Shown one piece after another: positions 1 through 64,000 of a stretch of 64,000 nucleotides of DNA. Under the pieces are notes generated by a model, which saw nothing but the letters and a program-made list of their open reading frames with translations, was not told the DNA's origin and ran no database searches. Position numbers and translations under genes: made by a program. Source of the stretch: Pseudomonadota bacterium (GTDB taxonomy: Bacteria > Bdellovibrionota > UBA1018); contig JAIXQO010000002.1 in assembly GCA_027485695.1 (NCBI GenBank), forward strand, positions 434,001 through 498,000, written 5' to 3'. Position 1 is the stretch's first letter; each line of letters starts with the position of its first letter.

Positions 1-310
1 ACCAGGCTTTGCCAAAAAGTGAGGACGCTAGCGCCGCCGTCAGGGCGAAACTCGCAAATACCCAGAACAGTCCGGGTACATCCTGAGGGAGAAACAGTTG
101 CCCCCCCAGGAAGAATCGACGATGCGCGATATCCAGCATCAACACCGGGTATCCGTTTACTTTCAACCACGGCAGGCCCAAGAACAGCACAATCAAAACA
201 ACTTGAACGACCATCCGAGCGCGTTGGTATCGCCCAAGCACATATGCCGGGAAAATCTTGACTCGATTTCCTGAGACGTCCGTTGTTTTAATTTGATCGC
301 GATAGTCCAT
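1..310 (-). CDS. ccoG: CcoG/FixG-type cbb3 oxidase accessory protein, N-terminal part (cut by window edge)
   Basis: About 103 N-terminal codons are visible and the frame runs off the left edge. The sequence has the family's opening: a short cytoplasmic leader, a hydrophobic segment, then PWLKVNGYPVLMLDI, which matches the conserved start of CcoG/RdxA/FixG. The known role of this membrane ferredoxin-like protein is reduction of copper for cbb3 oxidase assembly; its iron-sulfur part lies outside the window. The ATG sits 17 bp after ccoP, behind AAGGA, so it is probably the last visible gene of the cco operon. The position agrees with the usual cco gene neighbourhood. Confidence 0.85.
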   Translation of the reverse strand, partial: MDYRDQIKTTDVSGNRVKIFPAYVLGRYQRARMVVQVVLIVLFLGLPWLKVNGYPVLMLDIAHRRFFLGGQLFLPQDVPGLFWVFASFALTAALASSLFGKAW

Positions 311-327
311 GGGCCGCCTCTGATTCC

Positions 328-900
328 TTACTGAGTGACTTTCTCGCCCTGAGGATCTTTGGCTTTGGCGACTTTTTGTCCGTGAATCGATTTCACGAAC
401 CCGGTCACGCTCGAGAGCTCCTCGGCCGAAATCACTGCGCCCCAAGGCGGCATGCCCTTGTCGAGAACGCCGTCTTTGATCACGCGATAGATTGCCAAAA
501 TCTCACCTTTGTCATGGATCCAGTAATCATCCGTCAAGTTAGGTCCGATGAGACCGCCACCGTCCGCGGCGTGACAGGACGCGCACTTACTTTCGAACAC
601 GGCTTTGCCACGAGCAACAGACGGACCGTCTTTGACAAGCGCTAAGAGTTGATCCGCCGTTACGTCAGGACCGTTGTTTTTTTTCTGAAGTGCCTGCACC
701 TCCTCCAGACCGCTTGTCAGCTCCTGATCTAATGTGCGCCCCGGCCCCATCACATAGTAACCGAAATAGACGACCGCAAACGCGATCGAGAGATAGAAAG
801 ACAGCTGCCACCAAAACGGCGCGGGATTATTGAATTCCTGAATGCCATCATACTCGTGGTCCTTGATCAGTGTATCCACGGGTTCATTTTTCTTGCTCAC
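328..900 (-). CDS. ccoP: Cytochrome c oxidase cbb3-type subunit III, single-haem CcoP
   Basis: This 190-residue protein has the FixP N-terminal domain (DHEYDGIQEFNNPAPFWW, residues 14-31), one transmembrane helix (about 32-52) and a single cytochrome c domain with CASCH at 106-110 and a likely axial Met at 150 (GMPPWG). CcoP passes electrons from soluble cytochromes to CcoO and CcoN. Most CcoP proteins have two CXXCH sites and are nearer 300 residues, so this is a short one-haem form. I chose the GTG at 900 because it follows ccoQ at once and GGAG lies at the right distance inside the end of ccoQ. Confidence 0.9.
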   Translation of the reverse strand: MSKKNEPVDTLIKDHEYDGIQEFNNPAPFWWQLSFYLSIAFAVVYFGYYVMGPGRTLDQELTSGLEEVQALQKKNNGPDVTADQLLALVKDGPSVARGKAVFESKCASCHAADGGGLIGPNLTDDYWIHDKGEILAIYRVIKDGVLDKGMPPWGAVISAEELSSVTGFVKSIHGQKVAKAKDPQGEKVTQ

Positions 901-902
901 GT

Positions 903-1064
903 CTATTCTCCATCCAAAGGTTGACGACTGGTTCGGTCATATAGTTTTTTCGCCCCGCCCCTTCCGGTCCAAAGCACGACGCCAATAAACACGGCTGCGA
1001 ACAATATCAGTCCAACGAGTGGAAGTTGGGGCATGGGGAAAAAACTCAGCGCTTCTTTGATCAT
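903..1064 (-). CDS. ccoQ: Small cbb3 oxidase subunit CcoQ/FixQ-like
   Basis: This 53-codon gene encodes one transmembrane helix (LPLVGLILFAAVFIGVVLW) followed by a short charged tail with GRGGAKKLYD. Size, topology and position between the CcoO region and CcoP fit CcoQ, which stabilises the complex in other bacteria. Its ATG overlaps the TGA of ccoNO (ATGA), implying translational coupling, and its end carries the ribosome-binding site of ccoP. The sequence is too short for a firm family match, so the name rests mostly on topology and context. Confidence 0.75.
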   Translation of the reverse strand: MIKEALSFFPMPQLPLVGLILFAAVFIGVVLWTGRGGAKKLYDRTSRQPLDGE

Positions 1065-3223
1065 TTTGCACCCCCCGCCTGACTCGTCATCTGACCCAGT
1101 ACTTGGAGATAAGCAATGAGAGCGAGAACTTCTCGATCATCTTCGATTTGACCGCCACTCTCCGAGCGAAGTGATGCTGCAAGCACAGCGGCCTCGGCCT
1201 TGGCATTTTCACCAGCGAAATTCTCCTCTTGTTCTGAATAAGGCACGCCCAGCACTCGCTGAACCGAGATTTTGCGATTCAGCGACGCGTAGTCGATCGA
1301 GTTCTTAAAGAGCCAAGTGTAGCTCGGCATAATCGACTGTGGAACGACATCACGAGGATTCAAAAAGTGACGATAGTGCCAGAGGTTCGGATACTTGCCT
1401 CCCACTCGCGCCAAATCCGGTCCAGTTCGTTTCGAGCCCCAGAGGAATGGACGATCATAACGTGACTCTTCCATGGTCGATGCTTTGCCGTAGCGAAGCA
1501 CGTCCGGAACAGTCTTACGAATCATCTGCGAGTGACAGAGGTAGCAACCTTCTTTGATGTAGATGTCACGCCCTGCGAGTTGAAGCGGCGTATACGGTTT
1601 CGTCGTGATCGATTGAAGCGAATACGCGTTCTCAATATAGTGCTCACCCGTGATGAACGGGAAAAGCTCGATAAAAGATCCAATCAAGATCGCCGTGAGT
1701 GCAAGCACCGTGAGTACAATCGGCATGCGCTCCAATGTCCGGTGCTCGAGTTTCGGGATCTGAAGGGCTTCCGCACGGCGGAATGGAGCGAATCGATCCG
1801 TCGTATCTGCGAGGTTTTCGGCTTTTGAATTCTTGATCGTGATCCAAACGTTCACGATCATCAGCACAAAACCGCCGAGATAGAGGGTTCCACCTACCGC
1901 GCGTACCCAATAGAGCGGAACGATCTTGACCACCGTCTGAACGAAATCCGGATAGAGCAATTTCCCTTGGGCATCGATTCCCTGCCACATCAGACCTTGA
2001 GTGATACCGGCTGCCCACATCGAGATGATGTAGAGAAGCAATCCAAGCGTCGCCACCCAGAAATGGACTCGCGCCCAGTTCCAGTTATGCAATTCGGTTT
2101 TCCAGAGTCTTGGCACTAAGTAATAGATCATGCCGAAAGCCAAGAATCCGTTCCAACCGAGCGCGCCTGAGTGAACGTGACCAACGATCCAATCCGTGTA
2201 ATGCGCAAGCGAACTCACCGACTTGATCGAGAGCAAAGGACCTTCGAATGTGGACATTCCGTAGAAGGTGGCTGCCGCGATCAAGAACTGAATGATCGGG
2301 TCGGTCCGCAGCAAGTGCCAGGCTCCTCGAAGCGTCAGGATCCCGTTGATCATGCCGCCCCAGCTAGGGATCCAGAGCATCACACTAAATGCCATGCCCA
2401 CGGTCTGCGCCCAGTCCGGAAGTGCGGTATTGAGCAAGTGGTGCGGTCCTGCCCAAATGTAAATAAACACGAGCGTCCAAAAATGGATGACTGATAATCG
2501 GTAGGAGTACACAGGACGATTCGCGGCCTTGGGAATGTAGTAGTACATCAGTCCCAGAAACGGCGTCGTTAGGAAAAACGCGACGGCATTATGTCCGTAC
2601 CACCACTGCACGAGCGCGTCAGTCACGCCGGCGTAGACCGGATAGCTCTTGAGAAAACTCACCGGTAACGAGATCGAATTCACGACGTGTAGTACCGCTA
2701 CCGTGATGAAGGTCGCGACGTAGAACCAAAGCGCGACATATAAGTGTTTCTCGCGCCGTTTGACCATCGTCCAGATCAAGTTCACGCCAAAAGCGACCCA
2801 AACGACCGCGATCGCGATATCGATCGGCCACTCGAGCTCAGCGTATTCCTTGCTCTGGGTGATCCCAAATGGCAGCGTCAGCGCGGCCGAGACAATGATC
2901 AGTTGCCAACCCCAGAAGTGAAATCGACTCAGGCGATCACAGGCGAGGCGTGTTTTCAGCAAGCGTTGTGATGAATGGTAGATCCCGGCGAAAATTGCGT
3001 TGCCTGCGAATGCGAAAATTGCCGCGTTCGTGTGTAGGGGGCGAAGCCTGCCGAAACTGAGCCAAGGAATTCCCTCACCCAGACGGAAATAGGCCAACTC
3101 GAATGCGATGAATACACCCACCAGCATCGCAACCGCACCCCAAACAATGGTCGCTAACGTGAATTTTCGGACAATATCGTCGTCGTATTGGAATGTTTCC
3201 ACGACTGACTCTTGATTTTTCAT
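1061..3223 (-). CDS. ccoNO: Fused cbb3 oxidase catalytic subunit and CcoO cytochrome (CcoNO)
   Basis: A single 720-residue frame joins two proteins that are usually separate. Residues 1 to about 480 form the multi-helix CcoN haem-copper core, with conserved stretches such as WWYGHNAVAFFLTTPFLG and DWIVGHVHSGALGWNG holding metal and haem histidines. From about 510 there is a membrane anchor and then CcoO, with haem site CYLCH at 560-564 and the CcoO signature RTGPDLARVGG. Fused CcoN/CcoO proteins are known in some phyla. The ATG overlaps the TGA of ccoS, and its stop overlaps the ccoQ start. Confidence 0.95.
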   Translation of the reverse strand: MKNQESVVETFQYDDDIVRKFTLATIVWGAVAMLVGVFIAFELAYFRLGEGIPWLSFGRLRPLHTNAAIFAFAGNAIFAGIYHSSQRLLKTRLACDRLSRFHFWGWQLIIVSAALTLPFGITQSKEYAELEWPIDIAIAVVWVAFGVNLIWTMVKRREKHLYVALWFYVATFITVAVLHVVNSISLPVSFLKSYPVYAGVTDALVQWWYGHNAVAFFLTTPFLGLMYYYIPKAANRPVYSYRLSVIHFWTLVFIYIWAGPHHLLNTALPDWAQTVGMAFSVMLWIPSWGGMINGILTLRGAWHLLRTDPIIQFLIAAATFYGMSTFEGPLLSIKSVSSLAHYTDWIVGHVHSGALGWNGFLAFGMIYYLVPRLWKTELHNWNWARVHFWVATLGLLLYIISMWAAGITQGLMWQGIDAQGKLLYPDFVQTVVKIVPLYWVRAVGGTLYLGGFVLMIVNVWITIKNSKAENLADTTDRFAPFRRAEALQIPKLEHRTLERMPIVLTVLALTAILIGSFIELFPFITGEHYIENAYSLQSITTKPYTPLQLAGRDIYIKEGCYLCHSQMIRKTVPDVLRYGKASTMEESRYDRPFLWGSKRTGPDLARVGGKYPNLWHYRHFLNPRDVVPQSIMPSYTWLFKNSIDYASLNRKISVQRVLGVPYSEQEENFAGENAKAEAAVLAASLRSESGGQIEDDREVLALIAYLQVLGQMTSQAGGAK

Positions 3224-3375
3224 TTCGTTTCCTCTTCCTCTGAATTTTCCAACATGCGGATCGCCGGCGTTTCGAGATCTTCGTACTGACCGGAGCGAAC
3301 CATTTGAACAAAACCGACAACAAACAAACCACCGAGCGCAAGCGCGACGGGAATCATGAAATAGATCACTTCCAT
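3220..3375 (-). CDS. ccoS: cbb3 oxidase assembly protein CcoS
   Basis: This 51-residue protein has one N-terminal transmembrane helix (MIPVALALGGLFVVGFVQMV) followed by an acidic tail that begins SGQYEDLETPAIRML. The pattern of a helix followed by GQY/F-DDLETPA-x-RML is the CcoS signature. CcoS is needed for cofactor insertion into CcoN. Start and stop overlap ccoI (10 bp) and ccoNO (ATGA), giving a tightly packed ccoI-ccoS-ccoNO order. A GGAGG lies just upstream of the ATG. Confidence 0.9.
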   Translation of the reverse strand: MEVIYFMIPVALALGGLFVVGFVQMVRSGQYEDLETPAIRMLENSEEEETK

Positions 3376-5693
3376 CGTTCCTCCTGACTCCGGCGAAATC
3401 CGATCAAGGTCGCTGTGAACGCCGTCACTGCCGAAAGCGGCATCAGCACGGCAGCCAAGAGCGGCGACATCAGCCCCGCGACCGCAAGCGCTCCGGAAAA
3501 AACGTTATAAGCAGTAGAAAACAGGAAATTGTATCCGAGCACGCGCCTCACCCGAAGTGCCCACTCGTCGAGTGCCAAGATCGAATGGAGGCCTGGATTC
3601 AAAGTATAAACGTCGGCGACTCTCAGGGAGTTCTCCAAGCCCCCGCGTACTGCGATCGAGACATCGGCCGTTTTGAGTGCAAGAGCGTCGTTCAATCCGT
3701 CGCCCACCATCAATGTGAGGTTGGACTGACTCGATGCTTGGCTGGATTCTATCAATCGAGATTTTTCCTCGGGCGACAGTCGAGCATGTGCCTGCGAGGG
3801 TGGGATACCGAGAAGGTCAGCAATATTTTGGACCGCGGCTCGTTGGTCACCCGAGAGCAAATGCACTCGGAACCCTCGGGACTGAAACCGCGAAACTAAA
3901 TCACGAGCCTCACCTCGCACCTCATCCGAAAATCGATAGAGACCTACCCACTCGTCGTCTCGCAAGAAATCGACCGTCGTGAGTGATGCCGAGGCATCGG
4001 CCCCTCGAAATAGCCCGTAAAATTGACCGTCTATCCGTCCCTGAACGCCGAACCCGGGAATTTCTTGAAACTGTTCGATCGCGGCGATCGGTCCGACTCC
4101 TAAGTGACGGGAAATCGCACGCGAAACAGGATGTGATGATCGTGCGGTCAATGCACGTACAATTGGATGAAACGCCCCAGGGACAGCGTTTACTTCCACC
4201 TGAAGGTGCCCCGTCGTCAATGTGCCGGTCTTATCGAGGAAAACATCACGAACTTGGAGGAACCGCTCGAAAAAATCAGGATCGCGCACGACGGCACCTT
4301 GTTCGAGCGCACGTTTCATTCCCAAGCTCAGGGTCAACGGCGCCGCCAGCGCAAAAGCACAGGGACAGGTGACGATCAGAAGTGAAATGGCGCGGACCAA
4401 GCCACTCTCCCATTCACCTTTGAATCCGAAATATGCGAGCACGCCTAACGCGACGACGAGCACGATTGAAACGAGCCAAAAGGCGCGAGTCTCATTGACG
4501 CGCTCAAAATTGGATCGACCGCGATTCGAAATCGCTTCTTGGTCGCGAAGGATTTTTGCAAGTCGCGTATCGGGGCCCGTTGCTACCACCTCCACGCGAC
4601 TCGCGGACGCACTCGACTCCGAGCCCAGCCATCGGGAGCCGGCGTAAATCATATCACCCGCAACGACGAGCATCGGTGCGGACTCTCCCGTCAGAAACGC
4701 CTGGCTCACAAATCCACGGCCCTCCACTAGTCGGACATCCACGTCCATCTCTTTCGGATCACTCAGCGTCAAAAAATCGCCAACTCGGAGAACCGAGTCC
4801 TTGAGTATCCAGGACCGAAATGCAGATTGTCCGAGCCCCAGCTGCCGGAGGCGTGCAAGCGCGTAGCGACTCGCGAGCAGAAGAAAAATCAGCGCTGTCA
4901 TTGAGTCGTAGTAGAGCGAATGCACTCCGTGCAGGAGATTAAAGCCGCTGAAGAGGAACGCTGCGACCAATGCGAGTACGATCGGCAGGTCGATTGAGAA
5001 CCGACGGGAGCGAAACGCATGGAGGACGTTTGCGAACAAACTTCGCCCGCAATATACCAAAGACACCACCGAGAGCGCCGCCGAGATCCACTCGAAAACC
5101 CGCTCGAACGAGCCCCCCACGCCGGAATAGAGCGGAATACTCATCAGCATGACGTTGCCGGCGAGTGCGCCTGCAATACCGAGATCAATCAATCGACGTC
5201 GATTCTCGTCGTTCTGAAAGCGCTCCGCCTCGCCTTCGGATTTCAACAGCTCGGGACGATATCCCCAACTCGCCAATCGTTCCGCGATCTCCGAAATCTT
5301 GCCTTCCGGGCGAAGCTGTATTTTCACGGTCGACTTCGAAAGATCGAGCCGGGCGGACACAACGACCTCAGGCAAGACTTCGGGTAGTTTCTCGATCAGC
5401 CAAACGCAAGCACTGCAATGCACACCATCGACGTAGAGTTCAGGTCGCTCACCACAGACGTTGTTCCAGTTTTCGTAATGGGCGGCAGGAATTTCGACCG
5501 GGGCCGCACGCTTTAGTTGAAACCCTTCGGCTTTTCTTTTGTAATACTGGGACAAGCCCGATTGCTGGAGGATCGCGAATACGGTTTCGCAACCCATGCA
5601 GCAGAACTGACCGACGAGAGCTGGATTTCCGCAGTGCAAGCATGGGCTTGCCGACTGTTCCAACGGCTCGGGAATGACAACTGGAGTGCTCAT
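3366..5693 (-). CDS. ccoI: Copper-transporting P-type ATPase CcoI/FixI
   Basis: This 775-residue P1B ATPase supplies copper for cbb3 oxidase biogenesis. Visible in order: an N-terminal cysteine-rich zinc-finger-like segment typical of FixI (CLHCGNP...CCMGC, residues 18-35), a heavy-metal domain with CSAC at 93-96, the membrane CPC ion-binding motif (VTCPCAFALAAPL), the phosphorylation motif DKTGT and the hinge motif GDGLNDALAL. It is the first gene of the oxidase operon as far as can be seen. No clear FNR-type palindrome is seen in the upstream intergenic region, so oxygen control is not evident. Confidence 0.95.
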   Translation of the reverse strand: MSTPVVIPEPLEQSASPCLHCGNPALVGQFCCMGCETVFAILQQSGLSQYYKRKAEGFQLKRAAPVEIPAAHYENWNNVCGERPELYVDGVHCSACVWLIEKLPEVLPEVVVSARLDLSKSTVKIQLRPEGKISEIAERLASWGYRPELLKSEGEAERFQNDENRRRLIDLGIAGALAGNVMLMSIPLYSGVGGSFERVFEWISAALSVVSLVYCGRSLFANVLHAFRSRRFSIDLPIVLALVAAFLFSGFNLLHGVHSLYYDSMTALIFLLLASRYALARLRQLGLGQSAFRSWILKDSVLRVGDFLTLSDPKEMDVDVRLVEGRGFVSQAFLTGESAPMLVVAGDMIYAGSRWLGSESSASASRVEVVATGPDTRLAKILRDQEAISNRGRSNFERVNETRAFWLVSIVLVVALGVLAYFGFKGEWESGLVRAISLLIVTCPCAFALAAPLTLSLGMKRALEQGAVVRDPDFFERFLQVRDVFLDKTGTLTTGHLQVEVNAVPGAFHPIVRALTARSSHPVSRAISRHLGVGPIAAIEQFQEIPGFGVQGRIDGQFYGLFRGADASASLTTVDFLRDDEWVGLYRFSDEVRGEARDLVSRFQSRGFRVHLLSGDQRAAVQNIADLLGIPPSQAHARLSPEEKSRLIESSQASSQSNLTLMVGDGLNDALALKTADVSIAVRGGLENSLRVADVYTLNPGLHSILALDEWALRVRRVLGYNFLFSTAYNVFSGALAVAGLMSPLLAAVLMPLSAVTAFTATLIGFRRSQEERWK

Positions 5694-5875
5694 CTTGTTT
5701 CCAAGATAGGTGCTCCTTCGAACTCCCAGTATGACGGCGGTCAGGTTTTACAAGAATTCATTGATGTAAGTATAAAGAGAGGGTCCACAGAGTGAATCCC
5801 AGGTTCCCAAACCCATTTAAAACGGACATCATTGAGAACCATCGTCACCCATAAACGCCGAGGAGAACCCCGTTC

Positions 5876-7045
5876 ATGAAGCCACTGATTGCTTGCCTTG
5901 TATTCACCAGTTTATTGGCGCTGCCTCGCACCTCCCACGGTGACGAACGCTGGAAAATCACCATGCGTACCCTGGAGAACAGCCTTCAGGCCCTCCTCTA
6001 CGAGTCCTCGAGCTCGCCGCGGTTTGCCGAGGCTCTAAAGAAAGAGTCGTTCCAAAAAGAAATCGCCCGTTTTTCCTCCACCGCTAGTGAACTCTCCGAG
6101 CGCAAAGGAACCTCAGGCGATGCCGACCCGAGCATCGAGTTGATTTCTTCGCTTTTCAAACAAGAAGCTCAGCACCTGCAGTGGGCGGCAAAAAATAAAA
6201 ATACGGAATACGCGCGCCATTTGGTGCTTTCGATGACCCAATACTGCGTTGCTTGTCACACGCGCACTTCCGGCGGCATCGAATTCTCCAGCCGTTCCGG
6301 GAACGAGAAAATCGAGGCGCTCGACGCCGCCGAACGCGCGAGTTATCTGATATCGACGCGCCAATTTGATCTCGCCCTCGCCGAACTTCAGAAACAACTC
6401 TCCAACCAGAAACTCCCGGAAGAAAATATTCGGGACTGGGAACGATCCACACGAATGGCGCTCTCGCTCAGCATTCGCGTGAAAAATGACCTATCCGCGA
6501 CTCAGGCACTCCTCACGCAGCTAGATGCGAACCCTCGCCTACCGGAATATCTCAAGGCTCAAGTATCGGTCTGGAAGAAATCCATCCAAGACTGGGATCC
6601 GAAATCGCTTCCAAAAACCGAGAAAGCCCTGAATGCCGAAGCTAAGAAACTCATCGCTTCCGCAAAAAAAACCCAAGAATACGGCATGGATCCATCCGCG
6701 CAAGTTTATCTCCTTCGGGCCAGTGCGCTCTTGCATGAGCAGCTGCGTCTGTTTCCCCGAGGAAAACTCACCGGTCCTGCGCTTCACGACTTGGGACTTG
6801 CGTACGAAACATTGGAGAGCGTCGGTATTTTCGAACTCAAAGACTACTACTATTTGCTCTGCATGAAAGAGTCGCCGCACTCCGCGATCGCGCAGAGCTG
6901 CTACCGACAATACGAGCGCGGTGTCTACGACGGATATACGGGGTCAGGTGGAACTCACGTTCCCGAGGAACTGCAAGCACGCCTAAAAGAACTCAAAACG
7001 CTCAGCACGCCTACTCAGAAGTCCGGGGCCAAGAAGCCTCTCTAA
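5876..7045 (+). CDS. Exported c-type haem protein with helical-repeat C-terminus
   Basis: The 389-residue product starts with a signal peptide (cleavage near TSHGD, residue 22) and holds one CXXCH haem site (CVACH, residues 124-128), so it should be a periplasmic monohaem cytochrome-like protein. The helical segment before the haem resembles cytochrome c-prime/b562-like bundles. Residues from about 150 to 350 look like amphipathic helical repeats (TPR-like). I do not recognise a named family. It is transcribed divergently from the cbb3 operon and could be a redox partner or sensor, which is inference from position. GAGGAG precedes the ATG. Confidence 0.75.
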   Translation: MKPLIACLVFTSLLALPRTSHGDERWKITMRTLENSLQALLYESSSSPRFAEALKKESFQKEIARFSSTASELSERKGTSGDADPSIELISSLFKQEAQHLQWAAKNKNTEYARHLVLSMTQYCVACHTRTSGGIEFSSRSGNEKIEALDAAERASYLISTRQFDLALAELQKQLSNQKLPEENIRDWERSTRMALSLSIRVKNDLSATQALLTQLDANPRLPEYLKAQVSVWKKSIQDWDPKSLPKTEKALNAEAKKLIASAKKTQEYGMDPSAQVYLLRASALLHEQLRLFPRGKLTGPALHDLGLAYETLESVGIFELKDYYYLLCMKESPHSAIAQSCYRQYERGVYDGYTGSGGTHVPEELQARLKELKTLSTPTQKSGAKKPL

Positions 7046-7082
7046 GATTCTCGGGATGAAACCCACGTCGCGCGGCTGAACA

Positions 7083-7802
7083 TCAGACTGCGCGACGTGC
7101 CGGCGTTCCGGATCTTGCCGAATGTAAGGCAACGGAGCGCGAGTTCGACGACTGAGAAACGAATACATCTTGTGGCTTGGTTTCGGTTTGGGCGATTTGT
7201 CGTTCCCAATTCTGAAAGATTCTCTCCGCAATCAAAAATCCAAACATAATTCCGAGGCTGATCGTTACGCCAAAGAATCGAATGAGCGCGCAAAACCCTA
7301 GGACCTTGGCAAAAATGCGGAAGTGCTTGGGCAATGAATCTTGGAATTTCCTAAAGCTTGCATAAATGTCACGCATCAATGAACCCATGGCCCGATCGAT
7401 TTGGTCGAAGTCGCGATTCTGAGCGGCAATGCGCTGCTGGTGCGCCAGGAGCAAGCGCTGCTCTTGCGCTTTGGGATTCGCATCTAAAAATGCCCGGTGC
7501 GTATTGTTCCGTAGCACGCACGTATAACAATGCTTACAAGCGACGATTCGATGTGATTGCGCTTCGATCCTCAGGTCAAAACGAATCAACGGCTTGTCGC
7601 ACTTTGGACAAGGGTGATTCGCAGGCTCGAAATCTTTTGCGTCAGCGATGTATCCCCAGAGCGAACCCACTTGGGCTCGGTCTGAATCCTGAAGTAATCG
7701 CCCGACGCTAACGATCGTGATCGAGCACTTGGAGCATTGCGCGGACATTCCGTTTCGGGAGGTCGACATCGATAGCGAAGTTTTGCATTGTACGCAGTTC
7801 AT
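7083..7802 (-). CDS. Zinc-ribbon protein with C-terminal membrane segment, unknown function
   Basis: This 239-residue protein has two cysteine clusters that look like zinc ribbons: CVQC paired with CSKC (residues 4-27), and PCPKC paired with CKHCYTC (about 65-95). A charged middle region follows, then a hydrophobic segment (LGFCALIRFFGVTISLGIMF) near the C-terminus that could anchor it in the membrane. No catalytic motif is visible. It converges with the haem-protein gene upstream in the window and precedes the CDF exporter by position only. It may bind nucleic acid or protein through the ribbons. Confidence 0.6.
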   Translation of the reverse strand: MNCVQCKTSLSMSTSRNGMSAQCSKCSITIVSVGRLLQDSDRAQVGSLWGYIADAKDFEPANHPCPKCDKPLIRFDLRIEAQSHRIVACKHCYTCVLRNNTHRAFLDANPKAQEQRLLLAHQQRIAAQNRDFDQIDRAMGSLMRDIYASFRKFQDSLPKHFRIFAKVLGFCALIRFFGVTISLGIMFGFLIAERIFQNWERQIAQTETKPQDVFVSQSSNSRSVALHSARSGTPARRAV

Positions 7803-7940
7803 TAATATCGATTTTCTCTGACGGAACTGCCCGAGGTCAAAGAAACTAGAGTGCAGATAATTTTAGAATCCTATGATTTCAATCCGTGTCGAAAACGACG
7901 CTATTCGTTTTTTTACGCTAAAGGTCCGAGAAAAAAAATA

Positions 7941-8870
7941 CTATCCGCAGCTTTCGCAAACCTTGGGATCCAGAGGCTCGATCTGCAGTGTTGCATGGGT
8001 GATGTTGAATTCATCTCGAAGTAGCGCCTGAGCCGCAGCCAGCACTTGCGGCGAATGAGCCAGACTCTTGACCTGAATGTGAGCGGTCAGCGCGATCTCG
8101 CGTGTACTCAAACTCCAGATATGCACGTGATGCACTGAGGAAGCGTTTTCGATCGACTCCAAGCCTTTGACTACTTCTTCGGCGTGAATTCCAGTCGGTA
8201 CTCCGTCGGTAACCTGATGGAGCGACTCGCGAAACAATCGCCACGATGCAACCAAAATGACCCCGGCCACGAGCAGACTGACGACCGGATCGATCCAGGC
8301 AAAACCCGTTTTCATAATCAGGAAACCGCTCAGCACGACCGCGCACGAAATTCCGGCATCGCCCAGTAGGTGGAGGTAAGCGCTCTTGGAGTTCAACTCG
8401 TGATCATTGGAAGAGAAGAACAGAAACGCCGTCCCCAAGTTGATGACCACTCCGATCGCAGCGACGATCATCATGGAACTTGAATCGACGACTTGAGGTT
8501 GACTGAATCGACCGATGGCTTCCCAGATCATCCCACCACAGATCAGCACCAAGAACAGTCCCCCCAGGAATGCTGAGAGCACCGTACCTTTTTTATAGCC
8601 ATAGGTTCGACTGAGCGAAGCCGGTTTTTCAGCTAACCAAAGTGCAACCCCCGAGAGCACGAGAGAAAACACATCCTGCAAGTTATGTCCGGCGTCGGCA
8701 ACCAGGGCGATGGAATTCGAAAGTTTACCGTACGTGAATTCGACGCAAACGAACGCCAAGTTCAGGGCAATCCCCCAAAGGAATCGTGACGATAGCGAGG
8801 TCACTTCATGATGATGATGGTCGTCATGACCGTGTACATGATCATGATCGGATGAATGCGAATGCCCCAT
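7941..8870 (-). CDS. Cation diffusion facilitator (CzcD/ZitB-like zinc exporter)
   Basis: The 309-residue protein belongs to the CDF family. It has a histidine-rich N-terminus (residues 3-22, alternating His and Asp), six transmembrane helices, and the site-A motifs: HNLQD (DAGHNLQDVFSLVL) in helix 2 and HLLGD in helix 5. The HxxxD/HxxxD pair is typical of zinc-type members. The C-terminal cytoplasmic domain is present (VHHVHIWSLS) and the end carries a CESCG pair. The family exchanges cytosolic zinc or similar metals for protons. It is transcribed divergently from the gene starting at 8940. Confidence 0.92.
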   Translation of the reverse strand: MGHSHSSDHDHVHGHDDHHHHEVTSLSSRFLWGIALNLAFVCVEFTYGKLSNSIALVADAGHNLQDVFSLVLSGVALWLAEKPASLSRTYGYKKGTVLSAFLGGLFLVLICGGMIWEAIGRFSQPQVVDSSSMMIVAAIGVVINLGTAFLFFSSNDHELNSKSAYLHLLGDAGISCAVVLSGFLIMKTGFAWIDPVVSLLVAGVILVASWRLFRESLHQVTDGVPTGIHAEEVVKGLESIENASSVHHVHIWSLSTREIALTAHIQVKSLAHSPQVLAAAQALLRDEFNITHATLQIEPLDPKVCESCG

Positions 8871-8939
8871 GAAATGCTCCTAGCTTCAAGCCTAACGGAA
8901 TGTGTGCAAATTCGAAAGTTCCAGGTATCGTCTAGTCCC

Positions 8940-9680
8940 ATGAATCGCCTATTTCCTTGGATGCTCACGATCGCTGTGACCTGGATCTCCTCTGCTGGTG
9001 CAGAGCCCTGGCGAGAGCTCGGAATGGGCACCTCTACGGTCATCAACGCCGATGGTAAACCCTGGTTTACGGTCGTAAAGAAGCGACGGACTGAAAATGG
9101 TCGAATCGAATCAGAAATGACCTTTCAAAACTCCCTGCGCGAACCGCTTTCGATCGAAACGTATACGACCACCGCAAACGGAGAACTCGTCAGTTATCAC
9201 TGGAGCCAAAAACAACTTGGCCGCGATGCGCAGATTGATGTGACCGCTCAGCGGCTGAAAATTCGATATCAAGCGTCCGCAACGTCTCAGGCCAATGAAA
9301 AAGTATTCGATATCGATGCCGAAGAACGAACGATGCTGATCGTCCCTCCCATGATCGATGAACGCATCCTCAAAAACTGGGAACAACTCAAGAGCGGCAA
9401 GAAGATTGAATTTCTGGTCATCGTCCCCGACCGCCAAGACTATTTCCGGTTTCGATTCACTCCCGAGCACCCGAAATACTTAGGTGGATATTCGTTCATG
9501 CTTCGAGCCGCTAGCTTCTTCTTAAGCTTGGCCGTGGCCCCAATCGCGTTTCATTTCACGGCTGATCCAGCACTAGAACGGATTGAGGATATTCCGCCTC
9601 CCATCAAACGACTCAACATCAACGGCGAATGGGAAAACACGAAGACAGATATCCTTTTTCGCAAAAACGAGAAGAAATAA
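8940..9680 (+). CDS. Exported protein of unknown function
   Basis: I start this gene at the ATG at 8940, which gives a good signal peptide (MNRLFPWMLTIAVTWISSAGA, cleavage before EPWREL) and 246 residues; the upstream in-frame ATG at 8856 would overlap the divergent CDF gene and add a nonsensical leader. The mature part is beta-rich, with a hydrophobic helix near residues 190-210 (FFLSLAVAPIAFHF) that may be a membrane anchor. No known domain was recognised. The gene converges with the lytic transglycosylase gene 12 bp downstream. Confidence 0.65.
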   Translation: MNRLFPWMLTIAVTWISSAGAEPWRELGMGTSTVINADGKPWFTVVKKRRTENGRIESEMTFQNSLREPLSIETYTTTANGELVSYHWSQKQLGRDAQIDVTAQRLKIRYQASATSQANEKVFDIDAEERTMLIVPPMIDERILKNWEQLKSGKKIEFLVIVPDRQDYFRFRFTPEHPKYLGGYSFMLRAASFFLSLAVAPIAFHFTADPALERIEDIPPPIKRLNINGEWENTKTDILFRKNEKK

Positions 9681-9692
9681 GCCCGATGAAGT

Positions 9693-10709
9693 TCAAGGCT
9701 GGTGCGGGGCCTGGGCAGGCACGGGATTGTGCTTCTTCTTTGCCACAGCTTTCTTGATCTGGAACTCTGGCATCGACTTCCAATCCCACTTGATGTCGGA
9801 TGCAATCTTTTCAATGATATCGACGTATCCCTGCGCGCGATTGTAATGGAAAAGCGCCTCACGACGACTCACGGGATCTTCGTCCACCCAGCCATTCTTA
9901 TGAAGATAGTTGGCCACGCTCAGGATCGCATCATGGGCTCGGTAGAGATCCGCCGGTTTGTTTTTACGACTTGAGCGCCCCCATTTCTCGTAACTCGAGG
10001 GCAGGAACTGGGAGTAACCAAAAGCCCCGGCAAACGAGCCCTTCCACGCGAGCACGCGCTTTCCCTGCGCCATATTCAAACGTCTGTATGCGCGCAACTC
10101 CTCAGTCGCCCAGGCCGCTTTGTCTTTTAGACGAGAAACTGTTTTCTCAATCATCTCCGGAGTAGGATTCGGCTCTCGCGCGCGAAGTTCGTCCAGTGCG
10201 AGCGGCAAAAACGACGGATGCTCGCCTTGAATGATCGTCAGAAACGCTGCCCCGACCGGCTCATTCCCTAAGTGTTTGCCATGCTTGGTTTCCACCCAGA
10301 GTAGCGCTGCAACCACACGTGGGTCTACTTGCGACTGCTGATAGGCGCGTCCAAATGTCGCTCGATGCTCCTGCAGGAAATCCGTCGTTTTTTGGATAGC
10401 CGTCTTGGAATAGTGCCCGGTGTAATCGGCTTTTTTTAGGAATCCAAATAGGTTCAAGAAGATGAGGCTTTTTCGTTTCTCGTCATCGTAGGGATAGTCT
10501 TTTACGAGCGCTCGCAAAAAATCGCGATCAAAATCCAAACCATCGAGCTTTTCAAACGCCCATTTCAGCGGATCGGGTTCAATAGTTCCGGAAGGACGCG
10601 GCGTCGGCTGAGCGACATCGGCCCCGAGAGCGGCAAGCGAGAAGAAAAACGGAATGCACCACTTCAGGGAACTTCTCAAATCAGCGATACTCCAAGAGTT
10701 CGATTTCAT
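9693..10709 (-). CDS. Lytic murein transglycosylase (MltB-like)
   Basis: The protein cleaves peptidoglycan glycan strands. Evidence is the motif ALLWVETKHGKHLG with the catalytic Glu, followed by the family stretch AGAFGYSQFLPSSYEKWG and the later AIxSVANYLHKNGW, all in the order seen in MltB/SLT_2 enzymes. An N-terminal hydrophobic export segment (WCIPFFFSLAALGADVA) marks it as periplasmic. The start is uncertain: the ATG at 10709 is used here, an ATG at 10724 is also possible, and a TTG at 10679 would give a more classical signal peptide. It overlaps gloA, so both may be co-transcribed. Confidence 0.85.
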   Translation of the reverse strand: MKSNSWSIADLRSSLKWCIPFFFSLAALGADVAQPTPRPSGTIEPDPLKWAFEKLDGLDFDRDFLRALVKDYPYDDEKRKSLIFLNLFGFLKKADYTGHYSKTAIQKTTDFLQEHRATFGRAYQQSQVDPRVVAALLWVETKHGKHLGNEPVGAAFLTIIQGEHPSFLPLALDELRAREPNPTPEMIEKTVSRLKDKAAWATEELRAYRRLNMAQGKRVLAWKGSFAGAFGYSQFLPSSYEKWGRSSRKNKPADLYRAHDAILSVANYLHKNGWVDEDPVSRREALFHYNRAQGYVDIIEKIASDIKWDWKSMPEFQIKKAVAKKKHNPVPAQAPHQP

Positions 10710-11067
10710 AGCCGTCTGGATCATCGACGAACGCCATTTTTGTTTTCCCGTTCGGAGTGAGTCCAGGACCCCAACTCAAATCATAACCTGTTTTTTTCAA
10801 TCGCTCTTGGATTTGATCGATCGAATCCACCGAGTACGCGACATGCCCGTACCCATCGCCCTTGGTGTAACTGGCCGTATCCCAGTTATGCGTCAGCTCG
10901 ATTTGGGTACCACGCCCGGAGTCATCCGGAGCCTCCAAGAAAACGAGCGAAAATCGATCCTCAGGATAGTCCTGTCGACTCAAAACTCGAAATCCTAGGC
11001 CCTCGGTATAGAAGCGGAGCGACCGATCCAGATCTCCGACGCGAATCATGGTGTGAAGGTATTTCAT
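10681..11067 (-). CDS. gloA: Lactoylglutathione lyase (glyoxalase I)
   Basis: This 128-residue protein is full length for bacterial glyoxalase I, which converts the methylglyoxal-glutathione hemithioacetal to lactoylglutathione. It shows the two-fold vicinal-oxygen-chelate layout: MKYLHTMIRVGDLDRSLRFYTEGLG at the start, IELTHNW, GYGHVAYSV and DDPDGYEIELLEYR at the end. The metal ligands His and Glu in each half are present. The stop overlaps the transglycosylase frame. The region between it and the divergent coiled-coil gene is about 100 bp and should hold both promoters. Confidence 0.93.
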   Translation of the reverse strand: MKYLHTMIRVGDLDRSLRFYTEGLGFRVLSRQDYPEDRFSLVFLEAPDDSGRGTQIELTHNWDTASYTKGDGYGHVAYSVDSIDQIQERLKKTGYDLSWGPGLTPNGKTKMAFVDDPDGYEIELLEYR

Positions 11068-11169
11068 CGACTAGAATTCTAGGACTCTTCGCCAAAAAAG
11101 TCCCGGATTTTTGGGCAAAATTTGCCTCTCACCAAGACGAGGCACGACGACTAAAATAGAACCGTGGAA

Positions 11170-11583
11170 ATGAGTTCAACTAAAAACGAGATTTATTCGG
11201 AAGACAAAAAATGGGCGGACTACGTCGCCCAGAAACGCGCCGAACAACAACTCAAACTCAAAGAACTCGAGAACGAGCATCGGCTCGAACTCACCAAGGC
11301 CGAAGAACGCCACAAAATGGAGAAGAACAGCTTAAAGCAAGCCTACGAAGTCGACCTTTCGTCCGAAAGTCGCTCACATTCGGATTCTCTCTCTCGACTC
11401 CGAGCCTCCCACGAAGAGGAACTCAAGAAGGTAAAAAAAGAAAACGACGTCGAATTTGAGAAACTCTCCAAACGCGAACGCGCGCGCCTCGACGACTACA
11501 AAAAGAAACAAGAAGAGAACCTCGAGAAGCTCCACCAGAAAATGGTCAGCGCCGAGAACAAGATGAGCGAATCCAGCAGTTAG
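11170..11583 (+). CDS. Small highly charged coiled-coil protein
   Basis: The product (137 residues from the ATG at 11170; a GTG at 11164 would add two) is almost wholly Lys, Glu, Arg, Ser and Leu with heptad-like spacing, predicting one long coiled coil. There is no signal peptide or membrane segment, so it is probably cytoplasmic. Codon use and GC match the neighbours. I do not recognise a family. No convincing ribosome-binding site fixes the start. Confidence 0.6.
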   Translation: MSSTKNEIYSEDKKWADYVAQKRAEQQLKLKELENEHRLELTKAEERHKMEKNSLKQAYEVDLSSESRSHSDSLSRLRASHEEELKKVKKENDVEFEKLSKRERARLDDYKKKQEENLEKLHQKMVSAENKMSESSS

Positions 11584-11607
11584 GACTCTGACCGATTCGC
11601 AAACCGC

Positions 11608-11645
11608 AAAAAAAAGCGGATTGAACGTTGCCGTTCAATCCGCTT
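11608..11645 (-). terminator. Intrinsic terminator of the minus-strand gene at 11671-12231
   Basis: A perfect 14-bp stem (AAGCGGATTGAACG at 11614-11627 with its complement at 11632-11645) closes a TTGC loop. Read on the minus strand it is followed by a run of eight T. It lies 26 bp past the stop of the exported-protein gene. It also separates that gene from the convergent coiled-coil gene and may act weakly both ways. Confidence 0.9.
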
Positions 11646-11670
11646 CAACTCTGTTCGCTGGAAAATCAGA

Positions 11671-12231
11671 CTATCCGCTCACCAGTGCGCACTTACCCGT
11701 AAATGCAGGCTCTTGGCTAATGATTTGATCGAGAGTCTTGACGAAACCTTTGGCGTTCTCTTGATCATAAAGCTGTAACGATTTTTCACGTAAAACGTTT
11801 TTCCAAAGTACTTCATCTAAGCCATGGCAGCCAGATACGAACGCGAGAGAATCGACGTGCACTCCGTCTCCGAGGGCGACCTGGGTTTTGATCACATTCA
11901 TGTTTTGATCAATGTAGTCTTCCCGCATCTGCTGAGTGATGTTGTAATTCAACATCGAGCACTCACCCCATGAGGAGGTATACTGCATGGTAGAAACGAA
12001 ATTCTTGGTACTCACCCCTGGGTCGACCGACGAGGTGGTCTTTTCGATCGATGAATGAACCATGGACGAAAGAACACCGCTTTTTTGTGTATTCGCGCCC
12101 CAGGTATTGCCGAGATAGTCATATTTACGCAACCAACCGTTGCTATAGACCATCTTTGCGCAAGCGTACTGATTCGCATAAGCATTCGAGCCAAAACCGA
12201 AAACCATCACCAATAGGAGCAGATTTCTCAT
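11671..12231 (-). CDS. Exported protein of unknown function
   Basis: The 186-residue product begins with a clear signal peptide (MRNLLLLVMVFGFGSNAYA, then NQYACAK). The mature part has four cysteines, at C24, C92, C134 and C181, that could form two disulfides. No domain is recognised. The gene is isolated: it ends at a strong terminator and is divergent from the DUF4105 gene. Confidence 0.65.
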   Translation of the reverse strand: MRNLLLLVMVFGFGSNAYANQYACAKMVYSNGWLRKYDYLGNTWGANTQKSGVLSSMVHSSIEKTTSSVDPGVSTKNFVSTMQYTSSWGECSMLNYNITQQMREDYIDQNMNVIKTQVALGDGVHVDSLAFVSGCHGLDEVLWKNVLREKSLQLYDQENAKGFVKTLDQIISQEPAFTGKCALVSG

Positions 12232-12296
12232 TTTTTTCCCTTCAATTGTGGAAATATTGCTTATAAAGTTTGAGCGGTATCCAATCTTACGGTCAA

Positions 12297-14132
12297 ATGA
12301 AAATTCGAAATCATTTTATACTGCTCTTATTTTCATCCTCACTCCTGGTTTCTTTCGCAAATGCGGAGCCTAGCCGGATCGTTCCGCCAAAAAAATGGCT
12401 CAATTTACTTTACTACGAGAAGTCGGGCGACCAGTTTCGAAGTCGGGCAGAGAACCTTTCTTTTTTCGTAGACCGCGAGCGTGGCCCAACGGATCCAGAG
12501 GCCGAGCTCGCTGCTGAAATCGCTTTTTTTAGCCAGGTCGTCCCCGAGAACGAGAGCCATCCACAATGCTTGTTTCCAGCACGTTACGAGGTACTGCGAC
12601 ACTACGCGGACCTCAGTCCTCGAGTTCGCTGCCCCAAACTGGACGAGTGGACGGAAAACTATGCGCCCTCCAGTATCGTTTTGGTCTATGCGTCCCAATA
12701 TCTAGCCAACCCAGCCTCAGCGATGGGACATACTTTTTTGATGATCCCCTCGAGCGTTCAAACGCGAGGGTTTTGGCTCACCTATAACTATGCGGCTTCG
12801 ATCCCGAAAAAGACATCCGGGGTCAGCTATGTGTGGGGCGGATTGACCGGTAAGTTCATGGGAGACTACTCCGTCATGCCCCTCTATCAGCGCCTGGAAC
12901 AATATGGCGCCATAGAAAATCGTGACCTCTGGCTCTATACTATTCGAACATCCGAAGACGAGAAGCGACTTTTCATCTTTCACTTATGGGAACTCGTCCA
13001 CAACTCGCATTTCCGCTATTTCTTCAAAGATGAGAATTGCGCTGGCATCCTCCTGCGAACGTTCGCCGCAATTTTCGAAGACATGGATGACGTGAATCGC
13101 CTGGACTTCCAGGTGCCTCCGATCCAGGTGGTTCGCACACTCGAGAAGAAAAACAGAATCGCCCAGTTCGAAATCATTCCATCGCAAACCAACACGATTC
13201 GAATCTTTTTAGATCAGCTATCTCGTGAAGAGCGGCAGGTGTTTTACCAAGCCATTTCTGATCCAGAAAACTACCCAGAAAAAATCGATCCGAGCCACCT
13301 CGTTACGCAAGCATTGCTTCTTTACTTAAGCGATCAGAGGAATCGCCACCAAGGGGAGCTCAATGCATCTTTGAAATCTCTCGAACGAAAAGTGATCTAT
13401 CAGAGAACAAAAGTCACCGATGCCCCCCAGGCGCTCCGAACTGATTCTGAACTTGCAAATGCGCCTCACCGGTCACATCCCTCCAGCCAATGGTCTCTCG
13501 GAGCGATTTCGCAAATGGATCGATCGCCACAAATGGAGATCGGATATCGATTCACTTTTCACTCATTGCTGGATCCAGACGCTGGATTCTTGAAAAATTC
13601 GGGCATGGAGCTATTGAAACTCCGCATTTCAGTCCGACCGGACGCCTTTCGCCTCAAACAGCTCACCATCGTGCAAATCCAGAACTTCCAACCGTATCTG
13701 GCGTTTGATCCTCATTTCTCTTGGAGAGTCTCTACCGATCTCAGAGAGTCCCTACTTGATCCTCGTCGAGCGAGCCCATACTCGCGATCATCTGTCGGAT
13801 ACGGAATCAATCGGGAGTTAGGCCATCAATACGCCTATCTATTTCTTGCCGCCGATTTAAACATGGGTAACTCAGCTCCGGAGAGCGGTTTTGAGCTCGG
13901 CCCAGAAGTGGGTGGAATTTTTTCCATTCAATCGCTGAAAATTCATCCGTCCATCTACCTGCAACGTGGATTGCTCTGGCGCACGCCAGGCTGGCATCTC
14001 CGTTCGACGATCGACGCTCAGTGGAATATTTCAAATCGAACTTTCATCGCTGCAGGATTCAGATTTGAAAAACTGCTCTCTCAATCAGTCCAAGGCAGAG
14101 AACTCGCCCTACGATTGGGCAATCAGTTTTAG
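12297..14132 (+). CDS. DUF4105 (Lnb N-terminal periplasmic domain) protein with probable barrel C-terminus
   Basis: I use the ATG at 12297, which starts a signal peptide (cleavage after FANA). Residues about 120-270 match DUF4105: SAMGHTFLMI with His145 and KDENCAGILL with Cys248, the His-then-Cys order of a circularly permuted papain-like fold. The rest, to residue 611, becomes beta-rich from about 400 (alternating strands, many Tyr/Phe/Leu, final aromatic-rich segments ending in GNQF), which suggests an outer-membrane barrel or a large beta domain. The substrate is unknown; the family is found in envelopes of Bacteroidota and Bdellovibrio-type bacteria. Confidence 0.8.
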   Translation: MKIRNHFILLLFSSSLLVSFANAEPSRIVPPKKWLNLLYYEKSGDQFRSRAENLSFFVDRERGPTDPEAELAAEIAFFSQVVPENESHPQCLFPARYEVLRHYADLSPRVRCPKLDEWTENYAPSSIVLVYASQYLANPASAMGHTFLMIPSSVQTRGFWLTYNYAASIPKKTSGVSYVWGGLTGKFMGDYSVMPLYQRLEQYGAIENRDLWLYTIRTSEDEKRLFIFHLWELVHNSHFRYFFKDENCAGILLRTFAAIFEDMDDVNRLDFQVPPIQVVRTLEKKNRIAQFEIIPSQTNTIRIFLDQLSREERQVFYQAISDPENYPEKIDPSHLVTQALLLYLSDQRNRHQGELNASLKSLERKVIYQRTKVTDAPQALRTDSELANAPHRSHPSSQWSLGAISQMDRSPQMEIGYRFTFHSLLDPDAGFLKNSGMELLKLRISVRPDAFRLKQLTIVQIQNFQPYLAFDPHFSWRVSTDLRESLLDPRRASPYSRSSVGYGINRELGHQYAYLFLAADLNMGNSAPESGFELGPEVGGIFSIQSLKIHPSIYLQRGLLWRTPGWHLRSTIDAQWNISNRTFIAAGFRFEKLLSQSVQGRELALRLGNQF

Positions 14133-14332
14133 GTATTCGAAACGGTATCAAGCCTGAGCATGCTCGTCTTTTACTCACGACTCCATCGGGCGGAAGGACA
14201 AGAGAACTGATGATCGAGGGGGGAGATCACAAAGGGAATTGAATGGATTCCCTCATTCTCAGTCCTTGCGCCGGATCGAGTCGAGAGGCCTTGGGCGCAC
14301 TCTCGTCGACCGACGAACGTTGAACACTTTGA

Positions 14333-14641
14333 TTAAACTCCGCCGCTACCGAAGCCGCGAATGAATCCGCGTTCCCAGTCCAACTTACGCTGAACTTGGT
14401 TCTCGCGAATTTTCTGCTCACGAAGCTCTTGGCTCGACGGAATTCGATCCGTTTCGCACTGAGCGAGTCGCTCTGGGCTCACTTTTTCCATATGCGCGAG
14501 TTCACTCGTCACGCTGCTTTCAGTCTCATCACAAAGCGCCGTGACTGAGGCGCGAGCGGTCGTCCCGACCAAAAGTAGACTAAGACTCAGGGCGAACAGG
14601 CCTCCCAATTGATTCGTTTGATTCATATCTTTCGTTTTCAT
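14333..14641 (-). CDS. Small exported protein of unknown function
   Basis: This 102-residue product has a signal sequence (hydrophobic LFALSLSLLLVGTTARA, cleavage near residue 32) and a mature part of about 70 residues rich in Glu, Arg and Gln, with cysteines at 37 and 61 that may pair. It ends in WERGFIRGFGSGGV. AGGAGA eight bases upstream supports the ATG at 14641. An aromatic/glycine C-terminal end recalls the small proteins at 50.2 and 51.8 kb, but the spacing differs and I do not claim kinship. About 200 bp downstream, up to the DUF4105 stop, hold nothing recognisable. Confidence 0.55.
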   Translation of the reverse strand: MKTKDMNQTNQLGGLFALSLSLLLVGTTARASVTALCDETESSVTSELAHMEKVSPERLAQCETDRIPSSQELREQKIRENQVQRKLDWERGFIRGFGSGGV

Positions 14642-14799
14642 TTTCTCTATCTCCTACCCTGAAGACCCTATCAAACGGTTGTTTAGCCCCCATGAACTGG
14701 AGATGAAAAAGAGTTTAGAAATGATCGAAATCTTTGAGGTTTTTCGACAACTCGTTGACGCTACTCAACCCCAACAAGGTTTCAGCCGATAGAACTACT

Positions 14800-16848
14800 A
14801 TGAAATACTCCCTGTTCGCGTCGCGTGTCGTCGCCTCGCTGGTCATGAGCACCTTAATCGCACCTACTACTTACTCGCGCGCGGAGACCGTCAACGATGA
14901 CGACAAAAACAACTCCGGAGACCTTTTCATGAAGGTCGACACGAAGAAAAGCATCAGCATCAACGCCAAAGGCGAGGACGCTTCCGTCGTGTTCGGCCTC
15001 TATCAATGGATAGGAAAAACGGATGCGCGAGAAGACAAGCTCACCGACGAACAGAAAAAAGAAGGTGGCTGGAAAAAACTGCGCGGCAAAGCGCGAAGAG
15101 ATAACGACGGCAAAAAGTGGCTGAAAAAAGATGCCCTGGAGACCGGCGATCGCGATCCGATCAAAGAAAACGGATTTACCGCGATCCAAGTCGGCGACCA
15201 AAAATACTATGTCGCTCAACCGAAAGATCGCGAGCAATCACTCTCCATTTTCGATTCGCACGGAAAAAGACTAAACAACCAAGAGATCGAAAACATCGAA
15301 AATGTGGAGTCACATGCGGCCGAGTTATCGCTACGTGAAACGTTTCTCCCCACAGCGAATACCGATCCACATTCTGAATTAGCCGGGACGCTCTACCTTG
15401 AATACCAAAAACGGCTTACGACCGAAGAGATTCAATTTCCCGGTAGGATTGCTGGCGAAAAAGGCCCAAAACTTGACGTGCTTGCCGACTACGCAGGCCT
15501 CTCCGAAACAGAGATCGCAGGCAAATGCGAAGAGCTCGACAAAAAACTCAAATCACCTGCTCCGTACGAGAAAGCAAAAATACCTGTGACTTTGAGCCGT
15601 CTATCGAAAAAAGAGGCTGCGAAAGACGAAACCGTCGCGACAAACTCTGATGCAGCGGCAACCTTGAACAATCCGTTTTACCCGCTCCAAAACATCAAGG
15701 ATCGACGCTACGATAAGCCCGGAAAACTCAAGATCCGTCGTGCTGTAAAACCAAAAACCAAAAATGAAGCCTATCCGGCCGACTACATCTTCATTCATTC
15801 GGACAAGCCCGAGGAATCCGAATATGAGATTTTGGACTTCCCGGTTGATCAAGCGACGTTGGATCGATTTTTTCCGCGTCCAAAAAATGCGGTCAAAGAT
15901 GCCGATGGTAATCGCACGCTATCCGCCGAGTGGACGCTCGTAGATCCAGCCACCGATACACTCTTCCCTCGCACGTCCGAAGAAGCATTCTGCTTTTTCC
16001 GCAAACAGGCGAAGGCGGCCGCTGACCCAATATCGGAACCTTCTCAGACCACGACCGATACTCCTCTCCCTGCGGCTCCAAAACCGAAAGGCGTAACGAT
16101 TGATAAAAACGCAAACAGTGTGGAACAGTTTCAAGGTCAACTCAACGAAGGCCTGAACGTGGTTGGCGACCTCAATAACAACAAAGCTCTCGCAGCTCCA
16201 AAACCGCGCCCTGAATCAGGCTGCAGCGAAGCCATTAAAAAACTCAAGCCATACTCCAAGATCAAATCGGAATACGAAGCAATTCTAATAGATCCATGGT
16301 TTGTGAAAAAAGCGAACGCTTGTAAAACCGCAACCTCATCCGGTAGCTCCGTGCTCGGTGAAAAATCAGCTTGGACCTCTAAAAGCATCTCCTTACTGAG
16401 ACAAATGTTCAGCGATGAGAACGCTCAGAGATTCCTCAAATGCACTTCAGTGCCATCGACTGAGGACCAAGTCCGGGCCTGCACAGCAAATGCTCGGTTC
16501 GCACTCACCTGGAACATCAGTACACCTGGTCAGTTCGGATCAAAAACCCAATCGTTCATCGACGGCTTCGGCAGCAGTGAACAGAGCTGCGCGCTTTTCT
16601 TGTCACTCAAGGAGAAATTCGAACAGATGACGAGCGCTGCCCCTGAACCTTCGGACTTCTTCAGAACCGCATTTATTCGCAAACAAGCCAAGGCTGACTA
16701 CCTGAAATTGACCGGCCCAGGTGGCGCCTGCCACGTGGACCATGCAAACCGCTCCAACCAATCGCTCAAAAAGGAAGCAGACGGCGAAGCGGTCTTGAAA
16801 GACGGAACCACCGATAACAATAACGCCGCTGGTGCGTTGAAAAAATAG
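14800..16848 (+). CDS. Large exported protein of unknown function
   Basis: From the ATG at 14800 the product has a signal peptide (cleavage after YSRA) and 682 residues. The mature protein is very hydrophilic, lysine- and aspartate-rich, with a Pro/Thr-rich linker around residues 430-460 (TDTPLPAAPKPKG) between an N-terminal half without cysteines up to about 230 and a C-terminal half with several cysteines. No catalytic motif is seen. It is followed after 2 bp by a small lipoprotein-like gene, so the two are probably one operon. An upstream in-frame ATG at 14734 lacks a sensible leader. Confidence 0.65.
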   Translation: MKYSLFASRVVASLVMSTLIAPTTYSRAETVNDDDKNNSGDLFMKVDTKKSISINAKGEDASVVFGLYQWIGKTDAREDKLTDEQKKEGGWKKLRGKARRDNDGKKWLKKDALETGDRDPIKENGFTAIQVGDQKYYVAQPKDREQSLSIFDSHGKRLNNQEIENIENVESHAAELSLRETFLPTANTDPHSELAGTLYLEYQKRLTTEEIQFPGRIAGEKGPKLDVLADYAGLSETEIAGKCEELDKKLKSPAPYEKAKIPVTLSRLSKKEAAKDETVATNSDAAATLNNPFYPLQNIKDRRYDKPGKLKIRRAVKPKTKNEAYPADYIFIHSDKPEESEYEILDFPVDQATLDRFFPRPKNAVKDADGNRTLSAEWTLVDPATDTLFPRTSEEAFCFFRKQAKAAADPISEPSQTTTDTPLPAAPKPKGVTIDKNANSVEQFQGQLNEGLNVVGDLNNNKALAAPKPRPESGCSEAIKKLKPYSKIKSEYEAILIDPWFVKKANACKTATSSGSSVLGEKSAWTSKSISLLRQMFSDENAQRFLKCTSVPSTEDQVRACTANARFALTWNISTPGQFGSKTQSFIDGFGSSEQSCALFLSLKEKFEQMTSAAPEPSDFFRTAFIRKQAKADYLKLTGPGGACHVDHANRSNQSLKKEADGEAVLKDGTTDNNNAAGALKK

Positions 16849-16850
16849 CC

Positions 16851-17255
16851 ATGAGGAAACGAACCCTCACCCGTCATTTCTACCGGCTCATCGGGCGCAT
16901 CGCGGGACTAGCCGCACTGTTCTCCTGTGCGCCTAGCACGAGCCGCGCAGAAGAACGCGAGAGCGACCCTTGTTTCAAAGTCACCGCAACGACCGAGAAA
17001 ACCACCTGCGTAGAACTCGAGATCTCAGTGGATTCAGCGCAGTGCCCGGAGAAGCGGAAAAAACGCATCTCGCTCGAGCGTCAAGATTGCTCCGATGAAC
17101 AAGGGGTCGCTTATTTCGTGATCGACGGTGAACTCCACTCCGTGGGGTTCGAGCCCGATCAGGCCAAGCTCGCGCAAAAGCCCAAAAACGCGACCGGTCC
17201 GTTCCGAAAACCCGCTTCGACCGACTCCGGATCAAAGCGAAACACTCCTTTTTAG
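16851..17255 (+). CDS. Small exported or lipid-anchored protein of unknown function
   Basis: The 134-residue product starts with a basic n-region and a hydrophobic stretch ending LAALFSC at Cys26, which could be a lipobox, or be followed by a normal signal-peptidase site (TSRA-EE). The mature part has Cys residues in a CFKV...CVEL...CPEK...DCSD pattern suggesting disulfides. The ATG lies 2 bp after the preceding stop. Co-expression with the large exported protein suggests they work together; nothing indicates what they do. Confidence 0.6.
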   Translation: MRKRTLTRHFYRLIGRIAGLAALFSCAPSTSRAEERESDPCFKVTATTEKTTCVELEISVDSAQCPEKRKKRISLERQDCSDEQGVAYFVIDGELHSVGFEPDQAKLAQKPKNATGPFRKPASTDSGSKRNTPF

Positions 17256-17309
17256 TGGTAACGCATATAGTCTAGCACAGAGGCGAAGTGCCGTGGTTTA
17301 CTTGATCTT

Positions 17310-18554
17310 ATGATCAATACCTCAGCCAACGTCTACTCACTGCTAGCGCCCATTGTGCTTCTGATGATCGTCGTAGAGATCATCTACTGCATGGTCAAGA
17401 AGAACGGTTATTACAGCTTCCAGGATAGCCTGATCGGCATCGGAACCATGATGATCGCCCAGTGCGTGAATCTGGGCGTCGCGGTTGCGATCCTTTCGAG
17501 TTACGGCTGGCTCTACACGAACGCCTCGCTTGCGCATCTCGAACCCACGATCACAAACTACATCCTGTGTTTCATCGGTGTAGATTTTCTTTTCTACTGG
17601 TTCCATCGGGCAGGACACCGGATCAATTTTTTCTGGGGAGCTCACGTCCCTCACCACTCCGCTGAGGAGTTAAATTACGCAGTCGCGCTCCGGACGGGAT
17701 TCTTTCAGCGCGCCTGCTCGTTCCTTTTTTATTTTCCTCTCGCGATCGTCGGATTCTCACCAGAAATGATCCTTCATGCGGTCGCTTTGAACCTGCTCTA
17801 TCAGTTCGTTCCGCACACGAGAGTGGTGGGCAAGCTCCCGAACTGGATTTCTTCGTGGCTTAATACGCCCTACCACCATCAAGTGCACCACGCCGCGAAT
17901 CCAATCTACTGGGACAAAAACTACGGTGGTACTTTCATCATTTGGGATCGACTGTTCGGTACCTACCAAGACCAAACAGACCCCGTCTATTACGGCGTAT
18001 CGGTTCACCCCAAGAGCTGGGACCCGATCTACCTCACGTTCCATTGGTACACCGTGCTTTGGAATGACATGCTCGAGGCCAAGACCTGGGGCGATCGTCT
18101 GCGCGTCTGGTACAAGCCGCCGGGCTGGCGCCCAAGCCATTTGCCGCCTTACCCAAAAGCTCCGCATACGAGCGAAAAAGATCAGATCAAATACCGCACG
18201 CAACCGATTCCCGGAGCGACGCCTTACCTAGTTGCGCAGTTATTTCTCCAGATGGGACTACTCCTCTGGACCATCTCAGACAAAGGCGATGCCGGCGTTT
18301 CGCCCTGGGTGATTGTGCTGATGAGCGGGATGACTACCTGGTCGGTCATTCATTGGGCAGCCATCCTCGAAAACCGCAACTGGGTGCGACGAACGGAATT
18401 CGTACGCATTATGGCTGAATTTGCCTGCGTGATTGCGTTTATTCCCGAGCCGTACAAGAACTTCGTCGCAGCCGCGAGCGTAGGTTCCGCGTTCTTTTTC
18501 AGCGCAGTCTTGATGCGTGGAAGAGACGCCTCTGCGATGACAGCCGGCGAATAG
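17310..18554 (+). CDS. Sterol desaturase / fatty acid hydroxylase family membrane enzyme
   Basis: This 414-residue integral membrane protein carries the di-iron histidine clusters of the family: HRAGHR, HVPHHS and HHQVHHA, each in the right order and embedded between hydrophobic helices. The layout with a long C-terminal membrane extension is close to the alkylglycerol-monooxygenase-like branch. Members hydroxylate or desaturate lipids using oxygen; the substrate here is unknown. The gene stands alone on the plus strand and converges with the GT-C gene, with 3 bp between stops. Confidence 0.85.
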   Translation: MINTSANVYSLLAPIVLLMIVVEIIYCMVKKNGYYSFQDSLIGIGTMMIAQCVNLGVAVAILSSYGWLYTNASLAHLEPTITNYILCFIGVDFLFYWFHRAGHRINFFWGAHVPHHSAEELNYAVALRTGFFQRACSFLFYFPLAIVGFSPEMILHAVALNLLYQFVPHTRVVGKLPNWISSWLNTPYHHQVHHAANPIYWDKNYGGTFIIWDRLFGTYQDQTDPVYYGVSVHPKSWDPIYLTFHWYTVLWNDMLEAKTWGDRLRVWYKPPGWRPSHLPPYPKAPHTSEKDQIKYRTQPIPGATPYLVAQLFLQMGLLLWTISDKGDAGVSPWVIVLMSGMTTWSVIHWAAILENRNWVRRTEFVRIMAEFACVIAFIPEPYKNFVAAASVGSAFFFSAVLMRGRDASAMTAGE

Positions 18555-18557
18555 CGA

Positions 18558-20006
18558 CTATTGAACGGCGGCAAACCTGATCCAGGTCCACGTTTCTCGT
18601 TTGCCGTTCAGGGTCTGCGTCTCAACTCGCCTCACCGGCGAAAGGCATTCCCTGATGCGTGCGATCCAACGGGAGTCCGGCCCAGTCACCAAGTGGATTG
18701 TCGGAGCTTTTGATTCACGGAGTTTCGCGCAGGTATCGACCGGATATTCAATATCGAGCGTCCATCCTGAGGATCCGATCATGGTGAGTTTCCACGGATT
18801 GAATCCATCGTCGGTCAAGTACAGGTCGCCCGCTTGAGATGAGGCTCTCACCTGCTCGCCGATTTCATATCGACCGGCTGCGCGGTGGGTGATCCAAACC
18901 TCGGTTCTCACGAGATAGAGCGCGCCCCAAATAAACAGGAGCGCAAAACCACTCATGAGCGCAGGATTTGCCAACTCACGAAACCGCTTCTCAGCCTGAA
19001 TGGCTCCCTCGAGAACAAAGATTCCACACGGTACATAGTAGTAGGTATGCAGAGTGATGTGGATCCCATCCAAAACGAGGAGCGCTGAAATCGAGAGCAA
19101 AACGAGGAATACCTCGCGATACGCCCGCGCATAAACGAAAAATCCAAGAACCAACAGACCGATCCCGTAGGGAAACGCTCCGAAGAAAATTTCTTCGTAG
19201 AATTGCCGAGCCGAGAGCGAGAATCCAAGCGATTTCAAATTCGCGATTGGATCCAGATGCGCCTGATTGAATACGTGAGGCCCCGTGAAATGCTCCAGGA
19301 TGTACCCGGTGTAGTAACCATACCAGATCGCACCCGATACACAGGCCAAACCACTCACCGCATACGCCCAAGCCCGGCGCGTGAGGCGCGGCCAACCGGA
19401 TTCACTCCGTTCAAACAGAATCGCAAAAAAAGCGACTACGAAGACCGGTTTCACGAGCACGGCGAGCGAGAACGCGAGAATAGAACGGAGAAAATTTTTC
19501 TCCCGGAAAAATGCGATCCCGAGCAACGCGAGTGGAAATCCGAGCGCCTCCGGCAAAAAAGAAAAAAGATAGTATCCGATACCCACTGATGAATAGACGT
19601 AGATGAGCTGACGAAATGCGGGGGTATCCGATGCTGTCCGCAAAAAACGACGAATCGCGAATAACTGAATCCCGAGCAGAAGCAGAATCGAAAGCGTGAA
19701 CCCCACCCGTGGCGTATCGACGAGAAAAAACGGCGAAGTCAAAAACGAGAGAAACTGGAACTCACTTGCCACGACTCCGTCATAGGGCCCATTTTGCAAG
19801 ACGCGCGGATAAGCGAAAACACTGAGCCACTCGCCGACGCCATGGTCCCGCACTCGATCGGCGAGCGCCATCGTCATACCCAGCGTATCCGTCTGCCGAT
19901 GCATGTGTGCACCACTCGGTCCCACGCTATAAGCGCGGTAGAGCGAGGCCACCATCACGACGACGATGAGCAGACGTTCGATCCAAGTCCGAAGTGTGAC
20001 AGTCAT
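18558..20006 (-). CDS. Polytopic membrane protein, possible GT-C glycosyltransferase
   Basis: The 482-residue protein has about ten transmembrane helices and a soluble C-terminal domain of about 110 residues. The N-terminal periplasmic loop after helix 1 contains HRQTDTLGMTMALADR, where acidic residues in this place are typical of the first loop of GT-C (PMT/ArnT-like) enzymes that use lipid-linked sugars. Motif support is thin, so the call is a best guess. The next gene upstream on the same strand ends 9 bp away, so they may be co-transcribed. Confidence 0.55.
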   Translation of the reverse strand: MTVTLRTWIERLLIVVVMVASLYRAYSVGPSGAHMHRQTDTLGMTMALADRVRDHGVGEWLSVFAYPRVLQNGPYDGVVASEFQFLSFLTSPFFLVDTPRVGFTLSILLLLGIQLFAIRRFLRTASDTPAFRQLIYVYSSVGIGYYLFSFLPEALGFPLALLGIAFFREKNFLRSILAFSLAVLVKPVFVVAFFAILFERSESGWPRLTRRAWAYAVSGLACVSGAIWYGYYTGYILEHFTGPHVFNQAHLDPIANLKSLGFSLSARQFYEEIFFGAFPYGIGLLVLGFFVYARAYREVFLVLLSISALLVLDGIHITLHTYYYVPCGIFVLEGAIQAEKRFRELANPALMSGFALLFIWGALYLVRTEVWITHRAAGRYEIGEQVRASSQAGDLYLTDDGFNPWKLTMIGSSGWTLDIEYPVDTCAKLRESKAPTIHLVTGPDSRWIARIRECLSPVRRVETQTLNGKRETWTWIRFAAVQ

Positions 20007-20015
20007 GAAAAAGAT

Positions 20016-20717
20016 TTAAATCGAAGCGCAGTCCAGCTGCGAACCATCGCCCTGCTTCTGCACGAGGATGGTCCTGAGTTCCATCCAGACTTGGAAATAG
20101 AGCCATTCCGGTGGCGAGCTCGGCTCGGGATGATGATCCGGTCGAAGTTTCAAGCCATCCGTTGCCAAAAGAATTTCCGAGACGATGGAGTTCTGTTTCA
20201 GTTTTTCGCACATGGCCTCGCGAATCAGCGCGTAGTGGCGACCTTTGGTCGCGGAACGATAAGGGAATCGCTCTCCCTCGAACGAAACCCAATCGATGCC
20301 AAGTTCTTTCATCTGGTCTTCGGCAGATTTGCCGGCGCTCTTTGCTTCAAACGCGACCATCTGAGAAACTTCACGGCGCGTGTGCGGATAGCGCCCTTTG
20401 AATCGTGGATCTCGACCATCCTCTGGATACAACATCATTTGCCAGAAGCCTTCGATGCTCAGATATTTTTGCCCGCGGAAAACAAAGGGCGAGTAGGAGA
20501 AATTCGACAACACTCCAAGCTCGTTGCGTTTAGAGAGAATGACTTCACCCGGACCGGCCTCGTGCGGGAGGACCTCCCAATACGGCTTGCCCGCGGTCGG
20601 ATAGGTTTTCCACCAGTGGGCTGGATAACGATCCCGAATGGACGAGTGGCTACACCCTAATACACCGCTTGAGAACGTCACTGCGACCCCCAGTACCCAG
20701 ACCAGTTTTTTCAACAT
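20016..20717 (-). CDS. NADAR (YbiA/DUF1768)-like domain in a predicted lipoprotein
   Basis: I start at the ATG at 20717, giving a lipoprotein signal (MLKKLVWVLGVAVTFSSGVLGC, lipid Cys22) and 233 residues. The mature part resembles NADAR proteins: GVLSNFSYSPFVFRGQKYLS and SIEGFWQ (residues 87-93, compare SEHYFQ in YbiA), then LLATDGLKLRP and a final MELR. Known NADAR enzymes act on ADP-ribose conjugates or riboflavin intermediates in the cytoplasm; the Trp-Gly catalytic segment is not obvious here. A periplasmic lipid-anchored version is unusual. GGGAG abuts the ATG, so the exact start is not certain. Confidence 0.6.
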   Translation of the reverse strand: MLKKLVWVLGVAVTFSSGVLGCSHSSIRDRYPAHWWKTYPTAGKPYWEVLPHEAGPGEVILSKRNELGVLSNFSYSPFVFRGQKYLSIEGFWQMMLYPEDGRDPRFKGRYPHTRREVSQMVAFEAKSAGKSAEDQMKELGIDWVSFEGERFPYRSATKGRHYALIREAMCEKLKQNSIVSEILLATDGLKLRPDHHPEPSSPPEWLYFQVWMELRTILVQKQGDGSQLDCASI

Positions 20718-20840
20718 CTCCCGGGTGTATCGAGACGCTCGCCAAAAATCAACGAATCCACTCCAAACTGGGGAATGAACTCCCCTATCCGGCAATTTCT
20801 GGGCTGAACCTCGACCGCAGAAGTGCTAAAATAAGAGGCT

Positions 20841-21716
20841 ATGAGCCGCCCTTCGACGCATGCGCACGAAATCACGCTTTTTTTCTACCCGAGTCCGGGC
20901 GTCAGCTGGAAATCACCGGCCCACCTTACGCTGACGACCGCTCTCACCAAGCTGACGAATCAACCCCGCTCGATTGGGCATGTGAGTATTCGTGTGAGAT
21001 CCGAAGGTGATCGATTGATCGACTTCCACACCGGCATGACTCAGTCCCAGAAGGACGAAGGCCGCGCCGAGATCCTCCGACTGGGATATGGCCTAGGCAT
21101 CTTATTTCATGATTTTGATGGCGAGCTTGAAAACACCGAAGCGCTCGACGCCGAAATTTTGATGCGATCCCATCGTCCGGGGAAACTCTCGTACATTCGT
21201 TTTGAAATCACGCGCGCAATCGCTGAGCGCGTAGAAAACTACCTAAAAGCGTTCGCCGCCTGTGGCGCTGACAAACATTACGGGTCCCCTCACCGACCGC
21301 TTTACGGCGAAGGGGGCGGTTGCTCGGCCTTCGCCGCAAGCTTCCTCGAAGTAGCAGGCTTACTAACATCAGAGCATCGAGATCGGTGGGCAAGGAATCA
21401 CCTTCTTCCCCGATCTCATGTCGGTGGTCCAAAAACCGGTCAGCGTGTCGGCGTTCTTCAGATGCTGACCCGCTTCAGCTGGGCACGCTCTGATGAGCCA
21501 CACGAGGAGTTTTTCATCTGGGACCCGGACCTCATGCACGAGTGGCTCACCGAGGCCTGGAATCGAGAGTCCAAGACTCCGTCGAAACTCTACCGTACGG
21601 AGACCTGGAACCAAGCTCGCGGCCTCATCGTGGATGCGCGTGAGAGCGTCTGCCCGAACCACGATTTTTTCCTAGGGGAACCCGACCCCACTCGCTACTT
21701 CAAGAGATCCCTATGA
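20841..21716 (+). CDS. Unknown protein, possible permuted papain-like (NlpC/P60-superfamily) enzyme
   Basis: The 291-residue protein has no signal peptide. SIGHVSIRV (His47) in the N-terminal third and GGGCSAFAASFLEVAGLL (Cys161) further on follow the His-then-Cys order of circularly permuted NlpC/P60-like folds, and each sits in the expected strand or helix context. Nothing else is recognised. The stop overlaps the start of the SUFU-domain gene by 4 bp (ATGA), so the two are translationally coupled. SUFU proteins often act as immunity proteins, so this could be the matching effector, but that is inference. Confidence 0.5.
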   Translation: MSRPSTHAHEITLFFYPSPGVSWKSPAHLTLTTALTKLTNQPRSIGHVSIRVRSEGDRLIDFHTGMTQSQKDEGRAEILRLGYGLGILFHDFDGELENTEALDAEILMRSHRPGKLSYIRFEITRAIAERVENYLKAFAACGADKHYGSPHRPLYGEGGGCSAFAASFLEVAGLLTSEHRDRWARNHLLPRSHVGGPKTGQRVGVLQMLTRFSWARSDEPHEEFFIWDPDLMHEWLTEAWNRESKTPSKLYRTETWNQARGLIVDARESVCPNHDFFLGEPDPTRYFKRSL

Positions 21717-22294
21717 ATCTGAATCCCGTTCATCAAGACATGGCAAAAAAATTGGCCGTCGAATTCGGCGCCGATCCACGCGTCGATCGATTCACGAGCC
21801 TCGAAGGCGAGCACGCGATGGATATCCTCACCGTCCGCGATCGGCTCAACGGCGAAGTGACTTATTCGTTCACGATTGGGCTCTCGGATGCCACGCTCTA
21901 TTACAAAAACGAGCCCGTTTCATTTGCGCTTGAACTGGGTGCCGCTGCGTATCGTGACGCCGCAGAGTTTGTTCCTAATACGCTCGCCAAGGCGGCGCTT
22001 CGGATCGCGCACAATCGCTGGGAGTGCCAGCCCGGAACCGTATTCAAGGATCTCGGCGGAGAGAACGCTGTAACGAATGGGATGCGCCACCTCTATTTTA
22101 TTCGCCCACTCCTCTGGAAAGATCGCCTGGAAAAAATCCAGCACCCCGAGAAGCGCACGGCTTGGTTGATCTGCATGCCGATTTCGGACTCAGAACTCGA
22201 GTACCTACTGAAACACGGGGCGACCGGTCTCGAATCCGTTTTTCAAAAAGAAAACGTCGATCTATTCAACTGGACGCGGACGAGCTGCGTCTAG
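21713..22294 (+). CDS. Suppressor-of-fused (SUFU) domain protein
   Basis: This 193-residue protein covers a whole bacterial SUFU domain: YSFTIGLSD, FALELGAAAYRDA, HNRWECQPGTVF, HLYFIRPLLW, TAWLICMPISDSELEYLLKHG and a final VDLFNWTRTSCV. In bacteria such proteins are frequent immunity partners in polymorphic toxin loci. It overlaps the preceding gene by 4 bp. No signal peptide is present, so it is cytoplasmic. The gene ends at a strong hairpin shared with the convergent neighbour. Confidence 0.8.
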   Translation: MNLNPVHQDMAKKLAVEFGADPRVDRFTSLEGEHAMDILTVRDRLNGEVTYSFTIGLSDATLYYKNEPVSFALELGAAAYRDAAEFVPNTLAKAALRIAHNRWECQPGTVFKDLGGENAVTNGMRHLYFIRPLLWKDRLEKIQHPEKRTAWLICMPISDSELEYLLKHGATGLESVFQKENVDLFNWTRTSCV

Positions 22295-22295
22295 A

Positions 22296-22326
22296 TCTCG
22301 CCCGCGGCGAATCGCCACGGGCGAGA
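22296..22326. terminator. Hairpin between convergent genes
   Basis: A 9-bp stem (TCTCGCCCG with CGGGCGAGA) continues, after one mismatch, into a 4-bp GGCG/CGCC stem with an AAT loop. It lies exactly between the SUFU stop and the end of the convergent exported-protein gene. There is no long T tract on either side, so it may stop transcription only partly. Confidence 0.6.
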
Positions 22327-22339
22327 CGGCTCTCACAAA

Positions 22340-23377
22340 TTACTTATCCCCTGAAGCAAAACGACGGATGATGCCGATCTGAAAGAGCTGCGTCGACAAG
22401 CGATATTCGGGACCCGCTTTATAAGTGGTCGCTGTAACATTGCCGTTAGGGCCACGAGTCTCTTGATCAATCATGGTACTTTGTTTCACGAGGTTCACAA
22501 TCTGGCAGTTGCCAGAGAGCGTAAGCTTACTCGAAAGTTCGATCGCGATCGTGCCTTTGATCACCTCTCCTGAGCGTGCGAGACCACCACCATTCGTAAA
22601 ATCGACGTTCTTCTCCTTTGGATAGTTCGCGTAACGTGCATTCACGTAGAGTTTATCACCCGCAAAGATATTGAGTTGGCCACCAAAACCCCATGCATCC
22701 GTCGAGAACTGCTCCATTTGGCCGTTCGGAAGCATGACATTACAAGCCGCGCCACCTGCACTGACCGAGCCGGTGATGATCGTCGAGATCACATCATTTT
22801 GAAGAATGAGCCCCGTATCAATTCCGCCGGATCCATGCACGTGGTCTTGCATACGAGAATAGAAGTTCCAACCACCTGTGACATTCCCGGATGCACCAAT
22901 GAAAAAGTCGGCTCCTTTATCGGTACCCAACGGACTAAAACCAAACATCGTATTGTGATCGAAATCGATTCCTGAGGAAAGATTTCTTGGACCATTGATT
23001 TCTTTATTGGCGATGTTGAAAGTCCCACGAACGTGACCGAGCACCCTCCATTTCTCATTACTATCCGCTCCGATTCCGATGAGATTTCCGTAGGCCAGGA
23101 GCTGAGCGTTGGCGCCTTGACCGGCCACGTCTTTCTTCATCACGCGATAACCGAGTCCCGCACCAAAACGAATGAATCCATCGTTTCTCCACTTAGAAGT
23201 CACACCGGGTTTCAGCGTATTGTCGTGATCACTCGACGGTTCATCTACTTCGACGGTCACAGCCGTCAATGTCGCGCCATCGGCCAATTCAATTTGAACT
23301 TGCGGCTCTGCAGAAAGAACCGAAACCGAAAACAAACTCATCAATGAAAAAACAAAATAGCGAACAATCATACTCAT
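22340..23377 (-). CDS. Exported beta-rich protein, possible outer-membrane protein
   Basis: The 345-residue product has a signal peptide (cleavage after VLSA). The mature sequence is Gly- and aromatic-rich with alternating strands (FIRFGAGLGYRVM, GGWNFYSRMQ, GFGGQLNIFAGDKLYVNARY) and a final strand LFQIGIIRRF, as in small outer-membrane barrels. Two cysteines (ACNV and NCQIV) could pair. No family was recognised. GAGAGGAATGAGT lies before the ATG. Confidence 0.6.
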   Translation of the reverse strand: MSMIVRYFVFSLMSLFSVSVLSAEPQVQIELADGATLTAVTVEVDEPSSDHDNTLKPGVTSKWRNDGFIRFGAGLGYRVMKKDVAGQGANAQLLAYGNLIGIGADSNEKWRVLGHVRGTFNIANKEINGPRNLSSGIDFDHNTMFGFSPLGTDKGADFFIGASGNVTGGWNFYSRMQDHVHGSGGIDTGLILQNDVISTIITGSVSAGGAACNVMLPNGQMEQFSTDAWGFGGQLNIFAGDKLYVNARYANYPKEKNVDFTNGGGLARSGEVIKGTIAIELSSKLTLSGNCQIVNLVKQSTMIDQETRGPNGNVTATTYKAGPEYRLSTQLFQIGIIRRFASGDK

Positions 23378-23526
23378 TCCTCTCAGGAAGATTAAAATGC
23401 GGGGTAACCCGACATTCTATGAGGCAAACGAGTAAAGGATTCAATTGAGTCCACAAACCAGGAACTCAAAGGGTGTTTTCATCTTGCGACGTCCACACCC
23501 AAGAGCTCCTCGTTTTGGGCAGATCT

Positions 23527-25176
23527 TTAAGGTTCGGAAGAACTACTGGAAGATTCGCTAGATTCGACAGCTGAATTGGAGTCTGAATCCTCGCCCACAT
23601 TCGTAGACGATCCTTCTTGGTCACGCCGTGGCCCACGACCACGTCCACCCCGACGACGACGACGTTTCCCATTGCCGTCACTCGCATTCTTTTCGCCGCG
23701 ATCAACGCTATCGCCAGCAGCCGTTTCAACATCATTTGAAGCTGCCGAGGCAATCGTTCCGCCTTCTGCAGGCGGTGGAGACTGTTCGCTGCGCGGTTTG
23801 ATCACAATTCGCGGACGATTCGGATCGAGAGGTTGCTGCGCCGGTACCGCAGGACGAGGTGCTGAATTGCGGGGTGTGGCTGGACGAGGCGAAGAATGCC
23901 CTCGAGGCGCCGACGTGCTAGGAGCATTGCTGGTCAGAGCGCTCAGTGCCTCTGCCGGCGGACGGATCTGCTTGCCAATGAGTTTTTCGATCTTGCTGAT
24001 GACGAGGCGATCACGCGAGGTGATGAGGCTCGTGGCTTTGCCTTTGGCATCGGCTCGGCCAGTCCGACCGATGCGGTGGATGTAATCATCCGCTTCACGA
24101 GGCATGTCGTAGTTCACGACATGAGCGACGCCATCGACGTGGATCCCTCGACCGATCACATCGGTCGCAATGATCACTCGATAGCGACCTTGCTTGAAAT
24201 CTTCTAGCGCCTGTTCACGGTCGCGCTGACGAAGATCGGAATGCAAATGGGTGGCGTCGTCGAATCCGCGACTGCGGAGCGAACGCCAAAGGCGGGTCGC
24301 GCCTTCTTTGGAACTCGTGAAAATGAATACGCTGCCCGGCTCTTGTCGAAGCAAGCGCAAAACAACGCCGATTTTCGCCTCTTCTTTGGTGAAGATAAAA
24401 TGCTGATGCACGGTCTTGGCCGGCGAGGTCGGTTTGCCGATTTGCACGCGCACGGGATCGCGAAGGATGCGGCGAGCAAGTTTCTCAACCGGTGGCGCGA
24501 ACGTTGCCGAGAAAAACATCGTCTGGCGTGAGGCCGGCGTGTCCGTCATGATGCGGTTCAATTGCTCGGAAAATCCCATGTCGAGCATGCGATCGGCTTC
24601 GTCCAAAATCACGAACTCCAAATAATCGAGCCAGATATTGCCGCGATCCAAGTGATCACAGAGACGACCCGGGGTTGCAACGATGACTTGCGGATAAGTG
24701 TTCAGGGCTTGAGTGTCCACTCGCATGTCGATTCCACCGATCAAGACAGCGGAACGAACTCCCATCGGAGCGGCGAATGAGTTCAATACGACTTGGATTT
24801 GAATGGCGACTTCGCGACTCGGCGCCAAGATCAAACCATAGGTACCTTCGCGGCCCTTGAGTTTTTCGACGAGAGGGAGGACGAACGCGGCGGTCTTGCC
24901 CGTACCAGTCTGAGCGGAAACGATTAAGTCCTTACCTTCGATGGCCAGTGGTATGGCCTTAGCTTGAACCGGGGTCGGAGCTTTGAAGTTGGCCGCTTCA
25001 ATCAATGCCAATATTTTGGGATCAAGACCCAGCTCGCTCCACTGAACCGCTGCCTCAGGAATGGCGGGTGCAGCTTGAACTCCTGGAGAATGGACCGGAG
25101 CTTGAGACGCCGATTCTGGAGAGGCAGCCACCTCGGTAGTCGAGGTTTCTGGGGACGTAGACGATTCGTTAGACAT
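23527..25176 (-). CDS. DEAD-box ATP-dependent RNA helicase (RhlE-like)
   Basis: All helicase motifs are present in order: Q motif (FKAPTPVQAKAIP), motif I AQTGTGKT, Ia PSREVA, GG, TPGR, DEAD, SAT, and in the second domain IATDVIGRGIHV and HRIGRTGRA. Together they make a core of about 360 residues flanked by low-complexity tails: an N-terminal Ser/Pro/Ala leader of about 45 residues, and a C-terminal tail with Pro-rich, basic (RRRRRGGRGRGPRR) and poly-Ser segments. Such tails bind RNA nonspecifically. Likely roles are mRNA decay, ribosome assembly or cold response. Confidence 0.93.
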   Translation of the reverse strand: MSNESSTSPETSTTEVAASPESASQAPVHSPGVQAAPAIPEAAVQWSELGLDPKILALIEAANFKAPTPVQAKAIPLAIEGKDLIVSAQTGTGKTAAFVLPLVEKLKGREGTYGLILAPSREVAIQIQVVLNSFAAPMGVRSAVLIGGIDMRVDTQALNTYPQVIVATPGRLCDHLDRGNIWLDYLEFVILDEADRMLDMGFSEQLNRIMTDTPASRQTMFFSATFAPPVEKLARRILRDPVRVQIGKPTSPAKTVHQHFIFTKEEAKIGVVLRLLRQEPGSVFIFTSSKEGATRLWRSLRSRGFDDATHLHSDLRQRDREQALEDFKQGRYRVIIATDVIGRGIHVDGVAHVVNYDMPREADDYIHRIGRTGRADAKGKATSLITSRDRLVISKIEKLIGKQIRPPAEALSALTSNAPSTSAPRGHSSPRPATPRNSAPRPAVPAQQPLDPNRPRIVIKPRSEQSPPPAEGGTIASAASNDVETAAGDSVDRGEKNASDGNGKRRRRRGGRGRGPRRDQEGSSTNVGEDSDSNSAVESSESSSSSSEP

Positions 25177-25218
25177 GGATGATTCCGCTCTTTGTGAGAG
25201 GATTCACCTCTCGATACG

Positions 25219-25233
25219 CTCTTGAGTCAAGAG
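25219..25233. repeat. 15-bp palindrome upstream of the helicase gene
   Basis: CTCTTGAGTCAAGAG is a perfect 7-1-7 palindrome about 45 bp upstream of the helicase start codon, within the 280-bp gap 25177-25456. It could be an operator or a small leader hairpin. I see nothing else coding or structured in that gap. Confidence 0.4.
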
Positions 25234-25456
25234 ACTCAGTTCCTAGAGCTTACACTAGAAAGCTCCTCTAAAATACCCAAATACTGTGCCATCCGCGCCT
25301 GACCTAGCCAAGGGGACAGACCACGATCGAGCGGTCGTTATTCCGGGAATGACTTGCCCCCACTTCCAAACCCATGGCCGAAAAACCGAAGCGTCTTAGC
25401 CAGTTGGCTCACCGCCAGATAGAAATGAAATTGGGATACCAACCCTGCCGCTGACG

Positions 25457-26290
25457 TTATTCTTTGACTCCGACGACATAGGCGAGCCAAGTCTCGCAGT
25501 CGTCCGCTTCTTCCAGTCGGCGGTATTCACTCGTCCCCTCACCCTGGTCATCGTCCAATTGCCAGAGCACGACACTTCGCTTGAAACCGACCTCTTTGAG
25601 GACTTCGCGAACATCACGGACACCCCAAAGGCGCCAGTGATAGGTGAAAACGTCATTCATCCAGGTTCCATCCGGCAGTTGAAAATGAATGGAATAGTCG
25701 TTGATCGCACGAAGCGGATCGTACTGATGCTGTTCCCAGACGTATTTGACCTTGCCATAGCCGGGGACCTTCACTTCCGTCGCCTCAGACTCGGCTTTGA
25801 CGAATCCCGGCCCTCCCGCCAATTCAAGGAAGAACGTTCCGCCTTTGACGAGAGACGCGTAAGCAGCGCGAGCGTATTCCAATAACTGCTCTCGCTCATG
25901 AAAAATAAAGAACGAGAAATTATGCGCACCGATCGCATCGAATTTCTCTCGCGTAGGTTTCAGCACGTTTTGATTCAGGAACCGAACACGTTTCTGGGCA
26001 TCGGGCGCCAAACTCGCCTGATTCACCGTTCGAGCGTACTCCAAGGTTTCTTCGCAAATATCCAAGCCCACAGCGAGGTGTTCCTTGGATTTTTTGGCCC
26101 ATTCACACGAGATTTGACCGGTTCCGCAGAAATCTTCGCGCATCTTCAGCAGGCGCTTGCCGGTGATTTTTTTATGAAAATACGGCATTTGATCGATCTG
26201 CCAATGAGGGCTCTGTACGGCGTGTTCGTAAATCCGGAATTTCGAGATGGGCGGCAAGGACCTAGGATTGCTCTTATAAGATTTTTTCAC
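25457..26290 (-). CDS. Class I SAM-dependent methyltransferase
   Basis: The 277-residue protein has the Rossmann methyltransferase pattern: motif I REDFCGTGQISCEW, acidic motif II VGLDICEETLEYAR, then a third strand with FDAIGAHNFSFFIFHER and the loop ARAAYASLVKGGTFFLELAGG (motif VI-like). The substrate cannot be told. The gene is alone and divergent from fadD. Confidence 0.85.
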   Translation of the reverse strand: MKKSYKSNPRSLPPISKFRIYEHAVQSPHWQIDQMPYFHKKITGKRLLKMREDFCGTGQISCEWAKKSKEHLAVGLDICEETLEYARTVNQASLAPDAQKRVRFLNQNVLKPTREKFDAIGAHNFSFFIFHEREQLLEYARAAYASLVKGGTFFLELAGGPGFVKAESEATEVKVPGYGKVKYVWEQHQYDPLRAINDYSIHFQLPDGTWMNDVFTYHWRLWGVRDVREVLKEVGFKRSVVLWQLDDDQGEGTSEYRRLEEADDCETWLAYVVGVKE

Positions 26291-26634
26291 TCTTAATCGA
26301 ATATTCCAGGCCCGGGTCAGTGCGCAAGTCAGTTCTCGTTTTATCCCTGGAATGTCCGACCGAAAAATTGATCACTCCATGCGATCCTGGAAGCTACGGA
26401 CGACGCGGGTGTTCGCATGGGGACTGCCTCCTAGATAAAAGGCTTTTAACATGGAAGAGGTTTGCGGAATAGATCCGTGCTTGCGCAAATCTTGCGGAAA
26501 AACGCCATGAAACACGAGTTTTCCAAAAAGGTTCGCACTCTGTCCAAATAAAAACGAGACAGCCCCTGAGTTGCGCCCCTGCAGTTAGGTCATTTTGAGA
26601 AGACAAAGCGCCGGCGCCCTACTAGCATATCGTC
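26291..26634. other. 344-bp intergenic region
   Basis: This stretch separates the divergent methyltransferase and fadD genes. I looked for small genes and hairpins and found nothing I can support. A minus-strand open frame at 26394-26606 has no codon bias, signal sequence or ribosome-binding site. Promoters for both flanking genes must lie here. No strong Shine-Dalgarno sequence is seen before fadD. Confidence 0.4.
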
Positions 26635-28302
26635 ATGACTGAAACTCAAAACAAACCTTGGTTGAAAAACTACGCGCCTTCCATGCAAAAAACCATCGAC
26701 CCCGACCAGATTCAAAACCTGGTCGAATTGATCGATCAAACCTGCAAGAAGTTCTCTTCGCGCACGGCCTTCTCGAACATGGGTTTCGAGATGACATTTG
26801 CAGAGATCGACGAAGCCTCCAAGAAAATGGCGGCATTCTACCAATCCGAGCTCAAGCTAAAAAAAGGCGATCGCATCGTCATGATGATGCCGAATCTGCT
26901 TCAATATCCGATTGCACTTTTCGGTGCAGTCCGCGCCGGCCTGGTCGTCGTCAACACCAACCCGCTCTACACGGCGACGGAAATGCAGAAAACGTTTGCG
27001 GACTCCGGAGCAACAGCGATCGTCATTCTTGAAAATTTCGCTGACAAACTGGAACAGATCATCGGCCAGACTTCGATCAAGCATGTCGTGGTCACCGAGA
27101 TCGGCGATTGTTTCCCGACCATCAAACGAACACTCGTGAACTTCGTCATTCGTCACGTCAAGAAAATGGTCCCGCCTAACAACCTTCAGAATACGATTCG
27201 TTTCCGCGACGCTCTCGCACGCGGCGCGACTCTACCGTTCAAGGCTCCGGAAATCGTCAATACGGACCTTTTGTTTCTCCAGTACACGGGTGGAACGACG
27301 GGCGTTTCCAAGGCGGCGATGCTCACTCACCGCAACTTGATCGCAAACATGTATCAGATGCTCGAGATCATGAAGACCAAGCTCACCGAAGGTGACGAGG
27401 TCGTCATCGCAGCTCTTCCGCTCTATCACATCTTCTGTTTGACGGTGAATTGCTTCGGGCTATTCAGTTTCGGATCTCACAACATTCTCATTACTAACCC
27501 CAAAGACATCCCGGCATTCATCAAAACCCTCGAAAAAACAAATCCAAGCGTCATGATCGTCGTGAGCACGCTCTCGGCCGCATTGATGAATCATCCGCTT
27601 TTTGCTTCGCTCAAACTCACCCGACTCAAAGCAACCGTCGCCGGTGGCATGGCGCTCAAGCGCAGCGTGGCTGACGAGTGGAAAAAACGCACGAATACAC
27701 CCATCATCGAAGGCTACGGCCTTACCGAGGCGTCGCCGCTCGTATCCTGCAACCTACTCGACGGATCAGACCGTATCGGAACGATCGGCCTTCCTGCTCC
27801 GTCGACCGAGATCAGAATCGTCGACGAGAACGGTGTCGATGTGGCTTTGGGCGAATCCGGCGAGCTTTGGGCGCGGGGACCTCAAGTGATGAAAGGCTAC
27901 TGGAATAAACCCGAGGAGACGGCCAAGACGCTGACTCCGGACGGTTGGCTCAAAACCGGAGACATCGCCGCCATGGATGTCGATGGCTACTTCAAGATCA
28001 TGGACCGCAAGAAAGACATGATCATCGTATCGGGCTTCAACGTCTACCCGAACGAAGTCGAAGAGGCGATCATGCAAAACCCAAAAGTCCTCGATGCTGC
28101 CGCAATCGGAGTCGAAGACGCTCATTCAGGCGAAGTCGTGAAACTCTTCATCGTTAAACGCGACGCCTCGCTGACTGAAGAAGAAGTAAAAAAGTACTGC
28201 CGCGAGAAACTCACGGCGTACAAATGCCCGAAGCATGTCGAATTCCGTCCGGACCTTCCGAAGACGAACGTCGGCAAGATCCTCCGCCGCGAACTTCGGT
28301 AG
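26635..28302 (+). CDS. fadD: Long-chain acyl-CoA synthetase (FadD type)
   Basis: This 555-residue enzyme activates fatty acids to acyl-CoA via acyl-adenylate. The AMP-binding motif LQYTGGTTGVSKAAMLTHRN, the second motif EGYGLTEASPLV, the FACS signature DGWLKTGDIAAMDVDGYFKIMDRKKDMI and the C-terminal catalytic lysine in LPKTNVGKILRREL are all present and spaced as in E. coli FadD (561 residues). The enzyme probably acts at the inner face of the membrane, feeding beta-oxidation or phospholipid synthesis. It ends at a strong terminator. Confidence 0.94.
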   Translation: MTETQNKPWLKNYAPSMQKTIDPDQIQNLVELIDQTCKKFSSRTAFSNMGFEMTFAEIDEASKKMAAFYQSELKLKKGDRIVMMMPNLLQYPIALFGAVRAGLVVVNTNPLYTATEMQKTFADSGATAIVILENFADKLEQIIGQTSIKHVVVTEIGDCFPTIKRTLVNFVIRHVKKMVPPNNLQNTIRFRDALARGATLPFKAPEIVNTDLLFLQYTGGTTGVSKAAMLTHRNLIANMYQMLEIMKTKLTEGDEVVIAALPLYHIFCLTVNCFGLFSFGSHNILITNPKDIPAFIKTLEKTNPSVMIVVSTLSAALMNHPLFASLKLTRLKATVAGGMALKRSVADEWKKRTNTPIIEGYGLTEASPLVSCNLLDGSDRIGTIGLPAPSTEIRIVDENGVDVALGESGELWARGPQVMKGYWNKPEETAKTLTPDGWLKTGDIAAMDVDGYFKIMDRKKDMIIVSGFNVYPNEVEEAIMQNPKVLDAAAIGVEDAHSGEVVKLFIVKRDASLTEEEVKKYCREKLTAYKCPKHVEFRPDLPKTNVGKILRRELR

Positions 28303-28334
28303 TCACTCAGCGACTCGACTTTTGAAATCGGTTG

Positions 28335-28370
28335 GCCCCGGCGTACGCGAGCGCCGGGGCTTTCTATTTT
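28335..28370 (+). terminator. Intrinsic terminator after fadD
   Basis: A 9-bp GC-rich stem (GCCCCGGCG with CGCCGGGGC) closes an 8-base loop and is followed by TTTCTATTTT. It lies 32 bp after the fadD stop and insulates fadD from the riboswitch-controlled gdx gene. Confidence 0.9.
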
Positions 28371-28416
28371 GTACGACTTCATCTATAGATTTCGAATCAC
28401 CCTGGTGGTTCTCACT

Positions 28417-28457
<41 letters not shown>

Positions 28458-28467
28458 TCAAAATCAT

Positions 28468-28803
28468 ATGAATACTGCTTGGATTTGGCTCGGAGTCGCT
28501 GGACTATTCGAAATCGCCTGGTCGATCGGTCTCAAATACACTCAAGGTTTCACTCGACTCTATCCGTCTATCGCGACTTTATTTGCCCTCGGCATCAGTA
28601 TGTTTCTCTTGGCCAAGGCGGCCGAAAAACTTCCCATCGGAACTGCCTACGCCGTTTGGGTCGGCATCGGGGCCTTGGGCGCGGCTGTATTGGGGATCGT
28701 ACTTTTTCAGGAACCCGCGACTCCAGGGCGTTTATTTTTTCTTGCCCTGCTACTCATTTCTATCGTCGGACTAAAATTCACCGCCGGTGGTGGCAACGGT
28801 TAA
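28468..28803 (+). CDS. gdx: Guanidinium exporter Gdx (SugE), SMR family
   Basis: The 111-residue protein has four transmembrane helices and the Gdx subtype signature: WLGVAGLFEIAWSIGLKYTQGFTRL with the essential Glu in helix 1, and LPIGTAYAVWVGIGALGAA in helix 3. Gdx proteins are dual-topology homodimers that exchange guanidinium for protons; no partner SMR gene is adjacent. The ATG at 28468 is chosen because longer frames would run through the riboswitch. The guanidine-III aptamer directly upstream independently supports the substrate. Confidence 0.95.
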   Translation: MNTAWIWLGVAGLFEIAWSIGLKYTQGFTRLYPSIATLFALGISMFLLAKAAEKLPIGTAYAVWVGIGALGAAVLGIVLFQEPATPGRLFFLALLLISIVGLKFTAGGGNG

Positions 28804-28809
28804 AACGAA

Positions 28810-28835
28810 CTCCCACGCCGGGAGAATACCTTTTT
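28810..28835 (+). terminator. Probable weak terminator after gdx
   Basis: A 5-bp stem CTCCC/GGGAG with a short loop is followed by AATACCTTTTT, starting 7 bp after the gdx stop. The short stem makes it weak, but its place is right. Confidence 0.5.
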
Positions 28836-28869
28836 GAAACGCACTAGATAAAGTTCGAAACACTTTGAA

Positions 28870-28915
28870 ACGGGGCACGAGCCACTACTGAGAAAAAGCT
28901 CACGGTCCGCCCCGT
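28870..28915 (+). repeat. Inverted repeat in the leader of the 723-residue secreted protein
   Basis: ACGGGGC and GCCCCGT are perfect complements 32 bases apart, ending 20 bases before the GTG start. The transcript could fold here. No ribosome-binding site is visible between the hairpin and the start, so the element may bear on translation; a regulatory role is conjecture. Confidence 0.4.
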
Positions 28916-28935
28916 GGAACAATTATACAGCTCAT

Positions 28936-31107
28936 GTGTATAAAACAAATACTCGCCCCCTTTTCACTTGGATACTGACTGGTTTCTTCCTGCTCGTACA
29001 ACCGGTACTTGCCGACTCGTTTTGGGCGTTTCCTGAAAATCCAGAACAAATGAACCGCGGGCGACTCAAGGTCACTTACTATCCGCTATCGATGTCGGTC
29101 CGTGCAGACGGCGAGAAGTTCGGCCCACAAGAGGACTATCGTTTCCAAATATTGGACAATGACCTGATCCGAATCAAAGCCAGCCCAGCACAATTGAATT
29201 CTCGATCTGATATCGATTTCTCAAAATTTCCTGGGTACGACTTTGTATTAACCGAAGGGTACTATGGCGATAAATACAGCGATGGTATGCCCCGCTATCA
29301 CCAAGTGTTTTTTCATATACCGGACAACGGACATTCTGATCTTCCCGCTTTTTTTGTGAATCGCCCCAAGGGAGTTAACTTTAATTTTTGGAAATCTTTT
29401 CCTGAGTTTACGTTACCCAAAGGCAAGATTTTTGACTTGTTCACCTCTTCTTACGACTCCCAAACCGGTCAGATTGCCGACTATTCTCGCCATGGTTGGA
29501 CAGGACTGCGCCCGGAAGCGGGCGGAAAAGGTTCGAATACCGCTATTTTTGATTATGATGATTGGGCTCGAAGCGAGTTTTTCAAGTCCTATAACCTTGC
29601 GCAATACCTGGCTGATCCCAAACTCGCGAGTCTCTGGCTCATCGCCTATCCGATTGAGTCGCTCCGGCAACTTTTTTTAAATGGCGTACAAGGTCTCGGT
29701 GGGCACCCACTCGGAGAAGCTTTGAGGCGAATCTATCTTGATTTTGAATTTTGGGGCCTTTGGGAGCATGAATCTGGTTTCTGGGACATATTCACGGACT
29801 TGATCTTAACGACGCGCACGCAACAACCGCAGACTCAAATCATGGTTTGGGGCGCTAAACCGTACCGCACGTCTTACCATGAACGCATTGATTCTACGAA
29901 CGCCGACCGTAAGTGGAGTGAGAACACTGCACGCATTACGGGTCGTGACCTTGACCTTTCGCTCGATCAACTCGTCAAAGACAAGAAAATTGACAATTGG
30001 GCGCTCACTTCTATCCTCCCTCACTTAGGCTCGATCGAAGCACTCGGCTATATGAACAATATCTCCGAGAATGCTTCCTATCACTTGATCCACGAGATCG
30101 AAGTCGAGAGAAAATTGTTTCCCAGTAAGAAGATTGTTCCAGTGTTCTGGTACTGGGTAGAGATCCTCTCTGAAAAACCGTGGGGACTCTCTGAACACTT
30201 CCTAAAGACTGAAAGTGGTTCCTTACGCAAAGTCGCGATCAAACCCATCGTTCCCCCCAGCGTACTTCACAGTGTGACGGCTTGGTCGCTCTTTTTAGCG
30301 GACGGTATGGGGATGTGGAGTGACCCACTTCCGCTCGGTGATGACGAAACACACTACGCGATGGGCGAACCGTTCGGCACGGCACCACTCGGCCCCAAGA
30401 ACTCCCAATACCCCTCCCACACGACCCGTGGACTCGACTGGTCCGCGCTTGCTGCCTATCAGCTTTCACAAGAACTTCCGAAATCGATCATCGAAGCAGA
30501 CACTCGAATTCAAGAAGTTGAATTTTCAGTGGATGGCGGCCGGAACTGGCACTCTGGCGATGACTTGCGCCCCCCGATGGCCGAAGTCCGCCAGCTCCCA
30601 GTCATTCGCGCTAAACCATCCAAAGAAGGCGATCATTGGCTGGTTCTCGGCGTCGATCGCAATGGCCCTCTCTCGGTCCGTGACGTTTGGATTCGTATCC
30701 AAGGAAAAACAGCTCGTATTCAGCTCAAGGGATTTTTCACGACCATTCAAACTTTCCAAAATCAATGTAACGGAATAGCCGTCGGTCCCTCTGGGGATCC
30801 GTCGACTCGCTGTCTGGTCGAGAGAAATCGAACCGAGCCACCGATTACAGTCAAACTCTATCCGAATCCGATTGAAAACGGCCTGGTCAAAGCAGATCTC
30901 GAGATTCCTGATCCAATTCAAGGGCTCGCTTTTAAAGCCCTGATCTATGATCAAAGCGGACGTCAGATACTTCAATTTGATGATACCACTCGCGGCTCGA
31001 CGACACGTTTTGAGATACCGTTTGAGCGCATGGCGCCCGGAGTTTACTGGCTACGTATTCAACTCGCAAACGAAGTAAAGACGGTCAAGTTCGTCAAAAT
31101 AGACTAA
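28936..31107 (+). CDS. Large exported protein with Por/T9SS-type C-terminal tail
   Basis: The 723-residue product begins with a signal peptide (cleavage after VLA, residue 26). The middle is unlike any family I know. Residues 640-723 look like a Por-secretion tail: KLYPNPIENG, then IYDQSGRQIL, then APGVYWLRIQ and a final KTVKFVKID, the same order as type IX secretion C-terminal domains. Before it a segment with VEFSVDGGRNW resembles an Ig-like or oxidoreductase-dimerisation fold. The GTG start is set by the signal peptide. The stop overlaps the convergent hydrolase gene by 4 bp. Confidence 0.7.
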   Translation: MYKTNTRPLFTWILTGFFLLVQPVLADSFWAFPENPEQMNRGRLKVTYYPLSMSVRADGEKFGPQEDYRFQILDNDLIRIKASPAQLNSRSDIDFSKFPGYDFVLTEGYYGDKYSDGMPRYHQVFFHIPDNGHSDLPAFFVNRPKGVNFNFWKSFPEFTLPKGKIFDLFTSSYDSQTGQIADYSRHGWTGLRPEAGGKGSNTAIFDYDDWARSEFFKSYNLAQYLADPKLASLWLIAYPIESLRQLFLNGVQGLGGHPLGEALRRIYLDFEFWGLWEHESGFWDIFTDLILTTRTQQPQTQIMVWGAKPYRTSYHERIDSTNADRKWSENTARITGRDLDLSLDQLVKDKKIDNWALTSILPHLGSIEALGYMNNISENASYHLIHEIEVERKLFPSKKIVPVFWYWVEILSEKPWGLSEHFLKTESGSLRKVAIKPIVPPSVLHSVTAWSLFLADGMGMWSDPLPLGDDETHYAMGEPFGTAPLGPKNSQYPSHTTRGLDWSALAAYQLSQELPKSIIEADTRIQEVEFSVDGGRNWHSGDDLRPPMAEVRQLPVIRAKPSKEGDHWLVLGVDRNGPLSVRDVWIRIQGKTARIQLKGFFTTIQTFQNQCNGIAVGPSGDPSTRCLVERNRTEPPITVKLYPNPIENGLVKADLEIPDPIQGLAFKALIYDQSGRQILQFDDTTRGSTTRFEIPFERMAPGVYWLRIQLANEVKTVKFVKID

Positions 31108-31712
31108 TTTAAGATCGCTTCGAGCGAACTGAACACCGTGAAATGATTGTGCCCGAAATACCACGTATTGTTCGGGTAGGTCGGGGGGTTGTAATTGATA
31201 TCCCCCACAATATCGGCACTCGTGTAGACGTTAAAACCGTTGGTTACTCCGCCGTAAGCCGTGTCATGCACACAGCAGCAGCCATTGATACCGGCGACTA
31301 TTAACGTCTGAATACCCCACTGACGGAGTTGATCAAGCGCAGCTTGGCTGCTCTTGCCAATGAATCCACTGTCATTGTCTTTTTCAAGAACTGCATGGGT
31401 TGTTTGGTTGACCACGCTCATGAGCCGAGTATCCGTTTGATCGTAGTTCTCATACTCGAAAACCAAGACCGGAACACGGTTCGACACGGCCCAACTCAGC
31501 AGCTGGATCTGGCGCTGTACGAGCTGCTCTAATCCAACGCTACCTTCGGCGCCGCCCCGACGATAAAAACCATATTGCATGTCGATCAGAACAACCGCTG
31601 TCGTCCTTGGATCGACTGCAGCTTGAACGATCTGTGGGCTAACAAAAACAGAAATGAGACCAAAAACCCAAGCCGCGCGAGGCACGAGCGTCCGGAACGA
31701 AATCGAGCGCAT
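31104..31712 (-). CDS. Exported isochorismatase-family cysteine hydrolase
   Basis: Starting at the ATG at 31712 (GGGGGAG upstream), the 202-residue protein has a signal peptide (cleavage after VQAA or nearby) and then an isochorismatase-like domain: VVLIDMQYGF with the catalytic Asp, a lysine in the EKDNDSGFIGKS region, and the nucleophile region VAGINGCCCVHDTA. Related enzymes hydrolyse amides, isochorismate or nicotinamide. Export is unusual for the family. It is the last gene of the regulator-ABC-desaturase cluster, 26 bp after the desaturase. Confidence 0.82.
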   Translation of the reverse strand: MRSISFRTLVPRAAWVFGLISVFVSPQIVQAAVDPRTTAVVLIDMQYGFYRRGGAEGSVGLEQLVQRQIQLLSWAVSNRVPVLVFEYENYDQTDTRLMSVVNQTTHAVLEKDNDSGFIGKSSQAALDQLRQWGIQTLIVAGINGCCCVHDTAYGGVTNGFNVYTSADIVGDINYNPPTYPNNTWYFGHNHFTVFSSLEAILN

Positions 31713-31738
31713 GACAGTTCTCCCCCAGAACTTCAGAT

Positions 31739-32539
31739 TTAAAGGTGCGAAGATGGGATTGCAACTGCGGGATGCGGAACTGACTCGATCGCTGGAGTTT
31801 GACCAAACGTGATCAATCCGAATCGAGCCGCAATAACGCAGAGCACATACCCCAGATCCACCTCGAACCATTTGACCGAAAATTTCACACTACCTGGATT
31901 CTGGTGGTGATTGTTTTGAAATCCTTCGCCAAAAACGAGCCAACCGACCATGGTATTGTTACGAGATTGATCGGTGGTGTTGAAGTTTCGATAACCATAC
32001 CGATGAGCCAGCGCGTTCACCATCCAACCTTGAACAGGATGGCTCATAATTCCGAAGAAATATGCGCCGCCAATCCAAAGCGAAGCGGTTCCCCAACCAA
32101 TCAGGCACGCGAGTGCCAGGTGGATCAAATACGGTACAAACCAAAGACGTTTTCGATTCAAGTAACTGACGTCGAAATCAATATCTTCGACCACCGCCAT
32201 CATTCCCGGACTCTTTTTCGTGAGGCGCGCGAGGATCCTCTCGTACGAACGCAATTGCCCCAACCAAAGTCCCATCACGCCTTGATATGCGGGGCTATGA
32301 GGGTCTTTTTCCGTGTCTGAGTACTGATGATGAAGACGGTGCATACAAGCCCAGGCCTTGGGGTCGATACCGGTCACCCAGCTCCCTGTGTGCTCCACCA
32401 AAAAGCGCGTCACCGGTGAAAACCGAACGGCTCCGTGCGCAAGACCACGATGATAAAGTACGGTGATATAGAAAATATTCACCAGATAGCCCAAAGCGAA
32501 GACCGCAAAAGCTATTCCGATTTCTAGCTCAATAGACAT
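31739..32539 (-). CDS. Acyl-CoA/acyl-lipid delta-9-type fatty acid desaturase
   Basis: The 266-residue membrane enzyme has the three histidine boxes of the family: HRGLAH, HRLHH and EGFQNNHHQNP, plus four hydrophobic helices. It introduces a double bond into fatty acyl chains using oxygen. The ATG at 32539 is favoured by AAAGGTCGG upstream and by the natural N-terminal helix. The gene follows the ABC-2 permeases on the same strand (67-bp gap), suggesting a joint role in membrane lipid composition. Confidence 0.9.
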   Translation of the reverse strand: MSIELEIGIAFAVFALGYLVNIFYITVLYHRGLAHGAVRFSPVTRFLVEHTGSWVTGIDPKAWACMHRLHHQYSDTEKDPHSPAYQGVMGLWLGQLRSYERILARLTKKSPGMMAVVEDIDFDVSYLNRKRLWFVPYLIHLALACLIGWGTASLWIGGAYFFGIMSHPVQGWMVNALAHRYGYRNFNTTDQSRNNTMVGWLVFGEGFQNNHHQNPGSVKFSVKWFEVDLGYVLCVIAARFGLITFGQTPAIESVPHPAVAIPSSHL

Positions 32540-32606
32540 ATTCCGACCTTTCTTATCATACGGTGAGCATTGTTTGTAATCGCTGGGGAGGCCCGAGTCA
32601 AACCGC

Positions 32607-33386
32607 TTAATTCTGTGCGCCAATGACACTCATCGCTTGAAATCGTTTTACCCCGACCTTGTAAACAACTAACGAAATCATAACGGCGATTGAAACACCG
32701 GTTACAGCGTACGCGAATGCACGTAAACTCGGCATTTCAATCCAATCCATGGGAAGGAGTGAAACGGCACCAGCAGGAGTCATGAGGAGCACGACTCGAC
32801 CCAATCCCGAGGGGAATATTTTCCCCATCGGATAACTGCTCATCGAAACGGTCATTTCTCGAACAAGAGTCGCCACCAAATTCCCTCTCGGCACGAAAAA
32901 GGCGAGACTTCCGGAGAATACGTAGAGGGCGAACAACCCAACGAATGCGAGCAAGCTCGCGAAAATCGCTCGAACCCCCATCCCCTCCGGCCCCCAAACC
33001 ATGAGTACACCGATCGCTAGACATCCCATGACGAGATCCCCGAGCGCGGAAGGGTGCGTTGAATGAGTTGACACGAGAAAAAGTGGATGCCTAGGTGTCG
33101 ACAGCTTCGACTCAAAACCGCCGCTCGCGATGAGTTCGCCCAACTCCATCCATCCGCCAAAAAAGAAATTAATCCCGCCCCACGCCGTCATGATGAGCGC
33201 ATTCAGGGCGAGGTAGTAAAACAGCAGGTAATCGTTTTCAGGTTTTCCAGCGAATAGCATTCCCCACATTCCGATGAGAAAAATCACGTTGTTGATGAAC
33301 ATACCAAGCGCTCCTGCGATCAAATTCGGGAGATTCGCGCGATGGGCGCTCAGACTGTAACGAATAGATCTCAGTATCCAACCCAC
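32607..33386 (-). CDS. ABC-2 type transporter permease, second subunit
   Basis: This 259-residue protein has six hydrophobic helices and matches the COG3694/DUF990-type permease pattern (SAHRANLPNLIAGALGMFINN, then GELIASGGFESKLSTPRHPLF). I place the start at the GTG at 33386, one base after the upstream stop and behind GGAGG; longer frames would overlap the first permease by 100 bp. It pairs with the other permease and the ATPase to form an exporter whose substrate is unknown. Confidence 0.82.
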   Translation of the reverse strand: MGWILRSIRYSLSAHRANLPNLIAGALGMFINNVIFLIGMWGMLFAGKPENDYLLFYYLALNALIMTAWGGINFFFGGWMELGELIASGGFESKLSTPRHPLFLVSTHSTHPSALGDLVMGCLAIGVLMVWGPEGMGVRAIFASLLAFVGLFALYVFSGSLAFFVPRGNLVATLVREMTVSMSSYPMGKIFPSGLGRVVLLMTPAGAVSLLPMDWIEMPSLRAFAYAVTGVSIAVMISLVVYKVGVKRFQAMSVIGAQN

Positions 33387-33387
33387 A

Positions 33388-34185
33388 CTAACCTCCAAAA
33401 CTCTGGTGCCGAGACTTCGCGAAACGGAAAAAAATACGGTTCCAAATCGCGAATACAACGATCCAAAACAGAATCCGCACCACCCACTCAAGCTCGCTCA
33501 TTTCATAGAACTCGCCCTTGATGCAAAAATGGCCCACCTGAAAAAAGAAATCAGACGCCGGCAGCTTGAGGAAAATCGACCGCCCGGGCTCGCCATAATC
33601 GGCGAGAGGACCGAATACACCTCCGAGCGCGAGAAAAATCTTGGTGATCGGGAGCACGAGATACCGAGTCTCATGCCAGAGTAGTTGTGCCGAGGCCAAC
33701 ACAGATGCCATGAGTGCCTCCACCACACCGAGAAGCGGGATCAACAGTAGGAGACGGAAAAATGCATCGATCACGTCTTTCGCCGGCACGCCAAAAAACG
33801 GAAGCAGCAACAGAGCCGTGACAGCATAGACCAAACGCGCCCCGAGCGTAGCTCCGAATTGACCTGCAAATGTCATCGTCAACCAAGATCGCGGACGTGA
33901 GAGGGAGATCGAGAAATCAGCCGCTGTCCGCTGCATGAACGGCGATCGCAAAAACGTCATGAATAACAGTTCGGTGATCGCGATGTAGACAAAAATCTCT
34001 GAGCGCGAATAGTGTCCCTGGTAGGCGTTGAACCGTCCCCACATTTGGGTCAGTAGCCAAATAAAAAACGGATAGAGCGCCAGATAAGCGAAGGCGCTGA
34101 GAAGATCCGTGAACCGCTCCCGCAGCTGGAATCCCGCGTAGCGGAGGTAGAACGGTAACTCACCTCCTCGACTAGCGGCCCGCAT
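33388..34185 (-). CDS. ABC-2 type transporter permease, first subunit
   Basis: This 265-residue protein has six predicted helices and the N-terminal pattern LRYAGFQLRERFTDLLSAFAY of the COG4587-like permeases. It overlaps the ATPase gene by 14 bp and abuts the second permease, so the three are one transcription unit. The overall arrangement (ATPase plus two related permeases) is common for exporters of lipids or antimicrobial compounds; the substrate cannot be read from sequence. Confidence 0.82.
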   Translation of the reverse strand: MRAASRGGELPFYLRYAGFQLRERFTDLLSAFAYLALYPFFIWLLTQMWGRFNAYQGHYSRSEIFVYIAITELLFMTFLRSPFMQRTAADFSISLSRPRSWLTMTFAGQFGATLGARLVYAVTALLLLPFFGVPAKDVIDAFFRLLLLIPLLGVVEALMASVLASAQLLWHETRYLVLPITKIFLALGGVFGPLADYGEPGRSIFLKLPASDFFFQVGHFCIKGEFYEMSELEWVVRILFWIVVFAIWNRIFFRFAKSRHQSFGG

Positions 34186-35113
34186 ATTGATTCCCTAAGA
34201 CTTCTTCGAGGGTGACCTCGCTGATATTCAGATCCTGAAGCGTATCTCCGTAGTGCCTGGATAGGGCGAAAATTCCTTCGGACATCGGGTAGGAGTCCGT
34301 CATGAGCTCATAAACGTGCGTAAAAGAATTTTCTTCCCCACTCAGCTTAAATCGCGAAACATCCGCCAAGAGCCGCTTCGTCGAATCACTGGTCGTTACC
34401 CGGATTCGACGAAGGTGCTTGAATTCACCTTTCATCTGCTGAATGGGTCCATCAAATTTTTTCACGCCGTGATCGATTAAAATGCATCGCTCACAAAGCG
34501 CCTCTACATCGCTCAGATCATGGCTCGTCAACATGAGTGTCGTGCGCTCGTATTTTTGCCAATGCTTAATGAGCTCACGAAGGCTATTTTTCGCAACCAC
34601 ATCTAAACCGATCGTCGGCTCATCCGCCAACAGCACTTGAGGACGATGCAAGAGCGCAGCGACGATCTCGCAACGCATTCGCTCACCCAGGCTCAGGGAT
34701 CGCACTCGACGATTCAAAAACGGGGTGATCGCAAACGCGTCTGCCAGCTCTCGAATTCGGCTGTGTTTTTTTTCGCCCGTCAGGAAATAGATTTCGGCCG
34801 AGAGATCTAGACAATGCCCCACTGTCATATGGAGATAGAGCTGCGAGCGGGTCCCGAAAACTAGACCCAAGCGCTGATTCGCCTCGCGACTACCCGCCTC
34901 AAATCCCAAAATTCGAGCAGACCCCTCGCTCGGGCTCAAGATTCCACAGAGCATCTTGATGGTGGTACTCTTGCCGGCCCCATTCGGACCGAGAAATGCG
35001 ACGGTCTCTCCGGCATGGATTTCAAACGAGAGGTCGCGCACCGCCGGAGCACTCGTCTTTGGAAATTGTTTCGTGAGTTTTTGGGCTTGAATGGCGATCT
35101 CTGAACTATTCAT
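34172..35113 (-). CDS. ABC transporter ATP-binding protein (COG4586-like)
   Basis: The 313-residue ATPase shows Walker A GPNGAGKST, the Q-loop region, signature LSLGERMRCEI, Walker B VLLADEP and the H-loop TSHD. A C-terminal extension of about 100 residues is typical of this subgroup. The ATG at 35113 has CAGGAG upstream; an earlier in-frame ATG at 35176 would reach almost into the regulator gene. It is encoded 74 bp after the DUF4423-type regulator and overlaps the first permease. Confidence 0.92.
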   Translation of the reverse strand: MNSSEIAIQAQKLTKQFPKTSAPAVRDLSFEIHAGETVAFLGPNGAGKSTTIKMLCGILSPSEGSARILGFEAGSREANQRLGLVFGTRSQLYLHMTVGHCLDLSAEIYFLTGEKKHSRIRELADAFAITPFLNRRVRSLSLGERMRCEIVAALLHRPQVLLADEPTIGLDVVAKNSLRELIKHWQKYERTTLMLTSHDLSDVEALCERCILIDHGVKKFDGPIQQMKGEFKHLRRIRVTTSDSTKRLLADVSRFKLSGEENSFTHVYELMTDSYPMSEGIFALSRHYGDTLQDLNISEVTLEEVLGNQYAGR

Positions 35114-35187
35114 GAAGATGGACTCCTGGCATGAGGCACCAAAATGATTTTTTAACGGTAAGGTTATTTCATCCAAAAAGGAACTAT

Positions 35188-36000
35188 TTAAGAGCCTTCG
35201 AATCGAAACAAGTCCAAGAGTAGAACCGAAACTTGCTCATCTTTTGCTTCGCGAATCACCGGCTCGGAGCGTTCGATTGCATCGAGAATGAGAGATTTGA
35301 TTTGCGCATGCGCTTCAGCAGAAATGCTCATGACAGATGAGAAGTGTAAACCCTTCTTGGGACGATCCTGAATTTGCTGTATGGCCTGCAGTCGCCAATT
35401 CATGTGGTGCCTGGTAATCCAAGGAGAGTCCGATGCAATGTGCACCCTTTCATCAGTGACCGCGAGGCGCTTCCCGTTCCCTTCGACCAGCCCCATCTTC
35501 CTCAAGAGTCCGATCATTTGTTCGATCTCCGCACTCGACAGATTCAGCATCTCTTTGAGCTGCGTTGTATCTTTGTATTGATCAATGCGAAGTAGCATAT
35601 GGACCACGTTGTATTTCCAGGAACTGTAGTATTCGGACGCGAGCTCAGGCTTGGTCTCACTACGAGTGTTGATTCGATTCTTGATGCTTTCACGTTCTCG
35701 AAGCAGCGCCCGAATCTTCTCTTCAAAATAGGACTTCAACTGAGAGGATCCTGAACGTTCACGGTTCAAGAGCAGAATCAAAAAATCTTGCTCAACCTCA
35801 TCGAACTGAAGGAATTCACAAACTCCGAGGAGTTGCTCTTGAGAGAAATGCAGGTCCCCACCCAGGACCTGAGAGATAAAGCCCGGCTGACAACCGAGGA
35901 ACTGCGCCATTTGCGATTTCGCGCCCCAGACCTGCTTTCGGGCATTCAGGAAATGATCGATGCATTCTTTATACGACTTGAACGAATAAACATCCTTCAT
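35188..36000 (-). CDS. TIGR02147/DUF4423-type transcriptional regulator
   Basis: The 270-residue protein matches the TIGR02147 family, expanded in Fibrobacter and Bdellovibrio-type bacteria. It opens with SYKECIDHFLNARKQ, then a helix-turn-helix-like part (residues about 25-60, MAQFLGCQPGFISQVLGG), a DUF4423 core with EYYSSWKYNVVHMLLRI, a winged-helix-like stretch (TQLKEMLNLSSAEIEQMIGLLRKMGLV) and a C-terminal QVSVLLLDLFRF. It is the first gene of the ABC/desaturase cluster. A perfect 17-bp palindrome lies 8 bp before its start, probably its own operator. Confidence 0.88.
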   Translation of the reverse strand: MKDVYSFKSYKECIDHFLNARKQVWGAKSQMAQFLGCQPGFISQVLGGDLHFSQEQLLGVCEFLQFDEVEQDFLILLLNRERSGSSQLKSYFEEKIRALLRERESIKNRINTRSETKPELASEYYSSWKYNVVHMLLRIDQYKDTTQLKEMLNLSSAEIEQMIGLLRKMGLVEGNGKRLAVTDERVHIASDSPWITRHHMNWRLQAIQQIQDRPKKGLHFSSVMSISAEAHAQIKSLILDAIERSEPVIREAKDEQVSVLLLDLFRFEGS

Positions 36001-36007
36001 CTCGTAT

Positions 36008-36024
36008 TTTTAGTATTACTAAAA
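36008..36024. promoter_or_regulatory. Candidate operator of the DUF4423-type regulator
   Basis: TTTTAGTATTACTAAAA is a perfect 8-1-8 palindrome, 7 bp upstream of the regulator's start codon and between it and the divergent exported-protein gene. The position suggests autoregulation by the HTH protein and perhaps control of both directions. Confidence 0.55.
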
Positions 36025-36080
36025 TCTTTTGTCAAAATTTTAGAATCTTTGAATTGCCGGATTCTTACACTTCATCCATA

Positions 36081-36100
36081 TAGCTAACAACGTTTAGCTA
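36081..36100. repeat. Second inverted repeat in the divergent promoter region
   Basis: TAGCTAA and TTAGCTA flank a 6-base spacer, 33 bp before the ATG of the gene at 36133. It may be an operator or a 5'-leader hairpin for that gene. It does not match the palindrome at 36008. Confidence 0.4.
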
Positions 36101-36132
36101 GCCTCAACGACTGCAACTTCTAGGAGTTTTCT

Positions 36133-36717
36133 ATGTATTCAACACTTCTCCGAGTCCTCGTAACTCTCATTTCATTTCCGTCGGCACAAGCGAGTCAACC
36201 ATTGTACTTCGAATGCCAGGTGGCAATACACGATGCAGACTCCGGCCAGGAGCTACACCGTGCCGTTTTGAAAACCTTCGAACCGGAGGTCGGCACTCCC
36301 ATCTACAATACAGATGGATCTATTGCTGGATTCACCCCCGGCGGGAAGCGCTGGTGGGGAGCAGGTTCTGGATGCTTGGGAAATCGCGATGTCGTCGGCC
36401 CCGTCACCCAACAGCCGGACGGACGATACAGTGGCAAAATCCTGGTGTGGGGCAAGGACCGGGTACTGAAGACCGGTAAACAGGAATACCTCGACTACTG
36501 TTTTAAGATGGCGGATGGCACCCAAGATGGCCCAAACCTCGGTTATGCGGAAATCTATCTCGCTCGTCGCCCTCTCGAAAATGATTGGCTGGCCTCTTCA
36601 CCGATTCAGTATTTGGACCGCGGTTCCCCTTTGATCATTCGGGGCCCAGGCAAAGGCGAAGTCTACGTGGGGAAATACCGCCTCTCCGCAAGCTGCCAAC
36701 TGACCGACCAACCCTGA
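36133..36717 (+). CDS. Exported protein of unknown function
   Basis: The 194-residue product has a signal peptide (cleavage near AQASQ, residue 20) and a beta-rich mature domain with four cysteines (FECQV, GSGCLG, LDYCFK, SASCQL) likely to form two disulfides. AGGAG precedes the ATG. The family is not recognised. It is divergent from the DUF4423 regulator and shares its promoter region. Confidence 0.62.
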   Translation: MYSTLLRVLVTLISFPSAQASQPLYFECQVAIHDADSGQELHRAVLKTFEPEVGTPIYNTDGSIAGFTPGGKRWWGAGSGCLGNRDVVGPVTQQPDGRYSGKILVWGKDRVLKTGKQEYLDYCFKMADGTQDGPNLGYAEIYLARRPLENDWLASSPIQYLDRGSPLIIRGPGKGEVYVGKYRLSASCQLTDQP

Positions 36718-36824
36718 GGTCCACGGCGCGGACCACAAGATCGGGTTCGCGCCTCGTTTCTTTGGTGCACATATACACAGTTAAACGATATAAATAACTA
36801 CCTCTACCGATTCAGGACTATTTT

Positions 36825-37772
36825 ATGAAATCTCTGCATTCTAACCGCTTCCAGCTTTTTGTCTTCACCATCAGCCTGGTGGTGGTTGCGCCTTTCGTCA
36901 ATCCGACGGCCGCTCAAGCAAAAGAAGGTGGCGCTACCAGCGGAGGCGGCCATGACCTGGGACTGTATGCAAAACGAATCATCGGAATCGTAGCCGATGC
37001 CATTAACGACTCGCAAGGAATCTACACGACCGAGCAGAAGCAACTCATCAAACTCCGAAGCAGCCAGGTCAGCAAAGTCTTAATCTCCGACGCCGAACTA
37101 CCTGTAGCAAACAGCGGTCACGGTATCGGTACGAGCATCATCCAGCAAGGTACGGCATTCAGCTCGTGGAGCCCCGACACTCAAACTGGACAAGTTTCAC
37201 TCCAAAAAGACAAATTTAACGCACTCGTCGATCCGATCGCCATCGAAGTCCTTTTTGCACACGAACTCGCCGTGATGGCTGGACTCGAAACAACCGGCGA
37301 CTATCACTTGAGCGACGCATTTGGAACTCTCCGAAGCAAATTCTGGGAAAAACGATTGGCGAGCCAAACGATTTGTACGTTTACGGTTTTTGATAAGAAA
37401 CTTCGCTACGGTTTGAATGTACCAGACAAAATAGTCGGAACTGCAACCACTGGATTGACTTCGGGTCAGACCATCGGAGGCGGACTCGCACTACTCTACC
37501 ACCTGAAGAAACACTCCCGCGCCCGCGCCAATGATTCTGTGATCATTCGATATGTACTCGGTAACCACGGATATCTCCGTGCGATCGTCAGTCGCGCTCC
37601 GACGACTCTAGGCATCAAAAACGACGTGATGCTAGCGGGTCCAATTGCGGCAAACCTCACCCCAGAGGTGGTCTATTACACTCCTTACGACTGGGAGGTA
37701 GCGATCCGCGAATCACGCCTGAAAGAATACGATTTCGGATTCATGATGGTCTCGTGCGCGCGGCTCGACTAA
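36825..37772 (+). CDS. Exported protein of unknown function with HEL...GLE motif
   Basis: The 315-residue protein has a signal peptide (cleavage after AAQA) and a Gly-rich start to the mature part. The segment IEVLFAHELAVMAGLETTGDYHLSD resembles, from memory, a stretch (HE..GxxG(I/L)E..DY.(I/L)S) found in secreted proteins of Bdellovibrio-type bacteria whose function is not established. The His-Glu pair is not a full HExxH zinc site. Two cysteines (C186 and C312) could pair. No operon partner is evident. Confidence 0.62.
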   Translation: MKSLHSNRFQLFVFTISLVVVAPFVNPTAAQAKEGGATSGGGHDLGLYAKRIIGIVADAINDSQGIYTTEQKQLIKLRSSQVSKVLISDAELPVANSGHGIGTSIIQQGTAFSSWSPDTQTGQVSLQKDKFNALVDPIAIEVLFAHELAVMAGLETTGDYHLSDAFGTLRSKFWEKRLASQTICTFTVFDKKLRYGLNVPDKIVGTATTGLTSGQTIGGGLALLYHLKKHSRARANDSVIIRYVLGNHGYLRAIVSRAPTTLGIKNDVMLAGPIAANLTPEVVYYTPYDWEVAIRESRLKEYDFGFMMVSCARLD

Positions 37773-37892
37773 GTAAAAAATTCGCTCATTACTCAACGTC
37801 CGCACTCATGCAAATTTCTTTTTAAAAGTCCTGGTTTAATCCACTCGTTCTTCTACACTCATCGAATAGAACTCTCCACGAAAGGGATATCG

Positions 37893-38666
37893 ATGAAAAA
37901 CATCAGGATGTTTTTGTGCGTAGTGGCAGTTGGACTTTGGGTCGGAATCTCCGGTGCGACCGCAGATAGCGAAAGCGAGGCGGCCCTGAAAGCTTTTGAT
38001 TCGGCAATTGCCAGCCGAAATTCAGCAGTGGCGGCCTTCTCGCAGCAGGATTTTCGCGCGCTTTCGCAGGACGCACTCAATGAAGTCGTCAACCAGGGCG
38101 TTTCCGCCTTGCGTGAACGCGGTGAATCTTCGCTCGCGCGGACTTGGGAGCGCGACTGGCAAAGACGATTCTCTTCGGCGCTCACCGACATCGGTACGCT
38201 CGACCTGGGCGACCATCGACCGTTGTCGAGGTGGTTGGCCGATTTCTATAAAGTACTCGAAGACCGCTTGGGTCGAGACACAGCCCATGCCGGGCTCCTG
38301 GGTGATATCTACCAATTGAACTATGCGATCCCGGTGACTTTCGCCCCCCGGGCAGCCTGGTGGAAATCTCCTTCGGACGCAGCTAACGTCCGTGACTATG
38401 GCAGTCACTTCGTGCCTTTTGCATCGATCGTCACCTACTATGTCGTACAAGTGGGATGTCAGCAGGTCATGAAGAGACAAGGTCAAGCGAGTGCGGCTAA
38501 ACGCATTTGTAAACCAGCCGCACAGAAACTTCGCGATGCGATGAATGGAACGCTTGCTCCGATCCTTTCAAACTTCATTTACCTCAAGGCCAACGGCGCG
38601 AATCCGAGCCTTAACATCCAACCTCAAGACTGGGTCTATACGAGAGCCGAGGATTTGGTCGACTAA
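37893..38666 (+). CDS. Exported protein of unknown function
   Basis: The 257-residue product starts with a signal peptide (cleavage after GATA). The mature sequence is largely alpha-helical with many Ala, Arg and Gln, and two cysteines (VGCQQ and RICKP) that may pair. AAAGGGAT precedes the ATG. I recognise no family. The 232 bp that follow, before the metallopeptidase gene, show no gene I trust. Confidence 0.6.
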   Translation: MKNIRMFLCVVAVGLWVGISGATADSESEAALKAFDSAIASRNSAVAAFSQQDFRALSQDALNEVVNQGVSALRERGESSLARTWERDWQRRFSSALTDIGTLDLGDHRPLSRWLADFYKVLEDRLGRDTAHAGLLGDIYQLNYAIPVTFAPRAAWWKSPSDAANVRDYGSHFVPFASIVTYYVVQVGCQQVMKRQGQASAAKRICKPAAQKLRDAMNGTLAPILSNFIYLKANGANPSLNIQPQDWVYTRAEDLVD

Positions 38667-38898
38667 CCAATCATTCGAGAGCGTGACGAACGCAATCGGC
38701 TCGCGGATAAAACGCGGCAGTGTTTGCTCTACCGGCCCTGATGGTTCGTCACCCACCCTTTTAAGATCATTGTTCAAAGGTAGCCGCACAGAAGGGCCAA
38801 GCCCTAGCCCTCCCCCATTTGCCAATTCAATGACGCCACCATCGGGCGCTTGGCTGGGAATTTCCGAGGATTTCAAGATCATAGTACTATAGAAGTCC

Positions 38899-40062
38899 AT
38901 GCTCGACCGTTTTCCACAGGCAGATCTCACCTCTCGCGCGACTCACACTCGGACTACTGCACTAGTCTTGGCACTTACATCTCTACTGCCCCCGACAAAT
39001 GCATGGTCATCGTTCTGCAGCACCGAGGTCGATGGTTTTTCTCTGCTGAAAGAAGAAGTAAAAACCTTCAACGTTTTCGCAGAAGATGTCCTCAAAAATA
39101 CCATCGGAAAAAGAATCAAGTCCTGCATCCATCTAGCCAAAATCGACCCAAAACAGATTTTTTCTGATTTTGATCGACAGATGTCCGGCAAACTTAAGAT
39201 TCCAGCCGTCACCGTCACTCAGGTAGAGTCAGCTGCCGAAGCATCTTGCAGCTACCTGAACGAAATTATTTTGCCCGTCGTCTACAAAGGCACCAACGCA
39301 GAGTGCTCCGACCCGAAGCTGCTAACGGGAGTCTATATTCATGAATACGCCCATGCCTATTTCTCTGAGAATCTCGATCTAGAACCAGAATTTCGAAATT
39401 TTTTTTCGGAATTAAAACTCATGCTCGCTCTAGAAAACAAATCAGACCGTTCAGCAGCAGAGACTGAGACCATGAACCGGCTTCGTGCAACATTTAGAAA
39501 AGACGTGATGATAGATCCATTCGTCGTTTCTCCGTTTTTTAGGGGACAGACTGGATTCCGAGAAGGCGCCAGCAGTAAAATTTCGATTCATAACGCTCAT
39601 AGCGAGCTGTTTGCCGATTTAGCGGCAGCCGTTTCACAGGATGACCCGGAAATCATCTCGAAATTCGTGGCATCCGTGAAACTTCCCAATTCTCAGATTA
39701 TACCGAGAAGATTTGACGTGGAACAGGACGACAAATCAGTGGTGCCCTGTAACGTGGATCCACATCTCTGCTTGAAAATGTCGAGAAAACTGCTTTGGAG
39801 CCTCTACTTAACGGAGAAAAATAAAAAAAACTTCAACTCAGGTGAGTTTCTTCGAAAAGTCGCCCTAGCCATGAGTCACTCGATGAATCAGCAACTCAAT
39901 AGACCGCTAAATATCTCCAACAATAATCACTCAGCTCAATTCACTCGTTTATCGGAATCAGTTACTCGCTTATCAGAATTCGAAATCGTAGAGAGCCATC
40001 TGACGCCTTTGGCCCAGAGCGCGATTCTCAATCAGAGTCTCAGGAAACTTTTTTCAAAATAA
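38899..40062 (+). CDS. Exported zinc metallopeptidase (HExxH, gluzincin-like)
   Basis: The 387-residue product has an N-terminal export signal (TTALVLALTSLLPPTNAW). The zinc site is HEYAH at 148-152, and a second segment HNAHSELFADLAAA (Glu236, Asp240) gives the expected downstream glutamate ligand of gluzincins. Five or more cysteines suggest a disulfide-bonded periplasmic or secreted enzyme. The substrate is unknown. No good ribosome-binding site precedes the ATG, so the start could differ slightly. It ends 55 bp before a bidirectional terminator hairpin. Confidence 0.75.
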   Translation: MLDRFPQADLTSRATHTRTTALVLALTSLLPPTNAWSSFCSTEVDGFSLLKEEVKTFNVFAEDVLKNTIGKRIKSCIHLAKIDPKQIFSDFDRQMSGKLKIPAVTVTQVESAAEASCSYLNEIILPVVYKGTNAECSDPKLLTGVYIHEYAHAYFSENLDLEPEFRNFFSELKLMLALENKSDRSAAETETMNRLRATFRKDVMIDPFVVSPFFRGQTGFREGASSKISIHNAHSELFADLAAAVSQDDPEIISKFVASVKLPNSQIIPRRFDVEQDDKSVVPCNVDPHLCLKMSRKLLWSLYLTEKNKKNFNSGEFLRKVALAMSHSMNQQLNRPLNISNNNHSAQFTRLSESVTRLSEFEIVESHLTPLAQSAILNQSLRKLFSK

Positions 40063-40104
40063 ACAGTCCATTGAGATCTCAGAAGAAAAACCGAAAAACC
40101 TGTT

Positions 40105-40176
40105 TCGCCGCCTAAACAAAAAAAGGAACCCGAAACCGGGTTCCTTTTTTTGTTTAAATGGTGGCCCCTCAGAGAA
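40105..40176. repeat. Copy 1 of a 72-bp direct repeat (terminator plus tRNA-Leu 3' end)
   Basis: This block repeats at 40279-40350 with few mismatches and a 174-bp offset. It holds a terminator hairpin (stem GGAACCCG/CGGGTTCC at 40125-40144 with A and T tracts, 40118-40151) and, on the minus strand, the last 18 bases of the tRNA-Leu gene including CCA with one mismatch. The rest of a tRNA is missing here, so this is a remnant of a duplication or recombination. The 100 bp between the copies contain a GAAACAC/GTGTTTC hairpin and nothing else I recognise. Confidence 0.8.
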
Positions 40177-40278
40177 CGCGAGTGCGGCAAATGCAAAGAA
40201 TTTGAAGCAACGCGTGTCCGAGCGGCGAAGAAACACAAAGTGTTTCTGAGATCGCAGAGGAATTCGATTCGAGGTGTG

Positions 40279-40350
40279 TCGCCGTCTAAACTAAAAAAGG
40301 AACCCGAATCCGGGTTCCTTTTTTAGTTTAAGTGGTGGCCCCTCCGAGAA
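40279..40350. repeat. Copy 2 of the 72-bp direct repeat, overlapping intact tRNA-Leu
   Basis: This copy contains the terminator hairpin directly downstream of tRNA-Leu (minus strand) and the tRNA 3' end itself. See copy 1 for the comparison. Confidence 0.8.
40293..40324. terminator. Bidirectional terminator of tRNA-Leu
   Basis: Stem GGAACCCG/CGGGTTCC with an AATC loop, flanked by six A and six T, so it works in both directions. It ends tRNA-Leu transcription 9 bp after the CCA. Confidence 0.9.
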
Positions 40351-40419
40351 TCGAACTCGGACGCCCGTGAGGACACTGGATTTTGAGTCCAGCACGTCTA
40401 CCAGTTCCGCCAAAGGGCC
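40333..40419 (-). tRNA. tRNA-Leu, anticodon CAA
   Basis: On the minus strand the acceptor stem GGCCCTT pairs with AGGGGCC (one G-T pair), followed by discriminator A and an encoded CCA. The D arm has GGCGGAACTGGTAGACG. The anticodon stem CTGGA/TCCAG closes loop CTCAAAA, giving CAA (reads UUG). A variable arm with TGTCCTCACGGGCGT marks a class II tRNA, and the T loop is TTCGATT. Length is 87 bases with CCA. Confidence 0.97.
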
Positions 40420-40529
40420 ACTTTGCGAATGGATCCAAAAACTAACCGAACCCAGGGCCGGACGCAAAGGAAAAGCCATGACTTTTTGCTCTCCGTAACC
40501 CCATTTAAACCGTTTTAACGGCTCAAGGT

Positions 40530-41465
40530 TTACAGCTCCACCCGTAATACAGACTTCGCCCCCCCGACCTTGAGTTCCGCGATCACACCCAGCGGTAGCG
40601 TCCGTGTTCCATTGCCGTGACCGACCTTGAGCCCTTCGAAAACGGGTACTCCGAGTTTTGCGCCTAACTCCGCGAACATCTCGCGGATCGTGAGCTCCTT
40701 GGGAAGCGCCGGACGAAGTCCCGCCGGGGGCTTGTCTTCGCACTCGGAGAACGTGCCGAGCACGATTGCCTGAACGCGATCGAATGCGCCCGAGAGCTCA
40801 AAATGTGAATTCATGCGGTCGATGCGATAGAGCGCTTCGCTCACTTCTTCGACGAACAAAATCGACCCGGCGAGTTTGAATGCATACGGAGTCCCGAGCA
40901 CGCTCTCCATCATGCAGAGGTTCCCGCCGAGGAGTTTACCTTCGTATTTCTTCTTGGCTTTTTTCGGTACGAAAACTGGGCTGAGTGCGTATTCGAGTTC
41001 TAGTTCGTCGCCCCGAAGCACAGCCTGGAGTTCACGTGACTCTTGCGCCGTCATCTGCTCGAATCGAATGGTTCCGGGCATGGGGGCATGTACGGTTTTC
41101 CAACCCCATTTCACGCGCACGTATTCCTGGAGCAGCGTGATGTCCGAAAATCCATAGAGCGTTTTCTTGGGTGGCTTGCCGTATTGCTTCGTCAAGCGGT
41201 CCAGGTGCGTAAGGATGCGAACCGCCCCGGAGCCTCCGCGTGCCGCCCAAAGGACATCGATCTCGGATTCGAATGCGAAATCCATGAACGCTAGCGCGCG
41301 AGTTTCGTCATCGCCCGCGTAGAATCGCCAGTTCTGGTGCACTTGCGGATGTACCAGAACGGTGGCGCCCCATCGGCGCATGACGTCCATATTTTTTTCG
41401 AGATCAGCTTTGGGGACAGCACCACTCGGAGCGATCACTCCGACGATCGGATATTCCATGCTCAT
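40530..41465 (-). CDS. LD-carboxypeptidase family protein (peptidase S66)
   Basis: The 311-residue protein matches S66 serine peptidases, which remove the terminal D-alanine from cell-wall tetrapeptides (LdcA) or act on related amides (MccF). Seen: the N-terminal IGVIAPSG-type start (VGVIAPSGAV), RGGSGAVRIL (the GGYG-like loop, Tyr replaced by Ser), the nucleophile motif YGFSDIT (Ser107), the Glu region LFVEEVSEALYRIDRM and the His motif VGHGNGTRTLPLG. No signal peptide, so cytoplasmic, fitting murein recycling. It follows engB by 20 bp on the same strand. Confidence 0.9.
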   Translation of the reverse strand: MSMEYPIVGVIAPSGAVPKADLEKNMDVMRRWGATVLVHPQVHQNWRFYAGDDETRALAFMDFAFESEIDVLWAARGGSGAVRILTHLDRLTKQYGKPPKKTLYGFSDITLLQEYVRVKWGWKTVHAPMPGTIRFEQMTAQESRELQAVLRGDELELEYALSPVFVPKKAKKKYEGKLLGGNLCMMESVLGTPYAFKLAGSILFVEEVSEALYRIDRMNSHFELSGAFDRVQAIVLGTFSECEDKPPAGLRPALPKELTIREMFAELGAKLGVPVFEGLKVGHGNGTRTLPLGVIAELKVGGAKSVLRVEL

Positions 41466-41485
41466 GTCTGTTCATGATCGCGTGA

Positions 41486-42097
41486 TTAGACGGTTGGAGC
41501 TAGCGCTTTTTCGAGGAGCTGAATCGAACGGGAGTCTTGGGTGGATACGCGATGGAAAGACGTGAGGTGCTCTTTGAATTCCGCTTGTTGTTCACGGTCG
41601 CGTTTTTCGGCTTTGGCTCGGTCAGACTGCGTTTTGACCTGATCCCACTTGGTGTAGATCAGGCGAAACTTCAAGCCTTTGCCAGAGAAATAGCGGAGCG
41701 CCTCGAGGTCCTTGTCGAGAAACCCATGGCGGGAGTCGATCAATATCAAGAGCTCTGCCAGGTGAATGTCCACTTCAAGATATGCTGAGATGAGCTCTTG
41801 CCAGAAATCGCGCGACTCTTTGGATTCGGCCGCGAAACCGTAGCCCGGTAAATCGACCAAGATCGCTTTGACCTTTTTCCAGTCATAGAAATGCAGTGCC
41901 TTGGTTTTCCCGGGCGAACTACTGACTTTGGCGACTTGGGCACCGAGAAGCGCATTCGCTAGTGAACTCTTGCCCACGTTCGAGCGTCCGACGAGCGCGA
42001 TTCGTCGTTCAGTGCGGTCGCGAAAAACCGAACCTTTGAAGTCGTTCTCAAACTGGTCCAGTGCGGTGATCGTATGAAGGATGATCGGCGATTTCAT
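41486..42097 (-). CDS. engB: Ribosome-biogenesis GTPase EngB/YihA
   Basis: The 203-residue GTPase has P-loop GRSNVGKSS, the switch I region SSSPGKTKALHFY, Walker B-like VDLPGYGFA and the G4 motif TKWD. This set and length are those of EngB/YsxC, which assists 50S subunit assembly. It is probably the first gene of a short unit with the LD-carboxypeptidase. About 190 bp separate it from the divergent sigma-54 activator. Confidence 0.95.
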   Translation of the reverse strand: MKSPIILHTITALDQFENDFKGSVFRDRTERRIALVGRSNVGKSSLANALLGAQVAKVSSSPGKTKALHFYDWKKVKAILVDLPGYGFAAESKESRDFWQELISAYLEVDIHLAELLILIDSRHGFLDKDLEALRYFSGKGLKFRLIYTKWDQVKTQSDRAKAEKRDREQQAEFKEHLTSFHRVSTQDSRSIQLLEKALAPTV

Positions 42098-42228
42098 GAA
42101 GCCCTACTCTAGCATGCCGCCCGGGGGGCCTGCGCTATCGAATTTGATCTTTGAGAATCAAATTTGAGAATCACGGGACCCCGCTTCGGCTCAGCTCGCA
42201 TTTAACCCAGTTTCATGGCCCGGATTAC

Positions 42229-42244
42229 TGGCACGAAGACTGCT
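42229..42244 (+). promoter_or_regulatory. Sigma-54 (-24/-12) promoter of the activator gene
   Basis: TGGCACG, four bases, then CTGCT matches the sigma-54 consensus TGGCACG-N4-TTGCW at all but one position, with exact spacing. It lies 42 bp before the ATG of a sigma-54-dependent activator, so the transcript should start near 42255. AAGGAG at 42268-42273 lies between the promoter and the ATG. Confidence 0.75.
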
Positions 42245-42286
42245 TTTAGGCCAGCGAGAGAAAATTCAAGGAGCTGAGCTGACCGT

Positions 42287-43600
42287 ATGAAAAAGAACAC
42301 TTTGGAACTGACCCTGATCGACCCTTCTGGACATGACCGCACGTTTTCTATCGAAGCGGGACGCATCTACCGTATGGGACGCGTGATCGGAGACTCTGAC
42401 ATCCTCCTCAAAGACCTCGAGCTTCCGAACCACGTTGGCCATTTTCGTTGGAATGGCGAGACGCAAGGTCCACGGGCAACCATCGAGTTTCGCATCGAAG
42501 AAAACGCGCCTTCGGCCGCGCTCTTCGGCATTTCACTCAAATCATTCGCCCTCCCCATTGCGACCGAAATGACGATCGCGCAGACCGCATTTACGTTTTC
42601 TCGTGCAATCGAGGGACGCGCACTCCCTCCAACCCCTTCCAGCGTAAAAGCCTGGAAAACTCGATCTGAAACGGGCGCAAAACTTCTCTGGGACACCAAA
42701 AAAGTCGCGGCAACTCCTCTGTCTGTTTACTTGAGTGGTGAGACCGGCACTGGCAAAGAAGTGATCGCTCACCTCGTGCACGCTTGGAGCGAGCGCGCCT
42801 CGGGACCTTTTATCCCCATCAACTGCGGAGCACTGCCGCTCGGACTCGTCGAGAGCGAATTATTCGGACACGTCAAAGGCGCGTTCACCGGTGCCGATCA
42901 ATCACGCGCCGGCGCGTTCCTGCTCGCGCACAACGGCACGCTTTTCCTCGACGAAGTCGGCAACCTCCCTCCCGAGGTTCAAGTGAAATTGCTTCGGTTT
43001 CTAGAAGACGGCGAGATTCGTGCGGTGGGTTCGGACCGTGTCGTCCATTCGAACGTTCGCCTGATCTGCGCGACTCACCTGCCGCTCCCGAAACTCGTCG
43101 AAGAAGGCAAATTTCGCAAAGACTTGTACTACCGAATCGCCTCTTGCACGCTCAAAATCCCTGCGCTCCGCGACCGTCCCGAGGATATCGAACTGTTGGC
43201 AGGAGAATTCTCAAGCTTGTTCAAAAAATCGCTCCCTCCGCAGACTCTGGATCGTTTGAAGAGCTACTCATGGCCGGGCAACGTTCGTGAACTTCGCCAT
43301 GCGATTGAACGCGCCTGCGGGATGGCCGGACCGTTTCAAGAAGCACTCACCGAAGACCTGTTTGAATTCGAATCCGTGGGAGAAACTACCGCGACACGCG
43401 AACAACTCGACCCGCTCGCCGGCACGCTTCGCATCGATGAGATGGAGAAAAAACTCCTGATTAAGGCGCTTCGTCAGAGCGACGGGAACCGTCAAGAAGC
43501 CGCGCGGCTCCTCGGCGTTGCACGAAGTACGGTTTTCGAGATGATCAAGCGTTACCGGATCGCGTCCTACCGAACTCAGGTGGTGTATTCTAGGGCGTGA
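42287..43600 (+). CDS. Sigma-54-dependent transcriptional activator with FHA-like N-terminus
   Basis: The 437-residue protein has three parts. Residues 1-110 look like an FHA domain (GRIYRMGRV...[10 protein letters not shown]), which binds phosphothreonine peptides. The AAA+ domain has Walker A GETGTGKE, the sigma-54 contact loop GAFTGA, Walker B LFLDEVG and the arginine-finger region. The C-terminus is a Fis-type HTH ([25 protein letters not shown]). There is no receiver domain, so input is probably by Ser/Thr phosphorylation. A sigma-54 promoter upstream implies autoregulation or control by another activator. Confidence 0.93.
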
Positions 43601-43606
43601 ACCAAG

Positions 43607-43648
43607 AGCCGGAGCGCGAACGGACCAAGTCGTGCTTCGGCTTTTTTT
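43607..43648 (+). terminator. Intrinsic terminator after the sigma-54 activator
   Basis: AGCCGGAGC pairs with GCTTCGGCT (one G-T pair) across an 18-base loop, followed by seven T. It starts 7 bp after the stop codon and overlaps the end of the convergent gene by two bases. Confidence 0.8.
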
Positions 43649-44312
43649 AGCTCATGATGAATCGAGGCATCAGCACTTCGACGATCTGCCCCTGGACTCC
43701 GCGGGACTCCAGCCAATGATTGAGGGCATCGCGGATCTCCTCGCGAAATGCTCGTTTGCCCTGAAGGGTCAACAATCGATCCCGCTCCATCGGTACGAAG
43801 AGCGATCCAAGTTCCGCGCGCGCGAGTTGAATGCGCGATTCGATCCATTCGCAGACTTCGGGCTCGCTGCAGGCGATGACGATTTCCATGTCGGCCGAAT
43901 TGAGCGAATTTCTGGCCATCATCTGCCCTGGCTTATCCCGTAGCTCGAGCGTAAAACTTCCGAGACTCAGGGTTCTGGGCGGAAGGTTTTTACGGGCTTG
44001 TTCTTCGGCTTCGGCTTTGGCCCGGGCGACTTGATCGGCAGCGATTTGCTCGATGCGGATCCGCTCTTTGCGGCGAAGGTAACCGAGATGGCCGAGCTTA
44101 CCGATGGAGAGAAGCGCGACTAACAAGATGAAAAAAACGAATCGAGCATGACTACGAGTCGGACCGTCCTCTGATTTGAGCTCTGCTTTGAGCGTCTTGA
44201 ACAACTCGACGGTCGAGCGTGGAGATGCCTTCAGCGCAGAGATCAGCTCCGGAATAATCCCTTTGAGCTGAGCGAGTTTCTCTTGAACAATGCCGAGGAT
44301 TTTTTCCTTCAC
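43647..44312 (-). CDS. Membrane protein with FliL-like C-terminal domain
   Basis: The 221-residue protein (GTG start at 44312, since longer forms overlap the upstream gene) has a cytoplasmic helical N-terminus of about 60 residues, one transmembrane helix (FVFFILLVALLSIGKLG), a charged Ala/Glu coiled segment and a C-terminal domain with LSLGSFTLELRD, LFVPMERDRLLTLQGKRAFREEIRDALNHWLESRGVQGQIVEVLMPRFIMS. The last part matches FliL, which stabilises the flagellar stator. No other motility gene is near, so this is an isolated copy. Confidence 0.6.
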   Translation of the reverse strand: MKEKILGIVQEKLAQLKGIIPELISALKASPRSTVELFKTLKAELKSEDGPTRSHARFVFFILLVALLSIGKLGHLGYLRRKERIRIEQIAADQVARAKAEAEEQARKNLPPRTLSLGSFTLELRDKPGQMMARNSLNSADMEIVIACSEPEVCEWIESRIQLARAELGSLFVPMERDRLLTLQGKRAFREEIRDALNHWLESRGVQGQIVEVLMPRFIMS

Positions 44313-44322
44313 TGCTCGTCTT

Positions 44323-44712
44323 TCACTGTACCGACTCGACGGAGTCGACGACGTACTTGGTCTCACCTACCCACGGCAAGAGGGAGAGTTTTTCTTTGTA
44401 GTGAACTTTGACCTTGGCTCCGTGGGCAATGACTCGGTTCAGGTCCTCGAGGATTTTGGGTTCATTCTCAACGGAGAAATTCCAGCTCCGAGTCGCAATT
44501 CCACCTTCGGAAGCGTTGTTCTCGAGAAACCCTTGGTAGAGTTCACCTTCCCACGTCTTGAATACGTAGCCTCGATTGGAGAGCTTGACGATCGTGCCGA
44601 TCCGAACGCCCTCGCTAAAATTGAAAAAGGTCATGAATGCGAGTGAGCCTCCACCGACCAAAAGAACGAGCAACAGGAACGTCCAACCGACTTTTTTAAG
44701 CGTCATTGCCAT
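44323..44712 (-). CDS. Conserved single-pass membrane protein of unknown function
   Basis: The 129-residue product has an N-terminal helix (VGWTFLLLVLLVGGGSLAFMTFF) and an exposed beta-rich domain: SEGVRIGTIVKLSNRGYVFKTWEGEL, then WNFSVENEPKILEDLN and VKVHYKEKLSLLPWVGETKYVV. From memory, small Bacteroidota proteins share this pattern but have no assigned function. The stop lies 10 bp before the FliL-like gene's start, so the two form an operon. Confidence 0.65.
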   Translation of the reverse strand: MAMTLKKVGWTFLLLVLLVGGGSLAFMTFFNFSEGVRIGTIVKLSNRGYVFKTWEGELYQGFLENNASEGGIATRSWNFSVENEPKILEDLNRVIAHGAKVKVHYKEKLSLLPWVGETKYVVDSVESVQ

Positions 44713-44843
44713 ATCGTAGTGAGGTGAGCGTAATCGAACGCATTCGTGCCGGCAAGACGACTCTTCAAGGGATTCCAGGTCGGCAGCTTATTCCTATCAA
44801 ACGGAGCAGGGACCCATCCGATCCGAACGGTGAGGATTCAGCC

Positions 44844-45176
44844 ATGAAACTACGCATTTTTGTCATCAGCCTAACGTCGGCGTTTCTCGCCAGCTGCGCT
44901 CTACTGTCTGACCGAGCCGAGGTTCGCGAAACCTCCCCCTACACGACTTCCGACGCCATACGCGCCCAAGATTTGATCGTAGGGATGCGAGCCGACGACG
45001 TCCTTCGCTCTTGGGGGAACCCTTCCACGGTCGAAGAACCCTCCTCCGAGACGACTACTTCCGAAGAACGCTGGATTTACCGTTTCGGACCTCGCCATCG
45101 TGCCTTCGAAAACGTCATGCCGGAACGCATCGTCTATTTTCGGGCCGGACGCGTGGTTGGCTGGGAATCGCAATAG
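44844..45176 (+). CDS. Small outer-membrane-type lipoprotein, BamE/SmpA-like
   Basis: From the ATG at 44844 (GAGG eight bases upstream) the 110-residue product has a lipoprotein signal ending LASC (Cys16). The mature part contains DLIVGMRADDVLRSWGNPSTVE and a closing strand ERWIYRFG, the GM-xxxV-xxxWG-P pattern of BamE/SmpA-like folds. BamE proper assists outer-membrane barrel assembly; whether this copy does is unclear. It is divergent from the small membrane protein gene. Confidence 0.7.
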   Translation: MKLRIFVISLTSAFLASCALLSDRAEVRETSPYTTSDAIRAQDLIVGMRADDVLRSWGNPSTVEEPSSETTTSEERWIYRFGPRHRAFENVMPERIVYFRAGRVVGWESQ

Positions 45177-45182
45177 AAGCAA

Positions 45183-45335
45183 GAGACTGGAGCCAGAAGT
45201 CAAAAGCCAAGAGCCAGGACCCAGAGTAGAGATGGAGTTTAAAGAGAGGAGCACATCTCGTGTTTCTGTCTCAAACTCGACTCTGGCTTTTGCCCCTGTC
45301 TCTGGGTCTTTTGTCCCTGGTCCCCTTCTCCACGC
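45183..45335. repeat. Degenerate heptanucleotide repeats in inverted orientation upstream of accA
   Basis: The 206-bp gap before accA holds purine-rich seven-base units on the left (GAGCCAG, AAGTCAA, AAGCCAA, GAGCCAG, GACCCAG; about 45190-45226) and pyrimidine-rich units of the complementary type on the right (CTCTGGC, TTTTGCC, CTGGGTC, TTTTGTC, CCTGGTC; about 45280-45323). The two arms can base-pair imperfectly into a long hairpin. It looks like a dispersed intergenic repeat element rather than a coding leftover. Confidence 0.6.
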
Positions 45336-45382
45336 AGGGCCTTCTCGACGCTCGGATTCAGCCGTGCTAGGGTCAAAAACAA

Positions 45383-46447
45383 ATGGAACATCTGCTGGAA
45401 TTCGAGAAGTCGATTGGCGAGTTAGAGAAAAAACTGAAAGACTTTAGAGACTTGTCGGTGACGCAGTCAGTCGACTTATCGCAGGAAATGCGAGCTCTCG
45501 AGAAAAAATGGAAAAACCTTCTCGAAGACACCTACGCGAACCTCTCCCCTTGGCAACTCGTCCAAGTTTCCCGCCACCCCAACCGCCCCTACACCAAAGA
45601 TTACATCGACGCGATTTTCACCGATTTTCAAGAACTCCATGGTGATCGCGCATTCGGCGATGACGCGGCGATCGTCGGTGGAACAGCGCTGTTTAATGGC
45701 GAACCTGTGCTGGTCATCGGCCAACAAAAAGGCCGCACGACGAAACAGAAAATGGAGCGCAATTTTGGAATGGCCCGACCTGAGGGCTATCGTAAATGCA
45801 TCCGCCTCTTGGAACTCGCCTCTCGATTTCATTTACCGGTCATTGCCTTCATCGACACACCGGGAGCATTTCCCGGATTAGACGCCGAAGAGCGCGGCCA
45901 GGCCCAAGCGATCGCTGAATGCATTCGCACATTGTTTACGGTTCAGGCCCCGATGATCGGATTCGTGATCGGCGAAGGTGGTTCCGGTGGCGCACTCGCA
46001 CTCGGCGCTACCGATCGCCTCTACATGCTTCAGTATTCCACCTACTCCGTCATTTCTCCCGAGAGCTGCGCATCGATTCTATGGAACGATTCGACGCTTG
46101 CGGAGCGCGCGGCCGAACGTATTCGCCTCACCGCCAAAGACCTATTCGAGTTTAAACTCATCGATGCGATCGTTCCCGAGCCGATGGGCGGTGCACATCG
46201 CGACTGGGATGCGGCATTTGACAGTATCCGCGGCGTCATCGCGCGCGACCTCAAAAAATTCGACGGCGTGACGAAGAACGAGAAAACACTGCACGCACTG
46301 ATGGAAGATCGGTTCGAGCGCTACCGTAAGATTGGCACTCAGTTCGTCACCGAAGACACTTTAGAAGCAGAACCCAAGCCCAAAGCCGGTCTGAGCACCA
46401 AGACTAAGACCAAGAAGACGAAGAAAAAGGGCGTATCCAAAAAATGA
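45383..46447 (+). CDS. accA: Acetyl-CoA carboxylase carboxyltransferase subunit alpha
   Basis: The 354-residue protein is full length for AccA, which with AccD transfers carboxyl from biotin to acetyl-CoA in fatty acid synthesis. Characteristic stretches: LSPWQLVQVSRHPNRPYTKDYI, GDRAFGDDAAIVGG, FGMARPEGYRK, FIDTPGAFPGLDAEERGQ and IGEGGSGGALALG. The last 30 residues are Lys/Thr-rich and probably disordered. It opens a coupled run with yicC and gmk (ATGA overlap with yicC). Confidence 0.97.
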   Translation: MEHLLEFEKSIGELEKKLKDFRDLSVTQSVDLSQEMRALEKKWKNLLEDTYANLSPWQLVQVSRHPNRPYTKDYIDAIFTDFQELHGDRAFGDDAAIVGGTALFNGEPVLVIGQQKGRTTKQKMERNFGMARPEGYRKCIRLLELASRFHLPVIAFIDTPGAFPGLDAEERGQAQAIAECIRTLFTVQAPMIGFVIGEGGSGGALALGATDRLYMLQYSTYSVISPESCASILWNDSTLAERAAERIRLTAKDLFEFKLIDAIVPEPMGGAHRDWDAAFDSIRGVIARDLKKFDGVTKNEKTLHALMEDRFERYRKIGTQFVTEDTLEAEPKPKAGLSTKTKTKKTKKKGVSKK

Positions 46448-47379
46448 GTTCTAGCCGAGTTCAAACGCCCATTCTCTCGATGACTGGCTTCGGAAAATCC
46501 GAAGGATCGATCCAAGGCACGCGCTATCGCGTGGAAATGAAATCTTTGAACCACCGATACCTCGAGATCAAAGTCCGCCTCCCACGTGAACTCTCATCCG
46601 CGGAAATCCCGCTCCGGGGACAACTACAAAAAGAACTGGGTCGCGGCTCAATCGAACTCAAAGTCGAACGACTCGTCGATGACTCTGACCCAGGCGCGAC
46701 TGCCATTAATATCGAATTAGCCCGCAAATACTATGCGGAACTCGAGGCGTTAAGACTCGCAACCGGTATCGAGACCCGTCCGACGATCGCCGACCTTCTT
46801 CGCTGCCCGGACCTATTCGAAGGTGCGTCTGGTGCTCAGGAGCTCTCGTCCGAGGATGCTTGGAGCGGGCTCTCACCCATCATTCGTGAAGCGACTCATT
46901 CGCTTCTTTCGATGCGCTCGACCGAAGGCCAGGCGCTCGGCGTAACCCTACTGGGTTCCATTTCCGAACTCCGCACCTCGATCGAAACGCTCCGTAAACT
47001 TCGCGAAAAATCAGCCAGCGAATACCCGATCAAACTCCGCGAATCCATTGAGCGCGTGATGGAACAATTCAAAGTAGCGCGCGAGTGGCGCGAAGAACAA
47101 TTCATCGAGACTCGACTCTCTCAAGAACTCGCGCTCCTAGCCGAAAAAACGGACGTCGAAGAAGAACTCGTTCGATTCGCCGGACACCTGGACCATTTTG
47201 AGAAAACTCTCCGCGAAAAAGGTCCGATTGGTAAAAAACTCGATTTCCTCCTTCAGGAACTCGGCCGCGAAATCAACACCCTCGGTAACAAAGCTCAGTC
47301 CATGGAAATGAGCAGTCATGTGGTCGCCGTCAAAGTCAAAATCGACCAACTTCGAGAACAAAGTCTCAACATCAAATGA
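46444..47379 (+). CDS. yicC: YicC family endoribonuclease
   Basis: The 311-residue protein has the YicC N-terminal signature SMTGFGKSEGSIQG and RYRVEMKSLNHRYLEIKVRLPRE (domain YicC_N), and the C-terminal DUF1732 part EELVRFAGHLDHFEKTL and GKKLDFLLQELGREINTLGNKA. YicC proteins are RNases linked to sRNA decay and stationary-phase control. The start overlaps the accA stop and the stop overlaps the gmk start, both by 4 bp. Confidence 0.95.
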   Translation: MSSSRVQTPILSMTGFGKSEGSIQGTRYRVEMKSLNHRYLEIKVRLPRELSSAEIPLRGQLQKELGRGSIELKVERLVDDSDPGATAINIELARKYYAELEALRLATGIETRPTIADLLRCPDLFEGASGAQELSSEDAWSGLSPIIREATHSLLSMRSTEGQALGVTLLGSISELRTSIETLRKLREKSASEYPIKLRESIERVMEQFKVAREWREEQFIETRLSQELALLAEKTDVEEELVRFAGHLDHFEKTLREKGPIGKKLDFLLQELGREINTLGNKAQSMEMSSHVVAVKVKIDQLREQSLNIK

Positions 47380-47954
47380 ACGCAAAAAATAGACTCGTCG
47401 TCATCTCCGCCCCGAGCGGTGCCGGAAAAACCTCACTCTGCGCGAAACTCCTCGCGAATATTCCAAACCTCGTGCTCTCGATCTCCTCGACGACCCGGGC
47501 TCCGCGCGGTACTGAAAAACACGGAGTCGAATACGAGTTTCTCACCCGCGAAGATTTCCAAGCCAAGATTCAAGCCGGCCGGTTCGCCGAATGGGCTGAG
47601 GTACATGGCAACTATTACGGAACCTCCAAAGATACGATCGGACGTGCGTTCCAAGCCGGGAACTCGGTTCTGCTCGACATCGACGTTCAGGGCGCAAAAC
47701 TCATTCGCCAAGCCTATCCGAGCGAAAGCGTATTGATATTCGTTCAACCACCGTCGATCGAAGAACTCGAGAAACGCCTTCGTGGCCGCGGCACCGAGAG
47801 CGAAGAGAATATCCAGAAACGCATGAAAAACGCACGAGACGAACTCGCCGAGATGGATTCGTTCGATCATGTCATCATGAACGATGAGTTCGAACGCGCC
47901 GCCTTTGAGCTCGAAGCGATCGTGCGCCAATCCATGGGAGTCACCTATGCCTAG
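47376..47954 (+). CDS. gmk: Guanylate kinase
   Basis: This 192-residue enzyme phosphorylates GMP to GDP. The P-loop SAPSGAGKTSL, the GMP-binding SISSTTRAPRGTEKHGVEYEFL and the LDIDVQGAKLIR segment are intact. It overlaps yicC and rsh, giving a yicC-gmk-rsh order in which the usual rpoZ between gmk and the RelA/SpoT gene is absent. Confidence 0.96.
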   Translation: MNAKNRLVVISAPSGAGKTSLCAKLLANIPNLVLSISSTTRAPRGTEKHGVEYEFLTREDFQAKIQAGRFAEWAEVHGNYYGTSKDTIGRAFQAGNSVLLDIDVQGAKLIRQAYPSESVLIFVQPPSIEELEKRLRGRGTESEENIQKRMKNARDELAEMDSFDHVIMNDEFERAAFELEAIVRQSMGVTYA

Positions 47955-50139
47955 CTATCAGGAAGGCTCTCTAGAAGGTCTGAAACGAGCGATTCTCTCG
48001 TACTATCCGGACGTCAACATCGCCACGATCGATAAAGCCTACGAGTTCGCCAAAAAAGCACACGAGGGCCAGAAACGCTCCAGCGGCGACCCGTATATCA
48101 TCCATCCGACCGAAGTCGCGATCACCTTGGCTGAAATGCGCCTCGATATTGCGACGATCATCACAGGCCTCCTTCACGACACCGTCGAGGACACGGGTGT
48201 CACCCTGGAGACGATCGAAAAAGAATTCGGCAAAGACGTTGCCGAACTCGTCGACGGCGTGACCAAACTCTCTCGAATCACGTTTCGCACGACCGAGGAA
48301 AAACAAGCCGAGAACTTCCGCAAAATGCTGATCGCGATGGCCAAGGACATCCGCGTGATCCTGGTCAAACTCGCAGACCGCCTGAACAACATGCGAACAC
48401 TCGAGCATTTAGCGCCCGAGAAACAAAAACGGATCTCTCAAGAGACCCTCGATATCTATGCACCGCTTGCGAACCGTCTCGGCATCAGCTGGATCAAAAT
48501 CGAGCTCGAAGACCACTGCCTTCGCTATCTGCATGCCGAGGTTTACGAGAAACTTGCCCAGAAAGTCGAACGCAAGAAATCCGAGCGCGACAAGTTCATC
48601 GAAGACTTCATTGATCTGATCAAAGAGAAACTCGAAGAATACGAGATCCACGCCCAAATCGCCGGTCGCGCCAAACACTTCTACTCTATCTTCAAAAAGA
48701 TGGAGCGCCGGAAACTGGATTTCGATCAGATTCACGACATCATCGCGTTTCGCATCGTCGTCGAGAACATCACCGAGTGTTACAAGGCCCTTGGCGTCAT
48801 CCACGCCGGGTTCAAGCCCGTTCCCGGCCGTTTCAAAGACTACATCGCCATGCCCAAGGCGAATAGCTACCAATCCCTCCACACGACCGTCATCGGCCCC
48901 GAGGGCGATCGCATCGAGATTCAAATCCGAACCACCGAAATGAACTCGGTGGCCGACGGCGGCATCGCCGCACATTGGCGCTACAAGGAAGGTCGTTTCG
49001 ATCTTCGTACCAAGGACAACGTCGAGTGGGTGCATCGCCTGCTCGAATGGCACAAGGATCTCTCCGATCCGAACGAGTTCCTCGAGACCGTGAAAATCGA
49101 TCTCTTCGAGGAAGACGTATTCGTTTTTACACCGAACGGGGCTGTCAAAGAACTCACCCACGGATCGACACCGCTTGATTTCGCGTATGCCGTTCACACC
49201 GATGTCGGTAACAAGTGCACCGGCGCTAAGGTCAATGGCAAGATCGTTCCGCTCAAATACCGACTAAAATCGGGCGACACGGTCGAGATCATCACCTCTC
49301 CGACCCAAACGCCATCCAAGGACTGGCTCAAAATCGTCAAATCCTCGCGCGCTAAAGCGAAAATCCGCGCGGTGATCAAGCAGCAGGAACGCGACCAAGC
49401 CGCCGAACTCGGTCGAGAGCTCCTCGAAAAAGCTCTGAAGCCTTATGACATCACATTGAGAGCGCTTGAGAAATCAGGAGAGCTCCTCAAGGCAGCGCAG
49501 TTCCACAGCATGCGCGGCGGCATCGACGAACTCATGGTTGCCGTCGGCTACGGCCGCATCTATCCGGAGCGCGTGCTGGAGCAGCTGCTCCCGAAAGAAA
49601 AACTCGAGGCGCACCTAGAGAGCATGAAGCCTTCTGAGGAAGAGATCCTCAAGAAGAATATCAATAGTTCCAAGGTCAATGACTCTAAGAACGTCATCAC
49701 AGTCGGAGATCAGGCGGATATCCTCATTCGTTTCGGTCGTTGCTGCAGCCCACTTCCAGGCGACAGCATCATTGGATTCATTACCCGCGGCCGCGGCGTC
49801 ACCATTCACACGGCTAATTGCCAGAAGGCACTCGACAACGACCAAGAACGTCGTGTCGACGTGCAATGGAATAAAAAGTCGCTGACCGGTGGTTTCGGCA
49901 GGCGTTCTGTTAAAATCCGAATCCTCTGTCACGACGAGTCCGGACTTCTCGCAGTCATGTCACAAACGATTACGGCGAGCCAAGTGAACATTACTTCGGC
50001 GAATATTCGAACCACGAAGGACAAAAAGGCGATCGCGCTTTTTGAAATCGAGGTCAACGATATCGCCCAACTGGCGCGAGTCACCGCAGCACTCGAGAGC
50101 AAAAAAGGCGTGATCGCAGTTGAGCGCGTGAAGTCTTGA
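47947..50139 (+). CDS. Bifunctional (p)ppGpp synthetase/hydrolase, RelA/SpoT family
   Basis: The ATG at 47947 overlaps the gmk stop and gives 730 residues. Domains in order: HD hydrolase with intact HDTVEDT (His77-Asp78), the synthetase domain (DQIHDIIAFRIVV, FKDYIAMPKANSYQSLHTTV), TGS (EDVFVFTPNGAVKELTHGSTPLDFAYAVHT), a zinc-finger/helical region with RFGRCCSPLPGD, and a C-terminal ACT domain. With both catalytic halves intact it should make and degrade (p)ppGpp, the stringent-response alarmone. It converges with the small secreted-protein gene. Confidence 0.95.
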   Translation: MPSYQEGSLEGLKRAILSYYPDVNIATIDKAYEFAKKAHEGQKRSSGDPYIIHPTEVAITLAEMRLDIATIITGLLHDTVEDTGVTLETIEKEFGKDVAELVDGVTKLSRITFRTTEEKQAENFRKMLIAMAKDIRVILVKLADRLNNMRTLEHLAPEKQKRISQETLDIYAPLANRLGISWIKIELEDHCLRYLHAEVYEKLAQKVERKKSERDKFIEDFIDLIKEKLEEYEIHAQIAGRAKHFYSIFKKMERRKLDFDQIHDIIAFRIVVENITECYKALGVIHAGFKPVPGRFKDYIAMPKANSYQSLHTTVIGPEGDRIEIQIRTTEMNSVADGGIAAHWRYKEGRFDLRTKDNVEWVHRLLEWHKDLSDPNEFLETVKIDLFEEDVFVFTPNGAVKELTHGSTPLDFAYAVHTDVGNKCTGAKVNGKIVPLKYRLKSGDTVEIITSPTQTPSKDWLKIVKSSRAKAKIRAVIKQQERDQAAELGRELLEKALKPYDITLRALEKSGELLKAAQFHSMRGGIDELMVAVGYGRIYPERVLEQLLPKEKLEAHLESMKPSEEEILKKNINSSKVNDSKNVITVGDQADILIRFGRCCSPLPGDSIIGFITRGRGVTIHTANCQKALDNDQERRVDVQWNKKSLTGGFGRRSVKIRILCHDESGLLAVMSQTITASQVNITSANIRTTKDKKAIALFEIEVNDIAQLARVTAALESKKGVIAVERVKS

Positions 50140-50145
50140 TCGGCT

Positions 50146-50382
50146 CTATAGCCGAGCTTTAGATCTCATCCCTGGAACAACACCCAAATTTAGCCATCGT
50201 TCGATTCGCATGTCGCGACGAGCTTCTTTGAGTTCGTCAGATGTTTTTTGTTCTTCAACCTTGTCCGTCTGGGATTCAGTTCGCTGAGAGTTCAGTGATT
50301 CAGATGCAACAGTGAATGGAACAAACAAAACCATGACGAACGCAACGAGGGACACTTTTAGTATATTCAGCTGATTGAACAT
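50146..50382 (-). CDS. Small exported protein with C-terminal WLxxGxxPGxRxxAR motif (copy 2)
   Basis: The 78-residue product has a signal peptide (cleavage after TVAS or nearby), an acidic/polar linker and a basic C-terminal end with W63 starting the motif WLNLGVVPGMRSKARL. The last 16 residues align without gaps with the small protein at 51706-51945, sharing W, L, G, P, G, R, A and R. AGGAGG precedes the ATG. A LysR-type box lies 71 bp upstream. The stop is 6 bp from the rsh stop, with a TCGGCT/AGCCGA hairpin at the junction. Function unknown; a secreted peptide precursor is a reasonable idea. Confidence 0.75.
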   Translation of the reverse strand: MFNQLNILKVSLVAFVMVLFVPFTVASESLNSQRTESQTDKVEEQKTSDELKEARRDMRIERWLNLGVVPGMRSKARL

Positions 50383-50453
50383 GATTCTATCCTCCTAAAT
50401 CCAGACTGCCTTTAGTCCTGATTTTTTAAAAATACATAAAAAGTAAATTATGA

Positions 50454-50468
50454 TTCCCTAAAAACGAA
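50454..50468. promoter_or_regulatory. LysR-type box upstream of small secreted protein copy 2
   Basis: TTC-N9-GAA, which contains the T-N11-A core bound by LysR regulators. Between it and the gene lies the AT-rich block TTTTTATGTATTTTTAA (minus strand), nearly the same as at the 51945 gene. Half-sites are less symmetric than in the other two copies. Confidence 0.55.
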
Positions 50469-50516
50469 CTACCCTGTCAAAAACAAATCTTATTGCTCGA
50501 TGCTCGCATTACCCAT

Positions 50517-51533
50517 TTAGAGCAACGTGCCGCTCAGCCACATCCCAAAAGAAACACTATCCTGCCAAGGCTGAACCGGACGAGATCCCGCCATTTCACG
50601 TCTCAGACCGTTGTCCCATGGCCCCGACCCACGAATATGAGGATAGATCGAGAGCATTTGCGACAGTTGATAGGTGTACCCAATGTCTACCGGAGCAAAC
50701 CAACGCTTCATCGAATCCCAGTTTGCGTTTTTCCGGTAGTCGACCAAAACTCCTGCACGCAGTCCATGCCGATCATTGAACGCATAGTTGATGCTCGGAT
50801 TAAACGACAGAACGATTTCTGGTTTGGTGCCCGGAGCTAACCCCTGAATCACATCTTGGCGGGCGCGGGCCATTGAGTCTCGATAGATAAAAAATCGAGG
50901 TGTCGTCAGCATAAACAGGCTCCACCTGGAACCTGCAGGTGCATAAGAAACCGAAGTAAACAATCCTGGTGTAACGATGGCTGTTCGCTCAGTAGGTATC
51001 TGGCCCAGTCCTGGGACATCGGTATTCACCGCACCGGTCCAAGACCATTCTCTCGTTTTCAGGAGCTTGCCGGAAACTCCGAGTCGACCACCTTGGTCGC
51101 GAAACTCCCACTGATTCGTCAGAACTTTTTCGATGCGGGCTTGATAGTCTAAGGCTAGCCTCTCACTAAACTTGATACGCGCAGAAAAATTGGTCCAAAT
51201 CGTCCAACCAATATCAGATCGATTTCCCATTTCATTGGGAGACTCACTCCAGGGCTGACCGATCCCAGGACCATCAAAAAAAGAAAAGTACGTGAATCCA
51301 ACATATTTTCGTGCTTGATCGATCCAGGTGGATTCTTTCGCAAGCGCGCTCGTTCCGTCCGGCCGTGGTCCTCTCCCCACATCTAAATTCTGAGCAGGCG
51401 TATTCGCAGAAGTCGCTGAGACTCCGGAACCAGTGGGATTTGCTCGCGCCTCCCTCCCAAACTGAGGAACTAGTACTATCAAGTAGAAAAACAAAGCGGT
51501 TCGAAAAACAAAGCGAGCTCGATAAACTTTCAT
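50517..51533 (-). CDS. Probable outer-membrane beta-barrel protein
   Basis: The 338-residue product (ATG at 51533 with AGGAG eight bases upstream) has a signal peptide (cleavage after EARA), a low-complexity linker and then many amphipathic strands with aromatic girdle residues (IGWTIWTNFSARIKF, LALDYQARIEKVL, APVDIGYTYQLSQML). It ends SVSFGMWLSGTLL, a fair terminal barrel strand. No family was recognised. It sits between the two paralogous small secreted proteins on the same strand as the ABC-HlyD-TolC genes, which suggests a role in the same envelope pathway. Confidence 0.65.
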   Translation of the reverse strand: MKVYRARFVFRTALFFYLIVLVPQFGREARANPTGSGVSATSANTPAQNLDVGRGPRPDGTSALAKESTWIDQARKYVGFTYFSFFDGPGIGQPWSESPNEMGNRSDIGWTIWTNFSARIKFSERLALDYQARIEKVLTNQWEFRDQGGRLGVSGKLLKTREWSWTGAVNTDVPGLGQIPTERTAIVTPGLFTSVSYAPAGSRWSLFMLTTPRFFIYRDSMARARQDVIQGLAPGTKPEIVLSFNPSINYAFNDRHGLRAGVLVDYRKNANWDSMKRWFAPVDIGYTYQLSQMLSIYPHIRGSGPWDNGLRREMAGSRPVQPWQDSVSFGMWLSGTLL

Positions 51534-51632
51534 CGCAAATTCTCCTAGTTGAGGAGGGACCTCTGAGACGAGTACCAAAAAAACTCAAAAGTGAATCATC
51601 GATAAAAGCGATTCGAACTTTCAGAAAAAACA

Positions 51633-51694
51633 AATCACGAGCCCCTTTGGTCGATGCCTGTTCTTAGAAAAGGCAAGACTAGGAGCTCGTGATT
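51633..51694 (-). terminator. Hairpin terminator after small secreted protein copy 1
   Basis: AATCACGAGC and GCTCGTGATT form a perfect 10-bp stem around a 42-base loop that contains an inner TGCCT/AGGCA stem. On the minus strand it is followed by TTTGTTTTTTC. It begins 11 bp after the stop codon, so copy 1 is probably made as a short separate transcript. Confidence 0.75.
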
Positions 51695-51705
51695 AGAATG
51701 AGGGA

Positions 51706-51945
51706 TTAGAATCTTGCGTGTGCTCTAGCTCCAGGCAAATAGCCTTGCTCAAGCCACATTTTAGTTCGGCGCTCACGAACGCGATCGCTGTGATCCGTCC
51801 GGCGTTCGCTTTCGCCATGGACTTCGATTTTCTCGGTACTGATCTCACTCGCATAACTTTTTTCGGAAGCCAGTGAAACAGCAGGAATTGCAGCAACCAA
51901 CCCGGCCAACAGCGAAACCACCACAAACACTATATTTCTTTTCAT
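51706..51945 (-). CDS. Small exported protein with C-terminal WLxxGxxPGxRxxAR motif (copy 1)
   Basis: From the ATG at 51945 (GGAG ten bases upstream, chosen over the ATG at 51969 which precedes that site) the product has 79 residues: a signal peptide (cleavage after SLA-SE or VSLA), an acidic linker, an Arg-rich stretch (ERRTDHSDRVRERR) and the end WLEQGYLPGARAHARF starting at W64. This end is the same length and pattern as in the paralogue at 50146-50382. A perfect LysR-type palindrome lies 70 bp upstream and a terminator follows, so it is an independent, probably strongly expressed unit. Confidence 0.78.
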   Translation of the reverse strand: MKRNIVFVVVSLLAGLVAAIPAVSLASEKSYASEISTEKIEVHGESERRTDHSDRVRERRTKMWLEQGYLPGARAHARF

Positions 51946-52015
51946 CGTTCTTTCTCCTGAAATAACCATGCTTGAAACTGATGATTATTTAAAATAGATA
52001 AAAACGACTAAATAA

Positions 52016-52030
52016 TTCACTTAAAGTGAA
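52016..52030. promoter_or_regulatory. LysR-type palindrome upstream of small secreted protein copy 1
   Basis: TTCACTTAAAGTGAA is fully symmetric (extended to 17 bp as 8-1-8) and fits TTC-N9-GAA. The minus-strand sequence downstream, TTTTTATCTATTTTAAA, is shared with copy 2. It also lies 21 bp past the TolC stop and might weakly terminate that transcript. Confidence 0.65.
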
Positions 52031-52050
52031 TCATAGTTTTTCACATCAAA

Positions 52051-53427
52051 TCAAAGTCGAGAAGACAACCATCGACGATCCACTTCTAGTTTCAGAATCT
52101 CAAGCTCCTGGTCGACCACTCGCATGTTTGCCTCCAACGTAGCCTGCTCTCGTTGATTCACAAAAAGCATCGAACTATCGCCATGTTTAAATCGAATGAT
52201 CTCGGCATTCTCAATTCGTGATGCCAATGCCACTTCTGACTGAGCGAGACGCAGCCGCTCCAGAGATGCCGTCATCGCCTGTTCGATGTCTATCTTCAGG
52301 TTTTCCCAGCGTTCGTTCGCCCACCGCAAGCTGACCTCACTCTTAACTTGTCGTGCGTACGCGGCCTGCCTCCGACCGATGCCGGTGTTAAAAAAGAGCG
52401 GGAACTCAAGTTGCAAACCCAGTCGCCATTCATTCTCATTCAATTTTGCATTCCCTAAACCGCGATCCCTCGCTAGGTAACCGGCAATATCCAATTTCGG
52501 TAGGACTTGATTTCGAGCAAAACGACTTTCGATTTCCCGCGCTTCAAGTTGAGCCCCAAGCGCCTTGAGTTCCGGAGCAGATATTCTTGCCGCACCCGAT
52601 GTGGCACGTTGTTCGGCAGACACCAGCAGATCTCTCGGTCGGACTCTGAGCGGATCTGGTAGTTTTTTCTCGTCTCGGGAAATCCAGTTGAACAAGGATA
52701 GCTCAAGCTCTGCTCGCTCGACGGCCCTCTGAGCAGACACCAGGAGGCCACGGCGCTGAGCCACGACTCGGTCGTTATCGGCTTTTTCGATTTCTGGAAC
52801 GTCTCCGCGGCGAACGCGCTCAATCAGGAACTGCTCTCTTTGTATCGCTATCTTCAATAGATCTTCGTTCAGACGTTTTCGCTCCAGAGCCGCTACCCAC
52901 TCCCAGTACCGATGTAATCCCGTTCGAAGTGCATCGAGTACCTGTTGATCTCGCGTGAATCCTGTCGCGTCGAGTTGAGCCTGGGCAACCCCCTCACGAG
53001 CGCGTCGCTCATCAATCATTCCGTTTCTCAGTAACGGAATTTCGAGTCCAGCCCGCAACTCTCCGTCTGAGTTCGTTTGCCATTTTGAGTCGTAAATCGG
53101 AAAACTTCCCACACCACGTCGATAGCCCGCGACTGCTCGTGCTCCCCAGATCCGAGTGGGCTGCTCGATCGATAAGTCGTATGCATGATAAGGGTAAGCA
53201 GCCGAGTCCTGATCCCAATACTGAAACTTGAGTGAAGGATCAAATCCCCCTCGCGCAGCTCTGAGTTCCCCCTGTGCGGACGAAAAATCCTCCGAAGCCA
53301 TTTGGCTCACTGGATGATTTTCACGGATCCGCTGGATCAACTCACTCTCTTCGAGAGCGTAAGTCGATTGCGACACCAAAAAAAAACCTAAAAGCGCTCT
53401 TCTAGTCGGGCACATGGGAAGAATCAC
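52051..53427 (-). CDS. TolC-family outer-membrane efflux protein
   Basis: The 458-residue product begins with a signal sequence (LLGFFLVSQSTYA) and shows the TolC/OEP repeat architecture: two similar halves of long helices and short strands (NHPVSQMASEDFSSAQGELRAARGGFDPSL; LQLEFPLFFNTGIGRRQAAYARQVKSEVSL; IRFKHGDSSMLFVNQRE). The GTG at 53427 overlaps the HlyD stop as GTGA; an ATG four codons further is also possible. As third gene of ABC-HlyD-TolC it would form the outer-membrane channel of a tripartite exporter. Confidence 0.9.
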   Translation of the reverse strand: MILPMCPTRRALLGFFLVSQSTYALEESELIQRIRENHPVSQMASEDFSSAQGELRAARGGFDPSLKFQYWDQDSAAYPYHAYDLSIEQPTRIWGARAVAGYRRGVGSFPIYDSKWQTNSDGELRAGLEIPLLRNGMIDERRAREGVAQAQLDATGFTRDQQVLDALRTGLHRYWEWVAALERKRLNEDLLKIAIQREQFLIERVRRGDVPEIEKADNDRVVAQRRGLLVSAQRAVERAELELSLFNWISRDEKKLPDPLRVRPRDLLVSAEQRATSGAARISAPELKALGAQLEAREIESRFARNQVLPKLDIAGYLARDRGLGNAKLNENEWRLGLQLEFPLFFNTGIGRRQAAYARQVKSEVSLRWANERWENLKIDIEQAMTASLERLRLAQSEVALASRIENAEIIRFKHGDSSMLFVNQREQATLEANMRVVDQELEILKLEVDRRWLSSRL

Positions 53428-54458
53428 TCCGTTTTTTTGGCTGAAGACTTTTGTTGCTCAGAATTTTCGGGGACGGTTGGCGGGAAACCATTGAACTGCC
53501 GCCAGAGCTCGTAGCCCAGTTTGACCTGATTCAGTATGACCCATCCCGATGCCCTTGCCCCTTGTCTGAGGTAGCGAGCAGATGGCCAAGAAGGCTCTTG
53601 CGGGTCGGGGGTCACGAGAATTCTAAAACGACCTTTGCCATCGTCCGATGCGTCGACGACAGAAACCACTCCCCCAAATGTCCCCACGGCTACACTCGGC
53701 CAACCACTGAACTGGATCGCCGGCCATCCCTCGAACTGAACCCGAACTTTTCGCCCAACTTCGATCAATGGCACATCATTCCCAGAAACCCAGAGTTCCA
53801 CAGATCGCGACTGGGTATCCGGGACAATGACGGCAACTTCTTCACCCGCTTTGACCAGCTGACTGCCCTCTCCGAGCCGTCTTCGTAGAATTGTTCCCGA
53901 TCGGGGAGACGTGATGAATTGAGACTTCTGGCGGGACACCCGAACTTGCGTTCTTTGAAATTCAGCTTGAGCGCTAGCCAATTCACTCTCAAAACGTGCC
54001 ACTTCGATTCGCGCGCGCTCCACCTGAAGTGTAGAAGAAATCCCCTGTTTCAAGAGCGACTCTTGGCGATCTAAGTTTGATTTCGCGTTCAGAATAGACA
54101 ACTTCGCCGCCTGAATTCTACTTTCCACTGCACGAGTCTCATACTGCAAGCGACTGAGTATCTCGGGATCTACGTCTGAAATAGATACAATCGGATCTCC
54201 CTCTGCAACTAAACTTCCCTCTTCGACGTGCCAAACCCCGAGGCGGCCATCTACCGGAGCATCCACTGACTGAATCCGATCGGTCGGTGAAAAAGCGACG
54301 ACTCTACCGCCACCTTTGGCGGTTTGTTGCCAAGGAATCAGAGCCAGACCTACCGTCAAAACCAGGAAACTGCCGATCAAGATTCTCTTGGAATGCTCGA
54401 AATAGGCAGGCGTCACCACCTGCTTCATCGACTGATATTCGAATTGGAGTTCAGACAT
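53424..54458 (-). CDS. HlyD-type periplasmic adaptor protein
   Basis: The 344-residue protein (ATG at 54458, GAGGGAG upstream) has one N-terminal transmembrane helix (ILIGSFLVLTVGLALIPW), a biotinyl-lipoyl half-motif (VDAPVDGRLGVWHVEEGSLVAEGDPIVSISD), an alpha-hairpin (residues about 110-180, AVESRIQAAKLSILNAKSNLDRQ), the second lipoyl half (ITSPRSGTILRRRLGEGSQLVKAGEEVAVI) and a beta-barrel domain. This is the adaptor linking the ABC pump to TolC. It overlaps the ABC gene by 8 bp and TolC by 4 bp. Confidence 0.9.
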   Translation of the reverse strand: MSELQFEYQSMKQVVTPAYFEHSKRILIGSFLVLTVGLALIPWQQTAKGGGRVVAFSPTDRIQSVDAPVDGRLGVWHVEEGSLVAEGDPIVSISDVDPEILSRLQYETRAVESRIQAAKLSILNAKSNLDRQESLLKQGISSTLQVERARIEVARFESELASAQAEFQRTQVRVSRQKSQFITSPRSGTILRRRLGEGSQLVKAGEEVAVIVPDTQSRSVELWVSGNDVPLIEVGRKVRVQFEGWPAIQFSGWPSVAVGTFGGVVSVVDASDDGKGRFRILVTPDPQEPSWPSARYLRQGARASGWVILNQVKLGYELWRQFNGFPPTVPENSEQQKSSAKKTE

Positions 54459-56139
54459 TCGCGCTCCCTCCGAGCTGGATGGTACGATCCATTCTGCGCG
54501 CAATTTGTACATCATGGGTTAATACAAGCATGCTGAAGCCGCGATTTTTACTCACGAGAACATTCAGTACTTTTTCTAGAGAAGCCGTATCAATCTGATC
54601 GAGGTTTTCATCGATCACGAGTAGTTTCGGATACTGCAAAAGCGCCCGCGCGATCATCAAACGATGCAACTGTCCGCTGGACAAGATATTCAAGCTACCT
54701 TGGAGCACTGTTTTGAGTCCGTTTGGAAGTCGATTCAAATCCTCCAAAAGACCTAGCTCATCGAGAACTTGGGTCACTTCGTCCAGAGGTCGCGCCTGCC
54801 CCAACGTCAAGTTCTCTAAGATCGAGCACGGAAAGAATTCGATCCCCCGGACTAAGACTACTTCTCGCCTGAGATCATCGAAACCGAGATGCCTGATAGA
54901 ACCGCCATTCAGAGTCAGCTTGCCTGAGCTGATGTCTCGAAGTCCGTATATCGCAGATGCGATACTACTCTTTCCGATCCCATTGGGCCCCATGAGCGCG
55001 ACGCGCTCCCCTTCATTTACCGTAAAACTCATCGGGCCCAGGCTATTTCCGCTCTCAAACTGAAAAAACACATCTTCGACCGACAAGAGCGCCCCTCGAG
55101 ATGGCGATACCGAAACACGGTTTAACCGCGTTGAATCCTCTTCGAGTTGCAGCGAGCGAAGATGGGTCACCTTATCAGAGGAGGCAATCAAATCGTAGTA
55201 GCTCTCGAGATACTTGGCGAACTTCGTGAATCCACCCAATGATGCAGTCAATACCAACTCGCTCGCAACCAATTGCCCAAGCGACAACTGTCCTCGCATC
55301 ACCAACCATCCACCTAACCCTAGTAGTGCTGCACTAGCGACTGCGTGCAGGAATGAAACTCCCGCAAGTTGGGTCAAAATGGATGAGAAGTGATCCCTGC
55401 GTCGATCAATATAGTCACTCACCAACAAATCCGCCCGATTCCTCACGTAAGGAATCGCGGATGAAGATCGAGCGAGAACCGGATTTTTAGCCAACTGCTC
55501 CAACCATCCAATCACCTCGTATTTGCTCACCGATTCCCGAATGCTCGTTCGTGCTGCACGTTGCCCCGTCAATTGCACCAATACGAAGAAAAAACCCGCA
55601 ATCATCAAACCAAAAATGAGCAGGAACGGATGGTAACTCGCCAGCAGGACCAGTCCGATAAAGGTCTGCAACATCACCGCAAATCCATCAATCAACAGCA
55701 CTGAACCGGCTTTTTGGATCGTGGTCACCTCAAAGAAACGATTCAATAACTCCGACCCATCGGAATCATCAAACTCTTGCTGAGAGACTCTCGGAAGTCG
55801 TTCCGCCAAAACAAGCGCCTCGCGCGCAAAAATTCGATTCTGAAGAATTTCTACCAGGTTGCGCTGCAGGATCCGAAAAACACCATTTAAAACCAAAACC
55901 ACGAATACAACCAACGTGAGGATCACGATGGGTTGTACCAAGTTCCCCAACATCACGGCGTTGACAATATTTTGACCGGCAATAGGAACGGCAAGTGACA
56001 AGACACCAATCGCCAGTCCGTAGAGCACGACAATCAAAATATCTCGCTTCTCCCGCAACAACAGCGCCAACAAATACCGTTTAGCATCGGCTTCCGGAGG
56101 GCGTGAACCACCATTAAGAACGAAACGAGAAAGTCCCAT
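54451..56139 (-). CDS. ABC exporter with fused membrane and ATPase domains
   Basis: The 562-residue protein has a six-helix exporter domain (residues about 30-310) and an ATPase with Walker A MGPNGIGKSS, signature ILSSGQLHRLMIARALL, Walker B LLVIDENLD and H-loop LTHD. No C39 peptidase domain is present, so it resembles type I secretion pumps of the PrtD class, or tripartite efflux pumps, more than bacteriocin processing exporters. The Walker B catalytic Glu is retained. No strong ribosome-binding site is seen. It is divergent from a LysR gene and shares an 86-bp AT-rich promoter with it. Confidence 0.9.
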   Translation of the reverse strand: MGLSRFVLNGGSRPPEADAKRYLLALLLREKRDILIVVLYGLAIGVLSLAVPIAGQNIVNAVMLGNLVQPIVILTLVVFVVLVLNGVFRILQRNLVEILQNRIFAREALVLAERLPRVSQQEFDDSDGSELLNRFFEVTTIQKAGSVLLIDGFAVMLQTFIGLVLLASYHPFLLIFGLMIAGFFFVLVQLTGQRAARTSIRESVSKYEVIGWLEQLAKNPVLARSSSAIPYVRNRADLLVSDYIDRRRDHFSSILTQLAGVSFLHAVASAALLGLGGWLVMRGQLSLGQLVASELVLTASLGGFTKFAKYLESYYDLIASSDKVTHLRSLQLEEDSTRLNRVSVSPSRGALLSVEDVFFQFESGNSLGPMSFTVNEGERVALMGPNGIGKSSIASAIYGLRDISSGKLTLNGGSIRHLGFDDLRREVVLVRGIEFFPCSILENLTLGQARPLDEVTQVLDELGLLEDLNRLPNGLKTVLQGSLNILSSGQLHRLMIARALLQYPKLLVIDENLDQIDTASLEKVLNVLVSKNRGFSMLVLTHDVQIARRMDRTIQLGGSANV

Positions 56140-56197
56140 GATGATTAATTTAGCTTTATTTTAAATCTTCATAAAATATAAAAAAGTTATCTTGAAA

Positions 56198-56212
56198 TTC
56201 GCTTTTTGCGAA
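56198..56212. promoter_or_regulatory. LysR-type box between the ABC exporter and lysR
   Basis: TTCGCTTTTTGCGAA is a perfect 5-5-5 palindrome (TTC-N9-GAA). It ends 13 bp before the lysR start and begins 58 bp before the exporter start, the usual place for LysR autoregulation and control of a divergent target. An AT-rich block TTTTTTATATTTTAT follows on the exporter side. Confidence 0.7.
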
Positions 56213-56225
56213 CTATAGTCACAGC

Positions 56226-57113
56226 ATGAAAAAGTGGATCAACTATCACCACCTCTACTACTTTAAGGTGATTGCCGAAGCGGGCAGCATCTCCGAAGCC
56301 TCTAAAATTCTTCGTATCGGCCAGCCGACTCTCAGTTCCCAATTAAAACAATTTGAAGACCAGCTCGAGCAACAGCTGTTCGAAAGAGCTCACAAAAAAA
56401 TGACGCTCACCGAGAGCGGGAAAGTTGCTCTGGAGTACGCGCGAGAAATTTTCAGACTCGGAAGCGAAATGACCAAGACATTTTCCGACCAGGAAACGCC
56501 CCACCGTCTCAGACTCAATATCGGAGCAACAGATAACATCCCAAAACACATTGCCTACCAACTCGCCTCACGCGCGCTCAAAGACAAAAACTGCATCGTC
56601 CAGATGTCCGAAGGCAGCGACCAAGACATGATCGAACAACTCCTCAGCCACAAGATTGACTTGGTGATCACCAATCACAGCCTCCAAACCCAAGGGGATC
56701 AAAAGCTCTTCGTTCGAACGATTGCACAAGATCAGGTGATCTTTTGCGCATCGCCGGCCTGGAAAAAGTTAGGAAAAAAGTTCCCCCAGTCTTTGAACGG
56801 GACTCCGTTCATCATGCCTCACCGGCAAAATCAGATCCGTCCATTGATCGAGCACTACTTCGAAAAAAATTCGATCCTTCCGGAACTGGTAGCTGAGGTT
56901 CAGGACACGAGTCTCCTGAAAATATTTGCAACCGAAGGCGTCGGCGTGATTCCAATCGCCTCTTCGGCAGCAACTCCACTCATTAAAAAGGGCGACCTCA
57001 TTCAAATCGGCGAGGCCGCGGGCATTAGCGAACCCATCTATCTGGCATCAGCTCAAAGAAAGTTCCAAAATCCAGTAGCCAAAATGCTCTGGACTGAATT
57101 TGCTATTCGCTGA
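56226..57113 (+). CDS. LysR-family regulator, NhaR-like (first copy)
   Basis: The 295-residue protein opens with WINYHHLYYFKVIAEAGSISEASKILRIGQPTLSSQLKQFEDQL, the NhaR-type start of the LysR HTH (residues 5-65), followed by a substrate-binding domain of two Rossmann-like lobes. The effector is unknown. It is divergent from the ABC-HlyD-TolC genes and its upstream palindrome recurs before both small secreted-protein genes, so it is the best candidate for their regulator. Confidence 0.92.
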   Translation: MKKWINYHHLYYFKVIAEAGSISEASKILRIGQPTLSSQLKQFEDQLEQQLFERAHKKMTLTESGKVALEYAREIFRLGSEMTKTFSDQETPHRLRLNIGATDNIPKHIAYQLASRALKDKNCIVQMSEGSDQDMIEQLLSHKIDLVITNHSLQTQGDQKLFVRTIAQDQVIFCASPAWKKLGKKFPQSLNGTPFIMPHRQNQIRPLIEHYFEKNSILPELVAEVQDTSLLKIFATEGVGVIPIASSAATPLIKKGDLIQIGEAAGISEPIYLASAQRKFQNPVAKMLWTEFAIR

Positions 57114-57144
57114 ATCTACGGCTGTTAGTGCTCGTACTCAACCT

Positions 57145-57690
57145 TCAAAAATTGACGATATCCAATCGAGCGACGTCGTTTTGAATTCTCTCCATCGAAA
57201 ACCCGATGAGTCGGCAGAGAATCACAGCCCTTAAAAAGTGGTCCAGATTCTTGATTTCACTCGATGGCCAGTATTCTTCTTCGACGCCCATCACCCAGAG
57301 GCTCACGCTACCGCGCGTGCGGTTCACCCATGCGTATCCAGAACCGCTCGGGAGCTTTTTGAGAACATTGCCATCCTGTTCGAAATCAAGAATCCAGAAA
57401 ATGGGAAGATCCAACCAGCGCAGTCGATTAAAAATTTCTTCATTCGAATAACCGACGACTAGATGGTCGAAATTGTTTCTGAGCTTTTCTGCGCTCATCG
57501 CAGAAACAAACTGTTCTTCGGTAATCATCAAAATTCGCTCAGAATTTTCGAGCCTTACCCGAAGCATATCTGGATGAATCAACAACGACATGACGTCAAA
57601 AACCTCGTCGCGGACTATCCCTTGAATCACCACTCGATGACGCATTAATTCATTTTTAGTAGGATTCTTTGTGTTTTCATTTACTTTCAT
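57145..57690 (-). CDS. Protein of unknown function between two LysR genes
   Basis: From the ATG at 57690 the product has 181 residues, with no signal peptide or membrane helix. It is rich in Arg, Asp and Leu with segments such as LENSERILMITEEQFVSAM and RLRWLDLPIFWILDFEQDGNVL. I do not recognise a family. It is convergent with the first lysR gene and divergent from the second, with about 80 bp of AT-rich promoter between. GC content is lower than in the core genes, and transfer of this block is possible. Confidence 0.6.
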   Translation of the reverse strand: MKVNENTKNPTKNELMRHRVVIQGIVRDEVFDVMSLLIHPDMLRVRLENSERILMITEEQFVSAMSAEKLRNNFDHLVVGYSNEEIFNRLRWLDLPIFWILDFEQDGNVLKKLPSGSGYAWVNRTRGSVSLWVMGVEEEYWPSSEIKNLDHFLRAVILCRLIGFSMERIQNDVARLDIVNF

Positions 57691-57772
57691 AAATTGATCA
57701 TCCCAGATGCGTCTCCGCTTCGTGAATTTAATAATATTAAACTCTAACCTAAATATTTTTAAGTAACCCGCT

Positions 57773-58672
57773 ATGACATGGATCAACTACAATCAACTCT
57801 ACTATTTTTATGTAATTGCTTCGGAACTCAGTATTGCCAGGGCCGCCGAAAAAATGCGACTCACTCCAGCGAATTTGAGCATTCAGTTGAAGCAACTCGA
57901 GGAAGCATTGAATACGCAGTTGTTTGATCGAACCAAGAAGGGACTTTCACTCACCCGTAACGGTGCGCTCGCCCTTCGTCATGCCAAAACGATGTTCAAT
58001 TCGAGTGACGCCTTGGTGAAAGAGATTGCCGAAACGACCAGCCAGAACCGTGACATCATGAAGATCGGTTCGATCAGCGGCATTTCTAAGAGCGTGCAGT
58101 TTGAATTGATTCAGCATTTTTTTGAGTGCGATTCTACTCGCATCGAGTTTCACGAAGAGTCTGCCGACAGCTTGCTTGAGAAGCTTTCGAAAAATGAGAT
58201 CGATGTCGTTCTTACCAATCATCCACTCAGTCATCCAAGCGCCGTTATTCAAAACGTTCCTTTAGCTGACTATGAAATATTTGCCGTCGCCGCTCCCAAC
58301 TACGCTAAAATTGCCTCGACCTCGCAGAATGGGAGAACTCCAGTTTTTATAGCCAAAAACTGCGCCTACCGCGAGCACGTGAACCATTGGATCGAAAACA
58401 ATTCACATTCCTATGCGATCAAGGGTGAAATCGACGACGTCGTCCTTCTTCGTATCACCGCTAGTTCTGGCAAGGGCGTCGCCCTCCTCCCATCGATCGT
58501 CGTTCGACATGAACTACTCAATCAAACACTCCAGATCATGGACCATATCCCAAATGCGCGAGAGTACTTTTTTCTCTCAGTCAATGCATCAACGACTCTG
58601 CATCCTCTCATATCGAGTGTCGTAGAAAAATTCAGCACTCCGCAGCCCAATATTTTTTCTTCAAATCACTAG
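57773..58672 (+). CDS. LysR-family regulator, NhaR-like (second copy)
   Basis: The 299-residue protein begins WINYNQLYYFYVIASELSIARAAEKMRLTPANLSIQLKQLEEAL and shares the NhaR-like layout with the regulator at 56226, of which it is a diverged paralogue. The bestrophin gene follows 9 bp downstream, so it may be co-transcribed. I find no TTC-N9-GAA palindrome directly upstream, only a TTTAAT/ATTAAA half-symmetric sequence, so its target may differ. Confidence 0.9.
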   Translation: MTWINYNQLYYFYVIASELSIARAAEKMRLTPANLSIQLKQLEEALNTQLFDRTKKGLSLTRNGALALRHAKTMFNSSDALVKEIAETTSQNRDIMKIGSISGISKSVQFELIQHFFECDSTRIEFHEESADSLLEKLSKNEIDVVLTNHPLSHPSAVIQNVPLADYEIFAVAAPNYAKIASTSQNGRTPVFIAKNCAYREHVNHWIENNSHSYAIKGEIDDVVLLRITASSGKGVALLPSIVVRHELLNQTLQIMDHIPNAREYFFLSVNASTTLHPLISSVVEKFSTPQPNIFSSNH

Positions 58673-58681
58673 GAGAACTCG

Positions 58682-59644
58682 ATGTTTTTCGGCTTGAACA
58701 GCAACTTAAGACAATACACCAATCGCCTCGAACATCAGACCTTTCTCGGAAATGCTCTCGCCTGGGTCGGCTCTGCCTCTCCTAGGGTTCTACCCGGAGT
58801 TGCCTTATCGGTCGCTTATTGCTCCATCGTTCGATGGATCGTAGCGGACAAGTCTGAATTTGCTCTCGATATTGGTCCGTTCGAGTATTCAGGAGTTGTC
58901 CTTGGACTCATGCTCGTGTTCCGAATCAACGCCGGTTACGACCGCTGGTGGGAAGCCAGGAAACTCTGGGGTAGCGTGGTCAATCAATCCAGGAACCTCG
59001 GGATCATTGGCCTCGCCTATTCAACCTCGGCGCCAGCTCGGTGGAAACGAGAATTCTCTTCGCTCGTGCAGGCATTTCCCCACCTGATGCGCCTGAGCTT
59101 ACGTGGTGATCGCAGCATCCAAAGCGTATCTTCGATCCTACCCACCGAAACTCTACGAACGATCGAGGCCGCCTCCCACCGCCCGTCTATTTGCGCACTG
59201 ATGATCGCTCAAAACCTTCACGAAGCTCGTACGCAGGGCTGGCTGGACTCATTTTCGTATCAGCGTGCGGAACGAGAGCGAGCCATTCTGATTGATGACA
59301 TCGGCGCCTGCGAGAGGATCTTGAAAACTCCGATGCCTTTTGTTTTTGCGATCAAGCTCAAACGTTTTTTGCTATTTTTTCTGCTGTTGCTTCCATTTGC
59401 TCTCGTCTACCGCCTGGGTTGGTGGTCTGTTCTCGTGGATTTTCTCATCGCCTACCCGCTGCTCGCCCTGGACCGAATCGGGTTGGAACTCCAAAATCCA
59501 TTCGCACGGGAAAACTTGAGTCACCTACCTTTGAACGAGATTTGCGAGACGATCGAAAAGAACGTACTAGAGGTCGAAAATGCGGCTTTGGCAACGAGCA
59601 AGGAGCAATCCCGACCTCGCCTCAGCGAAGTCCGTAGCGAATAG
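58682..59644 (+). CDS. Bestrophin-family anion channel
   Basis: The 320-residue membrane protein has the family's core FRINAGYDRWWEARKLWGSVVNQSRNL and the later hydrophobic helices (FAIKLKRFLLFFLLLLPFALVYRLGWWSVLVDF), plus IGLELQNPFARENLSHLPLNEICETIE near the end, where acidic residues follow the typical GxxExxNPF pattern. Bestrophins conduct chloride or bicarbonate. A carbonic anhydrase gene follows on the same strand 77 bp away. AGGAG precedes the ATG. Confidence 0.9.
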   Translation: MFFGLNSNLRQYTNRLEHQTFLGNALAWVGSASPRVLPGVALSVAYCSIVRWIVADKSEFALDIGPFEYSGVVLGLMLVFRINAGYDRWWEARKLWGSVVNQSRNLGIIGLAYSTSAPARWKREFSSLVQAFPHLMRLSLRGDRSIQSVSSILPTETLRTIEAASHRPSICALMIAQNLHEARTQGWLDSFSYQRAERERAILIDDIGACERILKTPMPFVFAIKLKRFLLFFLLLLPFALVYRLGWWSVLVDFLIAYPLLALDRIGLELQNPFARENLSHLPLNEICETIEKNVLEVENAALATSKEQSRPRLSEVRSE

Positions 59645-59721
59645 GTATGATTAAGTAGCTTTTCATCTAGTTTTCATTTGAGCTTACTGTCCTCGCTGTA
59701 TGAGAGAGACTGGAGATCTGC

Positions 59722-60366
59722 ATGAAAATTTTATTCGATGGACTAAGAAAATTCCGCTCTGAAGTGTTTGACGATCATAAACCACTCTTCGAGGAGCTCT
59801 CAAAAGGGCAAACCCCCCACACGCTTATGATCACCTGCTCGGACTCCCGAATTGATCCGAACCTCGTCACCCAAACGAGCCCCGGTGAGCTTTTTGTGGT
59901 CAGGAACGCCGGCAACATCGTACCCGCATATGGCTCCTCCCGAGGCGGAGAAGAAGCGGCGATCGAATATGCGATCGAAGTCCTCAAAGTGAAACACATC
60001 GTCGTTTGCGGCCACTCCCAGTGCGGCGCCATGGCGGCGCTTCACAAGCCAGAAAGCGTGAAACAGCTTCCTGCCGTCGCTCGGTGGCTAGAGCATGCTG
60101 AATCGACGAAACGTCGCTGCGAAGCCATCGGTAAGTTCGACTCGGAAACCACAATCGAAGAAAACGTCCTAGTCCAAGTAGAGAACCTGAAATCGCATCC
60201 CGCCGTTTCAGCAGCGCTTCGCAAGGATCGGGTTTCGATTTACGGTTGGGTTTATCATTTCGATCGAGGAGAAGTGACCATCTACGATCCGGTTCGTAAA
60301 CATTTCGTGCCGACGATGGAGATCAAGGATCGCGTCGACCATAACATGGAAAAACTCGCGATCTAG
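59722..60366 (+). CDS. Beta-class carbonic anhydrase
   Basis: The 214-residue enzyme interconverts CO2 and bicarbonate. Zinc ligands and catalytic pair are visible: CSDSRIDP (Cys and Asp-Arg dyad), HIVVCGHSQCGAM (His and Cys). The length and the C-terminal VYHFDRGEVTIYDP match plant-type beta-CAs of bacteria. GGAG lies upstream of the ATG. The position next to a bestrophin suggests joint handling of bicarbonate. Confidence 0.95.
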   Translation: MKILFDGLRKFRSEVFDDHKPLFEELSKGQTPHTLMITCSDSRIDPNLVTQTSPGELFVVRNAGNIVPAYGSSRGGEEAAIEYAIEVLKVKHIVVCGHSQCGAMAALHKPESVKQLPAVARWLEHAESTKRRCEAIGKFDSETTIEENVLVQVENLKSHPAVSAALRKDRVSIYGWVYHFDRGEVTIYDPVRKHFVPTMEIKDRVDHNMEKLAI

Positions 60367-60426
60367 ACGGACTTCAGTCTGATAGACAGCCCCCCACACC
60401 CACCTCAGTAAAAACGGACGAACGGC

Positions 60427-61038
60427 TTAGGATGTTTTCCCTAAGAGTTCGTCCGCTTTCTTTTCAAATACTTTGAGCTCATCGGATTGCTCTTGCCGTT
60501 TATGCTCTTTGGCTGCCTTCTGGGCTTCGATAAACTGCTCACGGCGCTGGATGAAATCCTTGATGTAGTCCCGGCGCTCGGGACCGTTGTGATGCTGCTT
60601 AAAGAAGAGACGGCGTTTTTGTTTCTCGCTCTCGAAAAACTCCGTGTATTCACGTTTCTTGGTCCGGTCGAAGTCGCGCAACTCTTGTTTTTGCCGGGAC
60701 TTGAGAATTTTCCGTTCCTTGTCCAGCTCGCTACGTTTGGCTTCGATGCGAGCTCTCATTTCTTTGATCGTCAGCTCTCGGACGGGTGCTATAGGAATGA
60801 CCTGAACGGTCGGACTCGCGACTGGACTCATCGTCGGACTGACCACAGGACTTGCGACCGGAGGCGGAGGAGCGATATCCGCACCCACCTCTCCTACTAC
60901 CCCTGCCAAAAGAAAAACGCCTAGGAGAGCTAGCCCTCCCAGGCGATTTCGCGGGGATCCGCGAGCATGGAGCCCGCGGACCGTCGTGACGTTTCGGATC
61001 AGTAAACCACTTGAAGTTTTGAGATCTTGAAGCCCCAT
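60427..61038 (-). CDS. Exported proline-rich and coiled-coil protein of unknown function
   Basis: The 203-residue frame starts in the last codons of the subtilase gene. A hydrophobic stretch (LALLGVFLLAGVVGEVGA, about residues 36-53) would be the export signal after an unusually long n-region, so the true start may be later at a non-ATG codon. A Pro/Val/Ser repeat (PPPPVASPVVSPTMSPVASP) is followed by about 110 residues of Lys/Arg/Glu coiled coil. It probably forms an operon with the subtilase. Function unknown. Confidence 0.5.
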   Translation of the reverse strand: MGLQDLKTSSGLLIRNVTTVRGLHARGSPRNRLGGLALLGVFLLAGVVGEVGADIAPPPPVASPVVSPTMSPVASPTVQVIPIAPVRELTIKEMRARIEAKRSELDKERKILKSRQKQELRDFDRTKKREYTEFFESEKQKRRLFFKQHHNGPERRDYIKDFIQRREQFIEAQKAAKEHKRQEQSDELKVFEKKADELLGKTS

Positions 61039-62687
61039 TGAGTGATGCTCATATCGGTTACGAATTTGAGATTGAGCGTATCACCCTGAACAAAATCCGT
61101 CATATAGTTTTCCATCGTACCGCTGATGCGTTCGACTTCTACTCCGGATGCGTCAGAGATAGCAACATAGTCATATCCCGCCTCGGTATCGATCTTCTCG
61201 AAGAACACACGGATAAAACGAGCTCCTGGGATACGAACTTGATAAGGCGCCTTTAGGTTGTCCACATAAGGGTGCGCGCTTTCGAGTGCGTACGAGAAAT
61301 CATTGAATTCCGCATCAGCTGGCCATGGGTTCGGCGGAACGACGTTATCGATTGCGTTCAGCATATCCACTCGTCCACGGGCCGCGGACTTGGTTCGGAG
61401 TCCGTTTACCGGTACGCTCGTGTTCATGAGACGGTCTTTGATATCGACCGCTTTCATCGTCGGGTTTTCCGACCAAAGAAGCGCCGCCATGCCCGCTACG
61501 TGCGGACATGCCATGCTCGTTCCACTGAACGTATCGTAGCGATTGCCCGGAACCGTGGAGAGAATGTTCACGCCTGGTGCCGCGACGTGCACCGAGCTCC
61601 GACCATAGTTCGAGAAAGAAGCGATGCGGTCTTTGTTGTCCGTCGCTGCAACTGAGACAATGTTCGGGATGCTGTAGCTCGCAGGATAGCTCGGACGAGT
61701 ATCATTATTGTTTGCCGAGTTTCCAGCCGCGGCCACAAAAAGCGCACCGGCATCGTTGGACTCTTGGATCGCGTCGCGAAGCGCTTCGGAGAACGGTCCA
61801 CCACCCCAGCTATTGCTAAGGACCTTGGCGCCCATACGAGTCGCGTACTTGATGGCGTTGATCGCGCCTTCAGAACTTCCCGAACCTTCGGCACTGAGGA
61901 ATTTGACCGGAAGGATGCTGACCTGCCAGTTCACGCCCACGAGGCCAACGCCGTTGTTACCGACTGCGCCGATCGTACCCGCACAATGAGTACCGTGCTC
62001 GTTGTCGTCCATACTGGCGTTCGTTCCGACTCCACCATCGACGAAGTTCGCACCATGAATATCGTCGACGATGCCGTTGTTATCATTGTCGATGCCGTCG
62101 CCGGCGATCTCATTGGGATTCGTGTAAATATTATCGCGAAGGTCATCGTGATTGTAATCGACGCCCGTGTCGATCACTGCCACAAGCATGTTACGGCTAC
62201 CCGTGATGCCACGATCCCAAACCGGAGAAACGTGGATGTCGGAGCCAGGGGTTCCCACCTGACCGGCCTTGTCGGCTTGACCAGTGTTCACCATGTCCCA
62301 TTGAAGGGCGAAATCGGTGTCATTCGGTGTAACGAGTTTACGGTAAATGTAGTTCGGTTCTGCATAACGAATCTGCGGATTCGAGCGAAGAGTTTGAAGG
62401 GCTGCGGTAGCCGCTTTTGCGTCCCGGATCGTGACTTTCTGTATGCGCGAATCCATGGCGAGCGACTCGACCGAGAGGATTCCACTCACGCCTAATGTCT
62501 GCTTCAGCATCGAAGAAATAGCCATTTCGGCGTTTCGTGCGCGAACGCCGTTCTTCAGGCGAACGATGAATTGACCCGGCACTACTTCTGGTTTTGAGTC
62601 TTTGGCTGGCTTAGCTTCGATCGAAGAACTGAGCGCAAGCGCCGAGATCCCCATGACGGAGACGGATTTAATCAGATTCCAGTTCAT
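60999..62687 (-). CDS. Secreted subtilisin-like serine protease (S8)
   Basis: The 562-residue protein has a signal peptide, an I9-type propeptide (residues about 35-120, PGQFIVRLKNGVRARN to QIRYAEPNYIYR) and a full catalytic domain with the triad motifs VAVIDTGVDYNHDD (Asp), HGTHCAGT (His) and FSGTSMACPHVAGMAALL (Ser). A further 100 C-terminal residues form a beta-rich domain. The oxyanion Asn lies in ALFVAAAGNSAN. AAGGAGG precedes the ATG. For a bacterium with so many exported proteins, protein degradation outside the cell is the likely job. Confidence 0.95.
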   Translation of the reverse strand: MNWNLIKSVSVMGISALALSSSIEAKPAKDSKPEVVPGQFIVRLKNGVRARNAEMAISSMLKQTLGVSGILSVESLAMDSRIQKVTIRDAKAATAALQTLRSNPQIRYAEPNYIYRKLVTPNDTDFALQWDMVNTGQADKAGQVGTPGSDIHVSPVWDRGITGSRNMLVAVIDTGVDYNHDDLRDNIYTNPNEIAGDGIDNDNNGIVDDIHGANFVDGGVGTNASMDDNEHGTHCAGTIGAVGNNGVGLVGVNWQVSILPVKFLSAEGSGSSEGAINAIKYATRMGAKVLSNSWGGGPFSEALRDAIQESNDAGALFVAAAGNSANNNDTRPSYPASYSIPNIVSVAATDNKDRIASFSNYGRSSVHVAAPGVNILSTVPGNRYDTFSGTSMACPHVAGMAALLWSENPTMKAVDIKDRLMNTSVPVNGLRTKSAARGRVDMLNAIDNVVPPNPWPADAEFNDFSYALESAHPYVDNLKAPYQVRIPGARFIRVFFEKIDTEAGYDYVAISDASGVEVERISGTMENYMTDFVQGDTLNLKFVTDMSITQWGFKISKLQVVY

Positions 62688-62874
62688 GTTTCGCCCTCCT
62701 TGGGCTGTTTTCCAACGCAGAGATCCCCCGATCTCTGAGCCGAAGATTCCAAGATCCTTCTCAGAAGCTCCCCCCTCATCCTAAGGAGGGAACGAAATCA
62801 TGCGACTGCTACGGTTACAGCGCATGCTTCAACTGGGTGCACTCGCCGCTGGAGACAGCGACACACCGTAAATC

Positions 62875-62955
62875 CTGAGCAACACAGCCCTCAACATAGC
62901 GAGCCCTGCTTCTACCAGGTGGGAAGAAGTCGGGATTGAGGGCTGAGATCCTCAG
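62875..62955. ncRNA. Possible structured RNA (nested stems), identity unknown
   Basis: Three nested pairings share one axis: CTGAG/CTCAG (outer), AGCCCTCAA/TTGAGGGCT (9 bp) and CCC-TG-CTTCT with AGAAG-TC-GGG (inner, loop ACCAGGTGGG). It could be a leader hairpin of the subtilase mRNA, a terminator-like remnant, or a small RNA on either strand. I compared it with 6S, SRP and tmRNA features and saw no firm match. Confidence 0.4.
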
Positions 62956-63093
62956 ACTGAAAATGCCTAACCGTTAGAAATCGTATCGCGCATGAAAATC
63001 CCGTCAATGGGGGTGCTAACGATTTCTTGAATAAATTCTAAAAATCTTTTGAGCCGAACTGTGCTTTACGATCTAAGGTTCACACCGGCACTA

Positions 63094-63117
63094 TTTAAAA
63101 TTCCGCTCCAGGAGCGG
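63094..63117 (-). terminator. Weak terminator after recJ
   Basis: CCGCTCC and GGAGCGG form a short hairpin with a one-base centre (five pairs and a five-base loop in practice), followed on the minus strand by AATTTTAAA. It starts 10 bp after the recJ stop. Confidence 0.5.
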
Positions 63118-63127
63118 CGACCGGAAT

Positions 63128-64000
63128 CTAAGACGAGACCTCAGTGAAGCGCGCCTCTTTGACTCGAAGCTGTGGTGTAATTTTTCCGCGGAATCGGCTG
63201 ATTTCGGGCACCGCCAGCCACTGCGCCGCCTCATGCGTGATTTTTTCAACGAATGCATCGTCTTCGGCGGCACCAAACCAGAGCGCTTCCATGAACGAAC
63301 GATTGCGACCTGGGTCTGCCGAAGGCGTCAACACCATCTTGAGATGACGCTCCTTCAGGATGGAGTGTCGAACCACTTGGGAGTCGACCTGAAAGAGCGG
63401 CTCCGGATTTCCCACGCCAAACGGTCCGAGCTTCTCAATTTCAGTCAATGCCTGAATCGTGAACTCTTCGAGACTCGCTTCACCGTCGGTCAGGAGGGGC
63501 GGATCTTCGGTCACGCCCAGATTCCCGATCGCCTCGTCGAACGCCGAAACGAACGCGGAGAAATTCGATTCATCGAACGATAGGCCTGCCGCATGCTTGT
63601 GCCCACCAAAACCCAGCAGTAGTGCAGCGCACTGACGGAGTCCCTCGAGCACATCCTTACCACCATAGGATCGAACACTGCCTTTGACATGATCTTCGCG
63701 GATCGACAGTACGATCGCAGGCTTGTGATAGAGTTCCGTCACTTTGGAGGCGACAATTCCGACGACCCCTTCGTGCCAATCTCGCGAACCGACGACGACC
63801 GCATTTTTGAAATGACCTTGCGCAAGGCCCGTTTCGACTTGGTCTTTGACCGAGTCCCAGATCTCGTTTTGCACATCCATCCGCGAGCGGTTCATCGTCT
63901 CGATCTGCGAAGCAAGCGTCGCCGCCCGTCGATCATCGAGCGTGACCAACATCTCGAGCGCGACACCGGCACTCGCCATGCGGCCCGAGGCGTTGATGCG
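63128..64000 (-). CDS. recJ: Single-stranded-DNA exonuclease RecJ, C-terminal part (cut by window edge)
   Basis: About 290 C-terminal residues are present; the frame continues past the right edge through RINASGRMASAG, the hinge motif of RecJ. The DHHA1 domain is clear (VGSRDWHEGVVGIVASKVTELYHKPAIVLS, then GFGGHKHAAGLSF), followed by the OB fold with LGPFGVGNPEPLFQ. RecJ degrades single-stranded DNA 5' to 3' in recombination and mismatch repair. The N-terminal DHH catalytic domain lies outside the window. Confidence 0.95.
   Translation of the reverse strand, partial: RINASGRMASAGVALEMLVTLDDRRAATLASQIETMNRSRMDVQNEIWDSVKDQVETGLAQGHFKNAVVVGSRDWHEGVVGIVASKVTELYHKPAIVLSIREDHVKGSVRSYGGKDVLEGLRQCAALLLGFGGHKHAAGLSFDESNFSAFVSAFDEAIGNLGVTEDPPLLTDGEASLEEFTIQALTEIEKLGPFGVGNPEPLFQVDSQVVRHSILKERHLKMVLTPSADPGRNRSFMEALWFGAAEDDAFVEKITHEAAQWLAVPEISRFRGKITPQLRVKEARFTEVSS

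Follow-up and report, generated by a model that had tools for sequence, protein, structure and literature searches.

Several described bacterial systems combine protein export with a conserved C-terminus. Double-glycine and other bacteriocin or microcin precursors are small proteins with a conserved C-terminal part that leave the cell through tripartite ABC-HlyD-TolC exporters; bacteriocin precursors carry a double-glycine leader and are handled by an exporter with a C39 peptidase. Cationic antimicrobial precursors contain a strongly cationic amphipathic segment. Sorting tags of Gram-negative bacteria, such as PEP-CTERM, GlyGly-CTERM, and the type IX CTD, are conserved C-terminal segments of exported proteins and consist either of a hydrophobic anchor followed by a basic tail or of a long beta CTD. 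Finally, lineage-restricted small exported proteins are short, have a signal peptide and a disordered linker, and belong to no database family.

The stretch of DNA analyzed here (64,000 nucleotides, referred to as the window) encodes two mini-proteins, miniA and miniB, that can be compared with each of these systems. Unlike bacteriocin precursors, they have an apparent Sec-type signal peptide, the ABC protein encoded nearby shows no peptidase domain in Pfam, and this exporter is not linked to such small genes elsewhere. Their C-terminal 30 residues carry a charge of only +3 with a hydrophobic moment at shuffle level, in contrast to the segment of a cationic antimicrobial precursor. Where sorting tags have an anchor or a beta domain, the mini-proteins have a 16-residue tail counted from a Trp, with no hydrophobic stretch, and only two or three proteins in the genome carry it. 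Being short, with signal-peptide-like N-termini, a predicted disordered linker, and no database family, they are comparable to lineage-restricted small exported proteins and differ from these in general in that a paralogous pair plus a third relative reveal the constrained part.

Two Small Proteins With Predicted Signal Peptides

The miniA gene (50146-50382, minus strand) encodes a protein of 78 aa, MFNQLNILKV...ERWLNLGVVPGMRSKARL, is preceded by the ribosome site GGAGGA, and has its stop codon 6 bp from the stop of the convergent rsh gene. The miniB gene (51706-51945, minus strand) encodes 79 aa, MKRNIVFVVV...KMWLEQGYLPGARAHARF, counted from the ATG at 51945, with the ribosome site AGGAGAAAG ahead of it. 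The open reading frame list agrees with the initial annotation, which had described products of 78 and 79 residues. Judged by eye and by hydrophobicity, both N-termini look like signal peptides. A rule-based reading of the sequence predicts cleavage at A26|S27 in both proteins, as TVA26|S27 in miniA (signal peptide at 50305..50382, minus strand) and SLA26|S27 in miniB (51868..51945, minus strand). After this predicted cleavage the mature proteins would comprise about 52-53 residues, and miniA and miniB are apparently small Sec-exported proteins. At the opposite end, a motif search located the C-terminal modules WLNLGVVPGMRSKARL of miniA (50146..50196, minus strand) and WLEQGYLPGARAHARF of miniB (51706..51756, minus strand), both intervals including the stop codon.

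Constraint on the C-Terminus

Exactly as proposed in the initial annotation, both proteins end gap-free in WLxxGxxPGxRxxAR[FL], with the Trp 16 residues from the end (position -16) and Phe or Leu as the last residue before the stop. When a looser form of the DNA motif plus stop was allowed up to three mismatches, miniA and miniB were its only matches in the window, both with 0 mismatches, and 0/100 shuffles contained two matches. Aligned without gaps, the C-terminal 16-mers are identical at 8/16 positions and reach a BLOSUM62 score of 45. None of 200,000 shuffles of one of the 16-mers attained this score; among random pairs of real protein C-termini, 567 of 2,000,000 scored at least 45, a figure that overstates chance because the pool of real C-termini contains true homologues. 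The likeness had been described as confined to the C-terminus, with different signal peptides and linkers, and alignment of the separate regions bears this out: z was 9.8 for the last 23 residues (ungapped), 0.1 for the signal peptides, and 1.4 for the linkers, with 13.8 for the full-length proteins.

The codon usage of the two genes points to selection on the protein sequence of the C-terminus. Over the last 24 codons the proteins share 11 symbols, 8 of which are written with different synonymous codons and 3 with identical ones; at first, second, and third positions the two genes agree in 12/18/5 of the 24 codons. This pattern points to a protein kept by selection since an old duplication, with third positions that have become saturated. 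The constraint on the C-terminus is real and consistent with a functional segment at this end of the proteins. A comparison of two to three sequences does not fully separate conservation from slow drift. Alternatively, miniA and miniB could be orphan genes, either young or drifting fast, that do little or nothing for the cell, and their C-terminal likeness would be the slowest-drifting remnant of a duplication. The very narrow distribution of the genes would agree with such an origin. However, saturated third positions next to retained second positions (12/18/5 of 24) are not expected of drift, and the strong ribosome sites, the terminator, and the conserved upstream block described below also speak against it; we regard this explanation as quite unlikely.

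An Orphan Family With a Diverged Third Member

In the organism's own 4.05-Mb genome, the motif pattern and a profile of the C-terminus retrieved only miniA, miniB, and one diverged candidate, miniC (G000:C6:79614-79859, equivalent to L038 1474-1719). This frame of 82 aa is preceded by a ribosome site, begins with an apparent signal peptide, and ends in ...QVRKWLNSGYVNSGKLNSE; near its end it reads R..VRKWLNSGYV, with the Trp 15 residues from the end. The E-value of miniC was 0.35 at the first pass of the own-genome search, and its later E-value follows by construction, miniC having by then been included in the profile. Considering its small frame, its signal peptide, and the position of the Trp, miniC is a likely but not certain diverged member of the family. 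It lacks the PGxRxxAR tail and keeps only R/K...WLxxGY[LV]; the putative core of the wider family would thus comprise no more than a basic helix followed by WLxxGY[LV], and the PGxRxxAR[FL] tail would be specific to the pair. A match of miniC to PHROG 24056 (E 0.014) received no backing from the phage search and was rejected. The neighbors of miniC are a methyltransferase-like gene on one side and a Dps/ferritin-like gene on the other.

The own-genome result bears on the suggestion of the initial annotation that the shared ending might be a C-terminal recognition tag, that is, a sorting signal by which a dedicated machine handles a set of exported proteins. A motif that is gap-free and placed exactly at the C-terminus of two proteins with unrelated linkers is in line with such a tag. 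Yet a tag system needs many clients, and the motif and profile searches found only the pair plus the diverged miniC in 4.05 Mb and no tagged set in the phylum. Since even the core is limited to three proteins, a sorting tag is disfavored, and we consider it highly improbable.

A profile search of the C-terminus across the phylum had been suggested as a check. Run over 369 phylum genomes, this search gave weak matches and no credible relative outside the own genome; each of the matches examined was antisense or internal or lacked a start, and the best-looking one (L128) lies antisense to a glycosyltransferase gene. The DNA motif pattern, applied to 369 genomes of the phylum, was found free of mismatches only at the two window copies. 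Six other matches, with two mismatches each, did not exceed the reversed-pattern control, and none had the motif in an open frame. A protein search of 58 genomes of the class returned chance-level matches only, many of them with stops or within other frames. Among GTDB genome contigs, the strict motif pattern gave three chance-like matches and no mini-gene, two of the matches being out of place in their frames and one lacking an in-frame motif. Viral contigs, phages, and plasmids yielded no credible mini-protein relative; Pfam, NCBIfam, PHROG, PADLOC, and PDB contain no family fitting miniA or miniB; Rfam gave no match, and a literature search nothing on point. The mini-proteins are thus short, occur as paralogues, and have no wider homologues, as is characteristic of a lineage-restricted small protein family. 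We conclude that miniA and miniB form a true and clearly bounded orphan family of small, apparently exported proteins, which as it stands is one more well-supported orphan small-protein family, useful mainly for annotation and as a target for experiments.

Upstream Regions and Gene Neighborhood

Reading downwards from 56139 on the minus strand, the window encodes an ABC protein, an HlyD-type adaptor, a TolC-type protein, miniB, OMP, and miniA. OMP (50517..51533, minus strand), a presumed outer-membrane barrel of 338 aa, therefore lies between the two mini-genes. The ABC, HlyD, and TolC genes have overlapping frames; their operon, encoded on the same strand as miniB, lies upstream of that gene and ends roughly 100 bp before it.

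A 46-nt block upstream of miniA (50423..50468, minus strand) is identical to a block upstream of miniB (51985..52030, minus strand) at 32/46 positions without gaps. This likeness was reached in 0/500 shuffles, and in the genome the block is present at these two places only. Probably, then, the promoter region was copied along with the gene when miniA and miniB arose by duplication. An intrinsic terminator 3' of miniB (51633..51694, minus strand) has a 14-bp outer stem and a U-rich tail (-37.4 kcal/mol, z -6.1), and the strength of this terminator suggests that miniB is probably transcribed on its own. Upstream of miniB stands a perfect 8-1-8 inverted repeat, ATTCACTT-A-AAGTGAAT (52015..52031), to which nothing else in the genome is comparable; this palindrome is a candidate regulator site. 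The 12-mer ATGATTCACTTT has exactly two exact copies in the window, one in the upstream region of miniB and one upstream of the OMP gene (51588..51599, minus strand), which is suggestive of common regulation.

These elements are relevant to the possibility that the mini-proteins serve the ABC-HlyD-TolC exporter or OMP as small accessory or regulatory factors and share a regulator with it, one candidate being the divergent LysR-type gene at 56226. Adjacency on the same strand, the palindromic site upstream of miniB, and the 12-mer found ahead of both miniB and the OMP gene all agree with such a role, as does one other genome (L041), in which the exporter again lies together with OMP and a LysR gene. 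On the other hand, miniB has a terminator and an upstream block of its own, many genomes have OMP and the exporter without mini-genes, and miniC is located elsewhere in the genome beside the Dps-like gene. An accessory role is therefore rather unlikely in our estimation. No mini-gene was seen beside OMP or exporter homologues in other genomes of the class, so the local association is not conserved and says little on function.

In L041 (10187-12107), the ABC gene of the exporter seems to be cut short and joined in frame to the beginning of the HlyD gene, whose own frame is in pieces; either decay or an assembly error may account for this. Beside the divergent exporter operon of the window, the region 56226-58672 contains two LysR-type genes on the plus strand with an unassigned ORF of 213 aa on the minus strand between them.

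The Exporter and a Possible Peptide Precursor

The initial annotation had also proposed a peptide precursor. Spelled out, the proteins would be exported by Sec, the acidic linker would be cut off, and a basic C-terminal peptide of about 20-30 residues would be released, perhaps crossing the outer membrane through the adjacent ABC-HlyD-TolC exporter, to serve as a signal or to act against bacteria. The part of this proposal that stands is the C-terminal constraint, to which conservation is limited. In addition, charge is bipartite, with -2 in the linker and +3 in the C-terminal 30 or so residues, the exporter operon ends close to miniB on the same strand, and the best NCBIfam scores of the ABC protein are to type I secretion LssB and bacteriocin exporter models, although these scores are far below the cut-offs. 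The remainder of the proposal fared less well. The net charge of the mature proteins is weak (about +1), and the hydrophobic moment of the C-terminal helix is no better than in shuffles; a non-amphipathic helix with a net charge near +1 argues against a typical antimicrobial peptide. The proteins contain no Cys and no conserved cleavage site or recognizable processing site. Pfam assigns only ABC_membrane and ABC_tran to the ABC protein above cut-off, and no peptidase domain. Moreover, ordinary type I substrates do not use Sec signal peptides, and the exporter adaptor gene is present in 16 of the 58 genomes of the class, own included, with no such neighbor seen beside the others. A peptide precursor is thus doubtful. 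It is improbable that the mini-proteins represent a new class of Sec-exported precursor, in which one regulator would control the system and the C-terminal 20 or so residues would be released and exported by the adjacent ABC-HlyD-TolC proteins to serve as a signal or to act against bacteria. If the peptide reading were true, it would describe a kind of secreted peptide that is so far undescribed.

Structure Prediction and a Putative Docking Module

An AlphaFold model of miniB built from two sequences consists of the signal helix at residues 2-31, a disordered linker, a second helix at 51-66, and a C-terminal loop. Confidence in the model is low (mean pLDDT 63, pTM 0.25, linker pLDDT about 50), with only two sequences in the input. 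WLxxG followed by hydrophobic residues and a Pro would be expected of a capped helix end (Schellman-type caps). The junction between recognition helix and wing in MerR/excisionase (HTH_17-type) proteins has the form R..[WI][LI]..G.LP..R and resembles the mini-proteins in its basic helix, Trp or Ile followed by Leu, two residues, Gly, a hydrophobic residue, Pro, and a basic residue. In contrast to MerR/HTH_17 proteins, the mini-proteins begin with apparent signal peptides and have no recognizable helix-turn-helix ahead of the motif, and Pfam searches with the full mini-proteins and with C-terminal fragments gave no MerR/HTH_17 match (C-terminal 30 residues, E up to 10). Membership in this group was rejected, and the likeness was judged to be common helix-cap geometry.

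The best explanation of the locus, to which we give about an even chance of being correct, is a paralogue pair with a conserved C-terminal docking module on a drifting linker. According to this explanation, miniA and miniB, which flank the OMP gene, are old paralogues from a duplication that probably extended to the promoter region. As modeled, the linker would be disordered and the C-terminus would form one short helix ended by a Trp-Leu-x-x-Gly cap, a Pro-Gly turn, and a basic tail. We infer that the mini-proteins act in the periplasm or at the envelope, where the C-terminal module may serve as a docking piece that binds one partner common to both. The acidic linker would give only reach and would thus be free to drift. 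Because of its position and the common upstream 12-mer, the neighboring OMP would be the most obvious candidate partner. However, OMP homologues elsewhere have no adjoining mini-protein, so that this link is not conserved, and miniC, which is without the PGxRxxAR tail, and the low model confidence count against docking more generally. If docking were true, the mini-proteins would illustrate how small an exported binding module can be, with some 16 helical residues, a Gly cap, and a PG turn carried on freely drifting linkers in a poorly studied lineage.

OMP itself has no match in Pfam, NCBIfam, PHROG, or PDB. Its homologues occur in 12 of the 58 genomes of the class, own included, and are 31-44% identical with many invariant columns; presumably, they form an uncharacterised outer-membrane protein family. 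Structure prediction without an alignment reached a pLDDT of 33. The signal-peptide region of the OMP gene (51486-51527) contains 2.4 copies of a 17-bp repeat, and since this unit is not a multiple of three, slippage would shift the OMP frame.
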